A stretch of DNA of 47,973 bases from Longimicrobium sp. (lineage in GTDB: Bacteria > Gemmatimonadota > Gemmatimonadetes > Longimicrobiales > Longimicrobiaceae), in NCBI RefSeq assembly GCF_035474595.1, contig NZ_DATIND010000094.1:1-47973 (forward strand), in the 5' to 3' direction. Positions 1 to 47,973 of this stretch are shown one piece after another. The translations under genes were made by a program, and so were the position numbers. The notes under the pieces are model-generated. The model was not told where the DNA came from and searched no databases. It saw only the letters and a list, made by a program, of their open reading frames with translations. Positions within the stretch are counted from its first letter, which is position 1; each line of letters starts with the position of its first letter.

Positions 1-163
1 CGGATCCGGATCCGCGCGGCCGTCCATCATTCCGGGACGACCCGGGCGAAGCGTGGACGCGCCGAAACGCTGGCATTCCCCGCCCCGCCCGCGTAATCAT
101 CCTGCACCCGCCGGCGCGGTGAGCCGTTCCTCGTCCACCGAATCCTCTCTTCCTCGCCGTCCC

Positions 164-1486
164 ATGACCCTGCTCCCCGCCCGCTCCCTCCCCTCCGGCG
201 CCCATCTCGCTCGTCCGACGAACATCCGGATTCGCTCGCGGCGGCGCTGGCGGGCGGCGGCCGTGCCGGCGCTGGCGCTGTTCGCGGCGCCGCTCGCCGC
301 GCAGGACTCGCTGGCGGCGCTGCTGCGGGCGAACGCGCACCCCATGCAGGCGAACGCCGACGGGCGCCTGACCGGCGCCGGCGCCGAGCTGCTGCTGGCG
401 GCGGGACGCGACGCGCAGTTCTTCCTCATCGGCGAGGAGCACGGGGTCGCCGAGGTCCCGCGGGTGGCGGCGGGTCTCTTCCGCGAGCTCGCGCCGGCCG
501 GGTACCGACACCTGGCCATCGAAACGGGCGAGTTCCTGGCGGCGGAGCTCAACCGGCGGGTGCTGGCCGATACGAACGGCGCCGCGTACGCCGCGTTCGG
601 GCGCGAGCACTTTCCCGGCGCGCTCTTCTACAACTGGCGCGAGGACGCGGCGCTGCTGCGCACCGCCGTCCAGGCGGCGGGCGGGCGCCAGGACGTGCTG
701 TGGGGGCTGGACTACGACGTCGTGGCCGATCGCTACACCCTGCGCCGGCTGCGCGACATCGCCCCCACGCCGCGTGCCCGCGCGGCCGCGGACGCCGTGA
801 TCGCGCGCGCGGACAGCGCCCTGCGGCAGGCGCTCGCCACGCGGAACCCCGGGCTGCTGATGATGTTCGGCGGCCCCGACGACGTGTACGCGCCGCTGCG
901 CCAGGCGTACGCGCCGGAGCCGGGCTCCGAGGCGGACCGCATCATCGGGCTGATGGAGACCACGCGCCAGATCAACGCTTACTTCGGGCGGGGCGAGGGG
1001 TATCTGTCCAACCTGCAGCGCGCGCGGCTGAACAAGTGGCAGTTCATGCGCTTCCTCGATGCCGCGACGGCCAGGGACGGGCGAATGCCGCGGGTGATGA
1101 TGAAGTTCGGCGCGAACCACATGATGCGCGGGCGCAGCTTCACCAACGTCTTCGACCTGGGCACGCTGGCATCGGAGATCGCCGACGTGAACGGCAGCCG
1201 CTCGTTCGGCGTGCTGATGCTGGGCGGCGCGGGGACCATGCACGCGGCCGTGGACCCCCGCGTCTTTCGCTCGGTGGAGGCGCCGGTGGAGGTGGAGCCG
1301 TGGGCGCAGCCGTTCTACGATGCGGCCGACGCGCGGCAGTGGACGGTGCTGGACCTGCGCCCCATCCGCGCCCGGATCCCGCGGCTGGGCACCCTGCCGG
1401 CCGAGACGCTCCAGGTGCTGTACGGCTTCGATGCCGTGGTGATCCTCTCCGGCAGCGGCCCCCAGCACGACCCCGGGATGGAGTGA
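164..1486 (+). CDS. Exported ChaN/erythromycin-esterase-like protein
   Basis: 440 aa. The ATG at 164 is preferred over in-frame codons further upstream because it is followed by a basic stretch and a hydrophobic core (about residues 22-46) ending in LAAQ, a signal peptide. The mature part opens with FFLIGEEHG and, some 20 residues on, HLAIETGEF. Near the C-terminal third is MMKFGANHMMRG. This GE.HG plus G.NH pattern is shared by the erythromycin-esterase-like and ChaN/TraB-like hydrolase families, whose acidic and histidine residues line an active site. Function is inferred from these motifs only; substrate unknown. It is monocistronic, followed by an inverted repeat and a convergent gene. 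Fold assignment moderate, specific activity unsupported. Confidence 0.7.
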   Translation: MTLLPARSLPSGAHLARPTNIRIRSRRRWRAAAVPALALFAAPLAAQDSLAALLRANAHPMQANADGRLTGAGAELLLAAGRDAQFFLIGEEHGVAEVPRVAAGLFRELAPAGYRHLAIETGEFLAAELNRRVLADTNGAAYAAFGREHFPGALFYNWREDAALLRTAVQAAGGRQDVLWGLDYDVVADRYTLRRLRDIAPTPRARAAADAVIARADSALRQALATRNPGLLMMFGGPDDVYAPLRQAYAPEPGSEADRIIGLMETTRQINAYFGRGEGYLSNLQRARLNKWQFMRFLDAATARDGRMPRVMMKFGANHMMRGRSFTNVFDLGTLASEIADVNGSRSFGVLMLGGAGTMHAAVDPRVFRSVEAPVEVEPWAQPFYDAADARQWTVLDLRPIRARIPRLGTLPAETLQVLYGFDAVVILSGSGPQHDPGME

Positions 1487-1569
1487 CCGCGCGGCATCGA
1501 TCCGGGACGGGAAGGAGTCCGTGCACTCGCTGCGTCCACACATCGGAGCAGGCTGAGAAACAGCAGGCA

Positions 1570-1629
1570 CACGGAGATACGGAGGCCCAGAGAACCGCGA
1601 CGAGTTCTCTGGGCCTCCGTGTCTCCGTG
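1570..1629. repeat. Long inverted repeat between convergent genes
   Basis: Two 26-base arms (1570-1595 and 1604-1629) pair with one mismatch around an 8-base loop. They lie between the convergent ends of the ChaN-like gene and the Spy-like lipoprotein gene, so a bidirectional terminator is plausible, although no T-run follows. The right arm runs into four tandem copies of the octamer CTCCGTGC (1615-1646). Confidence 0.7.
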
Positions 1630-1660
1630 CCTCCGTGCCTCCGTGCGATTCCGGCGATGG

Positions 1661-2368
1661 CTACGGCCGCACGCGCATCGTGTCCGCGCGCGCCGAGTCG
1701 CGCTGCATCCGCGGGCCGCCCGGCCTGCGCAGCGGGCCGCACCAGGGCCAGCCGCCCAGCCCCTGCCGCGTGCCGATGCTGTCGCCGAGCACGTCCCCCC
1801 GCATCCCCCTGCCGCCGCCGTACATCCCGCCACCGCCGCGGCCCCGGCCGCCGCCACGCCCGCCGTAGTCGCCGCGGCGGTCCATCCCCCCGAATCCGCG
1901 CTCTTCCGCCGCCATCGCGCAGACCGCGGTGCGCTGCTCGGGGGTGAGGCGCGCCTGGATGGCGTCCAGCCCGCGGCGGTTGTTGTCGCCGATCTGGCGC
2001 AGGTAGACGATGAAGTCGCGGCGCTGCGCGTCGTTGCCCGGCAGGCGAATGGGGCCACCGTTCCCCGAGCGCGAGAAGCGCCGCAGCGAGTCGGTGAGCG
2101 GGCGGTTCTGCTCGCGCACCGCGTCGGCGATGGAGTCGAGCGCGGTGACCTGCGGCGAGGTGAGCTTCAGCCGCTCGCGCGCGCCGATCAGCGCGTAGAC
2201 GGACGGCATCTGCGCGGCGCGGTAGGCGGTGAACAGCTCGCGCTGCAGCGAGTCGCGCGCGGTGGGCACGCGCCCGGAGCCGGCGGGCTGCGGGCCGTCC
2301 TGCGGCTGCGGGCCGCCGCACGCCGCCAGCGCCAGCGCGGCAAAGGCAAGGGAGATGCGGATCTTCAT
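1661..2368 (-). CDS. Spy/CpxP-like (LTxxQ) lipoprotein with Gly-rich tail
   Basis: 235 aa from the ATG at 2368. The N-terminus is MKIRISLAFAALALAACGG, a lipoprotein signal with lipobox LAAC, so it should be anchored in a membrane facing the periplasm. The middle holds two LTxxQ-type helices, RLKLTSPQVTALDSIAD and ARLTPEQRTAV, as in Spy/CpxP periplasmic chaperones. The region after about residue 165 is a low-complexity Gly/Arg run with an internal Met-Tyr-Gly-rich patch, unusual for the family. It is monocistronic and converges on the upstream gene. The role (envelope stress or metal response) is family knowledge, not shown here. Confidence 0.65.
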   Translation of the reverse strand: MKIRISLAFAALALAACGGPQPQDGPQPAGSGRVPTARDSLQRELFTAYRAAQMPSVYALIGARERLKLTSPQVTALDSIADAVREQNRPLTDSLRRFSRSGNGGPIRLPGNDAQRRDFIVYLRQIGDNNRRGLDAIQARLTPEQRTAVCAMAAEERGFGGMDRRGDYGGRGGGRGRGGGGMYGGGRGMRGDVLGDSIGTRQGLGGWPWCGPLRRPGGPRMQRDSARADTMRVRP

Positions 2369-2531
2369 CGTCGAATTCCTGCCGTGACCATCGGGTTGTG
2401 CGTGGGATGGATGCCAGTGTGACACCGCGTCCTGCCGCTCTGTTTCAAGACACGTTGCATCCCCCCGCACCCTCGATCATCTTCACCGCTCCGCTTCGTC
2501 CGGCCCCTTCACCCCTCCCGCGGATGCACGC

Positions 2532-3722
2532 GTGCGCGCCCATCCACTCCTCGTCCCCCTGCTCGTGCTCGCGGCCGTGAGCGCGCCCGAACCCGCGAGC
2601 TCGCAGGCGCGGCCCCGTGCGCGCGAGGCCGGCGTGATCGTCGGCATCCTGCCGCCGGGGCCGCTGAACGCCATCACCGACGTGGCCGGCGTCCGCGTCG
2701 GGCAGGTGACGCGGCACGAGGGGGATTCGGTGCACACCGGCGTCACCGCCATCCTCCCTCACGAAGGCAACCTCTTCCGCGAGCGCGTTCCCGCGGCGAT
2801 CCGCGTGGGCAACGGCTTCGGCAAGCTGCTGGGGGTGACGCAGGTGCGGGAACTGGGGGAGATGGAGACGCCGGTGCTGCTCACCTGCACCCTCTGCGTC
2901 TGGAAGGCCGCGGACGCGATGGTGGGCTGGCTTCTCGCGCGCCCGGGGATGGAGGAGGTACGCTCCATCAACCCGGTGGTTGGCGAGACCAACGACGGCG
3001 CGCTCAACGACATCCGCGGCCGCCCCATCACCCCGGCGGACGTGGTGCGCGCGCTGGAGTCCGCGTCGCCCGGCGCGGTGGAGGAGGGCTCGGTGGGCGC
3101 CGGCGCGGGGACGGTGGCGTTCGGGTGGAAGGGCGGGATCGGCACCAGCTCGCGCCGCCTCCCCGCGTCGCTCGGCGGATGGACGGTGGGCGTGCTGGTG
3201 CAGACCAACTTCGGCGGCGTGCTGACGGTGAACGGCGCCCCCGTGGGCCGCGAGCTGGGGCGATACCTCTTCCAGGAGCAGCTCGCCCCGCCGCGCCAGG
3301 GGCCGGGGGACGGGGGCGACGGGAGCATCATGATCGTCCTGGCCACCGACGCGCCGCTTGACGCGCGGAATCTCGATCGCGTCGCCGCCCGCGCGCTCTC
3401 CGGCCTCGCGCGCACGGGGGCGGCGATGACCAACGGCTCGGGCGACTACGTCATCGCTTTCTCCACAAATCCCCAGGTGCGCCGCCGCGCGGGAACGGCG
3501 CCCGTCACCGTCGCCGACCTGCCGAACGACGCGATGTCGCCGCTCTTCCAGGCCGCGGCCGAGGCGACGGAGGAGGCCATCCTCAACTCGCTCTTCCGGG
3601 CGACCACGGTGCGCGGCCGGGGGACGACTATCGAGGCGCTCCCCATCGACCGCACGCTCGAGGTGCTGCGCCGCCACGGCGCGCTGAATCAGGACCGCAC
3701 GCTCCCGCCGGGGCGGCCGTAG
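2532..3722 (+). CDS. P1 family (DmpA/BapA-type) self-processing aminopeptidase
   Basis: 396 aa, GTG start at 2532; the N-terminus is a signal peptide (hydrophobic to about residue 20, SSQA). Family features are in order: GVRVGQVT near 53, SINPVVGETNDG near 145, GGIGTSSR near 201, the autocleavage site GDGS with Ser265 as predicted nucleophile, then IVLATDAP and NGSGDYVIAF. In DmpA the equivalent Gly-Ser bond is cut to give two subunits and a free catalytic Ser. Such enzymes release N-terminal residues, including D-amino acids or beta-amino acids, from peptides. Stands alone, with a 19-bp hairpin right after it. No strong ribosome site is visible, so the exact start is less certain than the call. 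Confidence 0.9.
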   Translation: MRAHPLLVPLLVLAAVSAPEPASSQARPRAREAGVIVGILPPGPLNAITDVAGVRVGQVTRHEGDSVHTGVTAILPHEGNLFRERVPAAIRVGNGFGKLLGVTQVRELGEMETPVLLTCTLCVWKAADAMVGWLLARPGMEEVRSINPVVGETNDGALNDIRGRPITPADVVRALESASPGAVEEGSVGAGAGTVAFGWKGGIGTSSRRLPASLGGWTVGVLVQTNFGGVLTVNGAPVGRELGRYLFQEQLAPPRQGPGDGGDGSIMIVLATDAPLDARNLDRVAARALSGLARTGAAMTNGSGDYVIAFSTNPQVRRRAGTAPVTVADLPNDAMSPLFQAAAEATEEAILNSLFRATTVRGRGTTIEALPIDRTLEVLRRHGALNQDRTLPPGRP

Positions 3723-3745
3723 CCGCGCCCGAACGCGATCGCCAC

Positions 3746-3797
3746 ACGCTTGCGGAGGGGCGGGGAGACGATGATCTTCCCGCCCCTCCGCAAGCGT
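3746..3797 (+). terminator. 19-bp perfect hairpin after the P1 peptidase
   Basis: Arms 3746-3764 and 3779-3797 are perfectly complementary with a 14-base loop. It begins 23 bases after the stop codon. There is no T-run, so it is a terminator or mRNA-end stabiliser by position and stability only. The dispersed repeat at 3801 starts four bases later. Confidence 0.65.
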
Positions 3798-3800
3798 TGC

Positions 3801-3860
3801 GGTTGAAGCCCCGCGCTGTTTGCGAGGCTTTCCGTAGTTGTTGCCGCGGCTTCAGCCGCC
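3801..3860 (+). repeat. Dispersed two-hairpin repeat, copy A
   Basis: Copy of the main intergenic repeat of this window. The stem GCGGC with TGAA loop is at the right end (read on the minus strand) and the second hairpin gcctcgc/gcggggc at the left, keeping pairing through a G-T wobble. Its GCGGCTTCAGCCGCC end faces the start of the DUF4337 gene. Confidence 0.8.
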
Positions 3861-3924
3861 CTTCGCGGCCGGGAGCCCCGCGCGTCTCACCCCGTTCGCC
3901 CACCCGATCCACCGGCACTCCGAA

Positions 3925-4560
3925 ATGGAAGCGACCGACGCGGCAGAGCTGATCCAGGAGATCCAGGAAGAGCGCGCCGAGGAGAAGGCGGCCGAGCGGT
4001 TCCGCAACACGGCGGCGATGGCGATCGCGATCATGGCCATGCTGCTGGCCATCGGCAGCCTGGGCGGCGGAAACGCCACCGACGACATGATCTACGGCAA
4101 CATCAAGGCGAGCGACACCTGGGCCTTCTACCAGGCCAAGAACGTCCGCCAGACCGAGTACCGGATCGCAGCCGACCGCCTGCAGATGGAGCTGGCGGAC
4201 CCCACCATCTCGCCCGAGGCGCGCCGGGCCGCCGAGGCGCAGCTGGCGAAGTACCGCGAGACCATCGCGCGCTACGACGACGAGCCGGACCCGAACGCGC
4301 CCGGCGACTCGCTGAGGGGCGAGGGAAAGAAGCAGCTGGCCGCCCAGGCGCGCAGCCACGAGGCCGTGCGCGACCGCGCGTCGGACCGGGACGGCAACTT
4401 CGACTGGTCCGAGGTGTTCCTGCAGCTCGCGATCGTGCTGGGCTCGGTCGCCATCCTGGCCAGCTCGCGCAAGGTGCTGACGATGTCGTTCGTGCTCGGC
4501 GCCATCGGCACGGTGCTGATGATCAACGGGTACGCACTGCTGTTTCCGCTGCCGTTCTGA
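3925..4560 (+). CDS. DUF4337-type membrane protein
   Basis: 211 aa from the ATG at 3925. It starts with an acidic, amphipathic N-terminus (MEATDAAELIQEIQEERAEE), followed by a first membrane segment around residues 32-50 (MAIAIMAMLLAIGSLGG). The extramembrane middle contains SDTWAFYQAKNVRQTEY, typical of DUF4337, and two C-terminal membrane segments follow (LQLAIVLGSVAILA and VLGAIGTVLMINGYALLF). The family has no established biochemical role. The gene sits alone between two inward-facing copies of the dispersed repeat (3801-3860 and 4592-4660), so gene plus repeats form an inverted-repeat-bounded unit of 860 bp. Confidence 0.85.
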   Translation: MEATDAAELIQEIQEERAEEKAAERFRNTAAMAIAIMAMLLAIGSLGGGNATDDMIYGNIKASDTWAFYQAKNVRQTEYRIAADRLQMELADPTISPEARRAAEAQLAKYRETIARYDDEPDPNAPGDSLRGEGKKQLAAQARSHEAVRDRASDRDGNFDWSEVFLQLAIVLGSVAILASSRKVLTMSFVLGAIGTVLMINGYALLFPLPF

Positions 4561-4591
4561 CGAAGCGCACGAATCGGCCTGCACACGGGAA

Positions 4592-4660
4592 GGCGGCTGA
4601 AGCCGCAGCCGTGGCGATGACTACGGAAAGCCTCGCAAACGGCGCGAGGCTTCAACCGCC
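4592..4660 (-). repeat. Dispersed two-hairpin repeat, copy B
   Basis: Same family as copy A but in opposite orientation, so the TGAA-loop end faces the 3' end of the DUF4337 gene. The second hairpin is gcctcgc/gcgaggc. The linker between hairpins is longer than usual. Confidence 0.8.
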
Positions 4661-4759
4661 TCCCATCGCTGTTGCCGCGGAACTTCCCGCCCTTCCGCGC
4701 TTCCCTGCTCCGCCGTACCTTCGTCCCGAATCCCACCCGCAATCCACCATCGCGAGGTA

Positions 4760-5428
4760 ATGATGCGCAAGCTGATGCTCACCCTGGCGCTCGTGGCGGC
4801 CGCGCAGCCGCTGGCGGCGCAGGGGCACGACCACGCGGACATGGACCAGCACGTGGCCGGCGGCGGCACGCTCCCGGCCGGGTGGCAGGCGCGCCTGGAC
4901 CGCGCCGACGCGAAGCTGGCCGACCTGCGCTTCGCCGCCATGGGCGACGGCTTCCATGCCACCACCGGCCCGGCGGCCATCCTCTGGGACCCGCGCAACA
5001 CCGTCACCGGCGAGTTCAGCGCGCACGCCACCTTCACGCAGACGAAGGCGCCGATGCACCCGGAGGCGTACGGGCTGTTCATCAACGGCGGCGACCTGTC
5101 GGGCAGCGGGGCCAACTACATGTACTTCCTGGTCCGCGGCGACGGGAAGTACATGGTGCGCCACCGCGCCGCCAACGGCGACCTGCACACCATCACCGAC
5201 TGGACCGAGAGCGCGGCCATCCACCGGCAGGACGCCGACGGCAAGGCCACCAACGCGCTGACGGTGGAGGGCGGTCCGTGGGGCGTGCGCTACCTGATCA
5301 ACGGCACGAAGGTGGGCGAGTGGCTCACGCGCGACGCGCCGTACCTGAAGACCGACGGCCAGGTGGGGCTGCGCATCAACCACAACCTGGACGTGCACGT
5401 CTCCGGCTTCGGCGTTGACAGGGGATAG
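4760..5428 (+). CDS. Exported protein of unknown function
   Basis: 222 aa. ATGATG gives two adjacent starts; GAGG at 4754-4757 precedes them. The signal peptide ends in PLAAQ near residue 21, followed by a His/Asp patch (GHDHADMDQH). The rest is beta-rich, with GEFSAHATFTQTK, NYMYFLVRGDGKYMVRHR and WGVRYLINGTKVGEW, and ends with DGQVGLRINHNLDVHVSGF. This pattern resembles lectin/glucanase-like (DUF1080-type) beta-sandwich proteins that bind or cut polysaccharides. That is a fold impression only; no catalytic residues could be assigned. Standing alone, followed by a short GGGGACAGG tract. Confidence 0.6.
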   Translation: MMRKLMLTLALVAAAQPLAAQGHDHADMDQHVAGGGTLPAGWQARLDRADAKLADLRFAAMGDGFHATTGPAAILWDPRNTVTGEFSAHATFTQTKAPMHPEAYGLFINGGDLSGSGANYMYFLVRGDGKYMVRHRAANGDLHTITDWTESAAIHRQDADGKATNALTVEGGPWGVRYLINGTKVGEWLTRDAPYLKTDGQVGLRINHNLDVHVSGFGVDRG

Positions 5429-5463
5429 GGGCTAGTAGGAGATAGGGGACAGGGGACGGAGAC
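5421..5463 (-). repeat. Imperfect GGGGACAGG tandem tract
   Basis: Repeated GGGGATA/GGGGACA units immediately after the exported-protein stop codon. Related tracts lie at 10499-10528 and 37228-37258. In all three, the strand reading CTGTCCC runs into the neighbouring gene. Confidence 0.5.
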
Positions 5464-5538
5464 GGACGAGCGAACGAGAAGGCGCATCCGCTCGACCCGC
5501 CTGATGCGCTGGTCCGCATCCTGAAACGCCGCCGCGGC

Positions 5539-6276
5539 ATGACCGATCTGAAGACCCGGATCGTCGCCGCGGCGGCGTTTCCGCTTCTCCCCGTCCTGCT
5601 CGTGCAGGGGAAGGGCGTCCGCCGCCGCACCCCGCGCCTCCCCGACGCCGCGGGCCCGGTGGAGGGCTTCGTCCCCGGCGCCGGCGAGCCGCTGCGCCTG
5701 CTGGTGCTCGGCGAATCGACCGTCGCGGGGATCGGCGCGGCGGCGCACGAGCAGGCGCTCACCGGGCGCGTGGCGGCCGCGCTGGCCGAGCGCACGGAAC
5801 GCGCGGTGCGGTGGCGCGCGGCGGGCCGCAGCGGCGCCAACGCGCGCGAGGCGGCGGGGCTCGTGGCCACGCTGCCGGACGAGCGGGCGGACGCGGTGGT
5901 GATCTCGCTGGGGGTGAACGACACGCTGCGCTTCCGCCCGCCCGCGCTCTGGGCGCGCGACGTCGCCCGGCTGGTGGAGGCGGTCCGCGCGCGCGCCGGC
6001 CCCGCGCCCGTCGTGCTCGCGCCCGTGCCGCCGATGCACGCCTTCCCCGCCCTGCCGCAGCCGCTCCGCGCCATCCTCGGCGCCCGCGCGCGGCGGCTGG
6101 ACGCGGCGCTCGCGCGCTTGGCGGCGCGCCTCCCTACGACGGCGCACGTGGCGCTGTGGGTGGAGCCCGCGCCGGGCCTGTTCTGCGAGGACGGATTCCA
6201 CCCGTCGGAGGCCGGCTACACCGTCATCGGCGAGCACCTCGCGGCCGGGCTGGCGCGGCTCATCGAGGGGAGATGA
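5539..6276 (+). CDS. SGNH/GDSL-family hydrolase
   Basis: 245 aa. It begins MTDLKTRIVAAAAFPLLPVLLVQG, a likely N-terminal membrane anchor or signal. SGNH blocks are visible: block I LLVLGEST with nucleophile Ser60, block II RSGANA with Gly near 99, block III GVND with Asn127, and block V EDGFHPSEAG with Asp218 and His221. The family cleaves esters of lipids, acylated sugars or small acyl groups. Substrate cannot be read from the sequence. Monocistronic; the next 160 bases shift to AT-rich DNA at the toxin-antitoxin operon. Confidence 0.85.
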   Translation: MTDLKTRIVAAAAFPLLPVLLVQGKGVRRRTPRLPDAAGPVEGFVPGAGEPLRLLVLGESTVAGIGAAAHEQALTGRVAAALAERTERAVRWRAAGRSGANAREAAGLVATLPDERADAVVISLGVNDTLRFRPPALWARDVARLVEAVRARAGPAPVVLAPVPPMHAFPALPQPLRAILGARARRLDAALARLAARLPTTAHVALWVEPAPGLFCEDGFHPSEAGYTVIGEHLAAGLARLIEGR

Positions 6277-6314
6277 TCCGCGATCCGCGGAAGACCTCCT
6301 GCTCGCGCATCCTG

Positions 6315-6350
6315 TCTAATTTATTGCAGATAAATAGATTATGTTCAACA
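6315..6350. other. AT-rich junction upstream of the AbiE-like operon
   Basis: A short AT-rich patch in GC-rich surroundings, with a 6-bp inverted repeat (ATTTAT 6319-6324 and ATAAAT 6330-6335, 5-base loop). It marks the edge of the toxin-antitoxin operon and may hold promoter elements. No attachment site is visible. Confidence 0.4.
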
Positions 6351-6437
6351 AAGCTCTCCTCTCCAACCCAGATTCCCTGGGGGCATCTCCCCGCGAAGAG
6401 GCGCCGTCGTGCATCGGATCGTTGCGGACATTAACAA

Positions 6438-6465
6438 GGCCGTGTTATATAACATGGCCGTGTTA
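6438..6465 (+). promoter_or_regulatory. Candidate autoregulatory operator of the AbiE-like operon
   Basis: Two direct copies of GGCCGTGTTA (6438-6447 and 6456-6465) are spaced 18 bp apart. Between and overlapping them is the perfect 12-bp palindrome TGTTATATAACA (6443-6454). It lies 33-60 bases before the start codon of a protein with a winged-helix domain. AbiEi-type antitoxins are known to repress their own operon through repeats in the promoter, so this is the natural candidate site. Confidence 0.55.
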
Positions 6466-6497
6466 GAAACAGATCATTCCAATACGCTGGTTGACCT

Positions 6498-7658
6498 ATG
6501 GTTTCGGAGCATGCGTCGACGCCGGCGGCGAAGAACGGTCGTTGGGCCGAACGCCTCCTGTCTCAGCTCTTCATGAAGGCGGGATGGGAAGTCGTCAGCG
6601 ACCCCCTGCCACACAAGCCGTCGGATCCCGATCTGCGGATGCGACGGGGCAATGCCGATTACGTGGTCGAGGTCAAGTCTGCATCGGAAGGGCGCAGCGA
6701 TCGGTTGATTCCTCTGTGGTCGCAGGCGTGTCTTCAGGCGATCCGCGCGGCGAGGGACCACGATTCATCACTCGCCGTCGTGGCAGCCCCGAGGATCCCG
6801 CCGCGCGTGGCGGAACAGGTGCTGGAGTTCGCGGCGGAGTTCGCCCCGCAGGTGGCGGCGGGGGTGATCGACTCCGCCGGTCTCCGCAGGTTCCGGGGTG
6901 CGGGGGTGGAGGAGCTGAACAGCGAGCCGACCCATGCTCCCGCGACGCGTAGAGCGGCATCCCCCGAACCCGCCAACATCTTCTCCGACCTGAACCAGTG
7001 GATGCTCAAGGTCCTCCTCGCGCCCGAGATCCCCGGGGCGATGCTCGCAGCGCCGCGGAGCCGCTACCGGAATGCCGCCCAGCTCGCCCGGGCGGCGGAA
7101 GTGTCGGTGATGAGCGCGTCGCGGCTCGTGCGCCAGCTCCAGCGCGAAGGTTACCTTCATGAATCGAAGCCGTACCTGGATCTGGTGCGGCGGGAGGAGC
7201 TGTTCCGCCACTGGCAGAGCGCCGGCGCGCGGCGGGTGAAGGAAACGAGCTTTCGCTTTCTCGTCCGCGGGAACGCTCAGTCCCAGCTCGCGCGGCTGCT
7301 GCGGGGCAGCCGCTCCTGCCTGGCGCTGTTCGCCGCGGCGGACGCGCTGGACGTGGGGTTCGTGCACGGGGTTCCGCCGCACGTCTACGTGGAGCGGCTG
7401 CGTGACGCCGCCGGACCCGCATGGAACACCGTGGTCCCCACCGAACCGGGCGAGCAGCCGGACCTGATCGTCCGGGAAGCCCCCGCGCCGGGCTCGGTCT
7501 TTCGCGGCATGGTGATGCGCGATTCCATGCCGGTGTGCGACATCGTGCAGGTCTGGCTGGACGTCGGCTCGCATCCGGCGCGAGGAGTGGAACAGGCGGA
7601 CCTGATTCGGAGGAAGATCCTGGACCCGGTCATCCACAACGACGCGCAGCCGGCATGA
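6498..7658 (+). CDS. AbiEi-like antitoxin with PD-(D/E)XK nuclease-like N-terminus
   Basis: 386 aa. Three parts are visible. Residues 15-125 look like a restriction-endonuclease fold: Glu18, Asp43/Asp45 in PSDPDLRM and the E-V-K motif at 58-60 (YVVEVKSA). Residues 185-225 form a winged helix (AAQLARAAEVSVMSASRLVRQLQREGYL). The C-terminal part (250-375) resembles the AbiEi effector domain, with LALFAAADALDVGFVHGVPP and DIVQVWLDVGSHPARGVEQA. In type IV toxin-antitoxin systems AbiEi is the antitoxin and repressor. The downstream nucleotidyltransferase overlaps its stop by ATGA. The nuclease-like N-terminus is not part of the standard AbiEi and may add DNA cleavage or be an inactive remnant. Confidence 0.65.
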   Translation: MVSEHASTPAAKNGRWAERLLSQLFMKAGWEVVSDPLPHKPSDPDLRMRRGNADYVVEVKSASEGRSDRLIPLWSQACLQAIRAARDHDSSLAVVAAPRIPPRVAEQVLEFAAEFAPQVAAGVIDSAGLRRFRGAGVEELNSEPTHAPATRRAASPEPANIFSDLNQWMLKVLLAPEIPGAMLAAPRSRYRNAAQLARAAEVSVMSASRLVRQLQREGYLHESKPYLDLVRREELFRHWQSAGARRVKETSFRFLVRGNAQSQLARLLRGSRSCLALFAAADALDVGFVHGVPPHVYVERLRDAAGPAWNTVVPTEPGEQPDLIVREAPAPGSVFRGMVMRDSMPVCDIVQVWLDVGSHPARGVEQADLIRRKILDPVIHNDAQPA

Positions 7659-8473
7659 ACGATCTCGAAGCCATCTCGCGGCTGGTGGAAGCACTCCGGC
7701 CGTGGCTCGCACAGCTGGTGATCGTCGGGGGATGGGCGCACCGGCTGCACCGGAGCCATCCGCTCGCGGATCCGCCATCGTACCTGCCGCTCCTCACGAG
7801 AGACGCCGATGTCGCGTTCTCCCCCACGGCGGCGCTGCAGGGTGACATGGCGGCGGCGCTGAAGGCGGCGGGATTCCACGAAGAGCTGTCGGGAGAGCAC
7901 ACGCCGCCGGTCAGCCAGTACTGGCTTGGCGAAGCGCAGCACGGTTTCTACACCGAGTTCCTGGCGCCGCTGCGTGGAAGCGGCGTCCGCCGCGACGGAC
8001 AGCCGGACGCGACGCTCGTCAGGGCGGGCGTCACCGCGCAACGGCTGCGGTACATGGACCTGCTTCTGCTGCACCCGCTCGCGGTCCGGCTCGGACGGGA
8101 GGTGGGGATGCCGCTGGAGAAGCCCGCGGAAGTGAACCTGGCCAATCCCGCCAGCTTCATCGCACAGAAGCTGCTCATCCAGAAGGAGCGCGCGCCCGGC
8201 AAGCGGCCGCAGGACGTGCTGTACATCCACGACACCGTCGAGCTGTTCGGCAACCATCTCGACGCGCTCCAATCGATGTGGAGAGACCAGCTGCGCCCGT
8301 CGCTCGCGGCTTCCACCGTCGATCGCGTCGAGCGGCTTGCCCGCCAACGCTTCACCGCCGTCGACGACGTGATCCGGACCGCTGCCCGCATCCCGCAGGA
8401 CCGCGCGCTCACTCCCGAGCGCGTCCGGGCCGTGTGCGCCTACGGCCTGGAGACCATCTACGGCACTGCGTAA
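7655..8473 (+). CDS. AbiEii-like nucleotidyltransferase (toxin partner)
   Basis: 272 aa; the ATG overlaps the upstream stop codon as ATGA, so translation is probably coupled. Near the N-terminus is LVIVGGWAHRLH (Gly25-Gly26) followed by LTRDADVAF with Asp50 and Asp52, the G-G plus D-x-D signature of minimal nucleotidyltransferases. The later segment ASFIAQKLLIQKER with Lys is also typical of AbiEii/GSL2 proteins, as is the helical C-terminus. AbiEii-type enzymes block growth during phage infection; some transfer nucleotides to tRNA ends. The target here is unknown. It ends just before a bidirectional hairpin shared with ahcY. Confidence 0.75.
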   Translation: MNDLEAISRLVEALRPWLAQLVIVGGWAHRLHRSHPLADPPSYLPLLTRDADVAFSPTAALQGDMAAALKAAGFHEELSGEHTPPVSQYWLGEAQHGFYTEFLAPLRGSGVRRDGQPDATLVRAGVTAQRLRYMDLLLLHPLAVRLGREVGMPLEKPAEVNLANPASFIAQKLLIQKERAPGKRPQDVLYIHDTVELFGNHLDALQSMWRDQLRPSLAASTVDRVERLARQRFTAVDDVIRTAARIPQDRALTPERVRAVCAYGLETIYGTA

Positions 8474-8498
8474 CACGATCCGCATCTCCCGACAAACA

Positions 8499-8532
8499 GC
8501 GGCGCCGGGCGAGAATCCTCGCCCGGCGCCGC
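8499..8532. terminator. Bidirectional hairpin between abiEii-like gene and ahcY
   Basis: Perfect 15-bp stem (8499-8513 with 8518-8532) and a 4-base loop, between convergent genes. A short CGTTTC follows on the plus strand. It probably ends transcription in both directions. Confidence 0.75.
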
Positions 8533-8540
8533 CGTTTCAT

Positions 8541-8572
8541 CGTACTTCCGTACTTCCGTGCTCTCGTACTTC
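8541..8572 (+). repeat. Tandem octamer tract (CGTACTTC) touching the ahcY stop codon
   Basis: Four units of eight bases (CGTACTTC, CGTACTTC, CGTGCTCT, CGTACTTC) run straight into the ahcY stop codon at 8573. One of seven such tracts in the window. Confidence 0.75.
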
Positions 8573-10060
<1,488 letters not shown>

Positions 10061-10084
10061 GGGCAATCTCCTGTGCTCGGGTTG

Positions 10085-10104
10085 ATGATGTGGATCTTCT
10101 GCTC
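10085..10104 (-). promoter_or_regulatory. Possible SahR-like operator half upstream of ahcY
   Basis: The minus strand reads GAAGATCCACATCATC here, 25 or more bases before the ahcY start. It closely resembles the palindromic GAAGGATACATCATCCTTC upstream of the ArsR-methyltransferase gene. Candidate shared operator; similarity judged by eye. Confidence 0.3.
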
Positions 10105-10155
10105 TATCTGCAGCCTCTGGAGCACGCGGCCTCGCCGGTCCCGCGGCGATCCCCA

Positions 10156-10179
10156 CGCACTCTCGCACTTCCGTACTTC
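10156..10179 (+). repeat. Tandem octamer tract (CGCACTTC)
   Basis: Three octamers (CGCACTCT, CGCACTTC, CGTACTTC). Unlike the other tracts, this one is over 300 bases from the gene it points to, with other repeats in between. Confidence 0.6.
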
Positions 10180-10287
10180 GATTGCGGGCATGTTTCTCCG
10201 CTACGCTCCGGGCCGGTCTGGCGGCGCATCCCTGATTCGGGTGCGATTCCGCGGGCCTCGCGCCACCCTCACCCCGCGCCGGAGGGC

Positions 10288-10319
10288 GCGACCCTCTCCC
10301 GTCCCGGGAGAGGGTGGCC
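10288..10319 (+). repeat. REP-like hairpin element
   Basis: CCCTCTCCCG and CGGGAGAGGG pair around a short loop. It is a relative of the hairpin inside the 57-bp repeat at 10388. Confidence 0.5.
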
Positions 10320-10387
10320 ATCCAGCATCAGCGCCAGCAAGAACCCTCGCTCATGCCCATGCTGGCTTGAAGCGCGGATCCCGCCGA

Positions 10388-10444
10388 GCTACCTCTCCCG
10401 GTACGGGAGAGGTGGACGGCCTAGGCCGGCCGGAGAGGGCGCGA
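10388..10444 (+). repeat. 57-bp repeat, copy 1
   Basis: Identical over 57 bases to 38169-38225. It contains a CCTCTCCC-GGTA-hairpin and a central GGCCTAGGCC palindrome. Together with the tract at 10499 it fills the 470-base gap between ahcY and the ArsR-type gene. No gene is seen in that gap. Confidence 0.85.
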
Positions 10445-10498
10445 TGCCGGACGATGCGCGTAGAAGGTGATGCACGCGCCCTGATCGCCATCTCCTCG

Positions 10499-10528
10499 CC
10501 CTGTCCCCTGTCCCCTGTCCCCTGCCCG
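10499..10528 (+). repeat. CTGTCCC tandem tract at the end of the ArsR-MT gene
   Basis: Four CTGTCCC/CTGCCCG heptamer-like units that end two bases before the stop codon of the ArsR-methyltransferase gene. Same polarity rule as the octamer tracts. Confidence 0.65.
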
Positions 10529-10530
10529 CC

Positions 10531-11478
10531 CTACCCCGCCGTCGCCCGCGCCGCGAAGAGCGCCGGCCCCTTCGCCGCGGGGTCCGCGGGGAGCGCGACG
10601 TAGCGGAAGCCGCCGAGGTCCGCGTCCGTCATCCACCCCTGCAGCTCGTCGGGCGCGAAGCCCAGCCACACGTGACCCATGGCCTGGCGGTACTCCTCGC
10701 GGTCGTGCGGCGTCATGTCCACCACCAGCAGCACGCCCCCGGGGCGCAGCACACGGCGGGCCTCGGCGAGCGCGGCGGCGGGCTCGGCCACGTAGTGCAG
10801 CACCAGGAAGAGCAGCGCCGCGTCCAGCTCGCCGTCGGCGATGGGCAGCGCCTCCAATTCTCCCGCGCGCACCTCCACGTTGGCGATGCCGTCCAGCCGC
10901 CCGTGCGCCGCCCCCAGCATGGCCGGCGATCCGTCGACGGCCACCACGCGGCGGACGAAGGGCGCGAGCGACTCGCTCACCTGCCCCGTCCCGCACCCCA
11001 GGTCGCCCACCGTCCACGCCGGGTCCAGCATCCCCAGCAGCCCCAGCAGGTCCGCGCGCCGGCCGAAGAGCTCCGCGCGCAGGCGGTCCCACTGCCCCGC
11101 CGCGGTGCTGAAGAACTCCTGCGAGCGCGTGCTGCGCTGGGCCAGGACGCTGCCGAGGCGCAGCACGTCCTGCTCCGCCGCCGGAAGCGACGCCACCTGC
11201 TCGCGCACCAGCGTCCACAGGCGCTTCGCAGACGGCTCCAGCCGGTCCAGGCTCATCCGGTAACGGCGGCTCGTTCCCTCCGCGCGGCTGGAGACCCAGT
11301 CCTCGTCGCCCAGCGTCTTCAGGTGCCGGCTGACGGTGGACTGGGGAAGCTGCACCACCGCGCAAAGCTCGCCCACGGTGAGCTCGTGCCGCTCCAGGAC
11401 CAGGAGCAGCCGGGAGCGCGTGCTGTCGGCCAGTGCCGACATGCGCTCGAAGATCGGGGGAGGCGCGAGAGTATTCAT
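10531..11478 (-). CDS. ArsR-family regulator fused to SAM methyltransferase (SahR-like)
   Basis: 315 aa. Residues 1-85 are an ArsR winged helix (ALADSTRSRLLLVLERHELTV, recognition helix LPQSTVSRHLKTL). From about 140 on is a class I methyltransferase fold: motif I VGDLGCGTGQVSE, acidic residue in RVVAVDGSPAML, and RRVLRPGGVLLVVDM. In Proteobacteria SahR has this same architecture, senses S-adenosylhomocysteine and represses methionine-cycle genes such as ahcY. Lying next to ahcY supports that role here. No metal-binding cysteines typical of metal sensors appear in the wHTH. It is inferred to bind SAH or SAM rather than methylate a substrate; that part is not shown. Confidence 0.8.
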   Translation of the reverse strand: MNTLAPPPIFERMSALADSTRSRLLLVLERHELTVGELCAVVQLPQSTVSRHLKTLGDEDWVSSRAEGTSRRYRMSLDRLEPSAKRLWTLVREQVASLPAAEQDVLRLGSVLAQRSTRSQEFFSTAAGQWDRLRAELFGRRADLLGLLGMLDPAWTVGDLGCGTGQVSESLAPFVRRVVAVDGSPAMLGAAHGRLDGIANVEVRAGELEALPIADGELDAALLFLVLHYVAEPAAALAEARRVLRPGGVLLVVDMTPHDREEYRQAMGHVWLGFAPDELQGWMTDADLGGFRYVALPADPAAKGPALFAARATAG

Positions 11479-11513
11479 CCGTATAACCGGATGGAAGGAT
11501 ACATCATCCTTCC
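11477..11513 (-). promoter_or_regulatory. Nested inverted repeats at the ArsR-MT start
   Basis: A perfect 8-bp inverted repeat GGAAGGAT/ATCCTTCC (11493-11500 and 11506-11513, 5-base spacer) lies 15-35 bases upstream of the start codon. A second, ATCCG/CGGAT (11477-11481 and 11488-11492), overlaps the start. Size and place fit an ArsR-family operator for self-repression. Confidence 0.55.
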
Positions 11514-11670
11514 CGCCGCGGCAAGGGCGGAAAACAGACCCGCACCGGGAGGCGCCGCTCCGCCGCGGTAGTCATCCTCCCGACGCGCGTCAGCATCCTC
11601 CCCTTGGTGCATCCGCCCGCGCCTCCGTAGCTTCCCGGCCGTCGCGACGAAACCGGTCACCGCGCCGGAC

Positions 11671-11708
11671 CACTCTCGCACCTTCGCATTTTCGCACTCT
11701 CGCACTCG
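11671..11708 (+). repeat. Tandem octamer tract before the acyl-CoA synthetase
   Basis: CGCACCTT, CGCATTTT, CGCACTCT and CGCACTCG in series, preceded by a partial unit, ending six bases before the ATG at 11715. There is no separate ribosome site, so the tract occupies its place. Confidence 0.7.
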
Positions 11709-11714
11709 GTTCCG

Positions 11715-13814
11715 ATGCTCGACAGCCTGCTCCGCCCGAAGTCCATCGCCGTCGTCGGCGCGTCGCGGACGCCGAACACCATCGGGTACCAGATCCTCGA
11801 CAACCTGCTGATCCACGGCTTCACCGGCGCCGTCTACCCGGTGAACCCGACGGCCGAGGCGGTGCACTCCATCCGCGCGTACCCGTCCGTCGAGGCGATT
11901 CCCGACGAGGTGGAGATGGCGGTGGTCGTCGTCCCCAAGCAGCACGTGTGCGCCGTGGCCGAGGCGTGCGGGCGGAAGGGGGTGAAGGCGCTGGTCGTCA
12001 TCTCCGCCGGCTTCAAGGAGGTCGGCGGCGCGGGCGTGGAGCGCGAGGCGGCGCTGCGCGACACCGTGCGGCGGTACGGGATGCGCCTCGTCGGCCCCAA
12101 CTGCATGGGGGTGCTGAACACCGCGGCCGAGGTGGCGATGAACGCCACCTTCGCGCCCAACATGCCGCCCGCCGGCCCGGTCGCCTTCCTCAGCCAGTCC
12201 GGCGCGATGGGCGTCACCATCCTGGACTACGCGGCCGAGTACGGCATCGGCATCTCGCAGTTCGTCTCGGTGGGCAACAAGGCCGACGTCAGCGGCAACG
12301 ACCTGATCGAGTACTGGGCGGGCGACGAGCGCACGCGCGTCATCCTCATGTACCTGGAGAACTTCGGGAACCCGCGCACCTTCACCCGGCTGGCGCGCGA
12401 GATCACCAGGACCAAGCCCATCATCGTGGTGAAGAGCGGCCGCTCGTCCGCCGGCGCGCGCGCGGCGAGCTCGCACACGGGCGCGCTGGCGGGCGCGGAC
12501 AGCGCCATCGACGCGCTCCTGCGCCAGTGCGGCGTGCTGCGCGCGGAAACGGTGGAGGAGATGTTCGACCTGGCGATGGCCTTCTCGCACCAGCCCATCC
12601 CGCGCGGCAACCGCGTGGCCATCGTCACCAACGCGGGCGGGCCGGGGATCATCATCGCCGACGCGTGCGAGGCGCACGGGCTGGCGGTGACGGAGCTGAC
12701 GGAGGCCACGCGCGCGCGGCTGGCCACGCAGCTTCCCGAGGAGGCGTCGGTGAACAACCCGGTGGACATGATCGCCTCCGCCACCGCGCAGTCGTACCGC
12801 CTGGCCGTCGAGGCGGTGCTGGAAGATCCGAATGTCGATGCCGTCATCGCCACCTTCGTCCCCCCGCTGGGCGTGCGGCAGGAGGACGTGGCCGAGGCGA
12901 TCGTGGACGTGGCGCGCGGGAGCGGCAAGCCCGTGCTGGCGGTGCTGATGGGGCGCGACGGGCTGCCGCAGGGCCTTGCCGAGCTGAACGCGGCGGGGAT
13001 CCCCGGCTACCGCTTCCCCGAGTCCGCCGTGCGCGCGCTGGCCGCGATGCACCGTCAGGGCGTGTGGCGGCAGCGCCCCGTCGGCGAGGTGCGCGAGTTC
13101 CCCGCGGACCGCGCCCGGGTGGAGCGCATCGTTGCCGCCGCGCGCGGCGAGGGGCGCGAGAAGCTGTCGGAGACGGAGGTGATGACGGTGCTGGAGGCGT
13201 ACGGCATCCCCACCGCCCCGCACCACGTGGCGCGGACGGTGGAGGACGCGGCCGCGGCGGCGGGGGAGATCGGATGGCCGGTGGTGCTGAAGGTCCTGTC
13301 GCCGCGCATCATCCACAAATCCGACGTGGGCGGGGTGGTGGTGGGGGTGGAGGACGAAGACGAGCTGCGGCGCGCGTGGACGCAGGTGGCGGTCGAGGCG
13401 CCGCGCCTCGCGGGGATCCCGGCCGGCGAGGTGGACGGCGTGCTGGTGCAGAAGATGGTGGGCGGGGGGAAGGAGACCATCGTGGGGATGACCAGCGACC
13501 CGCAGTTCGGGCCGGTGCTGATGTTCGGCCTGGGCGGGATCTACGTCGAGGCGCTGGGCGACGTCGTCTTCCGCGTGCAGCCGGTGACCGACGTGGACGC
13601 GCGCGACATGGTGCGCTCCATCCGCGGCGTGAAGCTGCTGCAGGGCGTGCGCGGCGAGCCGGCGAGCGACCTGGCCGCCGTGGAAGAGGTCATCGCCCGC
13701 GTCTCGCAGCTCGTCGGCGACCACCCGCAGATCCGGGAGATGGACGTGAACCCGTGGCTCGCCTTCCCCAAAGGCGGCGTGGCGGTGGACGGGCGGATCT
13801 CCATCCGCCCATAG
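11715..13814 (+). CDS. ADP-forming acetate/acyl-CoA synthetase, fused alpha-beta
   Basis: 699 aa. It interconverts acyl-CoA, ADP and phosphate with free acid, CoA and ATP. Residues 1-460 are the CoA-binding and ligase (alpha) part: IAVVGASRTPNTIGYQILDN, SAGFKEVGG, GPNCMGVLN, SQSGAMG, and catalytic His254 in ASSHTGAL. Residues from about 480 are the ATP-grasp (beta) part with PVVLKVLSPRIIHKSDVGGV, KETIVGM and MDVNPWL. No GNAT domain follows, so it is not the Pat-type protein acetyltransferase fusion. Monocistronic. Acetate versus branched or aryl acid specificity cannot be read. Confidence 0.93.
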   Translation: MLDSLLRPKSIAVVGASRTPNTIGYQILDNLLIHGFTGAVYPVNPTAEAVHSIRAYPSVEAIPDEVEMAVVVVPKQHVCAVAEACGRKGVKALVVISAGFKEVGGAGVEREAALRDTVRRYGMRLVGPNCMGVLNTAAEVAMNATFAPNMPPAGPVAFLSQSGAMGVTILDYAAEYGIGISQFVSVGNKADVSGNDLIEYWAGDERTRVILMYLENFGNPRTFTRLAREITRTKPIIVVKSGRSSAGARAASSHTGALAGADSAIDALLRQCGVLRAETVEEMFDLAMAFSHQPIPRGNRVAIVTNAGGPGIIIADACEAHGLAVTELTEATRARLATQLPEEASVNNPVDMIASATAQSYRLAVEAVLEDPNVDAVIATFVPPLGVRQEDVAEAIVDVARGSGKPVLAVLMGRDGLPQGLAELNAAGIPGYRFPESAVRALAAMHRQGVWRQRPVGEVREFPADRARVERIVAAARGEGREKLSETEVMTVLEAYGIPTAPHHVARTVEDAAAAAGEIGWPVVLKVLSPRIIHKSDVGGVVVGVEDEDELRRAWTQVAVEAPRLAGIPAGEVDGVLVQKMVGGGKETIVGMTSDPQFGPVLMFGLGGIYVEALGDVVFRVQPVTDVDARDMVRSIRGVKLLQGVRGEPASDLAAVEEVIARVSQLVGDHPQIREMDVNPWLAFPKGGVAVDGRISIRP

Positions 13815-14140
13815 CCGTTCCGCCCGCTCCCTCACGACGTTCTTGCCCACCCGCGGGCGCCGGCATCCTGCCCCGAACGGCGGCTCGCGCAAACGCGCCG
13901 ATTTTCTCGCAATCGTAGCCTCTGCGTGCCGGTACGCCGGCCAGCGACGGCTCACCTCGATTCGCGCCTGCGTCGAACGCCCGTTTCGCGGCAACCACCG
14001 CACCCGTTGACCGGGCGTGATCCGCGCCGCGGTGTCGAGGCGGATGCTGGCGCGGCGCTTGCTTCCACGCGCGCTCCGGACCGCCGCTGCTCCAGGCAGC
14101 GGCGGCACTCCGCGCTCGATCCCGATCAGTGGGGTTGGCC
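13815..14140. other. 326-base gap without a gene
   Basis: GC-rich leader region of the Ig-like lipoprotein gene. No convincing coding frame, hairpin or repeat was found, and no clear promoter. Confidence 0.5.
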
Positions 14141-17041
14141 ATGAACCTCCATCGCGCCCTCTCCCTCGCGCTCGCCGCCTTCGTGATCTCGGCCGTCGCC
14201 TCGTGCGCCGGCGACGGCGGCTCGCCGACCAGCTCCGGCCCCAACGCCTCGCCCGGCAGCCAGACGCGCCCGAACAGCACGCAGCTCGTGCTGGCGAGCG
14301 GCGGCAACCAGACCGGCGTCGCGGGCCAGCCACTGCCCAACCCGGTCGCGGTGCGCGTGCTCGACGCCACCTCGAGGCCGGTGTCCGGCGCCACGGTCAA
14401 CTTCATCGCCAGAGACGGCTCGGCGGACCCGACGCAGGCCAGCACCGACGCGGACGGCTACGCGCGAACCACCTGGACGCTGGGCACCGCCGCCGGCACG
14501 CAGGAGCTGCGCGTCTCCGGCACCGGCGGAACCACCCTCGTCGTCGGTGCGACGGCCGTCGCGCCGGCGAAGGTGGCGCGGGTGCAGGTGATCCCCGACT
14601 CGCTGGTGCTGTCCCAAGGCGCGACAGGCGGCTTCTCCGCTGTCGCGTACGACTCCACTGGAAACGCGCTGACCGGCCGCGCCATCACCTGGGCCTCATC
14701 CGACAGCGTGGTCGCCACGGTGAGCTCCACGGGCTCGGTGACCGCCGTGTCGCCCGGCGCCGCGACCGTGACGGCGACGGTGGAGGGCGTCGGCGGCACG
14801 GCGAAGGTGATCGTCTCCTCACCGCCGCGCGTGCGCGTCGCGAGGGTGAAGGTGGAGCCCGACTCGCTCGCGCTCCAGCCCGGGCAGACGGGCGACTTCA
14901 ACGCCGTCGGGTACGACTCCGCCGGGAACGTGCTCACCGGCCGCGCCGTCTCGTGGACGATCTCCGACTCCACGGTGGCGCACATTTCCGGTGAGGGCGC
15001 GGTGACGGCGCTGTCCGCGGGCACGGCGCGGGCGACCGCGACCGTGGAGGGCGTCAGCGGCACGGCGAAGGTGATCGTTTCCCCGCCGCCTCCCGCGACC
15101 GTCGCGCGGGTGGTCGTGTCGCCCGACTCGGTCGTGCTGCAGCCGGGCCACACCGCCGACCTGGACGCCGCGGCGTACGACGCCGAGGGGCACGTCCTCA
15201 CCGGCCGCGCGGTCACCTGGACGACGTCGGATTCCACCATCGCGCGCGTCGGCGCGGACGGCATGGTGACGGCGGTCGCGGCCGGCACGGCGCGGGCCAC
15301 CGCCACCGTCGAGGGCGTCGGCGGCACCGCGAAGGTGATCGTCGTCGCGCCGCCGCCCGCGGCCGTCGCGCGCGTCGCCATCGTCCCCGACTCGCTGGTG
15401 CTGGACGTGGGCGGCAAGGGCGACTTCGACGCGGTCGCCTACGACGCCGAGGGGCACGTCCTCACCGGCCGCGCGGTTGCCTGGACTTCGAGCGACAGCA
15501 CCGTGGCCGTGATCGGCGTCGGCGGCGCGGTGACGGCGCGATCACCGGGGAACGCGCGCATCTCGGCCACCGTCGAGGGCGTCAGCGGCTCGGCGATGGT
15601 GATCGTGCACACCCCGGTGCCGGCCATCGTGCGGGTGGAGGTCGTGCCCGACTCGCAGGTGGTGGTGATCGGGCACACGGCCGACTTCAGCGCCTTCGCC
15701 TACGACGCCACGAATCACATCGTCAGTGGTCTCGCCGTCACCTGGAGCATCTCCGAACCGACCGTGGCGCGCATCGGCCAGTATGGCCTGGTGACCGCGC
15801 TCGCCGCCGGGACGGCGCGCGTCACCGCCACGGTGGAGGGCGTGAGTGGCTCCGCGACGGTGCGGGTGATCGAGCAGCCGGTGGGAAGCGCCTCCGCGCC
15901 AACCAACACGACGCCCGATCTCCGTGCCGGGTATGACTACGTCTGCCGGCTGCGCTCGGGCATCATCCAGTGCTACGGCGACGATGACGAGGGCCAGCCC
16001 ATCGGCGAGCACCACGCCGCGAGCGGCAGCTTCGTTCAGCTGACCGCCGGGCAAACGCACGCCTGCGGGCTGCGCAGCGACGGCGTGGTGGAATGCTTCG
16101 GGTCCAGCCAGTACGGCGAGGCTCCGGCGCAGAAGCGCGCCGCCACCGGATCGTTCACCCAGGTGAGCGCCGGCCTGAACCACAGCTGCGCGATTCGCGG
16201 CGATGGCGCGATGGAATGCTGGGGGAACGATTCACACGGCGAGGCACCGCCGCTCTGGACCGCGCAGAGCGGGCGATTCGTGGTGGTGACGGCGAACGCG
16301 AACCGCACGTGCGCGCTGCGGAACGACGGAGTGGGGGAGTGCCGGGGCTTCCGCCTGGGAGACCCGTCCATCAGGATCCTCCCGGGCGGCTGGTACGTGA
16401 TGCTGGGGACGTCGACCGGCACCAGCTTCTGCCTGCAGCGGAATACGGGTGAGGAGGAGTGCTGGGGCGACCAGCAGGTGAACCTCGGCTCGGGACCGTT
16501 CGTGGATCTGACGGTGGGTGGAAATCAGGTATGCGTCCTCCGGCCCGACGGACACGCGAACTGCGCGGGCTACGCCCCATCGTGGCAGGGGCCGGGCGAG
16601 CGCAGCGTGACGGGGCCGGATGAGGGCAGCGTGACGCCGCGGACGTGGGCACGTCTCACCGCCGGGACGTATCACACCTGCGGGTTGCGGCGGGACGGCT
16701 ACTTCGAGTGCTTCGGGCTCCAGACGATCGGCTCGGACGCGCCCGACGTGGTCCCCTGGGCCGACACGCCCACGTCCGCCCCGAGCGGCGGGTCGGTGCG
16801 CGTCTCCTGGCGCGACATCAACTCGAACGAGCTGCGCACGGAGATCGACCGCAGCGTGGCCGATGCCGACGGCAATCCCACCACGTGGGCGCGTGCCGGC
16901 GTGCTGGGCGCGAACACCACGGGGTTCACCGACGGCCAGGCGACTCCCGGTGCGATCTACGTGTACCGGATCCGCGTGTGCAACAACGCGGGATGCTCCG
17001 GGTGGGCGCAGTCGAACGCGACGCGCTATCCGGCGGCGTAA
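14141..17041 (+). CDS. Lipoprotein with five BIG2 repeats and RCC1-like propeller repeats
   Basis: 966 aa. The ATG at 14141 gives a lipoprotein signal with lipobox Cys22 (ISAVASCAG). Residues 45-140 form an Ig-like (Big-1-like) domain with RDGSADPTQASTDADGYA. Five 88-aa BIG2 repeats follow, starting near 144, 232, 319, 407 and 495, each opening with a VARVxVxPDSLVL-like strand and closing with TATVEGVxGTAKVIV. From about 596 to 870 there are RCC1-like blades (SAGLNHSCAIRGDGAMECWG, AGQTHACGLRSDGVVECFG) with paired Cys. A fibronectin-like C-terminus (VRVSWRDINSNELRTEI) ends the protein. It is likely a surface or periplasmic adhesion or carbohydrate-contact protein; no enzyme motif. Confidence 0.85.
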   Translation: MNLHRALSLALAAFVISAVASCAGDGGSPTSSGPNASPGSQTRPNSTQLVLASGGNQTGVAGQPLPNPVAVRVLDATSRPVSGATVNFIARDGSADPTQASTDADGYARTTWTLGTAAGTQELRVSGTGGTTLVVGATAVAPAKVARVQVIPDSLVLSQGATGGFSAVAYDSTGNALTGRAITWASSDSVVATVSSTGSVTAVSPGAATVTATVEGVGGTAKVIVSSPPRVRVARVKVEPDSLALQPGQTGDFNAVGYDSAGNVLTGRAVSWTISDSTVAHISGEGAVTALSAGTARATATVEGVSGTAKVIVSPPPPATVARVVVSPDSVVLQPGHTADLDAAAYDAEGHVLTGRAVTWTTSDSTIARVGADGMVTAVAAGTARATATVEGVGGTAKVIVVAPPPAAVARVAIVPDSLVLDVGGKGDFDAVAYDAEGHVLTGRAVAWTSSDSTVAVIGVGGAVTARSPGNARISATVEGVSGSAMVIVHTPVPAIVRVEVVPDSQVVVIGHTADFSAFAYDATNHIVSGLAVTWSISEPTVARIGQYGLVTALAAGTARVTATVEGVSGSATVRVIEQPVGSASAPTNTTPDLRAGYDYVCRLRSGIIQCYGDDDEGQPIGEHHAASGSFVQLTAGQTHACGLRSDGVVECFGSSQYGEAPAQKRAATGSFTQVSAGLNHSCAIRGDGAMECWGNDSHGEAPPLWTAQSGRFVVVTANANRTCALRNDGVGECRGFRLGDPSIRILPGGWYVMLGTSTGTSFCLQRNTGEEECWGDQQVNLGSGPFVDLTVGGNQVCVLRPDGHANCAGYAPSWQGPGERSVTGPDEGSVTPRTWARLTAGTYHTCGLRRDGYFECFGLQTIGSDAPDVVPWADTPTSAPSGGSVRVSWRDINSNELRTEIDRSVADADGNPTTWARAGVLGANTTGFTDGQATPGAIYVYRIRVCNNAGCSGWAQSNATRYPAA
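14572..15880 (+). repeat. Five in-frame tandem repeats of about 264 bp
   Basis: Nucleotide repeats encoding the BIG2 domains, beginning near 14572, 14836, 15100, 15364 and 15625. The third and fourth units share long identical stretches (for example GGGGCACGTCCTCACCGGCC), suggesting recent duplication or gene conversion. Confidence 0.8.
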
Positions 17042-17179
17042 CCCCCCGGCACCACCGGCGTGACGGCGAGTGGCTACGTCCTGCGTCCAGCGAGCCGGCC
17101 GAGGCGCGCGCCACCTCTTCTGGCGCGTAGCGCCGGACGTGGGCCGGGCGGCGCCGGAACCGATCGTTGCACCGGACCC

Positions 17180-17234
17180 GAAGCCTCGCGTAGTTTGCGA
17201 GGCTTCCCGTCGTTGCTGCCCGGCCTCGGCCGCC
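17180..17234 (+). repeat. Dispersed two-hairpin repeat, copy C (diverged)
   Basis: Diverged member. Second hairpin gcctcgc/gcgaggc is preserved; the first hairpin loop is CGAG instead of TGAA. The end of the repeat faces the AAA gene start 30 bases later. Confidence 0.65.
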
Positions 17235-17264
17235 CTTCCGGATCTCCGACCTCCGCCATCTCCC

Positions 17265-18761
17265 ATGATCGAACGCACGCCCGCCAAGCTCGCCGAGCGC
17301 ATCTTCGACGCGGTGGACGCCGCCGCCGACCGCGGCTTCTGGCCCGCGAAGGACGACCGCTACGAGAACCTGACGCAGCACGTGCTGGGGCTGATGGGCG
17401 TGCTGAGCGGCGCCGACGGCACCGCGAGCGACGAGGAGGTCGCGTACGTGATGGAGATGGCGCGGCCGTTCCAGCCGCAGGAGCCCACCGCTTCGGAGAC
17501 GGCGGGGGTGGTGCGCAAGGCCGCGCGCGGGCTGAACCTGGCCGCCGCGCCGGACTGGTTCCGCGCCATCGTGCAGATGGACCGCGCCACCAACTCGCGC
17601 CAGAGCAGCGACGTGCTCTGGTGCCTGCGCGAGCTGGGGCTGGGGATGATCGCCGCCGACAAGGCCAGCGACCCGCGCGAGGTGGAGCAGCTGACCCAGC
17701 ATCTCGATGCCCTCCGCGGCTTCGCCGAGCAGCAGGGGGTGAAGGTGCAGTGGGCCGAGCCCTCGGGCGGCGTGGCCAGTGACGCGGCGCGCGCCGCCTC
17801 GGGCACGCGCGGCGAGAACGCCCCGCCCGACGCCGCCACCCTGGACCAGCTGCTGAACCGGCTGCGCGCGCTGATCGGGCTGGCGCGCGTGAAGAGCGAG
17901 GTGGAGACGCTCACCAACATCATCCGCGTGCGGCAGATGCGGCGCGACCAGGGGCTGCCGCTGTCGCCGCTCTCGCTGCACATGGTGTTCGCCGGCAACC
18001 CGGGAACGGGGAAGACCACCGTCGCGCGCATCCTGGCCGAGATCTTCCACGCGCTGAACGTGCTGGCGCGCGGGCAGCTGGTGGAGGTCGACCGCGCGGC
18101 GCTGGTGGCCGGCTACGTGGGGCAGACGGCCACGAAGGTGACCGAGGTGGTGGAGCGCTCGCTGGGCGGCGTGCTGTTCATCGACGAGGCGTACGCGCTG
18201 ACCACCGGCCGCGGGCAGACCGACTTCGGCTACGAGGCGGTGGACACGCTGGTGAAGCTGATGGAGGACCACCGCGAGGAGCTGGTGGTGATCGTGGCCG
18301 GCTATCCCGCGCCGATGCGCAAGTTCGTGGGCTCCAACCCCGGGCTGGAAAGCCGCTTCAACCGCTACGTCGACTTCCCCGACTACACGCCCGAGGAGCT
18401 GCTCGCGATCTTCGACAAGCTGTGCAAGGAGGGCGAGTACACGCTGGGCGAGGCCGCGTCGAAGCTGGCCGACCGGCTGTTCAAGCAGATGCACGACACC
18501 CGCGACCGCAACTTCGCCAACGGCCGCGCGGTGCGGAACCTGTTCGAGCGCGCGCTGGCGCAGCAGGCCAACCGCGTGGCGAAGCTGGAGAACTGCACGC
18601 GCGAGGCGCTCTGCCTGATCGAGGAAGACGACCTGAAGCTCGCGCACGAGCAGCTGGAGCAGGAAGAAGCCGAGCGCGGCGCCGCCTCCGACGCCGGCGA
18701 CCCGTCCGGCGACGCGGGGGACGACTCCGGCGCGGGGATGAACCCGGTCGCGTTCGCCTGA
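17265..18761 (+). CDS. CbbX/SpoVK-type AAA+ ATPase with TerB-like N-terminus
   Basis: 498 aa from the ATG at 17265. Residues 10-155 are helical and acidic, with GVLSGADGTASDEEVAYV, like TerB/tellurite-type domains. The AAA core follows: Walker A GNPGTGKT (244-251), a pore-loop segment AGYVGQTATK, Walker B LFIDEAYAL (Asp307, Glu308), sensor 1 VVIVAGYPAPM and arginine finger region NPGLESRFNRYVDFPDY. This is the CbxX/CfqX family, hexameric remodelling ATPases such as the Rubisco activase CbbX. No Rubisco genes are near, so the client is unknown. C-terminal tail is acidic and low-complexity. Last high-GC gene before the helicase cassette. Confidence 0.88.
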   Translation: MIERTPAKLAERIFDAVDAAADRGFWPAKDDRYENLTQHVLGLMGVLSGADGTASDEEVAYVMEMARPFQPQEPTASETAGVVRKAARGLNLAAAPDWFRAIVQMDRATNSRQSSDVLWCLRELGLGMIAADKASDPREVEQLTQHLDALRGFAEQQGVKVQWAEPSGGVASDAARAASGTRGENAPPDAATLDQLLNRLRALIGLARVKSEVETLTNIIRVRQMRRDQGLPLSPLSLHMVFAGNPGTGKTTVARILAEIFHALNVLARGQLVEVDRAALVAGYVGQTATKVTEVVERSLGGVLFIDEAYALTTGRGQTDFGYEAVDTLVKLMEDHREELVVIVAGYPAPMRKFVGSNPGLESRFNRYVDFPDYTPEELLAIFDKLCKEGEYTLGEAASKLADRLFKQMHDTRDRNFANGRAVRNLFERALAQQANRVAKLENCTREALCLIEEDDLKLAHEQLEQEEAERGAASDAGDPSGDAGDDSGAGMNPVAFA

Positions 18762-18860
18762 TCGGTAACAATCGGCTCGGGTGGCTAGCGGCAGCACGGG
18801 AACATATGATATGGTATTCTGAAGTCGCGACTCTGACACTTAAGAGACCATCTTAGGCCC

Positions 18861-19730
18861 ATGCCGAACGTTATCGAAGCATTCTCAAACGCCCGGCTCA
18901 CGCAAGGGGTGATCTTCACCTGTGCAAAAGCTGAAGGATATGAAGGGTGTGAGGTATCCGGTCTCATAATAACTGCTAGATGTGACGCGGCTCAGGACAA
19001 AACGGCGATCTACAACTATGTACCTGTTGTGCGACTTGAAGATTGGCTGCGACGGGATTTCCGGATCATCACCTGTGAGCGCGAGCAGAAAAATGTCCAT
19101 GGTAATCTTCGACAGGTATTGAAGTCCGCAGGTTACACCCCAGCAATCTTGGACATCCATCGGCCGAGAGCCGTCCTCGACACCCTCTTTCCCATCGATC
19201 ACCATCAGATGGCGATTCGGAAAGCACGAAAATCTTTCGAAAAATCTGTGGCTCAATTCGAGCTGCTGGAAGATGCATTGTCGTCGACGCCGGCTACGGT
19301 CGATCTCCCTAAGCTCCATCAGCAGTTCTCAGGCACTCACATGGCGGTTCTTCGGGAGTGCATTACTCAACAGCTAAGTGGGTACTATTTCTTAGAATCG
19401 ATCTCGCCGAACGATAAGGATGCGGCAGGGTTCGTGGTACTATTGCGCGAGATCCACCACTTACCAAAAGAATTAGCCGGAGAAGTTCCGGGGGGGATCG
19501 ATCAGAATGCCTACGAAGAGGTTTGCAATATCACTGAACTTGCGCGAGGGAAGCTCGAATTTACATCAGCTGATTTCTGTTTGCCCCTCGGACGTGTGCG
19601 ATCACCCGAAATAGAACATCTCATGCAAGCTTTCGCACTTCTATTCACTCGCGTGGGAATTGCGGATCCGGATCCCACCCTTCTCGATCGATTTCCGGCC
19701 CGGTATCTCGTCACCAGGGAGCCCGCATGA
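18861..19730 (+). CDS. Unknown protein, first gene of helicase cassette
   Basis: 289 aa, from the ATG at 18861 with no strong ribosome site. GC content falls to roughly half, clearly below the neighbours. I do not recognise a named domain. An N-terminal stretch QGVIFTCAKAEGYEGCEVSG then LIITARCDAAQDKTA resembles a family of small proteins that carry an (I/V)-x-(S/T)-x-x-C-D motif and turn up near defence genes. The middle is basic and helical (IRKARKSFEKSVAQFELLEDAL). The C-terminal half has FVVLLREIHHLP and ADFCLPLGRVRSPEIEHLMQ. Its stop overlaps the helicase start as ATGA, so the two are co-translated and probably work together. Confidence 0.75.
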   Translation: MPNVIEAFSNARLTQGVIFTCAKAEGYEGCEVSGLIITARCDAAQDKTAIYNYVPVVRLEDWLRRDFRIITCEREQKNVHGNLRQVLKSAGYTPAILDIHRPRAVLDTLFPIDHHQMAIRKARKSFEKSVAQFELLEDALSSTPATVDLPKLHQQFSGTHMAVLRECITQQLSGYYFLESISPNDKDAAGFVVLLREIHHLPKELAGEVPGGIDQNAYEEVCNITELARGKLEFTSADFCLPLGRVRSPEIEHLMQAFALLFTRVGIADPDPTLLDRFPARYLVTREPA

Positions 19731-22045
19731 TTAACGTAATTGTGGTGGATGACGGCGCAGCAGCCGAAATCATTGCAGAGCGCTCTCTGCAATCGACAGA
19801 GTTCCTGCAAGGCCGTATACTCGCAGAGATGCTAAGGAGCCGCAACGCTTCATCCGAACCGTTCTCGCCGAGGGTTCGATCCGGTGTTTTCGACGACGGT
19901 TTGTTCTTCCTCGGAGAAAAGTCCCGGGGCCATTTTCTTGTCTTCGATTTGGAGAATACTCACCTCTTCCGTGAATTCACTGCATCGGATGCATTAATTG
20001 TGTTCCAGAGGGTATGTCGATTTGCTGTAAGGATATGGGATAATCTAAAACTTAGTTCAAGCGAGCGGATGATCGCTGACTCCACCAAGGCGGCAATCTT
20101 TCCTTTTCGACTTCCGAACGAGTACCGGGTTACAGTCGAGCGTAAACCCGATGAGAAACGTGGTGAGAAGCGATTCGCTGGTAATCATCTGCTTGTCTAC
20201 CGAGGGGGTTACGATGAAGGGGGTGGTGCATTAGAAGTAGCGGAAATTAAAAATTTCCGTAACGCACTCCGAACAGTACAGTCAGCACGCAGCGCACTCC
20301 TTCGCACCCAAGTTGGCGGAAATCAGCCTGATGCAAATAGTGCGGCAGCACTGCGTGTGACACAGTTACAAACCGGAGAATCTGCCACATCTCTGAGCGG
20401 GCTAGGCTTTAACGAATGGCTTCCGTACCTAACCGAAGCTCAACGGGCGTTTGTCCGCCGCCCGATCTCTCGGGCAGAGCGAATCGAGGGCCCTGCTGGT
20501 ACAGGAAAGACTCTTTCATTGGTCCTTCGATGCATCGGGACGTTGCTTGAAGCGCAGCGTGCGAACATCGTGCACCACAGTATTTTTGTTGCCCATAGTC
20601 AAGCGACTGAAAAAACCATTCGAGGTCTCTTTTCTGAGATCGAGCCCGCCGGAGCCGATTTCTCCTCCCGCGAGCGCGCTCACGCCGACCAATCAGTAAT
20701 GATTACGACCCTTCAATCATGGTGTGCCTCGTTTTTGGGAGAGCGCCAGGTCAGTGAAAATCAATTCCTCGACCGCGATGCATTGGAGTCGAAGGAACTG
20801 CGATTAATGTACATTCTCGAGTCCTTACAAGAGGTAAAACAGACCGAGTTAGAAACCCACCGCCCTTTTCTATCGCCTGAGTTCGCGAACTTTATCGACA
20901 GGGAGGATGAATTTAATGTTGCAGAGATGATCCAGCACGAAATTTCTATCGTGATTAAGGGACGAGCTGACGAAAACTACGAGAGTTATCTCGCTCTGGC
21001 CCGGATCGACTACAACCTTCCGCTGCATTTCGATGGTGACAAAGGTTTAGTGTTTGCTGTTTTTCGTCGATATCGCGACAAGCTTGAAGCCATAGCGCAA
21101 TTTGACACTGACGATGTAGTCCTCACGACGATCGGACAACTTCACACACCGATTTGGCGTCGGCGCAGATCCCGCGAGGGGTTCGACTCCATCTTTATCG
21201 ATGAAACGCATCTGTTCAACTTGAATGAACTTTCAGTCTTTCACCATTTGACAAGAGAGCCTGGTACGTTCCCTATCATCTTTTCTGCCGATCGCTCACA
21301 GGCGCCAGGAGACCGCGGCCTCACGAATGCACTTTTGGACGAAACAATCGCCCCGCATTTGAACGATACGCTTGCAGTTCCAATGCGTGCTATCTTCCGC
21401 TGCTCTCCTGATATCACTGCTGTTGCCCTTTCGGTCACTGCATCAGGGGCGACGCTATTCACTACTTTTGATAACCCACTCTCGTCCGCGGCAAGCACCT
21501 TTACCGCGGCTGAAGAAAGGCTCGCATCTCCTCCCCTCTTACTGCTTTGTCCAACAGACGAGGAGATGGTTAGGGTCGCCATCGTTCGTGCCGAAAGAAT
21601 GGTAGCCGAATTGGGCTGCAAAAAAGCGGAGGTTCTCGTCGCTGTTTTCGGTGAGGCACTTTTTGAACTCTCACGTAGGGAATTTGAGCGCACGAACAAA
21701 CCGGTAGAGTTACTGCAACAGCGTGCCGACCTCGACGGCGTTCTTAGAGCAAAACAGCATGGACGATTTGTGCTTTCGACTGCTGATTACGTCGGTGGAT
21801 TGGAGTTTCAGGGCGCGATTCTTCTTGGCGTCGATGAAGGCCGGGTTCCTCCTACGAAGCTCTCCAGAACGGCAGATAGCAGGCACTTTCAAGACTTCCG
21901 GTCGCACAATCGGCTGTACGTCGCGATCACTCGTGCCAAGTATAGATTAGAATTCTTGGCATTAGCCGCAGAAGGTCCGAGCCCGATATTGAAAGACGCC
22001 ATTCGTCACCGCTTGGTCTCGGTGATACAATCTGACGAACGTTGA
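19727..22045 (+). CDS. Divergent UvrD-like SF1 helicase with unknown N-terminus
   Basis: 772 aa. Residues 1-250 match no domain I know. SF1 motifs follow: motif I GPAGTGKT (255-262), Ia IFVAHSQATEKTI, II FIDETHLF (Asp492, Glu493), III FPIIFSADRSQAP, IV MRAIFRCSPDI, V VGGLEFQGAILLGVDEGRVP and VI LYVAITRAKYRL. The usual DEAQD motif II is replaced by DETHL, and GDxxQ in motif III by ADRSQ. These changes mark a branch away from UvrD, Rep and PcrA. It is probably an ATP-driven DNA translocase or helicase. Lower GC than the chromosome and fused operon with the 289-aa protein suggest a transferred defence cassette. It is not Gabija: there is no OLD nuclease partner. Confidence 0.85.
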   Translation: MINVIVVDDGAAAEIIAERSLQSTEFLQGRILAEMLRSRNASSEPFSPRVRSGVFDDGLFFLGEKSRGHFLVFDLENTHLFREFTASDALIVFQRVCRFAVRIWDNLKLSSSERMIADSTKAAIFPFRLPNEYRVTVERKPDEKRGEKRFAGNHLLVYRGGYDEGGGALEVAEIKNFRNALRTVQSARSALLRTQVGGNQPDANSAAALRVTQLQTGESATSLSGLGFNEWLPYLTEAQRAFVRRPISRAERIEGPAGTGKTLSLVLRCIGTLLEAQRANIVHHSIFVAHSQATEKTIRGLFSEIEPAGADFSSRERAHADQSVMITTLQSWCASFLGERQVSENQFLDRDALESKELRLMYILESLQEVKQTELETHRPFLSPEFANFIDREDEFNVAEMIQHEISIVIKGRADENYESYLALARIDYNLPLHFDGDKGLVFAVFRRYRDKLEAIAQFDTDDVVLTTIGQLHTPIWRRRRSREGFDSIFIDETHLFNLNELSVFHHLTREPGTFPIIFSADRSQAPGDRGLTNALLDETIAPHLNDTLAVPMRAIFRCSPDITAVALSVTASGATLFTTFDNPLSSAASTFTAAEERLASPPLLLLCPTDEEMVRVAIVRAERMVAELGCKKAEVLVAVFGEALFELSRREFERTNKPVELLQQRADLDGVLRAKQHGRFVLSTADYVGGLEFQGAILLGVDEGRVPPTKLSRTADSRHFQDFRSHNRLYVAITRAKYRLEFLALAAEGPSPILKDAIRHRLVSVIQSDER

Positions 22046-22117
22046 TCCGCTCTGGCGGCCCGACAGCGGAGCCTCTACTTTTCGATAATCAATCACCTGA
22101 ACCGGACCGACACCTCG

Positions 22118-22243
22118 ATGTTCAAGCTCTTCTGGCACGCCGGCGTCTTCGCGATCGTCACCTTCCTCGTGTACCTCGTCTGCATGGCGTTCGTGCGGAT
22201 GGAGGACCGGCGCGAGGCGGCCCGGCAGCGGCGCAACTCCTGA
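22118..22243 (+). CDS. 41-aa single-pass membrane protein
   Basis: MFKLFWHAGVFAIVTFLVYL followed by VCMAFVRMED and a basic tail. Residues 8-26 make one membrane helix with a charged Arg/Glu-rich C-terminus. Composition is GC-rich again, so it lies outside the helicase cassette. No clear ribosome site; function unknown. Two strong hairpins follow. Confidence 0.5.
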   Translation: MFKLFWHAGVFAIVTFLVYLVCMAFVRMEDRREAARQRRNS

Positions 22244-22275
22244 GCGCACGCCCGGAGCGGCGCAGATGGAAATAC

Positions 22276-22349
22276 GATCCGGCGCCCGATTGCGAGCGCC
22301 GGATCGCTGGCATCCATGAGCCGGCGCCCGCGACAAACGCGGGCGCCGG
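22276..22349. terminator. Pair of hairpins between convergent genes
   Basis: First hairpin: 10-bp perfect stem 22276-22285 with 22296-22305. Second: 12-bp perfect stem 22321-22332 with 22338-22349, loop ACAAA. They separate the small membrane protein gene from the convergent gene ending at 22358. Confidence 0.65.
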
Positions 22350-22357
22350 TTCGCGTT

Positions 22358-23203
22358 TCACCGCCGCCGCGGCGTGTAGTTGAACGTCGTCTTGCGGTCG
22401 CCGGCGATGGCGCGCTGGTCCTTCATCAGGAAGCCGGCGCGGCGCGCGCCTGCGGCGCTCAGGTCGGGGACGAGGCGCGCGGGCGGGGGGACGAGCACGC
22501 CGACCTGGATGTACCTCCCGCGGCAGATCTCCACCCAGTGCCCCAGGCTGAAGCGCACGGCCACGCGCCCGCCCTCCAGGTGGTGCAGCGCGAACTCGGC
22601 GGGGAACTCGCCGAAGCCGTAGGTGCACTCGTCGCCCGGCGGCTGCACCTCCACCCGCTTCAGCGCCTCCGTCATCGCCGCCGGCGAGGCGGAGGCGCGC
22701 ACGTGCGCCGAATCCATCGCCTGCCGCACGAGGGCGTCGCCGGCCAGCGCGCGCAGCACCTCGCGCTCGGGCACCAGGTCGGTGATGCGCGCCGGGTGCG
22801 GATGGGCGGCGGTGCCGCGCGCCAGGTCGTACGCCACGAAGCGCGTCCACATGATGGGGTGCACGCCGCCGCAGTCGCAGTAGGTCGCCTCCTCCAGGCT
22901 CACGATCGAGCCCACCACCGACAGCAGCCGCACCGTCCGCTCGTACTCCTTCACCGTCGCTTCCTCGTCGCTGACGTCCTCCATCTCCGCCCACTCCGCG
23001 TCGGCGATCCGGCGCGCGGAAAAGACGAGCGCGCCGTCGCTGGCCCGCCGCGCGGTGATGTCGCGGTCCGTCCACGCCACGTCGAATCCGCCCGAGCGCC
23101 CGCGCCAGATCGTCCGCTGCGCGGTAGAGCGGGACGCGGCCAGGGACAGCAACGGCAACAGCAGCAGGGAGATGCGGATCATCTTCGCGAGCATGCGCGT
23201 CAT
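22358..23203 (-). CDS. Exported protein of unknown function
   Basis: 281 aa from the ATG at 23203 (alternatives at 23194 and 23182 in the same frame). The N-terminus is a signal peptide with MIRISLLLLPLLSLAASRS and a cut near STAQ. Visible features: a Cys-pair motif YCDCGGVHPIMWTRF, an acidic segment DVSDEEATVKEYERT, and near the end HWVEICRGRYIQVGVLVPPP. I do not recognise a family. A dispersed repeat copy lies 83 bases before the start. It could be a secreted stress or binding protein; no catalytic motif found. Confidence 0.6.
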   Translation of the reverse strand: MTRMLAKMIRISLLLLPLLSLAASRSTAQRTIWRGRSGGFDVAWTDRDITARRASDGALVFSARRIADAEWAEMEDVSDEEATVKEYERTVRLLSVVGSIVSLEEATYCDCGGVHPIMWTRFVAYDLARGTAAHPHPARITDLVPEREVLRALAGDALVRQAMDSAHVRASASPAAMTEALKRVEVQPPGDECTYGFGEFPAEFALHHLEGGRVAVRFSLGHWVEICRGRYIQVGVLVPPPARLVPDLSAAGARRAGFLMKDQRAIAGDRKTTFNYTPRRR

Positions 23204-23285
23204 CGGGAGATGGGGATGGAGAAGGAGATGGAGATGTCGATCATCTTCGCGGATGGGGATGGAGCCTTCGCAGGCCAGACCCACC

Positions 23286-23350
23286 GGCGGCTGAAGCCGC
23301 AGCAACAACCACGGGAAGCCTCGCAAACTGCGCGAGGCTGTTCGGCTCGG
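23286..23350 (-). repeat. Dispersed two-hairpin repeat, copy D
   Basis: Canonical copy: stem GCGGC with TGAA loop, linker AGCAACAACCACGGGAA, second hairpin gcctcgc/gcgaggc. The TGAA-loop end faces the start of the exported protein gene at 23203. Its tail TGTTCGGCTCGG is shared with copy H at 47876. Confidence 0.85.
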
Positions 23351-23397
23351 GAGCAGTCGCCCGCTCGATCGGCTCGGTTTCCGGACGCGAGTTGATG

Positions 23398-24381
23398 TCA
23401 TTCGCGGGCGATACGGAGGATCACGCGCGGGCCCTCGCCGGAGGCGGCGAGGACGCGGTTGGCCTCCGCGACGAGCTCCGGCGGCGAGTCGATGAAGCCC
23501 GCGCCGCGCATCAGCGCGATGGACGCGCGGTTCGTCTCCAGCACGTCGACGAAGATCTCGCGCGCGCCGCGGCGATGCGCTTCCGCGATCACCTCGCGCA
23601 CCAGCTCGCGCCCCAGCCCCAGCCGCCGCGCGGAGGGATCGACCGCGAGCGCGCGCAGCCACACGCCGGGCAGGTCCGTCCCCTCCGCCCGATACTCGTC
23701 CACGAAGACGAAGCCGCGCACGCCACCCCGTGCGTCGAACGCGGCCACGGCGGCGCCCGCCGTCGCCCAGCGCGTACGCGCCTGCGTGACGATGTACGGG
23801 CGCATCCGCGGCAGGTTCCCGGCGCAGAATGCGTCCAGCGCGTCCGCGTCTTCCGGGCGGACGGGGCGGACGTGCACCGGCCCCACGCGCCGCCCGCGGA
23901 TCCGCCGCCCCGCCGCGGACGTCCTGGCGAGCCGCGCCGCCGGGCCGAGCACCATCCGCGCGGCCGCCGCGGCGCGCTGCATCGCCCACGCGGCCGCCCG
24001 CCACCCCGCGCCGAAGCCCAGCGTGCGCCCGCCGCGCCGGATCGCCGCGACGCGGCCGTGCACCTCGCCGGGCGCGTCGTCCACCCGCCCGCGCGGCGTC
24101 CCCACCCGCAGCGGCAGCGTGGCGGCGACGACGCGCACCGCCCACGCGCCGTCGCGGCGGACGAGCGCCAGGTCGCCCCGTTGCAGATCATCCACCGCGC
24201 AGCGCGCCACGCCGATCTGGTCGCCGGGGCGCAGGAGCGGTGAGAAGGTGCGGCCGTTCACCGGCAGCCACACGAGCGCATCCCCATCCGCGGCGTTGAG
24301 CCGGGCCAGGATGTCGTCGGCGGACGGTGCGTCGGTCACGGAGGATGCGGCGGGGCGGGAACGGCGCGGCGTGGACGGCAT
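23398..24381 (-). CDS. S24/S26-like domain fused to GNAT acetyltransferase
   Basis: 327 aa from the ATG at 24381 (a TTG at 24411 would add ten residues). Residues 20-130 resemble the signal-peptidase/LexA fold: VWLPVNGRTFSPLLRPGDQIGV then LQRGDLALVRRDGAWAVRVV. In true S26 peptidases the first motif is GxSMxPTL; here the expected Ser is replaced by TFSP, so catalysis is doubtful. Residues 190-325 are a GNAT domain with VWLRALAVDPSARRLGLGREL (acetyl-CoA loop) and FVDVLETNRASIALMRGAGF. This unusual pairing could modify a secreted or ribosomal peptide; a lanthipeptide precursor gene lies just upstream on the same strand. Function is inference. Confidence 0.7.
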   Translation of the reverse strand: MPSTPRRSRPAASSVTDAPSADDILARLNAADGDALVWLPVNGRTFSPLLRPGDQIGVARCAVDDLQRGDLALVRRDGAWAVRVVAATLPLRVGTPRGRVDDAPGEVHGRVAAIRRGGRTLGFGAGWRAAAWAMQRAAAAARMVLGPAARLARTSAAGRRIRGRRVGPVHVRPVRPEDADALDAFCAGNLPRMRPYIVTQARTRWATAGAAVAAFDARGGVRGFVFVDEYRAEGTDLPGVWLRALAVDPSARRLGLGRELVREVIAEAHRRGAREIFVDVLETNRASIALMRGAGFIDSPPELVAEANRVLAASGEGPRVILRIARE

Positions 24382-24412
24382 CCAATCTACCGACGCCCGC
24401 GATACCCACAAA

Positions 24413-24429
24413 GGCGGCTGAAATCGCGG
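24413..24429 (-). repeat. Partial copy of the dispersed repeat (copy K)
   Basis: Only the first hairpin region (GGCGGCTGAAATCGCGG) is left, with imperfect pairing. It faces the S24/S26-GNAT gene start at 24381. Confidence 0.45.
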
Positions 24430-24445
24430 TCGAACGCAGGAGCGT

Positions 24446-24477
24446 GCAGGGGCGCCCCATCCGGAGCGCCCCCTTGC
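24446..24477 (-). terminator. Imperfect hairpin after the lanthipeptide precursor
   Basis: GCAGGGGCGC (24446-24455) pairs with GCGCCCCCTTGC (24466-24477) with small bulges. It lies 28 bases past the stop codon of the precursor gene and probably ends that transcript. Confidence 0.5.
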
Positions 24478-24504
24478 TTCATCCGGCCGCGATCGTGCCG
24501 TGCC

Positions 24505-24711
24505 TCAGCAGTTGTTGTCCCACGAGATCGGCTGGGGGTTGCAGTACGGCGGCGCGGGGCACGAGTAGCAGGAGTCCTGGAGGCCCGTGTGGCACTGGTC
24601 GCCGCTCTGGTAGGTGTAGGTGTGGGCGTGCACGGTCCCCCCGCGGCCGTTCGCCCCCGCGTCGAACGAGTGCACCGCGATCTGGTCGAGGTTCAGCTTC
24701 AGCTTCTTCAC
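24505..24711 (-). CDS. Pinensin-type lanthipeptide precursor
   Basis: 68 aa, GTG start at 24711 with GGAGG five bases upstream. Leader MKKLKLNLDQIAVHSFD carries the K-L-x-L-x-x-(I/L)-x-V-x-S-F pattern of pinensin-like leaders. The core is rich in Thr, Ser and Cys (HTYTYQSGDQCHTG, DSCYSCPAPPYCNP, NNC), suited to thioether ring formation. No LanB, LanC or protease gene is in the window, so the modifying enzymes must be elsewhere. Two more precursors with matching leaders lie at 32496 and 34078. Function of the product unknown. Confidence 0.8.
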   Translation of the reverse strand: MKKLKLNLDQIAVHSFDAGANGRGGTVHAHTYTYQSGDQCHTGLQDSCYSCPAPPYCNPQPISWDNNC

Positions 24712-24869
24712 GTGGGCCTCCTTGGAGCGGGAGAGACGGGCCGCGACGTTGCGGTGCGTCTATCCTACCATCGTCCGGCTTCTTTCGACAATAGCGGATC
24801 AGCGGAAACATTGTCCGCAATCGCGGGGCGGGGAGGCTTCTGCGACACGCCGGCATTCCTGGAACGAGG

Positions 24870-24897
24870 AGCGCCCGCCGGGGGTCCGGCGGGCGCT
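24870..24897. terminator. 12-bp perfect hairpin past the copper-protein gene
   Basis: AGCGCCCGCCGG (24870-24881) pairs with CCGGCGGGCGCT (24886-24897). It lies 53 bases beyond the stop codon of the minus-strand PHM-like gene and fits its terminator. Confidence 0.65.
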
Positions 24898-24949
24898 GGC
24901 TGTCCGTTCTACCGTCACGGGCGCGCGGCGAATCGCGATCCTGCCGCGA

Positions 24950-26161
24950 TCACCGGTGCGACTGGTGGTCGTGCGCGTGCGCGTGATCCATCCCGCCCGT
25001 CCCGGCCATCGCATCGGCCTGCGCGGCGGGCCTGGCGGCGGCGCCGTGGCTCATCCCCGGCATCGCGCCGTGGTCGTGGCCCGAGGCAGGCGGAGCGGCG
25101 CCCTGCATCCGCATGTGCATGTGGCCGCCCTGGTTGCCGGTGTGCACCAGGTGCCAGTCCAGCTTCAGCTCGGGGTTGTTCGGGTCCACGCCCGGCCACC
25201 GCGCCCCGCCCTCGGGGACGATCGCGCCGCCCAGCGCGCCCATCGCGCCGCCGGGGATGGTCTGGCCGGTGGGGTTGTCGTACTCGGCCGTGATCCGGTA
25301 CACGTGGTCCGCCCGCACCGGAATGCCGAGCTGCCACACGAAGTACGACGCCGGCATCCCCACCACCTCGCCCTCGCCGTCCACCTGCGGGCGCCCGTTC
25401 CAGATCACCTTTCCCGCGGTGACGTCCTCCAGGCGCAGCGCGGTGCCGTACTGGTGCAGGTGCCCGCTCACGCCCAGGATGCGCCCCGCCACCGCCGGCC
25501 GCGCCTCCCAGCTGCGGCGGCTGCGCCCCGGCGGCAGGTCCCACGAATGCAGGCTGGCCGGCGGCATCACGTCCATGTAGAAGGGGAACACCGACACCGG
25601 CTTCAGCACCGCGCTCCCCGGCGTGTAGCCGAAGTGCAGGCGCAGCTTCACGCCGCGGTAGGCGGTGGGCGTGGGGTTGTGCATCATCACCGTGACGATG
25701 AGCTCCTGCCCGCTGCGGACGCGGTAGCCCAGCATCCGCGGGAGCGCCACCGGCGCCGTCTCCTGCCCGGCGGCGGCCATGCGCAGCATGATGGGGCTGA
25801 ACAGCTCGCGCTGCCCGGGCACGATCACGTTCACGTGGTGCAGCGTGCGCCGCGGAACGGGGCGTCCGTCTGCGTCCACCATCTCCACGCGGTAGCCGTG
25901 CAGCCAGCCATCCACGGGGAGGGCGGCGTGGTACGCGGGAAGCTGCCGGTGGCCGCCGTTGGCGGGGAGGTCGACGGGGCCGACCTCCAGCACCAGGTCC
26001 CGGTGCTCGGCGTCCACGCCCACGCGCAGCCCGGGCGCGTTCGCGGCCGGCGCGGCCATCATGGCCGGCGCGGCGGCGGGCGCCTGGGCGCGCATGAGGA
26101 AAGCGGTCGAAGAAAGCACGGCCAGCGTAGCCAGGCCGGTCAGCGCGATGCTCGCTCGCAT
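24950..26161 (-). CDS. Exported PHM/DBH-like copper protein with His/Met-rich tail
   Basis: 403 aa from the ATG at 26161, with a signal peptide (ALTGLATLAVLSSTAFLMRAQ). It shows the copper ligand pattern of type II ascorbate-dependent monooxygenases: His108-His109 (RTLHHVNVIVPG), His161 (MMHNPT), His234-x-His236 (SGHLHQYG) and Met307 (GGAMGALGG). These would be the H and M copper sites. The last 50 residues are His/Met-rich (HMHMRMQG, GHDHGAMPGMSHG, MDHAHAHDHQSHR), as in copper carriers. Either a monooxygenase on small substrates or a copper storage protein; family knowledge supports the former fold, not the activity. Confidence 0.7.
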   Translation of the reverse strand: MRASIALTGLATLAVLSSTAFLMRAQAPAAAPAMMAAPAANAPGLRVGVDAEHRDLVLEVGPVDLPANGGHRQLPAYHAALPVDGWLHGYRVEMVDADGRPVPRRTLHHVNVIVPGQRELFSPIMLRMAAAGQETAPVALPRMLGYRVRSGQELIVTVMMHNPTPTAYRGVKLRLHFGYTPGSAVLKPVSVFPFYMDVMPPASLHSWDLPPGRSRRSWEARPAVAGRILGVSGHLHQYGTALRLEDVTAGKVIWNGRPQVDGEGEVVGMPASYFVWQLGIPVRADHVYRITAEYDNPTGQTIPGGAMGALGGAIVPEGGARWPGVDPNNPELKLDWHLVHTGNQGGHMHMRMQGAAPPASGHDHGAMPGMSHGAAARPAAQADAMAGTGGMDHAHAHDHQSHR

Positions 26162-26495
26162 GGGTGAGAACGGTGTGGCGGTGGTGGATGGATCGCGTGC
26201 TTGGGGCGGAGGAGAATTGCAGCAGGCCGTGTTCCGACAAGGTAGCGCGACCGCACACTCCGGCGGAAGTGCTACCACATCGCTTCCGGCACCGGCGGCT
26301 GAAGCCGCAGCAACAACCACGGAAAACCTGACAAACTGCGTCAGGCTTCGACTGCAACTGCCAGCGAGAAGGATCTCGGCGCGATGCCATCCCCATCGCC
26401 CGGATACCGCCGAGCAGTCCCGCAGGGACTTTGTGCCCTTGTTGCCCGCCAATTCATTGGCGGGGAGAGGGGTGGCCGGGCCGCGCCCGGCAGGC
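26162..26495. other. 334-base gap with repeat copy E
   Basis: Between the divergent-looking but same-strand YpdA and copper-protein genes (both minus). It holds repeat copy E and otherwise nothing coding. Confidence 0.6.
26294..26350 (-). repeat. Dispersed two-hairpin repeat, copy E
   Basis: First hairpin as in copy D. The second hairpin reads cctgac/gtcagg instead of cctcgc/gcgagg: both sides changed and pairing is kept. The TGAA-loop end faces the copper-protein gene start at 26161. Confidence 0.85.
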
Positions 26496-27539
26496 TCAGG
26501 TCGCCACGGCCAGCGACCTGGCCTTCTTCACCGTCTCCGGGTCCGGCTCGCGGCCCAGGATGGCGTCGGCGATCAGCGGCCCGTGGAACTTGCCGTTCTC
26601 GATGAAGATCTTGTTCGCGTCGTACCCCGCCGCCACCACGCCCGCGATGTACACGCCCGGCACGTCCGTCAGCATCGTGTTGCGGTCGTGCGCGGGGATG
26701 CCGGTCTGCGCGTCGATGCTCACGCCCAGCTCGCGCAGCAGGCCGGGGTCGGGCACGTACCCCGTCATCGCCAGCACCCAGTCGTTGGGGATCGTGCGCA
26801 CCCGGCCGGTGTCCAGGCTCTCCACGTCCACCTCGCGCGGGCGGATGGCCACCACGCGGTGGCGCCAGAGCGCGGGGATGGAGCCCTCGGTGATGCGGTT
26901 CTCGATGTCGGGGCGCACCCACGGCTTCACCCCGCGGTCCAGCCCCTCGAACAGGTGCACCATCGTCACCCGCGCGCCCTCGCGCCAGGTGGTGAGCGCC
27001 GCGTCGGCCGCGCTGTTCCCCGCGCCGATCACGATCACGTCCTGGTCGAAGTAGATGAAGGGCTCGGTGAAGTAGTGCACCACCTTGGGCAGCTCTCCGC
27101 CGGGCACGTCCAGCCGCCGCGGCGTGTCGAAGTAGCCGGTGGCGATCACGATGTTGCGGGCGCGGTACTGCGCATCGTCCACCTCGCGGATGCGGGTGCG
27201 CACCACGAACTCGCCGCCCGCCCGCTCGATGCCGGTGACGCCCTCGTACTGGTGCACGTTCAGCCCGAAGTACTGCACCAGCTTGCGATAGTAGCGCAGC
27301 CCCTCGCGGCGGGTGGGCTTGTCTCCGGAGGTGGTGAACGGAATGTTGGCGATCTCCAGCTTTTCCGGACCGCTGAAGAAGGTGGTGTAGGTCGGATAGC
27401 GGTACATCGACCAGGTCACCGGCCCCTGGTCGAAGATCACGCAGGAGAGCCCGCGCTCCTTGGCCGCCACGCCCACGGCCAGCCCGCACGGCCCCGCCCC
27501 CACCACCGCGATGTCGAAAACCTGCTGCTCCGCCATCAT
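26496..27539 (-). CDS. ypdA: YpdA-type bacillithiol disulfide reductase
   Basis: 347 aa (MM start at 27539). It is an FAD/NAD(P)H flavoprotein that reduces oxidised bacillithiol. N-terminal FAD motif IAVVGAGPCGLAVGV; family-specific YPTYTTFFSGPEKLEI; middle IVIATGYFDTPR; NAD(P)H motif VIVIGAGNSAADAAL; C-terminal VPGVYIAGVVAAGYDANKIFIENG. Lacks the CxxC of thioredoxin reductase, as YpdA does. Implies that the organism makes bacillithiol. Monocistronic. Confidence 0.92.
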   Translation of the reverse strand: MMAEQQVFDIAVVGAGPCGLAVGVAAKERGLSCVIFDQGPVTWSMYRYPTYTTFFSGPEKLEIANIPFTTSGDKPTRREGLRYYRKLVQYFGLNVHQYEGVTGIERAGGEFVVRTRIREVDDAQYRARNIVIATGYFDTPRRLDVPGGELPKVVHYFTEPFIYFDQDVIVIGAGNSAADAALTTWREGARVTMVHLFEGLDRGVKPWVRPDIENRITEGSIPALWRHRVVAIRPREVDVESLDTGRVRTIPNDWVLAMTGYVPDPGLLRELGVSIDAQTGIPAHDRNTMLTDVPGVYIAGVVAAGYDANKIFIENGKFHGPLIADAILGREPDPETVKKARSLAVAT

Positions 27540-27678
27540 GCCCCGTCTGCTCTGGATACAGCGCGTCCCGCCGGCACCGCGCCGTCGGGACGTGACAGAA
27601 TAACCCGTGCGTCAATCGCAGGCCAACAGTATGCAGGGAACACCAGACCTTGTAATACGCGTCAGGACGGAGACAGCC

Positions 27679-28824
27679 TTAGAACGGTAGATCATCCTCC
27701 GGCTCAACACGATCCAATCGCTTCTCTTCAGTAAGGAGTAGGTGCCGAGCACGCTGTAACAGTTCGTCGAAAGTGATAACTTCCGGGTTCACGAGGTTTC
27801 GCCGAAATAATTCGAACGAGGTGCGTTTCGTGATCGTGTCGAGTTGACGAGTGTGACCGATGATCAAAATACCTTTAGGCATTACCGTGTAGCTATGAGT
27901 CGTCTCAAGACGCCCCCGATTTTCTTCGTTCGTGGCGCCGTAGATTTCCCACGTGCGACAATTGGACTGAAGTTGTGCAACTCCGCCAGCCAGTTCTCTA
28001 CCGATCAGATGAACCTTATTTCGATACGGCTGATTTCCCACCAATGTACTATCAGGTGTTTTGATCTCAACAAGTACCGTGAAGCGAATTTCCGCTTCCG
28101 TCGCAGCAAGGAAATCCCCCTGCTGACCTCCTGTACCTGTTACGAGAGTACCTCCGTAATGCGGCTGAGTTTCAACAGGTGATAAAAAGCGATAAGAAAG
28201 ACCGTAACCGAAAATCCAAGTATTGTTTTCGAAAAAATTCTGCCACTCGCTTTCTGACCAATCGCCTGCAGTAAGGTGCACCTCGAACTCGACAACTGCT
28301 TGTTCTCGTATCTCGTGAAGTTTTGCAAGCGCAACTGCGCGGAATAGGTTTGGATTTAAATCACTCAACAGTTCCCAAAGCTGGTCGCCGGCACTTCCAT
28401 GCAATTCTTCTAGGATCTCCCTCGCTGGGCCCTTCACAATGAGCGCCTCATCCTCGTCAGCGACAACTAGTCGCCGCTTCCCGCGTGGGACACCATCTTC
28501 CCCTAGTCTATAAAGCCGCTCAAGCTCGCGGTACAGGTCCAACGTCTCGGCCGAATCCAACTGTATCCGAACCTCTTGTCCCGCCTTTAACTGAGTCAGA
28601 TTAAATGCATCAACGTCGTGCCACGGCGAGGAACTTGAATGTCGCCTCTGATGCAGAATACAGGCTTTTACTCGCGCCTCGTTGTTCTTGGGATTGTCGA
28701 TGATTTCCACGCGAAGAATTCGTCGAGTCCTCGCAGTGTCTTGATTCTCTGGTAGGTGAAGCCAAATGTCCTCAACTCTGGCCGTTCGCGACGACGTGCT
28801 CTCAACACGGTACGAGTGCGACAT
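27679..28824 (-). CDS. sduA: Shedu-type antiphage nuclease (SduA, DUF4263)
   Basis: 381 aa, ATG at 28824. The C-terminal part carries the Shedu PD-(D/E)XK core: ESEWQNFFENNTWIFGYGLS, then GGQQGDFL with Asp237, VLVEIKTP with Glu253 and Lys255, and GGVAQLQ. Later come MPKGILIIGHT and SFELFRRNLVNPEVITFDELLQRA, both typical. Shedu is a single-gene antiphage system that cuts DNA. The N-terminal 170 residues are the variable sensing part (RRILRVEIIDNPKNNEARVK) and match none I know. GC is markedly lower than the flanks, indicating transfer. No partner gene or integrase adjoins; the trans-sulfuration operon follows. Confidence 0.9.
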   Translation of the reverse strand: MSHSYRVESTSSRTARVEDIWLHLPENQDTARTRRILRVEIIDNPKNNEARVKACILHQRRHSSSSPWHDVDAFNLTQLKAGQEVRIQLDSAETLDLYRELERLYRLGEDGVPRGKRRLVVADEDEALIVKGPAREILEELHGSAGDQLWELLSDLNPNLFRAVALAKLHEIREQAVVEFEVHLTAGDWSESEWQNFFENNTWIFGYGLSYRFLSPVETQPHYGGTLVTGTGGQQGDFLAATEAEIRFTVLVEIKTPDSTLVGNQPYRNKVHLIGRELAGGVAQLQSNCRTWEIYGATNEENRGRLETTHSYTVMPKGILIIGHTRQLDTITKRTSFELFRRNLVNPEVITFDELLQRARHLLLTEEKRLDRVEPEDDLPF

Positions 28825-28950
28825 CGGGCTCCATCCAATTAGAGATCTGTATCCTGCGATGCCATTTACACCAGCGCAAAACTCACTACCGTCATCATGG
28901 ATTCCGAGTGAACCCGAACGACAGCTTTGATGAGTTACCGGTGCTCGGCT

Positions 28951-30153
28951 TTAATCCGCCGCCACCCCCGTGCGCTCCTCCGCCCCCGCACCCGCCGCGA
29001 CCACCGCCAGCGCCTGCTCCAGGTCGGCAATGATGTCGGCGGCGTCCTCGATGCCGAGGGAGACGCGGATGAAGCCGTCGCGGATGCCGTTGGCCTCGCG
29101 CTGGGCGGGCGTCATGGCCGCGTGGCTGGTGTAGCGCGGCTCGCTCATCAGCGTCTCCACGCCGCCCAGAGACGGGGCCAGCTTCGCCAGCTTCAGCGCG
29201 CGCACGAACTTCGCGGCCGCCGGCCCGCCGCCCGCGATCTCCAGTCCGATCATCCCCCCGAAGCCGTGCAGCACGCGCCGCGCGGTCTCGTGGTCGGGGT
29301 GCGACACGAGTCCCGGGTAGTGCACCCGCGCGATCCCGGGGTGCGTCTCGGCCCACGCGGCCACCGCCAGCCCGTTCGCGTTGTGGCGCTCCATCCTGAG
29401 CGCCAGCGTCTTCATCCCCCGCTCCAGCAGCCACACGGCGTGCGGATCCAGCGCCGGGCCCCACACCTTCGCGCGGTCGCGCACCGCCTTCACCCGCGCG
29501 CGGCTCCCGGCGATCACGCCCGCGGTCACGTCGCTGTGGCCGCCCAGGTACTTGGTGGCGCTGTGCATCACCAGGTCCACGCCGTGCTCCAGCGGCCGGC
29601 AGTTCAGCGGCGACGCGAAGGTGGAATCGACGATCACCGTCGCCCCGCGCGCGTGCGACTCGTGCGCCAGCGCGGCCAGGTCCATCACCCGCAGCAGCGG
29701 GTTCGACGGGCTCTCGCCCATCACCAGCTTCGTGTTCGGGCGGAAGGCGTCCGTCCACCCGGGCTGGAACATGTCCACGAATGTCGCCGTGATCCCCAGC
29801 CGCGGCAGCTCCGTCTCCAGCAGCGCGCGCGTGCCGCCGTAGATGGCCTCGGTCGCCACGATGTGGTCGCCCGCCTGGACCACGGAAAGGACCGCGCACG
29901 CCATCGCCGCCATCCCGCTGGCCAGGATGACGGCGTCCTCCGCGCCCTCCAGCGCGGCGACGCGCTCCTCGGCCAGCACGTGGTTGGGCGCGTTGCCGTA
30001 GCGCTGGTACAGGACCGGCCCCTCGCCGTCGGGCGCGTTGTAGAACGTGGTCGACAGGACGATGGGGTTCACCACCGGCGCGTTCAGGTCGCGCGCGCCC
30101 TCGCCGGCGTGCACCGCGCGGGTGGACGGGCCGGTGCGGTCGGAGTCACTCAT
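28951..30153 (-). CDS. PLP-dependent trans-sulfuration enzyme (MetB/MetC/MGL group)
   Basis: 400 aa. Cys/Met metabolism PLP family: STRAVHAGEG near the N-terminus, YQRYGNAPNHVLAEERVAALEGAEDAV, MGESPSNPLLRV, VDSTFASPLN, and Lys201 in HSATKYLGGHSD as Schiff-base lysine. SLGGVETLMSEP and RVSLGIEDAADI close the pattern. It could be cystathionine gamma-synthase, gamma- or beta-lyase; sequence alone does not separate these. Its ATG overlaps the upstream gene by eight bases, so it is the last gene of a coupled operon. A link to ahcY at 8.5 kb is only metabolic. Confidence 0.9.
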   Translation of the reverse strand: MSDSDRTGPSTRAVHAGEGARDLNAPVVNPIVLSTTFYNAPDGEGPVLYQRYGNAPNHVLAEERVAALEGAEDAVILASGMAAMACAVLSVVQAGDHIVATEAIYGGTRALLETELPRLGITATFVDMFQPGWTDAFRPNTKLVMGESPSNPLLRVMDLAALAHESHARGATVIVDSTFASPLNCRPLEHGVDLVMHSATKYLGGHSDVTAGVIAGSRARVKAVRDRAKVWGPALDPHAVWLLERGMKTLALRMERHNANGLAVAAWAETHPGIARVHYPGLVSHPDHETARRVLHGFGGMIGLEIAGGGPAAAKFVRALKLAKLAPSLGGVETLMSEPRYTSHAAMTPAQREANGIRDGFIRVSLGIEDAADIIADLEQALAVVAAGAGAEERTGVAAD

Positions 30154-30700
30154 CGAGCAGCAGGGAGAGAGGGGTCACGGTGCCGTCGGCGTTGGGCGTC
30201 ACCACGCGCTGGCTGACGAGGGTGGCCATCACCGCGTCGACCACCTCGCGCGGCAGCCCCACGTCGTCGGCCACCTGGGCGGCGCCGGCGCGGCCGCGGC
30301 GCACCAGCGCGTCCCACGCGGCCCGGTGCAGCGGGTTGGCGGCGCCCATCAGCTTCACCACGCCCTCCTCGTCGCGCGCCACCAGCAGAAGCGAGTGCCG
30401 CTCGAGCACCGCCTCGATGGCGTCCTCGTGGTGCTCCTGCATCCCCACCAGCACGAAGAACGCCTCGGAGGGCCGGTCGTCGCCCACGAAGCGCAGGAGG
30501 AGCCGGGCCACGATCTCGTCGGCGCACGAGTAGTCCAGCACGCGCACCTGCGAGAAGTCCAGGACGGACAGGCAGGGCGTGGCGGCCGGGCCCTCCATCT
30601 CCGCGATCTGGCTTTCCACGCCGGTGCGGATGGCGCGGCCGGTGGGCCGCGTCACCAGGTTGCTGAACAGCGAGGTCACCGAGCGGCGCTGCACGGCCAT
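30146..30700 (-). CDS. STAS-like and winged-helix protein
   Basis: 184 aa from the ATG at 30700; an upstream in-frame GTG at 30739, six bases after the cyclophilin stop, would add 13 residues. Neither has a clear ribosome site. Residues 40-115 look like a STAS fold (SVLDFSQVRVLDYSCADEIVARLLLRF as split strands, with VLDYS at the site where anti-sigma antagonists carry the phosphorylated Ser). Residues 125-184 look like a small winged helix (AAWDALVRRGRAGAAQVADDVGL). Its stop overlaps the trans-sulfuration gene. With the STAS/HATPase protein upstream it suggests a partner-switching pair. Role inferred. Confidence 0.6.
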   Translation of the reverse strand: MAVQRRSVTSLFSNLVTRPTGRAIRTGVESQIAEMEGPAATPCLSVLDFSQVRVLDYSCADEIVARLLLRFVGDDRPSEAFFVLVGMQEHHEDAIEAVLERHSLLLVARDEEGVVKLMGAANPLHRAAWDALVRRGRAGAAQVADDVGLPREVVDAVMATLVSQRVVTPNADGTVTPLSLLLDE

Positions 30701-30744
30701 GAGGCGAAAAGGGGCGCGGGTGACGAAGGCGGCGTGCACCGGGC

Positions 30745-31209
30745 TCAGGCGTCGGCGACGGTCACCCGGTCCATGCGGTCGCCCCGCGCCAGCTGGTGCA
30801 CCACGTCCAGCCCCTGCGTCACCTTGCCGAACACGGTGTGCACCCCGTTCAGGTGCCGGGTGTTGGCCTCGCTCAGCACGATGAAGAACTGGCTCCCGCC
30901 GGTGTCCTTCCCCGCGTGCGCCATCGACAGCGACCCGTCCTCGTGGCGATGGGGATTGCCCTGCGTCTCGCACTTGATCTTCCACCCCGGCCCGCCGGTG
31001 CCGACCGTGGGGTGGTTCAGCCCCTTCTCCTTCGTGATGGGGTCGCCGCCCTGCACCACGAAGTCGGGGATCACGCGGTGGAAGATGATGCCGTCGTAGA
31101 AGCCGCTCTGGGCCAGCTTCTCGAAGTTGGCCACCGTTCCCGGCGCCGCGTCGTCGTACAGCTCGGCGGTGAAGGTGCCCTTGTTGGTCTCGAAGGTCGC
31201 GGTCTTCAT
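30745..31209 (-). CDS. Cyclophilin-type peptidyl-prolyl isomerase
   Basis: 154 aa from the ATG at 31209, with AGGAAAG upstream. Cytoplasmic: no signal peptide. Cyclophilin core: [21 protein letters not shown] (with Arg and Phe of the active site), [19 protein letters not shown], and [12 protein letters not shown]. Catalyses cis-trans isomerisation of Xaa-Pro bonds. It lies between the STAS/HATPase gene and the STAS-winged-helix gene, all in one direction, which is an odd setting for a housekeeping chaperone. Confidence 0.95.
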
Positions 31210-31223
31210 GTCTTTCCTCGGAA

Positions 31224-31260
31224 AAGAAGTACGAAAGTTACGAGAAGTACGGGAGTACGA
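31224..31260 (-). repeat. Tandem octamer tract before the cyclophilin gene
   Basis: On the minus strand CGTACTCC, CGTACTTCT, CGTAACTTT and CGTACTTCT units run toward the cyclophilin start (15 bases away). Unit length slips between eight and nine. Confidence 0.55.
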
Positions 31261-31289
31261 TTGGGGATGCGGTGCGTCCCCGCGCGCCC

Positions 31290-32246
31290 TCAGCCCGGGG
31301 GCGGGCGGCGCGGCGGGGCGGCGGCGCGGGTGGCCGGTGCCGGCGCGGCGGGCGGCGGCGCGGGCGCGGCCTCGCGCGCGGGGAGGATGATCTCGATCTG
31401 CGCGCCGGGGAAGTACGGGAGGTCCTTCGCCAGCGGGAGCGCGTCGTCCCACTCGGGCACGTCGGCGATGCGGCTGGTGCCGGAGCGGATGGAGATCTTG
31501 CCGCCCCACTTGCCCACGCGCTTGCGGATCTGCTTCAATCCCTGCCCGCGCCCCGGCTCGCGGAAGCGGGTGACGCCGTGGATGAACGCCGCCTCGAGCG
31601 CCGTGGCGTCGCCCCAGCGGTCACCGAAGCGGGCGGCGTGCTCGCGCTCCAGCGAGCCCTTGAAGCCCACCCCCAGGTCCATCACCGCGATCACCGCCAC
31701 GCGCCGGTCGATCCCCTTCCACCGCCGGTAGGTCTGGATCCCCACCCAGCCGGGCGCGGCGGCGTGCTCGATGATGTTCTGCGACACCTCGGAGAGGAGG
31801 ACGCTGAAGCCGATGGCGTCCACCTTCGAGTGGCCCAGCTGCTCGGTCAGCAGCGCGCTCACCCGCCCCTCGTTCAGTTCGTTGACCACCGCGTGCACGT
31901 CGTCGGCGGAGTTGATGACGGTGATGGGCAGCAGCGCGCCGGACTCGGGGTTGCGGCCGCGCGGCGGCGCCATCTCGAAGGCGATGGCCGCGGCGGAGAG
32001 GAAGCCCATCCCCCCGAAGTAGCGCACCACCTCGGGAGATTGGGGGAGGTCCAGCATCGGCCGGCCGCCCGTTTCGCCGATGTAGGTGCCGATCGCCAGC
32101 AGCCCCAGCATGCCGTACGGATCGGCGAAGCGCACGTGGCGCGCGTCGAAGAGCAGCTTCTCGTCGCCCGCGTCGGCCGCCTCGGCGAGAAGCCCCTCGA
32201 AGGCCTCGCCGTTCAGCGTCTGGGGGACCGTCACCACGCGCGTCAC
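31290..32246 (-). CDS. STAS-like domain plus HATPase (anti-sigma-type) protein
   Basis: 318 aa. The GTG at 32246 has GGAGG nine bases upstream. Residues 1-100 resemble a STAS fold ([21 protein letters not shown]). Residues 140-265 are a GHKL ATPase: N-box [10 protein letters not shown] (with Asn157), G1 [10 protein letters not shown] (Asp190) and G2 [12 protein letters not shown] Pro/Ala-rich tail ends the protein. RsbW-type anti-sigma kinases have this ATPase; fusing it to a STAS part is unusual. With the downstream STAS-winged-helix protein it could form a partner-switching module. Target sigma factor not in view. Confidence 0.7.
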
Positions 32247-32495
32247 GGGCGCGCGCCTCCGTTCATCGGCATGGGGGCAAACTACTCCGCCGGGCGGGAA
32301 TCGGAAAGTGTTCGGTGTGGAAGGACGGTGCGAACCCCAGTGCGTTACGAACCTTCGTCCGCGCGGGACAGCATCCACGGGACCCCGAGATCCTCTCGCT
32401 TTGTCTCATGCTGTCGTAGTTCGCGGGACAGCGGCGTTAATGTAGCGATCGGGCCGCCGGCTCGATCTGGCCAACCTACCCCATCGGAGGCCCGC

Positions 32496-32732
32496 ATGAA
32501 GAAGCTCTCGCTCAAGATCGAGGATCTCAGCGTCGAAACCTTCGCGGTGAAGGAGAAGTCCCGCGGTGGCGTGGAAAGCCGGGCGGAAACGCTTCCCTAT
32601 TGCGGCGGCAGCGAGGTCAACTGCAACTCGCTGGACTACGCGACGCAGTGCGACTGCTCGGCCGGACCGCACTGCACGCTTCCGTGCGTGGAGTACAGCC
32701 AGGCCACCGACTGGCAGGCCTGCTGCGGCTGA
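32496..32732 (+). CDS. Pinensin-type lanthipeptide precursor, Cys-rich core
   Basis: 78 aa from the ATG at 32496, with CGGAGG upstream. Leader MKKLSLKIEDLSVETF matches the pattern of the precursor at 24505. The core is Cys-rich with nine Cys (YCGGSEVNCNSLDYATQCDC, CTLPCVEY, QACCG) and few Ser/Thr near the Cys, so disulfides or a mix with thioethers are possible. A classical terminator follows. No modifying enzymes nearby. Confidence 0.78.
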   Translation: MKKLSLKIEDLSVETFAVKEKSRGGVESRAETLPYCGGSEVNCNSLDYATQCDCSAGPHCTLPCVEYSQATDWQACCG

Positions 32733-32751
32733 CGCGGCGATCCACAGCGAA

Positions 32752-32788
32752 ACCGGCCGCCGGAGATTCCGGCGGCCGGTTTTCTTTT
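32752..32788 (+). terminator. Rho-independent terminator
   Basis: Perfect 13-bp stem (32752-32764 with 32768-32780), 3-base loop, then TTTCTTTT. This is the best terminator in the window, 19 bases after the precursor stop codon. Confidence 0.9.
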
Positions 32789-33753
32789 CACCCCTCCGCG
32801 TCCCATGCGCCGCGGCGCGCCGTCAGATGCTCGTACAATCCGCTGCCGCCGCGGTGCTCCAGCTTCGCGGCGGCGACGGCGTTCGCGCGGCGGACGGCAC
32901 GCTCCACGTCCAGTCCCCCGAGGAGGCCGCAGAACAGCGATGCGCCCCAGACGTCGCCGCAGCCGGTGGGGTCGCCGCCGGGCGCGTGCGGAACGGCGGG
33001 CACCTGGCCGTGGGCGACCGTCGATGGCGACTCGCCGGGCTGCAGCAGACCGCGACGCGCCATGTACCGCGCGCCGTCGCTCCCCTGCGTCACGAACACG
33101 GCGCGCGGCCCGAGGCAATACACACCTTCCAGCGCCTCCGGCGCGTCAGGGCGGGTGTCGGTGAGCAGCTCGAACTCCTCCGCGTTCATCTGCACCACAT
33201 CGAACGAGCCCAGCCACTCGGCCGGGCGCGGCAGGCGGCGCGGCTCGCGGGGGCCGCCGGGGAGCGGCGGGCCGAGGAAGAGCGAGTGCAGGTCGGCGTA
33301 GACGGGATGCGGGAAGTGGCGGAGCATCTTCGCCGCCGCGAGATCCAGCTCCCAGCCGGAGAGGAAGTTCACGTAGAGCGCGTCGAGCCCGTCCAGGTGC
33401 GGCGCCAGCTCATCCCACGTCCACCCCGGCACGCCGCCGCTCATCTTTTCCCCGCGGCTGGCGGCGTCGGTGTAGACCAGCTCCACGCGGTTGTTGGGCT
33501 GGGGGACGGAGACGACCGCGTCGCGCGTGACGATGCCGCCCAGCGTGTCGAGGAGTTCGTGCGCGCGCCCGAGCAGGTCCGCGCCGACGTGGGCGATGGG
33601 GACGATCTCCCACCCCTCCGGCCGCATGGCCGCCGCGGACGCGAGCGAGAACGACATCCCGCCCCACGTCTCCAGCGGCCGCCCCGCCGCCTGGTCGGCC
33701 AGCGTCCACACTGTGTCCCAAACGAACGTGCCGAGGATGCCGAGGCGCTTCAC
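32788..33753 (-). CDS. PfkB-family carbohydrate kinase
   Basis: 321 aa, GTG start at 33753. Ribokinase fold; ends with the PfkB signature GGDPTGCGDVWGASL, where Asp267 is the catalytic base. The N-terminus LGILGTFVWDTV and HVGADLLG are typical. Substrate unknown (fructose, ribose and adenosine kinases share this). An octamer tract abuts its start codon, and repeat copy F sits above it. Confidence 0.85.
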   Translation of the reverse strand: MKRLGILGTFVWDTVWTLADQAAGRPLETWGGMSFSLASAAAMRPEGWEIVPIAHVGADLLGRAHELLDTLGGIVTRDAVVSVPQPNNRVELVYTDAASRGEKMSGGVPGWTWDELAPHLDGLDALYVNFLSGWELDLAAAKMLRHFPHPVYADLHSLFLGPPLPGGPREPRRLPRPAEWLGSFDVVQMNAEEFELLTDTRPDAPEALEGVYCLGPRAVFVTQGSDGARYMARRGLLQPGESPSTVAHGQVPAVPHAPGGDPTGCGDVWGASLFCGLLGGLDVERAVRRANAVAAAKLEHRGGSGLYEHLTARRGAWDAEG

Positions 33754-33757
33754 TGGA

Positions 33758-33789
33758 TAGTGCGGAAGTGCGTGAGTGCGGGAGTGCGT
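33758..33789 (-). repeat. Tandem octamer tract abutting the PfkB start codon
   Basis: On the minus strand: CGCACTCC, CGCACTCA, CGCACTTC, CGCACTAT, then CCA and the GTG start codon. It lies where a ribosome site would be expected. Confidence 0.7.
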
Positions 33790-33843
33790 TGGGTTCGGTG
33801 CTGCACGAACTCCGGTGTGGACCGGCGCGGTTCCTGTTCCAGG

Positions 33844-33905
33844 GGCGGCTGAAGCCGCAGCAACAACCACGGAAAGCCTGACAAACTGCGCCAGGCTTCA
33901 ACCGC
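33844..33905 (-). repeat. Dispersed two-hairpin repeat, copy F
   Basis: First hairpin GCGGC/TGAA/GCCGC. Second hairpin cctgac/gccagg: one half of the change seen in copy E, leaving a single A-C mismatch, so it looks like an intermediate state. Faces the PfkB gene. Confidence 0.85.
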
Positions 33906-34077
33906 GAGCCAACACCGGATCACCACCAGAATCGTCCACCGGGCCCGGCGCTACGCTCCGAACACGCCGTCGCACCCTCTCGCGGCGTGATTGTTGCGCC
34001 GGTAAAGGACGTCACGGCATACGGGCTTACCGGGCGCAGGCCGCTGACATTCACCGCACTTCACACGGAGGCGCATC

Positions 34078-34248
34078 ATGCGGACGTCCAAATTGAAGCT
34101 GGAAGAGGTCGAGGTCGAGTCGTTCGAGCTCGGCGAGGGAGAGGACGCGAGCGGAACGGTGCGGGCGAACGAGCTCGTCTCCCAGGAGGGAACCTGCCCG
34201 GGGCAGACGGCCGCCTGCACCGCGTGCCGGCCGCTGTACTGCAACTGA
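34078..34248 (+). CDS. Small pinensin-type precursor peptide
   Basis: 56 aa from the ATG at 34078; CACGGAGG lies seven bases upstream. Leader MRTSKLKLEEVEVESFELGE follows the same K-L-x-L-x-x-x-x-V-x-S-F pattern. The core has few Ser/Thr and four Cys (EGTCPGQTAACTACRPLYCN). It may be a lanthipeptide or a disulfide-bonded peptide. No modifying enzymes in the window. Confidence 0.7.
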   Translation: MRTSKLKLEEVEVESFELGEGEDASGTVRANELVSQEGTCPGQTAACTACRPLYCN

Positions 34249-34304
34249 GCCGGGCGGCAGGCGGATCGGGAAGTCGACCGCCGCTCGTACCGGAGCGGGC
34301 CTGA

Positions 34305-34353
34305 TCGCGAGCCCGGGGAACCACGCCGGAGGGGCGGATCCCCGGGCTCGCGA
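34305..34353. terminator. 15-bp hairpin after the small precursor
   Basis: Perfect stem (34305-34319 with 34339-34353), 19-base loop, 57 bases after the precursor stop. No T-run. Confidence 0.65.
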
Positions 34354-34384
34354 CCGGAATTCAACTCGAAGGCCCCCCGGAGAA

Positions 34385-34434
34385 GGGCGATTGAAATCGC
34401 GGCAACAACGGCCCGAAGTCCGCCTTCGCGGACT
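34385..34434 (-). repeat. Variant dispersed repeat, copy I
   Basis: First hairpin GCGAT/TGAA/ATCGC: a different stem with the same loop. Linker GCAACAACG is shared. Second hairpin is replaced by agtccgc/gcggact. Faces the small precursor's 3' end. Confidence 0.75.
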
Positions 34435-34510
34435 CCCCGCCTCGGCATCTCCGCTCGATTCGAGCCGGCAGAACTCCTCCGGTTCCCTTCCCCGCCCCCG
34501 ATGCCGAGCC

Positions 34511-34568
34511 GAACAGCCTCGCGCAGTTTGCGAGGCTTCCCGTAGTTGTTGCCGCGGCTTCAGCCGCC
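34511..34568 (+). repeat. Dispersed two-hairpin repeat, copy G
   Basis: Canonical copy in plus orientation of the gene-facing end; followed by an octamer tract and then the ROK kinase stop codon. This shows the full order repeat, tract, gene. Confidence 0.85.
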
Positions 34569-34571
34569 TTC

Positions 34572-34595
34572 CGCACTCCCGCACTCCCGCACTTC
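34572..34595 (+). repeat. Tandem octamer tract at the ROK kinase stop codon
   Basis: CGCACTCC, CGCACTCC, CGCACTTC, three bases before the stop codon of the minus-strand kinase. Confidence 0.75.
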
Positions 34596-34598
34596 CGT

Positions 34599-35603
34599 TC
34601 AGACGTGCCCGTAGTTCTCCTTCTTGAACACCGCCGCGGCGCCGACCACGCCGGCGGTGCCGGGGAGCTGGCCCGAGACGATGCGGCAGCATTCCTGCGC
34701 GCTGCGGAAGGCGCGGCGGCGCACCTCGGCGCGCAGCGGCTCGAACAGGTGCTCGCCCGCGCGGGTCACGCCGCCCGCGATCACCACCATCTCCGGGTTC
34801 AGGATGTTGATGATGCTGGCGATCCCCGCGCCCAGGAACTTGGCCGTGTCCTTCATCACCTCGTTGGCGTACGGATCGCCCTCCACCACCGCCTCGTACA
34901 CCGTGGCGGCGGTGATGTCGTCCAGCCTGCCATCCACCATGTCCACCAGCAGCGAGGGCGCGCCCGCCTCCAGCCCCTCGATGGCGCGCGTGGCGATGGC
35001 CGGGCCGCTGGCGTACTGCTCCAGGCACCCGTAGTTGCCGCACTTGCAGCGCCGCCCGTTGCTGTCGATGGTCATGTGCCCGATCTCGCCGGCCACGTCG
35101 CTGCAGCCGTGGTAGATCTCGCCGTTCAGCACGATCCCGCCGCCGATCCCCGTCCCCAGCGTGAGGCCGACCAGCGTCTGCGTTCCGCGCCCGGCGCCGG
35201 TCCACCACTCGCCGTAGGTGGCGCAGTTGGCGTCGTTGTCCAGCGTGCAGGGCAGGTGCAGCGCGTTGGCCATCAGGTCGCGCAGCGGAAAGTTGCGCCA
35301 CCCCAGGTTGGGCGTGTTGATCACCGTTCCCGTCTTGCGGTCCAGCGGCCCGGGCGAGCCGATCCCCACGCCGGCCACGGCGTCGCGGGTGGTGCCGTGC
35401 CCGGAGGTCACGGACTCGATCGCCTCCTCGACCATGGCCACCATGCGGTCCACCACGAACTTGGCGCCGCGGGTGGCGTCGGTGGGGTGCGTGCGCAGCC
35501 CCATCACCTCGCCGCCCTCGATGGGGATCAGGCCGACGACGATGTTGGTGCCGCCCAGGTCCACGCCCACGATCCAGCGCTTCTCGGCGGTGCCGGGGGT
35601 CAT
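34599..35603 (-). CDS. glcK: ROK-family glucokinase
   Basis: 334 aa. Phosphorylates glucose with ATP. ROK markers: ATP site VGVDLGGTNI, GIGSPGPLD, DNDANCATYGEW (Asp base), GTGIGGGIV, EIGHM and the zinc motif CKCGNYGCLEQYASG. Start ATG overlaps the upstream glycosyltransferase stop (ATGA). Cytosolic. Other ROK hexokinases cannot be excluded. Confidence 0.93.
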   Translation of the reverse strand: MTPGTAEKRWIVGVDLGGTNIVVGLIPIEGGEVMGLRTHPTDATRGAKFVVDRMVAMVEEAIESVTSGHGTTRDAVAGVGIGSPGPLDRKTGTVINTPNLGWRNFPLRDLMANALHLPCTLDNDANCATYGEWWTGAGRGTQTLVGLTLGTGIGGGIVLNGEIYHGCSDVAGEIGHMTIDSNGRRCKCGNYGCLEQYASGPAIATRAIEGLEAGAPSLLVDMVDGRLDDITAATVYEAVVEGDPYANEVMKDTAKFLGAGIASIINILNPEMVVIAGGVTRAGEHLFEPLRAEVRRRAFRSAQECCRIVSGQLPGTAGVVGAAAVFKKENYGHV

Positions 35604-36466
35604 ACGCTCTCCTGGTATGCGGGTTCGCCGTTCAGGCGAAGGGTGGGGTCGGGCGCCAGCTCGGCCAGCCCGCGCCGTGCGCGGTGCTCGCCGCCGGCGC
35701 GCAAGCGGGCCAGGAGCTCGCGGTTGCGGCGCAGCATCTGGGGGTCGCGGTACGGGCGCTCGTGGTGCAGGTGCAGGCAGACGGCCCGGTGGCGCGCCTG
35801 CACGCCGCGCACCCCGGCGTTCCGGAGACGGTAGCCCAGCGCCTTGTCCAGCCCGCCGTACCCCATCTCCCCCTCGAAGCCGTTCACCCGCTCCAGCGCC
35901 TCACGCCACACCGAGGCGTTGTTGCCGTGGAACTCGGTGCTGGTCGGCGTCAGCGCGTCGAAGATGCGGCCGATGCGCCGCGAGCCGGTGAGCCGCAGCG
36001 CCCGCCGCCCCGGCCGCCATCCCTGCGCGCGCAGCCAGGCGAGATCGGAGACGCGCCCGCTCGTCACGTCGTCCACGGTGATGCGGTCGCTCACCGCGGC
36101 GGGAAGCTTCAGGTAGCCGCCGGCGATGAATCGCCCCGGCGCCGCCAGCGCCCGGTGCGTCGCCACCAGGTCGCGGCGGGGGATGCAGTCGCCGTCGCTG
36201 AAGACGAGGTAGTCCCCCGCCGCCGCGGCGATGGCGCGGTTCAGGATCTCCGTCTTCCGGAAGCCCCGGTCCTCGTGCCAGACGTGGAGGAGGTCGAGAT
36301 TCGCCTCCCCCCGCATCCGATCCACCAGCGCCGCCGTCTCCGCCCCCGAGCCGTCGTCGGCGACGACGAGCTGGAAGGCGCGGTCGGTCTGGACGGCGTA
36401 TCCCCAGAGGACGCGCTCCAGGTCCCGCGGGCGGTTGTAGGTGGAAAGGACGACGGAGATACGCAT
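35600..36466 (-). CDS. Family 2 glycosyltransferase
   Basis: 288 aa from the ATG at 36466. GT-A fold: MRISVVLSTYNRPRDLERVL, LVVADDGSGAETAAL, FSDGDCIPRRDLV (DxD-like metal site) and VNGFEGEMGYGGLDKALGYRL typical of the C-terminal part. It transfers a sugar from a nucleotide sugar to an unknown acceptor. Joined to the FkbM gene (stop and start share one base) and to the ROK kinase, so all three are co-translated. Confidence 0.88.
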   Translation of the reverse strand: MRISVVLSTYNRPRDLERVLWGYAVQTDRAFQLVVADDGSGAETAALVDRMRGEANLDLLHVWHEDRGFRKTEILNRAIAAAAGDYLVFSDGDCIPRRDLVATHRALAAPGRFIAGGYLKLPAAVSDRITVDDVTSGRVSDLAWLRAQGWRPGRRALRLTGSRRIGRIFDALTPTSTEFHGNNASVWREALERVNGFEGEMGYGGLDKALGYRLRNAGVRGVQARHRAVCLHLHHERPYRDPQMLRRNRELLARLRAGGEHRARRGLAELAPDPTLRLNGEPAYQESV

Positions 36467-37203
36467 CACCCCTTGGGGCCGGGCGTGCAGAGGAGCTCGG
36501 ACGCGCTCTCCACCGAATCGCCGACAATGGGCTCCAGCGTGTAGCCGCGCGCCCGCAGCCACTCCACGCAGCGGCGGTGCGGCTCCGGCCCGTGGGTGGA
36601 GAGAAAGATGACCGGCCGCGCGGCTGCGACCGTCTCCGCGAATCCGTCCAGCACCGCCCCCTCGGCCCCTTCGACGTCGATCTTCACCGCGTCGGGACGG
36701 ATCCCTCGCTGGCGGCAGAAGTCGTCCAGGCGCAGCGTGCGCACCTCGATCTCCCCCTCCGCGGCCAGGTGCCCGGTACCGCTCCCGGTGCCGAAGTCGA
36801 AGCGCGCGGTGCCCTCCTCGTCGCTCACCGCGGCCTGCTCCACGTGCACGTGGCGGAGCGCGTTCACGCGCACGTGCTCGCGCAGGAAGCGGGCGTTGGC
36901 CGGGTTCGGCTCAAAGGCCCACACCGCGCCGCCGGGGCCCACCAGGACGCCCGAGAGCAGGGTGTAGTACCCCACGTGCGCGCCCACGTCCAGCACGGTG
37001 CCGCCGCGGCGGACGTGCTGCAGGAAAAGGCGGGTCTGCTCGGGCTCGTAGGTGCCCAGCAGGATGCGGAGGACCTTGCCGCGGCTGGCCGGCAGCCACC
37101 GGCGCCCCCGCAGCGGCCCCGCGAAGATCGGCAGTCGCAACGCTCTCGTTCGGTCGTGGGATGGATGGGGCGCGGCCGCCACCGGCATCCGCGCGACCGA
37201 CAT
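36466..37203 (-). CDS. FkbM-family methyltransferase
   Basis: 245 aa from the ATG at 37203 (another ATG at 37188). SAM motif I VLDVGAHVGYYTLL, then VWAFEPNPANARFLREHV (SAM ribose binding), VKIDVEGAEGAVLDGF (FkbM motif IV with Asp) and RPVIFLSTHGPEP. FkbM proteins O-methylate sugars or polyketides. With the glycosyltransferase it likely modifies a surface glycan or glycosylated product. First gene of the operon. Confidence 0.85.
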   Translation of the reverse strand: MSVARMPVAAAPHPSHDRTRALRLPIFAGPLRGRRWLPASRGKVLRILLGTYEPEQTRLFLQHVRRGGTVLDVGAHVGYYTLLSGVLVGPGGAVWAFEPNPANARFLREHVRVNALRHVHVEQAAVSDEEGTARFDFGTGSGTGHLAAEGEIEVRTLRLDDFCRQRGIRPDAVKIDVEGAEGAVLDGFAETVAAARPVIFLSTHGPEPHRRCVEWLRARGYTLEPIVGDSVESASELLCTPGPKG

Positions 37204-37227
37204 TCTAACGCCCGGCGGCCCGATCCT

Positions 37228-37258
37228 CCAAACCGCAGGGGACAGGGGGACAGGGGAA
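37228..37258 (-). repeat. GGGGACAGG tract before FkbM
   Basis: Minus-strand CTGTCCC units running toward the FkbM start, 25 bases away. Same type as 5421 and 10499. Confidence 0.55.
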
Positions 37259-37369
37259 CGGAGAAGATTCCATCGCCCTGCCCGGAAACGAAGCTTGCCC
37301 GCAGCGGGAGATGGTCCCGATGCGGGCAAGCATGCGGAGCGGACGGGCTGCGTTCAGTCGCGTGCTCCC

Positions 37370-37876
37370 CTACCACTTCGGGGGGGAGAGGATGCCGACG
37401 GCGGGCTTGCCCTCGCTCAGCAGCGTCCAGCCGCGGATCAGGCGGTAGACGTGCCAGGCGAGCGAGCCCAGCCCGGCGGCGAAGATCATCATGAAGCCGA
37501 AGGGGAAGAACAGGACCATTCCCATGAGGAAGGCGAAGAACCCGGCCACGATCAGCCCGACCGAGACGAGCAGGGTGTTCATCAGCCACTCGGCGTGGGA
37601 TTCCAGCCAGGTGCCGCGCAGCGCGTCGCGCTTGGTCATCCCGATGATGCCGGCCACGATCATCGTGGGCCACACGGCGAACGCCACGGCCATCATGACG
37701 TAGCCGATCTGCACGTTGTTCCGCTCGGCGGCCAGCCGGTCGGGCACCGGCGCGCCGGCGTACGGCGCGGGCGGGCCGTACGTCCGCGCCGCCGAGATGG
37801 GCCGCCCGCACGCGGGACAGAACGGCGCCGCGTCGGACACCGAGTGCCCGCAGTCCACGCACGCGATCATGGTCAT
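37370..37876 (-). CDS. Zinc-ribbon membrane protein
   Basis: 168 aa, start at 37876 (MTM) or 37870. N-terminal zinc ribbon CVDCGHSVSDAAPFCPACG with four Cys. A Pro/Ala linker is followed by three to four hydrophobic spans (GYVMMAVAFAVWPTMIVAGI, NTLLVSVGLIVAGFFAFLM, VLFFPFGFMMIFAAGLGSLA). Such ribbon plus membrane proteins are common, without a known role. Monocistronic; leaderless-like with a 53-bp repeat 188 bases upstream. Confidence 0.75.
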   Translation of the reverse strand: MTMIACVDCGHSVSDAAPFCPACGRPISAARTYGPPAPYAGAPVPDRLAAERNNVQIGYVMMAVAFAVWPTMIVAGIIGMTKRDALRGTWLESHAEWLMNTLLVSVGLIVAGFFAFLMGMVLFFPFGFMMIFAAGLGSLAWHVYRLIRGWTLLSEGKPAVGILSPPKW

Positions 37877-38063
37877 GGGAACCGCCTTGCAACGGAGGAT
37901 GGATCGAATTCGCCGCGGGCCGGCTTCCGCGCCCGCACACGCCCATACGCGCGCGGAGGCCGGCGAGTGTCAACGATGATGGATGGATGGCGCCGGACCC
38001 GCGTCGGGTTGGAGCGACTCGAGTCGGTCGGATTGGTGACGGTACGTCAGGTTTGTGTGCGCG

Positions 38064-38116
38064 AAAATGCGAGTGAACTCGCGGCTACAACGGCACACAG
38101 TCCGCCTTCGCGGACT
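38064..38116 (-). repeat. 53-bp variant repeat, copy J1
   Basis: Identical to 41938-41990 over 53 bases. First hairpin GCGAG/TGAA/CTCGC; second hairpin agtccgc/gcggact as in copy I. Faces the zinc-ribbon gene start. Confidence 0.85.
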
Positions 38117-38168
38117 CCACCGGCGCGTGGAAAGCGGCAGTGCGTCCCACCCGCACCGATGCCGGAAA

Positions 38169-38225
38169 GCTACCTCTCCCGGTACGGGAGAGGTGGACGG
38201 CCTAGGCCGGCCGGAGAGGGCGCGA
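38169..38225 (+). repeat. 57-bp repeat, copy 2
   Basis: Identical to 10388-10444. It stands 64 bases before the 3' end of lepA, with an octamer tract between, the same order as at copy 1. Confidence 0.85.
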
Positions 38226-38245
38226 GGCAGCGGACGCGCACCGCA

Positions 38246-38285
38246 CGCACTCCCGCACTCCCGCACTCCCGCACTCCCGCACTTC
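38246..38285 (+). repeat. Tandem octamer tract at the lepA stop codon
   Basis: Five units: CGCACTCC four times and CGCACTTC, three bases from the lepA stop. Longest such tract in the window. Confidence 0.8.
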
Positions 38286-38288
38286 CCC

Positions 38289-40088
<1,800 letters not shown>

Positions 40089-40146
40089 CGGGCGACTGCC
40101 TGTCAGTGCTGGGAAGCGTGCGGGTGGCAAGCCGTGGAAAATAGCC

Positions 40147-40176
40147 GCGCGCCCGCTTTCCGAAAAGCGGGCGCGC
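40147..40176. other. 13-bp hairpin in the divergent lepA/barrel promoter region
   Basis: Perfect stem (40147-40159 with 40164-40176), 4-base loop. It lies between divergent starts, where a terminator is not expected; it could be a 5' leader structure or protein site. Confidence 0.55.
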
Positions 40177-40332
40177 TACCGCGACCTGCCGCGCGCTGGT
40201 ATTTTTGGCGCACGCTCACGGGCCGCCACCGTCTCGTCGATCGAGACGGGGCGGCCGCTGATACACCGCTGCCGCGGAAAAGTCCACCGCGGCTTCACGA
40301 ACCCGGTCGAGAACTTCGGAAGGCATAGGAAG

Positions 40333-41652
40333 ATGAAGAGATCCGTCGTCGGAACGCTGTCCGCCGCGGCCGCGCTGGCCGCCGTGCCCGCCGCGGCGCA
40401 GGTGCCGCTGACGCCGCGCGCGCTGGGGATGGCCAACGCGTACGTGGCCACCGCCCGCGGCTCCGAGTCGCTCTGGCAGAACCCCGCGAACCTGGCGCTC
40501 CCCGGCACGCTGGGGTGGAGCTTCACCATCCCCACCCTTTCCGCCGGCGCCGACGTGCTGGGGCTGGACCTGGGCGAGGTGGTGGACATCGCGCAGTACC
40601 GCAAGCAGACGGACGAGCGCAAGCAGCAGATCCTGGCCGACGTGCCCCCGGGCGGCACCGAGGCGCGGGCCGACGTTCGCCTTCCCGCCGTGTCGGGGCA
40701 GATCGGGCCGTTCGCGGCCGGGTTCTCGTTCAACACGGTGGCCAGCCACACCATCGACCGCGACTTCGTGGACCTGCTCCTCTTCGGCTTCCAGGCGCAG
40801 CCGGGGCGCTACAACATCACCCCGCAGGAAACGCAGGGCTTCCGCGCCAGCTGGTGGGACTTCGCGGTGGGCTACGGGCGCCGCCTTCCCGTGCCTCTTC
40901 CCGGCCCGCTGACGGTGGGCGCCACCGCGCACGTGTACATGGGCACCGCGCTGCTGCGCACGGGGATCGTGCGGGTGGACACGGTGCGCAACAACGTGGG
41001 CGTCCCGCAGGACCTGCAGGTGACGTACGCGGGGGTGAAGGACCGCGGCGGCGCGGGCGTGGGGCTGGACCTGGGCGCCGCGTACCAGCCGGTGCCGCAG
41101 CTCACGCTCTCCGCCGCGGTCAGCAACGTGGTGAACACCTTCAACTTCGGCGGCGGGCGCAGCCAGAAGCAGGTGACGCTCACCAGCGCCGACTACCGCA
41201 CCGGCGACCTGCAGGGCGTGCTGGACCGCTACGACGCCAGCGAGGCCGAGTACAACGAGGCGAGCGCGTCGGCCAACGTGCGCGCGCTGGCGGCGGACCT
41301 GGGCGTGGACACCGACCTGCCGCGCACCCTGCGCGCCGGGGCCGCGCTCGAGCTGCCCTCGCGCACCACGCTCTCGGCCGCGTACCAGGGCACGCTGGGC
41401 GAGTCGCGGCTCTCGGGGCTGTGGGAGAAGAGCCTGGGCGTGGGCGTGCAGCAGCGGCTGGCGTTCATCTCGGCCCGCGTGGGCGCGTCCACCAACCTGG
41501 ACAGCGGCACGCTGCTGAGCGGCGGCCTCTCGCTGGGGCCGCTGAACGTGGCCCTCGCGCACATCACCGACGGCTCGCCCGCCGACGCGGACCGCAGCGG
41601 CTGGGTCGCCAGCGTGGGCTTCAGCGCGCGCGGCAACTGGCGCTCGCGGTAA
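40333..41652 (+). CDS. Outer-membrane beta-barrel protein (OmpP1/PorV-like)
   Basis: 439 aa from the ATG at 40333; GGAAG precedes it. Signal peptide ends AVPAAAQ. The mature N-terminus LTPRALGMANAYVATARGSESLWQNPA matches the FadL/PorV-type pattern (GxG..A.ar..a...NPA). Alternating hydrophobic strands run to the end (SGLWEKSLGVGVQQRLAFIS; VASVGFSARGNW). Likely an outer-membrane channel or secretion-linked barrel; cargo unknown. Confidence 0.75.
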   Translation: MKRSVVGTLSAAAALAAVPAAAQVPLTPRALGMANAYVATARGSESLWQNPANLALPGTLGWSFTIPTLSAGADVLGLDLGEVVDIAQYRKQTDERKQQILADVPPGGTEARADVRLPAVSGQIGPFAAGFSFNTVASHTIDRDFVDLLLFGFQAQPGRYNITPQETQGFRASWWDFAVGYGRRLPVPLPGPLTVGATAHVYMGTALLRTGIVRVDTVRNNVGVPQDLQVTYAGVKDRGGAGVGLDLGAAYQPVPQLTLSAAVSNVVNTFNFGGGRSQKQVTLTSADYRTGDLQGVLDRYDASEAEYNEASASANVRALAADLGVDTDLPRTLRAGAALELPSRTTLSAAYQGTLGESRLSGLWEKSLGVGVQQRLAFISARVGASTNLDSGTLLSGGLSLGPLNVALAHITDGSPADADRSGWVASVGFSARGNWRSR

Positions 41653-41745
41653 GGGTGAGAGCGGCGGGGGATCCGGAGTTCGAGTCCTCCGCCACATCCC
41701 GAACAACCACACACGCCGCATCCATGCCCATTCACGCCCCAAAGA

Positions 41746-41829
41746 CGTCATCCTGAGGCCGGCCACGCCGAACCCGCCTCCGCACAGGTGCTCGCAGGCC
41801 GAAGGATCCATAGCCGGTCCAGCACGTCA
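41746..41829 (+). repeat. L repeat, copy 1
   Basis: Two conserved ends: CGTCATCCTGAGGCCGGCCA and GCAGGCCGAAGGATCCATA, 20-30 variable bases between, then a CAGCACGT tail. The same pair recurs at 47553-47636. Confidence 0.75.
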
Positions 41830-41937
41830 GTTGGGGAGATGCATCGGGGCGGGCAGCGCGGGGAGGAGCAGGCGGTGCGCGAGGGGCGGCGGGGCGGGAG
41901 GAGCAGACGGGGGGTGGGCGCGGAGATGTCGTCGTGG

Positions 41938-41990
41938 AAAATGCGAGTGAACTCGCGGCTACAACGGCACACAGTCCGCCTTCGCGGACT
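41938..41990 (-). repeat. 53-bp variant repeat, copy J2
   Basis: Identical to 38064-38116. Faces the 3' end of the barrel protein gene. Confidence 0.85.
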
Positions 41991-42038
41991 TCTCGCGTGA
42001 CCGGCACCGGGCGCGAGGAAATCTCCGGTGAGAGGGTA

Positions 42039-42062
42039 GGGGCGGCGCTTCGGCGTTGCCCC
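42039..42062 (+). terminator. Hairpin with TTCG tetraloop
   Basis: 10-bp stem (GGGGCGGCGC with GCGTTGCCCC, two G-T pairs) capped by TTCG, then a T-rich TTCTTCG. Reads as a terminator for the + strand. Confidence 0.5.
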
Positions 42063-42142
42063 TTCTTCGTTGCGAGCACCATCACCGTAGCGGCCTTCGC
42101 GTGCAGAGCACCGGCGCGCAAACTATGAATCGCAGTCGCGAT

Positions 42143-42171
42143 TTGACGGAACGCATCTCCTTACCTAATCT
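42143..42171 (+). promoter_or_regulatory. Sigma-70-like promoter of the 117-aa protein gene
   Basis: TTGACG (42143-42148), 17-base spacer, TAATCT (42166-42171), in an AT-rich patch 43 bases before the start codon. Confidence 0.45.
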
Positions 42172-42213
42172 ATATACGCCTGTTTTCACACACCCCATCC
42201 GAGGAGGATCACC

Positions 42214-42567
42214 ATGGCTGTTCGCCGGATCCGCAGTTTCGTCGTGGGTGCCATTGCTGCCGCGGGGCTGCTGGGCGCCGCGCCCGCGCCGGGTGCCGCG
42301 GCCACCACGCCCCTCAGCATCGACTACTTCTACTGCATCTCGCTGGGCCACGGGCGCATGGAGTGCCAGGCGCAGGCCAGCGGCGGCACGGGGAGCTACA
42401 CCTTCAGCTTCACCCCGTCCACGTTCTACGTGTCGCAGAGCGGCGGCTACGTGGACTGGGGCAGCTACTGCAACCCCTACCGCGTGAGCAGCGCCACCGT
42501 GACCGTGAACGACGGCACCTCCAGCGTCACCCAGTCGACCTCGTTCTACTGCGGCGACGCGGTGTAG
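42214..42567 (+). CDS. Small secreted Cys-containing protein
   Basis: 117 aa; GAGGAGG lies six bases before the ATG. The signal peptide (VVGAIAAAGLLGAAPAPGAAA) is followed by a mature 85-aa beta-rich part with four Cys (YFYCISLGHGRMECQAQASG, GSYCNPYRV, FYCGDAV) and a Ser/Thr/Gly-rich pattern, like a small Ig-like fold with two disulfides. Function unknown. A 16-bp hairpin ends the transcript. Confidence 0.75.
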   Translation: MAVRRIRSFVVGAIAAAGLLGAAPAPGAAATTPLSIDYFYCISLGHGRMECQAQASGGTGSYTFSFTPSTFYVSQSGGYVDWGSYCNPYRVSSATVTVNDGTSSVTQSTSFYCGDAV

Positions 42568-42588
42568 CCGGGCGAAGCGGCAGAGACG

Positions 42589-42624
42589 GAAGCAGGGGCG
42601 GCGCATCGGCGCCGCCCCTGCTTC
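42589..42624. terminator. 16-bp hairpin between convergent genes
   Basis: Perfect stem 42589-42604 with 42609-42624, loop ATCG. Shared by the 117-aa gene and the convergent small Cys-rich gene. Confidence 0.75.
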
Positions 42625-42652
42625 GTTCCGGGAATCCGGGGAATTCAAGCAG

Positions 42653-42859
42653 TCACTGGGTGTGGCACGGCCGCGAACAATAGTAGCAGCCGTTCACCTG
42701 GTTGTAATGCAGCCGCGCCGCGCGTACCGCTTCGCCGCAGGTGCTGAAATAGCCGAGGTACAGCCGGTTGCCGTCGGATGGCAACCAGTTGCACGAGGAG
42801 GTGTGCACCTCGTGGTCGCCATTCGCCTGCGCGACCTTGTTGACGTAGTACGCGGCCAT
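42653..42859 (-). CDS. Conserved small Cys-rich protein
   Basis: 68 aa from the ATG at 42859; GGAG lies upstream. The sequence starts MAAYYVNKVAQANGDHEVHT, then CNWLPS, RLYLGYFSTC, ARLHYNQVNGCYYCSRPCHT. It resembles a family of very short proteins with the YVN-x-x-AQ-x-NGDHEVH start and a CxxC-like end, seen sporadically in many bacteria with no known function. Five Cys and three His could bind metal. No signal peptide. Confidence 0.8.
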   Translation of the reverse strand: MAAYYVNKVAQANGDHEVHTSSCNWLPSDGNRLYLGYFSTCGEAVRAARLHYNQVNGCYYCSRPCHTQ

Positions 42860-43045
42860 CTCTCGCTCCTTTTCCGGGGGACATCTCCACGGTCGGAAGT
42901 TCGACGGGCACGCGCTCTCCGATTCCCATCTTCCGAAACCGTGGGCCGAACCGGCTCGTACGGGAGGAAACATCCGGCGGCGCAGCTCTCCGCATCTCGC
43001 GGTCGCGCCGCGCTTTCCGAGCCTCTCCCCCGCCCGCCCCTCCCC

Positions 43046-43921
43046 ATGCTCGAAGTTTCCGGCATCACCCGGACCTATCCCAACGGCGTGCAGGCGCTGC
43101 GCGGCGTTTCGCTTTCCATCCCCCGCGGGCTGTTCGGGCTGCTGGGGCCCAACGGCGCGGGCAAGTCGTCGCTGATGCGCACGCTGGCCACGCTGCAGGC
43201 GCCGGACGCCGGCTCCATCACCTTCGACGGTGCCTCCGTTCTCGACGATCCGCAGGCGCACCGCCGCCGGCTGGGGTACCTGCCGCAGGACTTCGGCGTG
43301 TACCCGGGCGTCTCCGCGCTGGAGCTGCTGGACCACCTGGCGGTGCTGAAGGGGATCGCCGACCGCCGCGCGCGCCGCGAGCAGGTGGAGGCGCTGCTGG
43401 CGCAGACCAACCTGTGGGAGCACCGCAAGCGCGCGGTGAGCGGCTTCTCGGGCGGAATGCGGCAGCGCTTCGGGATCGCGCAGGCGCTGCTGGGCGATCC
43501 GCGGCTGGTGGTGGTCGACGAGCCCACCGCCGGGCTGGACCCCGAGGAGCGCAACCGCTTCCACAACCTGCTCAGCGAGATCGGCGAGCAGGTGGTGGTC
43601 ATCCTCTCCACCCACATCGTCGAGGACGTGCGCCAGCTCTGCGCGCGCATGGCCATCCTGGCCGGCGGCCGCGTGCTCTGCCAGGGCGCGCCCGACGAGC
43701 TGGTCGGCGGCCTGGCCGGGCGCGTGTGGGCGAAGACGGTCGAGAAGCACGCCGTCGCCGGCGCGCGCGAGTCGATGCACGTGCTTTCCGCCCAGCTGCA
43801 CGCCGGGCGCACGCGGCTCCGCGTGCTGGCCGACGACGCGCCGGATGCGTCGTTCGAGCCGGTGGCGCCGGACCTTGAAGACGTGTACTTCCACGCGCTG
43901 GGCGAGCGGAAGGCGGCCTGA
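43046..43921 (+). CDS. ABC transporter ATP-binding protein
   Basis: 291 aa from the ATG at 43046. ABC motifs: Walker A GPNGAGKSS, Q-loop YLPQDFG, signature SGFSGGMRQR, Walker B LVVVDEPTAGLDP, H-loop STHIVED. C-terminal extension ends in LEDVYFHALGE, typical of CcmA/NatA-type exporters. Its stop codon overlaps the next gene's start by one base. Powers the fused permease downstream. Confidence 0.92.
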   Translation: MLEVSGITRTYPNGVQALRGVSLSIPRGLFGLLGPNGAGKSSLMRTLATLQAPDAGSITFDGASVLDDPQAHRRRLGYLPQDFGVYPGVSALELLDHLAVLKGIADRRARREQVEALLAQTNLWEHRKRAVSGFSGGMRQRFGIAQALLGDPRLVVVDEPTAGLDPEERNRFHNLLSEIGEQVVVILSTHIVEDVRQLCARMAILAGGRVLCQGAPDELVGGLAGRVWAKTVEKHAVAGARESMHVLSAQLHAGRTRLRVLADDAPDASFEPVAPDLEDVYFHALGERKAA

Positions 43922-46900
43922 TGCTGCGCGACATCCTGCGCTTCGAATGGCGCTGGCACACCCGCCGCGCCACCTTCGCCGCGGCCGCGGCGGCGCTCGC
44001 GCTGATGGCGGCCATGCTGGTGGCCTCCGGCTACGGCCCGCCGGGGGTGACCGTCAACTCGCCGTACTCGGTCACGCAGTCGCTGGGGCTGCTCTCGCTC
44101 CTCTCGGTCTTCGTGCTCACCCTCTTCTGCGCGGGCTCGGCGCTGCGCGACGTGGAGCACGGGATGACGGAGATCGTCTTCGCCACGCCGGTGGGGAAGA
44201 CGCGCTTCCTGCTGGGCCGCTTCGGGGGCTCCATCCTGGCCGCCGTCACGGTGATGGCGATCGCGGCGGGGGTGATGATGATCGCCCCGCTCGCCGTCCC
44301 CCTCGACGCGGCCCGCATCGGTCCCGTCCGGCCGCTGGCCTACGTCTGGGCGATGGTGGTGGTGGCAATCCCCAACCTCCTGCTCGCGGGAACGCTCCTC
44401 TTCGCCGTCGCCACGCTGACGCGCAGCACGCTGGCCACCTACGTCGGCGGCGTCGCCATCTACGCGCTGTACCTGGTGTGCGCGCTGGCGGTCGACTCGC
44501 CGCTGATGGCCGGCGCCGCCCCGCCGACGCCGGAAGGCCTCGCCCGCGCGGCCCTGCTGGACCCGTTCGGCCTCTCCGCCTTCTTCGAGCAGACGCGCTA
44601 CTGGACCCCCGCCGAGCGCAACGTCCGCCTCGTCGCGCTGAGCGGGCATCTCCTGCTCAACCGCGTTCTGTGGATGGGGATCGCCCTCGCGGTGCTGGCG
44701 CTCGTGCATCACCGCTTTGCCTTCCGCGTCGCCGCCGGCGGACGGACGCGCCGTCCCCGCCGCGAGGCGACGGACGAAGCCGCGCCGTCCGCCGCCTACC
44801 GCGCCGTCACCCCCGCGGCGGGCGGCGCGCGGGCGGCGTGGACGGCGCTGCGCTCGGCCGCGCGGCTGGAGACGCGCCATCTTCTCCGGGGATGGACCTT
44901 CGCGGCGCTGATCGCGCTGTGGGCCTTCGTCGCGGCGATGCAGGCCGTTGCCGAGCTGGGCGGCGGCGAGTACGGCACGCGCGTGCTGCCCACGACCGGG
45001 CTGATGCTGGACGCGGTGCAGCTCCCGCTCCTCCTGGTCGGCACCATCGCCATCGTCTACTACGCCGCCGAGGTCGCGTGGCGCGAGCGGATGGTGGGCT
45101 TCGACCCGCTGGCCGACGCCACGCCCGCGCCCACCGCGGTCTTCTACCTGGCCAGGGCCGCCGCCCTCTGCGCGCTCCCGCTGGCCATGACGCTGGTGGC
45201 GATCGCCGTCGGCATTGCCGTGCAGCTGGCGCACGGGTACACGCGGATCGAGCCGGGGCTGTACCTCACCCTGCTCTGGTTCGCCGGGGTGCCGCTGGCG
45301 CTCTTCGCCCTGGGCGCGCTGGCCGTGCAGGCGCTCACGCCCAACCGGTGGATCGGGATGCTGTGCGGGCTGGCGCTGGCGCTGGTGGCGCGGCAGGGCG
45401 CGGCGCTGGGGCTGGAGCACCCCATGCTGCGCTTCGGCGCCGCGCCGCCCGCGCCGCACTCGGCCATGGACGGCTTCGGCCCCGTCCCCGCGTCGTTCGC
45501 GGCGTTCATGCTGTACTGGGGCGCCGCGGCGGCCCTCCTGGCCTGCGTGGGCTGGGGCGTCTGGCGGCGGGGGATGGAGACGGGGATCGCCTCGCGCCTC
45601 GTCGACCTCCCGCGCCGCTGGGGGCGCACGGGAACGCGCATCGCCCTCGCCTCCGCGGCGGCGACGATGCTCACCGGCGGCGCGCTCTTCTGGCAGACCA
45701 ACGTCGCCCACGCCTGGGAGGACAGCGGCGCGCGGGCCCGGTGGAGCGCGGACTACGAGCGCGCGTACCGCCGGCTGCGGGACGTCCCGCAGCCGGCCAT
45801 CGTCGCCGTGCGCACGTCGGTGGAGCTGTACCCCTCCGCCCGCCGCGCGCGGATCGAAGGAACGTACGTGCTGGAGAACCGCACCGCGCGCCCGATCGAC
45901 ACCGTCTGGGTCGTCGTCCCCCGCGAGGCCATCGATGTGCGCGTGACGGTCCCCGGCGCCCGCCTGGCGCGGCGGGACGGGCGCTTCGGCGTGCGCGCGT
46001 TCCGGCTGGACCGGCCGCTGGCGCCGGGCGCGCGCGGGGAGATGAGCTTCGCGCTGACGCTGGACCGCGGCGGCGTGCGGGCAGGCGGCTTCGACTACGA
46101 CGTGACGGCGAACGGGACGCTGCTGACCAGCCCGGCCGCCTTCCCCACCCTGGGCTACCGCGCCGGCTACGAGCTGGGCGACCCCGCCGCGCGCCGCCGC
46201 TTCGGCCTGGCGGGCGCGGGGACGGAGCAGGCCCCGCTCCCGGCGACCGACTCCGCGCGCGCCGCCGTCCGCGCGGCGGGGCCGGACCCGGCGTGGATCA
46301 CGCTCGACGCGACCGTCTCCACCTCCGCCGACCAGACGGCGCTCGCGCCGGGGCGGCTCGTGCGCGCGTGGTCGTCGGGCGGGCGGCGGCATTTCCGCTA
46401 CATCACCGAGGGACCGGTGACGCCGCTCTTCGCCTTCGTCTCGGCGCGCTACTCGGTCCGTCGCGAGCGGCACGGCGGCGTGGAGGTGGAGGTGTGGCAT
46501 CACCCCGCGCACGCGGCCACCGTGGGGCGCATCCTGGCTGCGGCCACGCGCTCGCTGGACGTGCTGGGCGCGCGCTACGGCGCGTATCCCCACGACGCGC
46601 TGCGCATCGTCGAGGTGCCGTCGTGGTCCGGCTTCGGCGGGTTCGCCCTCCCCGGCATCGTCCTCTTCACCGAGGACCGCGGCTTCCTGTCGGACGAGCG
46701 GGATGGGGACGTGGACCTGGTGACACGCCGCGTGGCGCACGAGGTGGCGCACCAGTGGTGGGGGCACACGCTGGACCCGGCGCCGGTCGCGGGCGCGACC
46801 ACGCTGGTGGAGACGCTGGCCAAGCACTCCGAACAGCTTGTGGTGGAGGAGATGCACGGCCCGCGCGCGCTGGCGCCGATGCTGGCGTTCGACGAGGACC

Positions 46901-47505
46901 GCTACCTGGCCGGCCGCGCGCAGGACCCGCACGGCGAGCCCACGCTGATGGAGACCGGCGGCCAGGCGTACCTGTACTACGGCAAGGGCGCGGTGGTGAT
47001 GAGCGGCCTGCGCGACCTGCTGGGCGGCGCGGCGGTCGACCGGGCGCTCGCGCGGCTGATCGCCCGGGATTCGGGCCCGCGCGGCGCCGCGACCACGCTG
47101 GACCTGCGCGACGCCCTCCTCGCCGAGGCGCGGACAGCTCGGCAGCGCGCGCTGGTGGACGCGTGGCTCGCCCGCCGTGTCGTCTACGACCTGCGCGTGG
47201 ACAGCGCGGCGGTCTCACCCCTGGCCGGCGGCCGCTTCCGCGCCTCCGTCCGCATCACCGCCTCCGCCGCGGAGACGGCCGGCGATCGCGAGGTGCGCCG
47301 CCCCATCGACGGCGAGACGATCGACGTGGCGATCTTCGATGGCGATCCATCCACCGGCCGCGTCCTGTACGCGGGGAAGCGGCCCGTCGCCGGGGGCCGC
47401 ATCACCCTGGACGTGGATCTCCCCGCCCGCCCCGCGTACGCCGTCGCCGACCCGTTCGTGCGCCGCATCGACCGCGACCGCACGGACAACCGCAAGCGCT
47501 TCTGA
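43921..47505 (+). CDS. ABC-2 permease fused to M1 aminopeptidase
   Basis: 1194 aa. Residues 1-570 carry about twelve membrane spans (ALALMAAMLVASGYGPPGV, LSLLSVFVLTLFCAGSALRD, VTVMAIAAGVMMIAPLAVPL among them). Residues 600-1190 are an M1 metallopeptidase: HEVAHQWWGH with His940, Glu941, His944 and third ligand Glu964 in TLVETLAKHSEQ; the spacing is one residue longer than in free M1 enzymes, as in other ABC-linked members. Predicted to export and/or trim peptides at the membrane. The pair with the ATPase is an operon. Whether it serves the orphan lanthipeptides is speculation. Confidence 0.88.
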   Translation: MLRDILRFEWRWHTRRATFAAAAAALALMAAMLVASGYGPPGVTVNSPYSVTQSLGLLSLLSVFVLTLFCAGSALRDVEHGMTEIVFATPVGKTRFLLGRFGGSILAAVTVMAIAAGVMMIAPLAVPLDAARIGPVRPLAYVWAMVVVAIPNLLLAGTLLFAVATLTRSTLATYVGGVAIYALYLVCALAVDSPLMAGAAPPTPEGLARAALLDPFGLSAFFEQTRYWTPAERNVRLVALSGHLLLNRVLWMGIALAVLALVHHRFAFRVAAGGRTRRPRREATDEAAPSAAYRAVTPAAGGARAAWTALRSAARLETRHLLRGWTFAALIALWAFVAAMQAVAELGGGEYGTRVLPTTGLMLDAVQLPLLLVGTIAIVYYAAEVAWRERMVGFDPLADATPAPTAVFYLARAAALCALPLAMTLVAIAVGIAVQLAHGYTRIEPGLYLTLLWFAGVPLALFALGALAVQALTPNRWIGMLCGLALALVARQGAALGLEHPMLRFGAAPPAPHSAMDGFGPVPASFAAFMLYWGAAAALLACVGWGVWRRGMETGIASRLVDLPRRWGRTGTRIALASAAATMLTGGALFWQTNVAHAWEDSGARARWSADYERAYRRLRDVPQPAIVAVRTSVELYPSARRARIEGTYVLENRTARPIDTVWVVVPREAIDVRVTVPGARLARRDGRFGVRAFRLDRPLAPGARGEMSFALTLDRGGVRAGGFDYDVTANGTLLTSPAAFPTLGYRAGYELGDPAARRRFGLAGAGTEQAPLPATDSARAAVRAAGPDPAWITLDATVSTSADQTALAPGRLVRAWSSGGRRHFRYITEGPVTPLFAFVSARYSVRRERHGGVEVEVWHHPAHAATVGRILAAATRSLDVLGARYGAYPHDALRIVEVPSWSGFGGFALPGIVLFTEDRGFLSDERDGDVDLVTRRVAHEVAHQWWGHTLDPAPVAGATTLVETLAKHSEQLVVEEMHGPRALAPMLAFDEDRYLAGRAQDPHGEPTLMETGGQAYLYYGKGAVVMSGLRDLLGGAAVDRALARLIARDSGPRGAATTLDLRDALLAEARTARQRALVDAWLARRVVYDLRVDSAAVSPLAGGRFRASVRITASAAETAGDREVRRPIDGETIDVAIFDGDPSTGRVLYAGKRPVAGGRITLDVDLPARPAYAVADPFVRRIDRDRTDNRKRF

Positions 47506-47552
47506 TCCCGAATCCGCGCGGAGTGTGGCCGTTCCGGGGACCTCCCTTCCGA

Positions 47553-47636
47553 CGTCATCCTGAGGCCGGCCACTCCGCAAGCGATTTCCGCGCAGAAGGT
47601 TGCAGGCCGAAGGATCCATAACCCGTTCAGCACGTT
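47553..47636 (+). repeat. L repeat, copy 2
   Basis: Same ends as copy 1 at 41746. A third partial copy runs inverted at 47781-47806 (GCTATGGATTCTTCGGCCTG). Confidence 0.75.
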
Positions 47637-47684
47637 CGCCGGGCACATCGAGACTGCTCCCGGATTCGATATCATCAGCGAGAA

Positions 47685-47723
47685 CGAGCACCCACGCGGC
47701 TGATCGGGCCGCGGGGGTGCTCG
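47685..47723 (+). terminator. Imperfect 16-bp hairpin
   Basis: CGAGCACCC-A-CGCGGC pairs with GCCGCG-G-GGGTGCTCG with one mismatch, then TCTTCC. It could be a terminator of the region or part of an L-type composite element. Confidence 0.45.
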
Positions 47724-47875
47724 TCTTCCATCATGCCGGACTCGGGGATCGACCGTGCGGTCCGGCAGCGCACGTGCGGCGGCCAGCTATGGATTCTTCG
47801 GCCTGCAATCTTTGGTGAACGCCCAGGTTCAACGTGGCCGGCCTGAATGGAAAGTTCCGCGTGCAGCCGGTCACC

Positions 47876-47940
47876 GGCGACTAAAGTCGCAGCAACAACT
47901 ACGGGAAGCCTCGCAAACTGCGCGAGGCTGTTCGGCTCGG
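47876..47940 (-). repeat. Dispersed two-hairpin repeat, copy H
   Basis: First hairpin GCGAC/TAAA/GTCGC; second gcctcgc/gcgaggc; tail TGTTCGGCTCGG shared with copy D. It faces back toward the M1 fusion gene, about 370 bases away. Confidence 0.8.
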
Positions 47941-47973
47941 CAGCCGGTTCCGCTCTGGAGGACGCCTCCCCCT

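What the first reader, a model, noticed from the sequence alone, without database searches (positions are those of the whole stretch)
18861..22045. Uncharacterised two-gene helicase cassette, a candidate defence system
Seen: two genes with a 4-base ATGA overlap, both near 50 % GC against about 70 % outside, inserted between an AAA ATPase gene and a small membrane protein gene. Gene 1 (289 aa) has no domain I can name. Gene 2 is an SF1 helicase with aberrant motifs (DETHL in motif II, ADRSQ in motif III) and a 250-aa unknown N-terminus. Knowledge: UvrD-like helicases partner nucleases in Gabija and other antiphage systems, but the partner here is not OLD-like. Inference: a transferred defence or DNA-conflict module of a new type. 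Gene 1 may be the sensor or effector.
Basis: partly seen in the sequence, partly recalled or inferred. Interest (0 to 1): 0.72.

Follow-up and report, generated by a model that had tools for sequence, protein, structure and literature searches.

The report
MazF-fold protein plus helicase defence pair
A foreign two-gene cassette found in one genome and absent from its relatives pairs a DNA/RNA-unwinding motor with a protein shaped like the bacterial toxin MazF; the same pair travels on plasmids, prophages and phage satellites, often beside known antiviral genes, so it is probably a not-yet-named bacterial antivirus system.

Summary
Two tightly coupled genes (289 aa and 772 aa, ATGA overlap, GC 0.517/0.515 against 0.715 for the rest of the window, third-position GC about 0.52 against 0.97) form a 3.3-kb insertion. 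Two relatives of the same genus keep the empty site; all nine other genomes searched in the genus lack the helicase. Relatives of both genes occur together in the same order in 13 of 13 complete pairs, gap 13 bp or less, with matching divergence (Mantel r 0.97). They sit on plasmids, a P2-like prophage at the old/tin position, a P4-like satellite, and next to Septu, BREX, PD-T4-2-like and multiubiquitin genes; Shedu lies 5.6 kb away in this window. The helicase is an intact UvrD-like SF1 enzyme; its 'aberrant' motifs are family signatures. The 289-aa protein has no sequence-family match, but its predicted structure has the MazF/CcdB toxin fold (Z 11.8), split by a helical insert of about 110 residues, with the usual MazF catalytic residues apparently replaced. 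Best reading: a helicase-sensor plus MazF-fold-effector antiphage system, not named in the libraries held here. Defence is likely; the effector chemistry is unproven.

The parts
18762..22093 (.). whole inserted segment (about 3.3 kb), absent from the same place in two same-genus genomes
   Evidence: blastn and alignment against L027 and L028; boundaries good to about 10 bp on the right; no terminal repeat longer than 6 bp found
18762..18860 (+). leader of the cassette, presumed promoter and ribosome-binding region
   Evidence: sequence; no consensus sigma-70 site found in the leader, so the promoter is inference
18861..19730 (+). gene 1, 289 aa, predicted MazF/CcdB-fold protein with helical insert
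   Evidence: ORF; AlphaFold2 pLDDT 70.8; Foldseek and VIA-align to MazF
18891..19034 (+). first half of the MazF-like barrel (residues 11-58), with conserved QG(T/V/D)(I/V)(F/I) and TA(R/D)CD motifs
19035..19370 (+). helical insert of about 110 residues (59-170) that interrupts the barrel
   Evidence: secondary structure of the model; MazF matches span 11..264 with about 104 aligned residues
19371..19658 (+). second half of the MazF-like barrel and C-terminal helix (residues 171-266), conserved LRE, SP..E..MQ and RxG
19727..22045 (+). gene 2, 772 aa, UvrD-like SF1 helicase
   Evidence: Pfam UvrD-helicase E 3e-5 and ResIII E 2e-6; Foldseek UvrD/PcrA/Rep E down to 1e-15; VIA-align Z 21.7
19727..20305 (+). 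N-terminal domain of gene 2 (residues 1-193), fold not assigned
   Evidence: modelled with blocks mostly at pLDDT 80-90, but the PDB rows cover 226-772
20489..20512 (+). motif I (GPAGTGKT)
21200..21211 (+). motif II (DETH)

Best explanation
It is a horizontally acquired two-gene antiphage (or anti-mobile-element) system of the helicase-plus-effector kind. Shown by computation: the two genes form one insertion, travel as a unit across phyla, sit on mobile elements and beside known defence genes; gene 2 is a UvrD-like SF1 helicase with intact motifs; gene 1 is predicted to have the MazF/CcdB toxin fold with a helical insert. Inferred: the two proteins form a complex; the helicase (with its own N-terminal domain) senses abnormal nucleic acid made during phage or plasmid replication; ATP-driven movement then releases or licenses the MazF-fold protein, which acts on RNA (or another host target, as CcdB does on gyrase) through a non-canonical conserved site and stops the infected cell.
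For: Insertion with empty sites in two relatives; helicase absent from the other 9 genomes of the genus; only 2 of 395 phylum genomes have gene 1, the other being a distant pair. Pair conserved in order with gaps of 13 bp or less in 13 of 13 complete loci, Mantel r 0.969, p about 2e-4. Carriers: conjugative E. coli IncF plasmids (113 of 5,426 genomes have a match, none on a chromosome); plasmids of Azoarcus, Paraburkholderia, Leisingera, Agrobacterium; P2-like Klebsiella phage between portal and presumed replication genes, the position that Rousset et al. describe as a defence hotspot (PMC9122126); P4-like satellite next to its integrase. Neighbours: Septu PtuA E 2e-125 / PtuB E 1e-73 and a type IV restriction enzyme; BREX PglZ E 5e-277 / BrxL E 2e-296; PD-T4-2_A E 6e-45 with an HEPN gene; multiubiquitin/E1 operon; Shedu here. 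Four of 13 loci have a strict known-defence neighbour; the published baseline for all E. coli genes is 2% within 10 genes, 17% for known defence genes (PMC13092281). Gene 1 fold: VIA-align Z 11.8, rmsd 2.4-2.7, 101-104 of 103-106 residues of MazF-mt3; all 50 rows shown are MazF-family, Kid or CcdB. Helicase motifs intact.
Against: No experiment. Gene 1 lacks any sequence-family match; Foldseek E-values to MazF are only 0.4-2; profile comparison with MazF is weak (score 14.0, one of 40 shuffles exceeded it). The MazF catalytic arginine and threonine do not appear to be conserved, by my alignment by eye, so RNase activity is not established. Several carriers (Caulobacter, Leisingera, Azoarcus) have no recognised defence neighbour. 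The 2% baseline comes from E. coli and a different detection method.
Confidence: 0.5

Rival explanations
1. Gene 1 is not an enzyme. The barrel and its helical insert bind nucleic acid or protein and load the helicase, which itself blocks phage or plasmid replication. Still a defence system, but the helicase is the effector.
For: MazF catalytic residues seem absent while the fold is kept; CcdB shows that the fold can serve without RNase activity (VIA-align rows); the helicase is the better conserved partner (33-46% against 27-37% identity to the window protein).
Against: A distinct, nearly invariant set (Q15, G16, G34, T38, A39, C41, D42, R196, Q256, G266) looks like an active or binding site rather than a scaffold.
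Confidence: 0.25
2. A toxin-antitoxin-like addiction module that stabilises plasmids and prophages: MazF-fold toxin, with the helicase as its neutraliser.
For: MazF/CcdB fold; carriage on conjugative plasmids and prophages.
Against: A natural locus with gene 1 intact and gene 2 broken exists: Rhizobium pRSpC104a, with an IS21-family element where the rest of the helicase should be. This argues against gene 2 being an essential antitoxin. A 772-aa helicase would be an unusual antitoxin. Broken gene 1 with intact gene 2 is also seen in E. coli plasmids.
Confidence: 0.12
3. An accessory DNA-repair or replication module unrelated to defence.
For: UvrD-like helicase; imuA/dinB or SOS genes are near it in Paraburkholderia and Leisingera.
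Against: Absent from close relatives, sparse, on mobile elements, next to Septu, BREX, PD-T4-2-like and Shedu genes; partner has a toxin fold.
Confidence: 0.1
4. A diverged member of a named helicase system (Gabija, Nhi, AbiO, Hachiman or Rst helicase-DUF2290).
For: Partial matches of the helicase to GajB, AbiO and Nhi models (E 5e-9 to 5e-6).
Against: Matches cover only short motif stretches; no GajA, HamA or DUF2290 match for gene 1 homologues; predicted MazF fold of gene 1.
Confidence: 0.03

Closest known systems
Hachiman (HamA nuclease + HamB helicase)
   Same: Two-gene system, small effector plus large helicase; the helicase senses abnormal DNA and unleashes the effector (PMC12278908)
   Different: HamB is a DEAD-box-type (SF2) helicase and HamA a DNA nuclease; here an SF1 UvrD-like helicase and a MazF-fold partner; no HamA/HamB match
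Gabija (GajA + GajB)
   Same: UvrD-like SF1 helicase as one of two genes; the helicase gives partial GajB matches
   Different: GajA is an OLD-family ATPase/TOPRIM nuclease; gene 1 is not; the helicase has an extra N-terminal domain and DE(T/L/M)HLF in motif II
MazF/PemK/Kid and CcdB toxins
   Same: Predicted fold of gene 1 (Z 9-12 over nearly the whole MazF chain)
   Different: Helical insert of about 110 residues; canonical catalytic residues apparently missing; no MazE- or CcdA-type antitoxin gene; helicase partner instead
[quoted passage not shown]
   Same: A MazF-like protein used against phages
   Different: SMA acts as a single protein; here a strictly paired gene with a helicase
PsyrTA (helicase + DprA-like partner)
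   Same: Helicase pair that has been called both toxin-antitoxin and antiphage (general knowledge)
   Different: Partner is DprA-like there, MazF-fold here

Membership tests
Gabija | OLD-family (ATPase-TOPRIM) partner GajA | tested here: not met
   no GajA, AAA or TOPRIM match for gene 1 in PADLOC, Pfam, NCBIfam; predicted fold is MazF-like
Gabija | full-length GajB helicase match | tested here: not met
   best match E 5e-9 with best stretch 674-740 only
Hachiman | HamA effector plus SF2 helicase HamB | tested here: not met
   no HamA or HamB match for the pair; helicase is SF1 UvrD-like
Rst helicase + DUF2290 | DUF2290 partner | tested here: not met
   no DUF2290 match among 16 gene 1 homologues at E up to 1 against Pfam-A
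MazF/PemK toxin | MazF/CcdB SH3-like barrel fold | tested here: met
   VIA-align Z 11.8 to MazF-mt3, 101-104 residues, rmsd 2.4-2.7; model pLDDT 70.8
MazF/PemK toxin | PemK_toxin (PF02452) sequence profile | tested here: not met
   no match at E up to 1 in 16 homologues; profile-profile comparison near shuffle level
MazF/PemK toxin | catalytic arginine (RPxxV) and threonine (P[IV]TS) | tested here: inconclusive
   positions read as G(L/I/V) and PV in gene 1 homologues, but the register is from secondary structure and alignment by eye
MazF/PemK toxin | small antitoxin gene next to it | tested here: not met
   in 13 loci the only coupled gene is the helicase
CcdB gyrase poison | C-terminal gyrase-binding residues | not tested
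   only the shared fold was seen (Z about 10)
SMA (single-protein MazF-like) | works as a single protein | not testable with these tools
   needs expression of gene 1 alone; genomically it is nearly always paired
antiphage defence system (general) | enrichment near known defence genes and on mobile elements | tested here: met
   4 of 13 loci with strict known-defence neighbours, 5 with the multiubiquitin operon; P2 and P4 positions
antiphage defence system (general) | reduces phage plating in a host | not testable with these tools
   needs a plaque assay

The most novel reading that the evidence does not exclude
A new kind of immune effector: a MazF/CcdB-fold protein with a different catalytic site (TA(R/D)CD, LRE) and a helical gate, held silent and then switched on by a UvrD-like SF1 helicase that senses invader replication.
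Probability: 0.35. Interest if true: 0.75.

Novelty: new variant of a known kind. Interest (0 to 1): 0.62.

Why it matters
Helicase-plus-effector pairs are a growing class of bacterial immunity, and each new effector shows what can be coupled to a nucleic-acid sensor. Here the effector candidate has the fold of a classic toxin but an altered conserved site, and none of the libraries or open papers searched names it. About 2% of complete E. coli genomes carry the pair on plasmids, so it can be tested at once in laboratory strains.

Tried and rejected
The AAA ATPase upstream is not part of the system: it is at the same place in relatives that lack the cassette. Gabija, Hachiman and helicase-DUF2290 were rejected on the partner protein. 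Viral scans with gene 1 alone and with the distant branch found nothing new. A sweep of 399 genomes of the order of the Collimonas carrier found only that carrier. Sequence-profile comparison of gene 1 with MazF and a profile search of solved structures gave no reliable match; only the fold comparison did. Paper searches by accession and by domain words found no description of the pair; the supplement of the DefensePredictor paper, which may list it, could not be read. No terminal repeats or recombinase in the insertion, so the way it integrated is unknown. Counting broken copies in E. coli plasmids hints that gene 1 is lost more often per base than gene 2, but copies are clonal and some frameshifts may be sequencing errors. 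No PDB match covers the N-terminal domain of gene 2; it was not folded alone because no structure jobs remained.

Full report
Observation. The two genes are real and as described. Gene 1 is 18861-19730 (289 aa), gene 2 is 19727-22045 (772 aa), joined by an ATGA overlap. Their GC is 0.517 and 0.515 while the rest of the window, leaving out this island and a second one, is 0.715; at third codon positions they have 0.53 and 0.51 against 0.97 in the AAA gene next door. The segment contains the lowest-GC 3-kb window of the contig.

Insertion. In two genomes of the same genus the AAA ATPase gene (85% and 69% identical protein) is followed directly by the 41-codon membrane-type ORF that follows the cassette here. 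The homologous flanks meet within about 146 and 208 bp there, whereas 3.3 kb (about 18762-22093) lies between them here. The helicase is absent from the other nine genomes of the genus. In 395 genomes of the phylum only one other, distant, gene 1 was found, itself followed by a helicase of this family. I found no terminal repeat or recombinase.

A conserved pair. Protein searches found the pair on plasmids of Azoarcus, Paraburkholderia, Leisingera, Agrobacterium and many Escherichia/Klebsiella plasmids, the E. coli ones examined being IncF, in a P2-like Klebsiella phage, in IMG/VR contigs, and in Collimonas, a Caulobacter MAG and a betaproteobacterial MAG. In all 13 complete loci compared, gene 1 lies immediately upstream of gene 2 on the same strand, with a gap of 13 bp or less and a 4-base overlap in six. 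The identity matrices of the two proteins correlate at r = 0.969 (Mantel, 5,000 permutations, none reached it). In complete E. coli genomes 113 of 5,426 have a match, all on plasmids, none on a chromosome.

Surroundings. Collimonas L009 has Septu PtuA/PtuB (E 2e-125, 1e-73) and a type IV restriction enzyme just upstream; the betaproteobacterial MAG L011 has BREX PglZ and BrxL (E 5e-277, 2e-296) immediately upstream; the viral contig L014 has a PD-T4-2_A/NsnA-like GmrSD gene (E 6e-45 to 4e-68) with a RiboL-PSP HEPN gene, between the pair and an integrase. Agrobacterium plasmids L039/L040 have the pair beside a multiubiquitin/ThiF/DUF6527 operon with further helicases, in two different orientations. 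In the P2-like phage the pair lies between the portal gene and the presumed replication gene (gp36); Rousset et al. describe the interval between gpA and gpQ as the old/tin hotspot of P2-like phages (PMC9122126). L015 looks like a P4-like satellite, with integrase, then the pair, then a P4-alpha-type primase. In this window a Shedu gene (SduA N and C domains, E 5e-22 and 8e-31; PADLOC SduA E 2.5e-59) lies 5.6 kb downstream in a second low-GC island, and is likewise absent from the rest of the genus. Strictly counted, four of 13 independent loci have a named defence gene within 10 kb. The published figure for E. coli is 2% of all genes and 17% of known defence genes within 10 genes of a known defence gene (PMC13092281). 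At 2%, four or more of 13 would occur about once in 10,000 trials (my arithmetic). The baseline is from another species and method, so this is support, not proof.

Gene 2. Pfam gives ResIII and UvrD-helicase (E 2e-6, 3e-5). Motifs I, Ia, II, III, IV, V and VI are all present and conserved in 13 homologues; the unusual DE(T/L/M)HLF and DxxxQ are family signatures. The predicted structure (pLDDT 72.8, pTM 0.44) matches UvrD, PcrA and Rep best (Foldseek E 1e-15; VIA-align Z 21.7 over 411 residues with a high rmsd of 11, as expected if the domains are placed differently). Residues 1-193 form a separately modelled domain without an assigned fold. PADLOC gives only partial GajB, AbiO and Nhi matches.

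Gene 1. No match in Pfam, NCBIfam, PADLOC or PHROGs for the window protein, and none convincing for 15 homologues. The AlphaFold2 model from seven sequences has pLDDT 70.8 and pTM 0.67. Foldseek's PDB list is dominated by MazF (probability up to 0.91, but E 0.4-2). VIA-align gives Z 11.8, rmsd 2.4-2.7, 101-104 of 103-106 residues of MazF-mt3; all 50 entries shown are MazF-family, Kid or CcdB. The match runs over model residues 11-264, so the barrel is interrupted by a helical insert at about 59-170. Some of the better viral-library hits are also annotated PemK-like. Sequence comparison does not carry this by itself: hhalign against ten MazF proteins from related genomes scored 14.0, and one of 40 column shuffles exceeded that. 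Residues conserved in 16 homologues are Q15, G16, G34, A39, C41 and D42 (invariant) and T38, R196, Q256, F262 and G266 (nearly so). The MazF catalytic arginine and threonine positions appear replaced (inference from secondary-structure register). So the protein may use a different site, or may lack catalysis as CcdB does.

Mechanism. Shown by computation: one mobile unit; a helicase with intact motor motifs; a partner with a toxin fold; defence-type surroundings. Inferred: complex formation, sensing by the helicase and effector action by gene 1. The precedent for the logic is Hachiman, where the helicase restrains and then unleashes the nuclease (PMC12278908); the precedent for MazF-like proteins in defence is SMA (PMC12829572). 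A natural copy with gene 1 intact and the helicase broken by an IS (Rhizobium) argues that gene 2 is not an antitoxin whose loss kills. Copies with gene 1 broken and gene 2 intact also exist. Both are weak evidence.

Novelty. A 2024 list of helicases of known defence systems (PMC12278908) and PADLOC 2.0 contain no full match to this pair, and no open paper found describes it. Databases after 2023, subscription papers and supplements could not be checked. I rate it a new variant of a known kind: a helicase-effector system with an unreported MazF-fold partner.

Limits. The family sample is small and biased to Pseudomonadota and plasmids; the neighbour count is not from a random sample; gene 1's fold rests on one moderate-confidence model; function is untested.

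Noticed in passing
window 27679-28824, - strand: A complete Shedu (SduA) antiphage gene, 381 aa, GC 0.505, in a second low-GC island; absent from the nine other genomes of the genus. Together with the cassette it makes this stretch a small, recently assembled defence region.
   Followed up: yes
window 14129-17041, + strand: A 970-aa secreted-looking protein with repeated Ig-like and RCC1-like segments sits where two relatives have less than 1 kb between the homologous flanks (window 13807 to 17254), so it seems to be another insertion, but with normal high GC.
   Followed up: partly
window 17180-17214, 34382-34434, 34515-34547, 38069-38116, 41943-41990, 47897-47929: Short dispersed repeats (about 35-50 bp) shared with places in related genomes; probably a genus-specific repeat family.
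   Followed up: no
L011 3840-11641: In a betaproteobacterial MAG the gene 1/helicase pair directly follows BREX pglZ and brxL, as if it were a cargo or an accessory of that BREX locus.
   Followed up: partly
L040 1418-15005 and L039 12001-24828: Agrobacterium plasmids combine multiubiquitin, ThiF-type E1, DUF6527, a UvrD-PDDEXK protein with a Peptidase_M78 domain, a response-regulator-like gene and a HamB-like DEAD helicase with the pair: a dense conflict island.
   Followed up: partly
L003 20767-22562: A second, short UvrD-like helicase (518 aa, partial GajB match) with an 80-aa partner lies 6.5 kb downstream of the pair on the Paraburkholderia plasmid; it may be another unnamed helicase system.
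   Followed up: no
L041 9992-10564: A Shewanella plasmid gene of 190 aa carries only the first part of the gene 1 family (VRQGDI ... ITADCDIAQ) and no annotated helicase next to it; truncated copy or a stand-alone relative.
   Followed up: no
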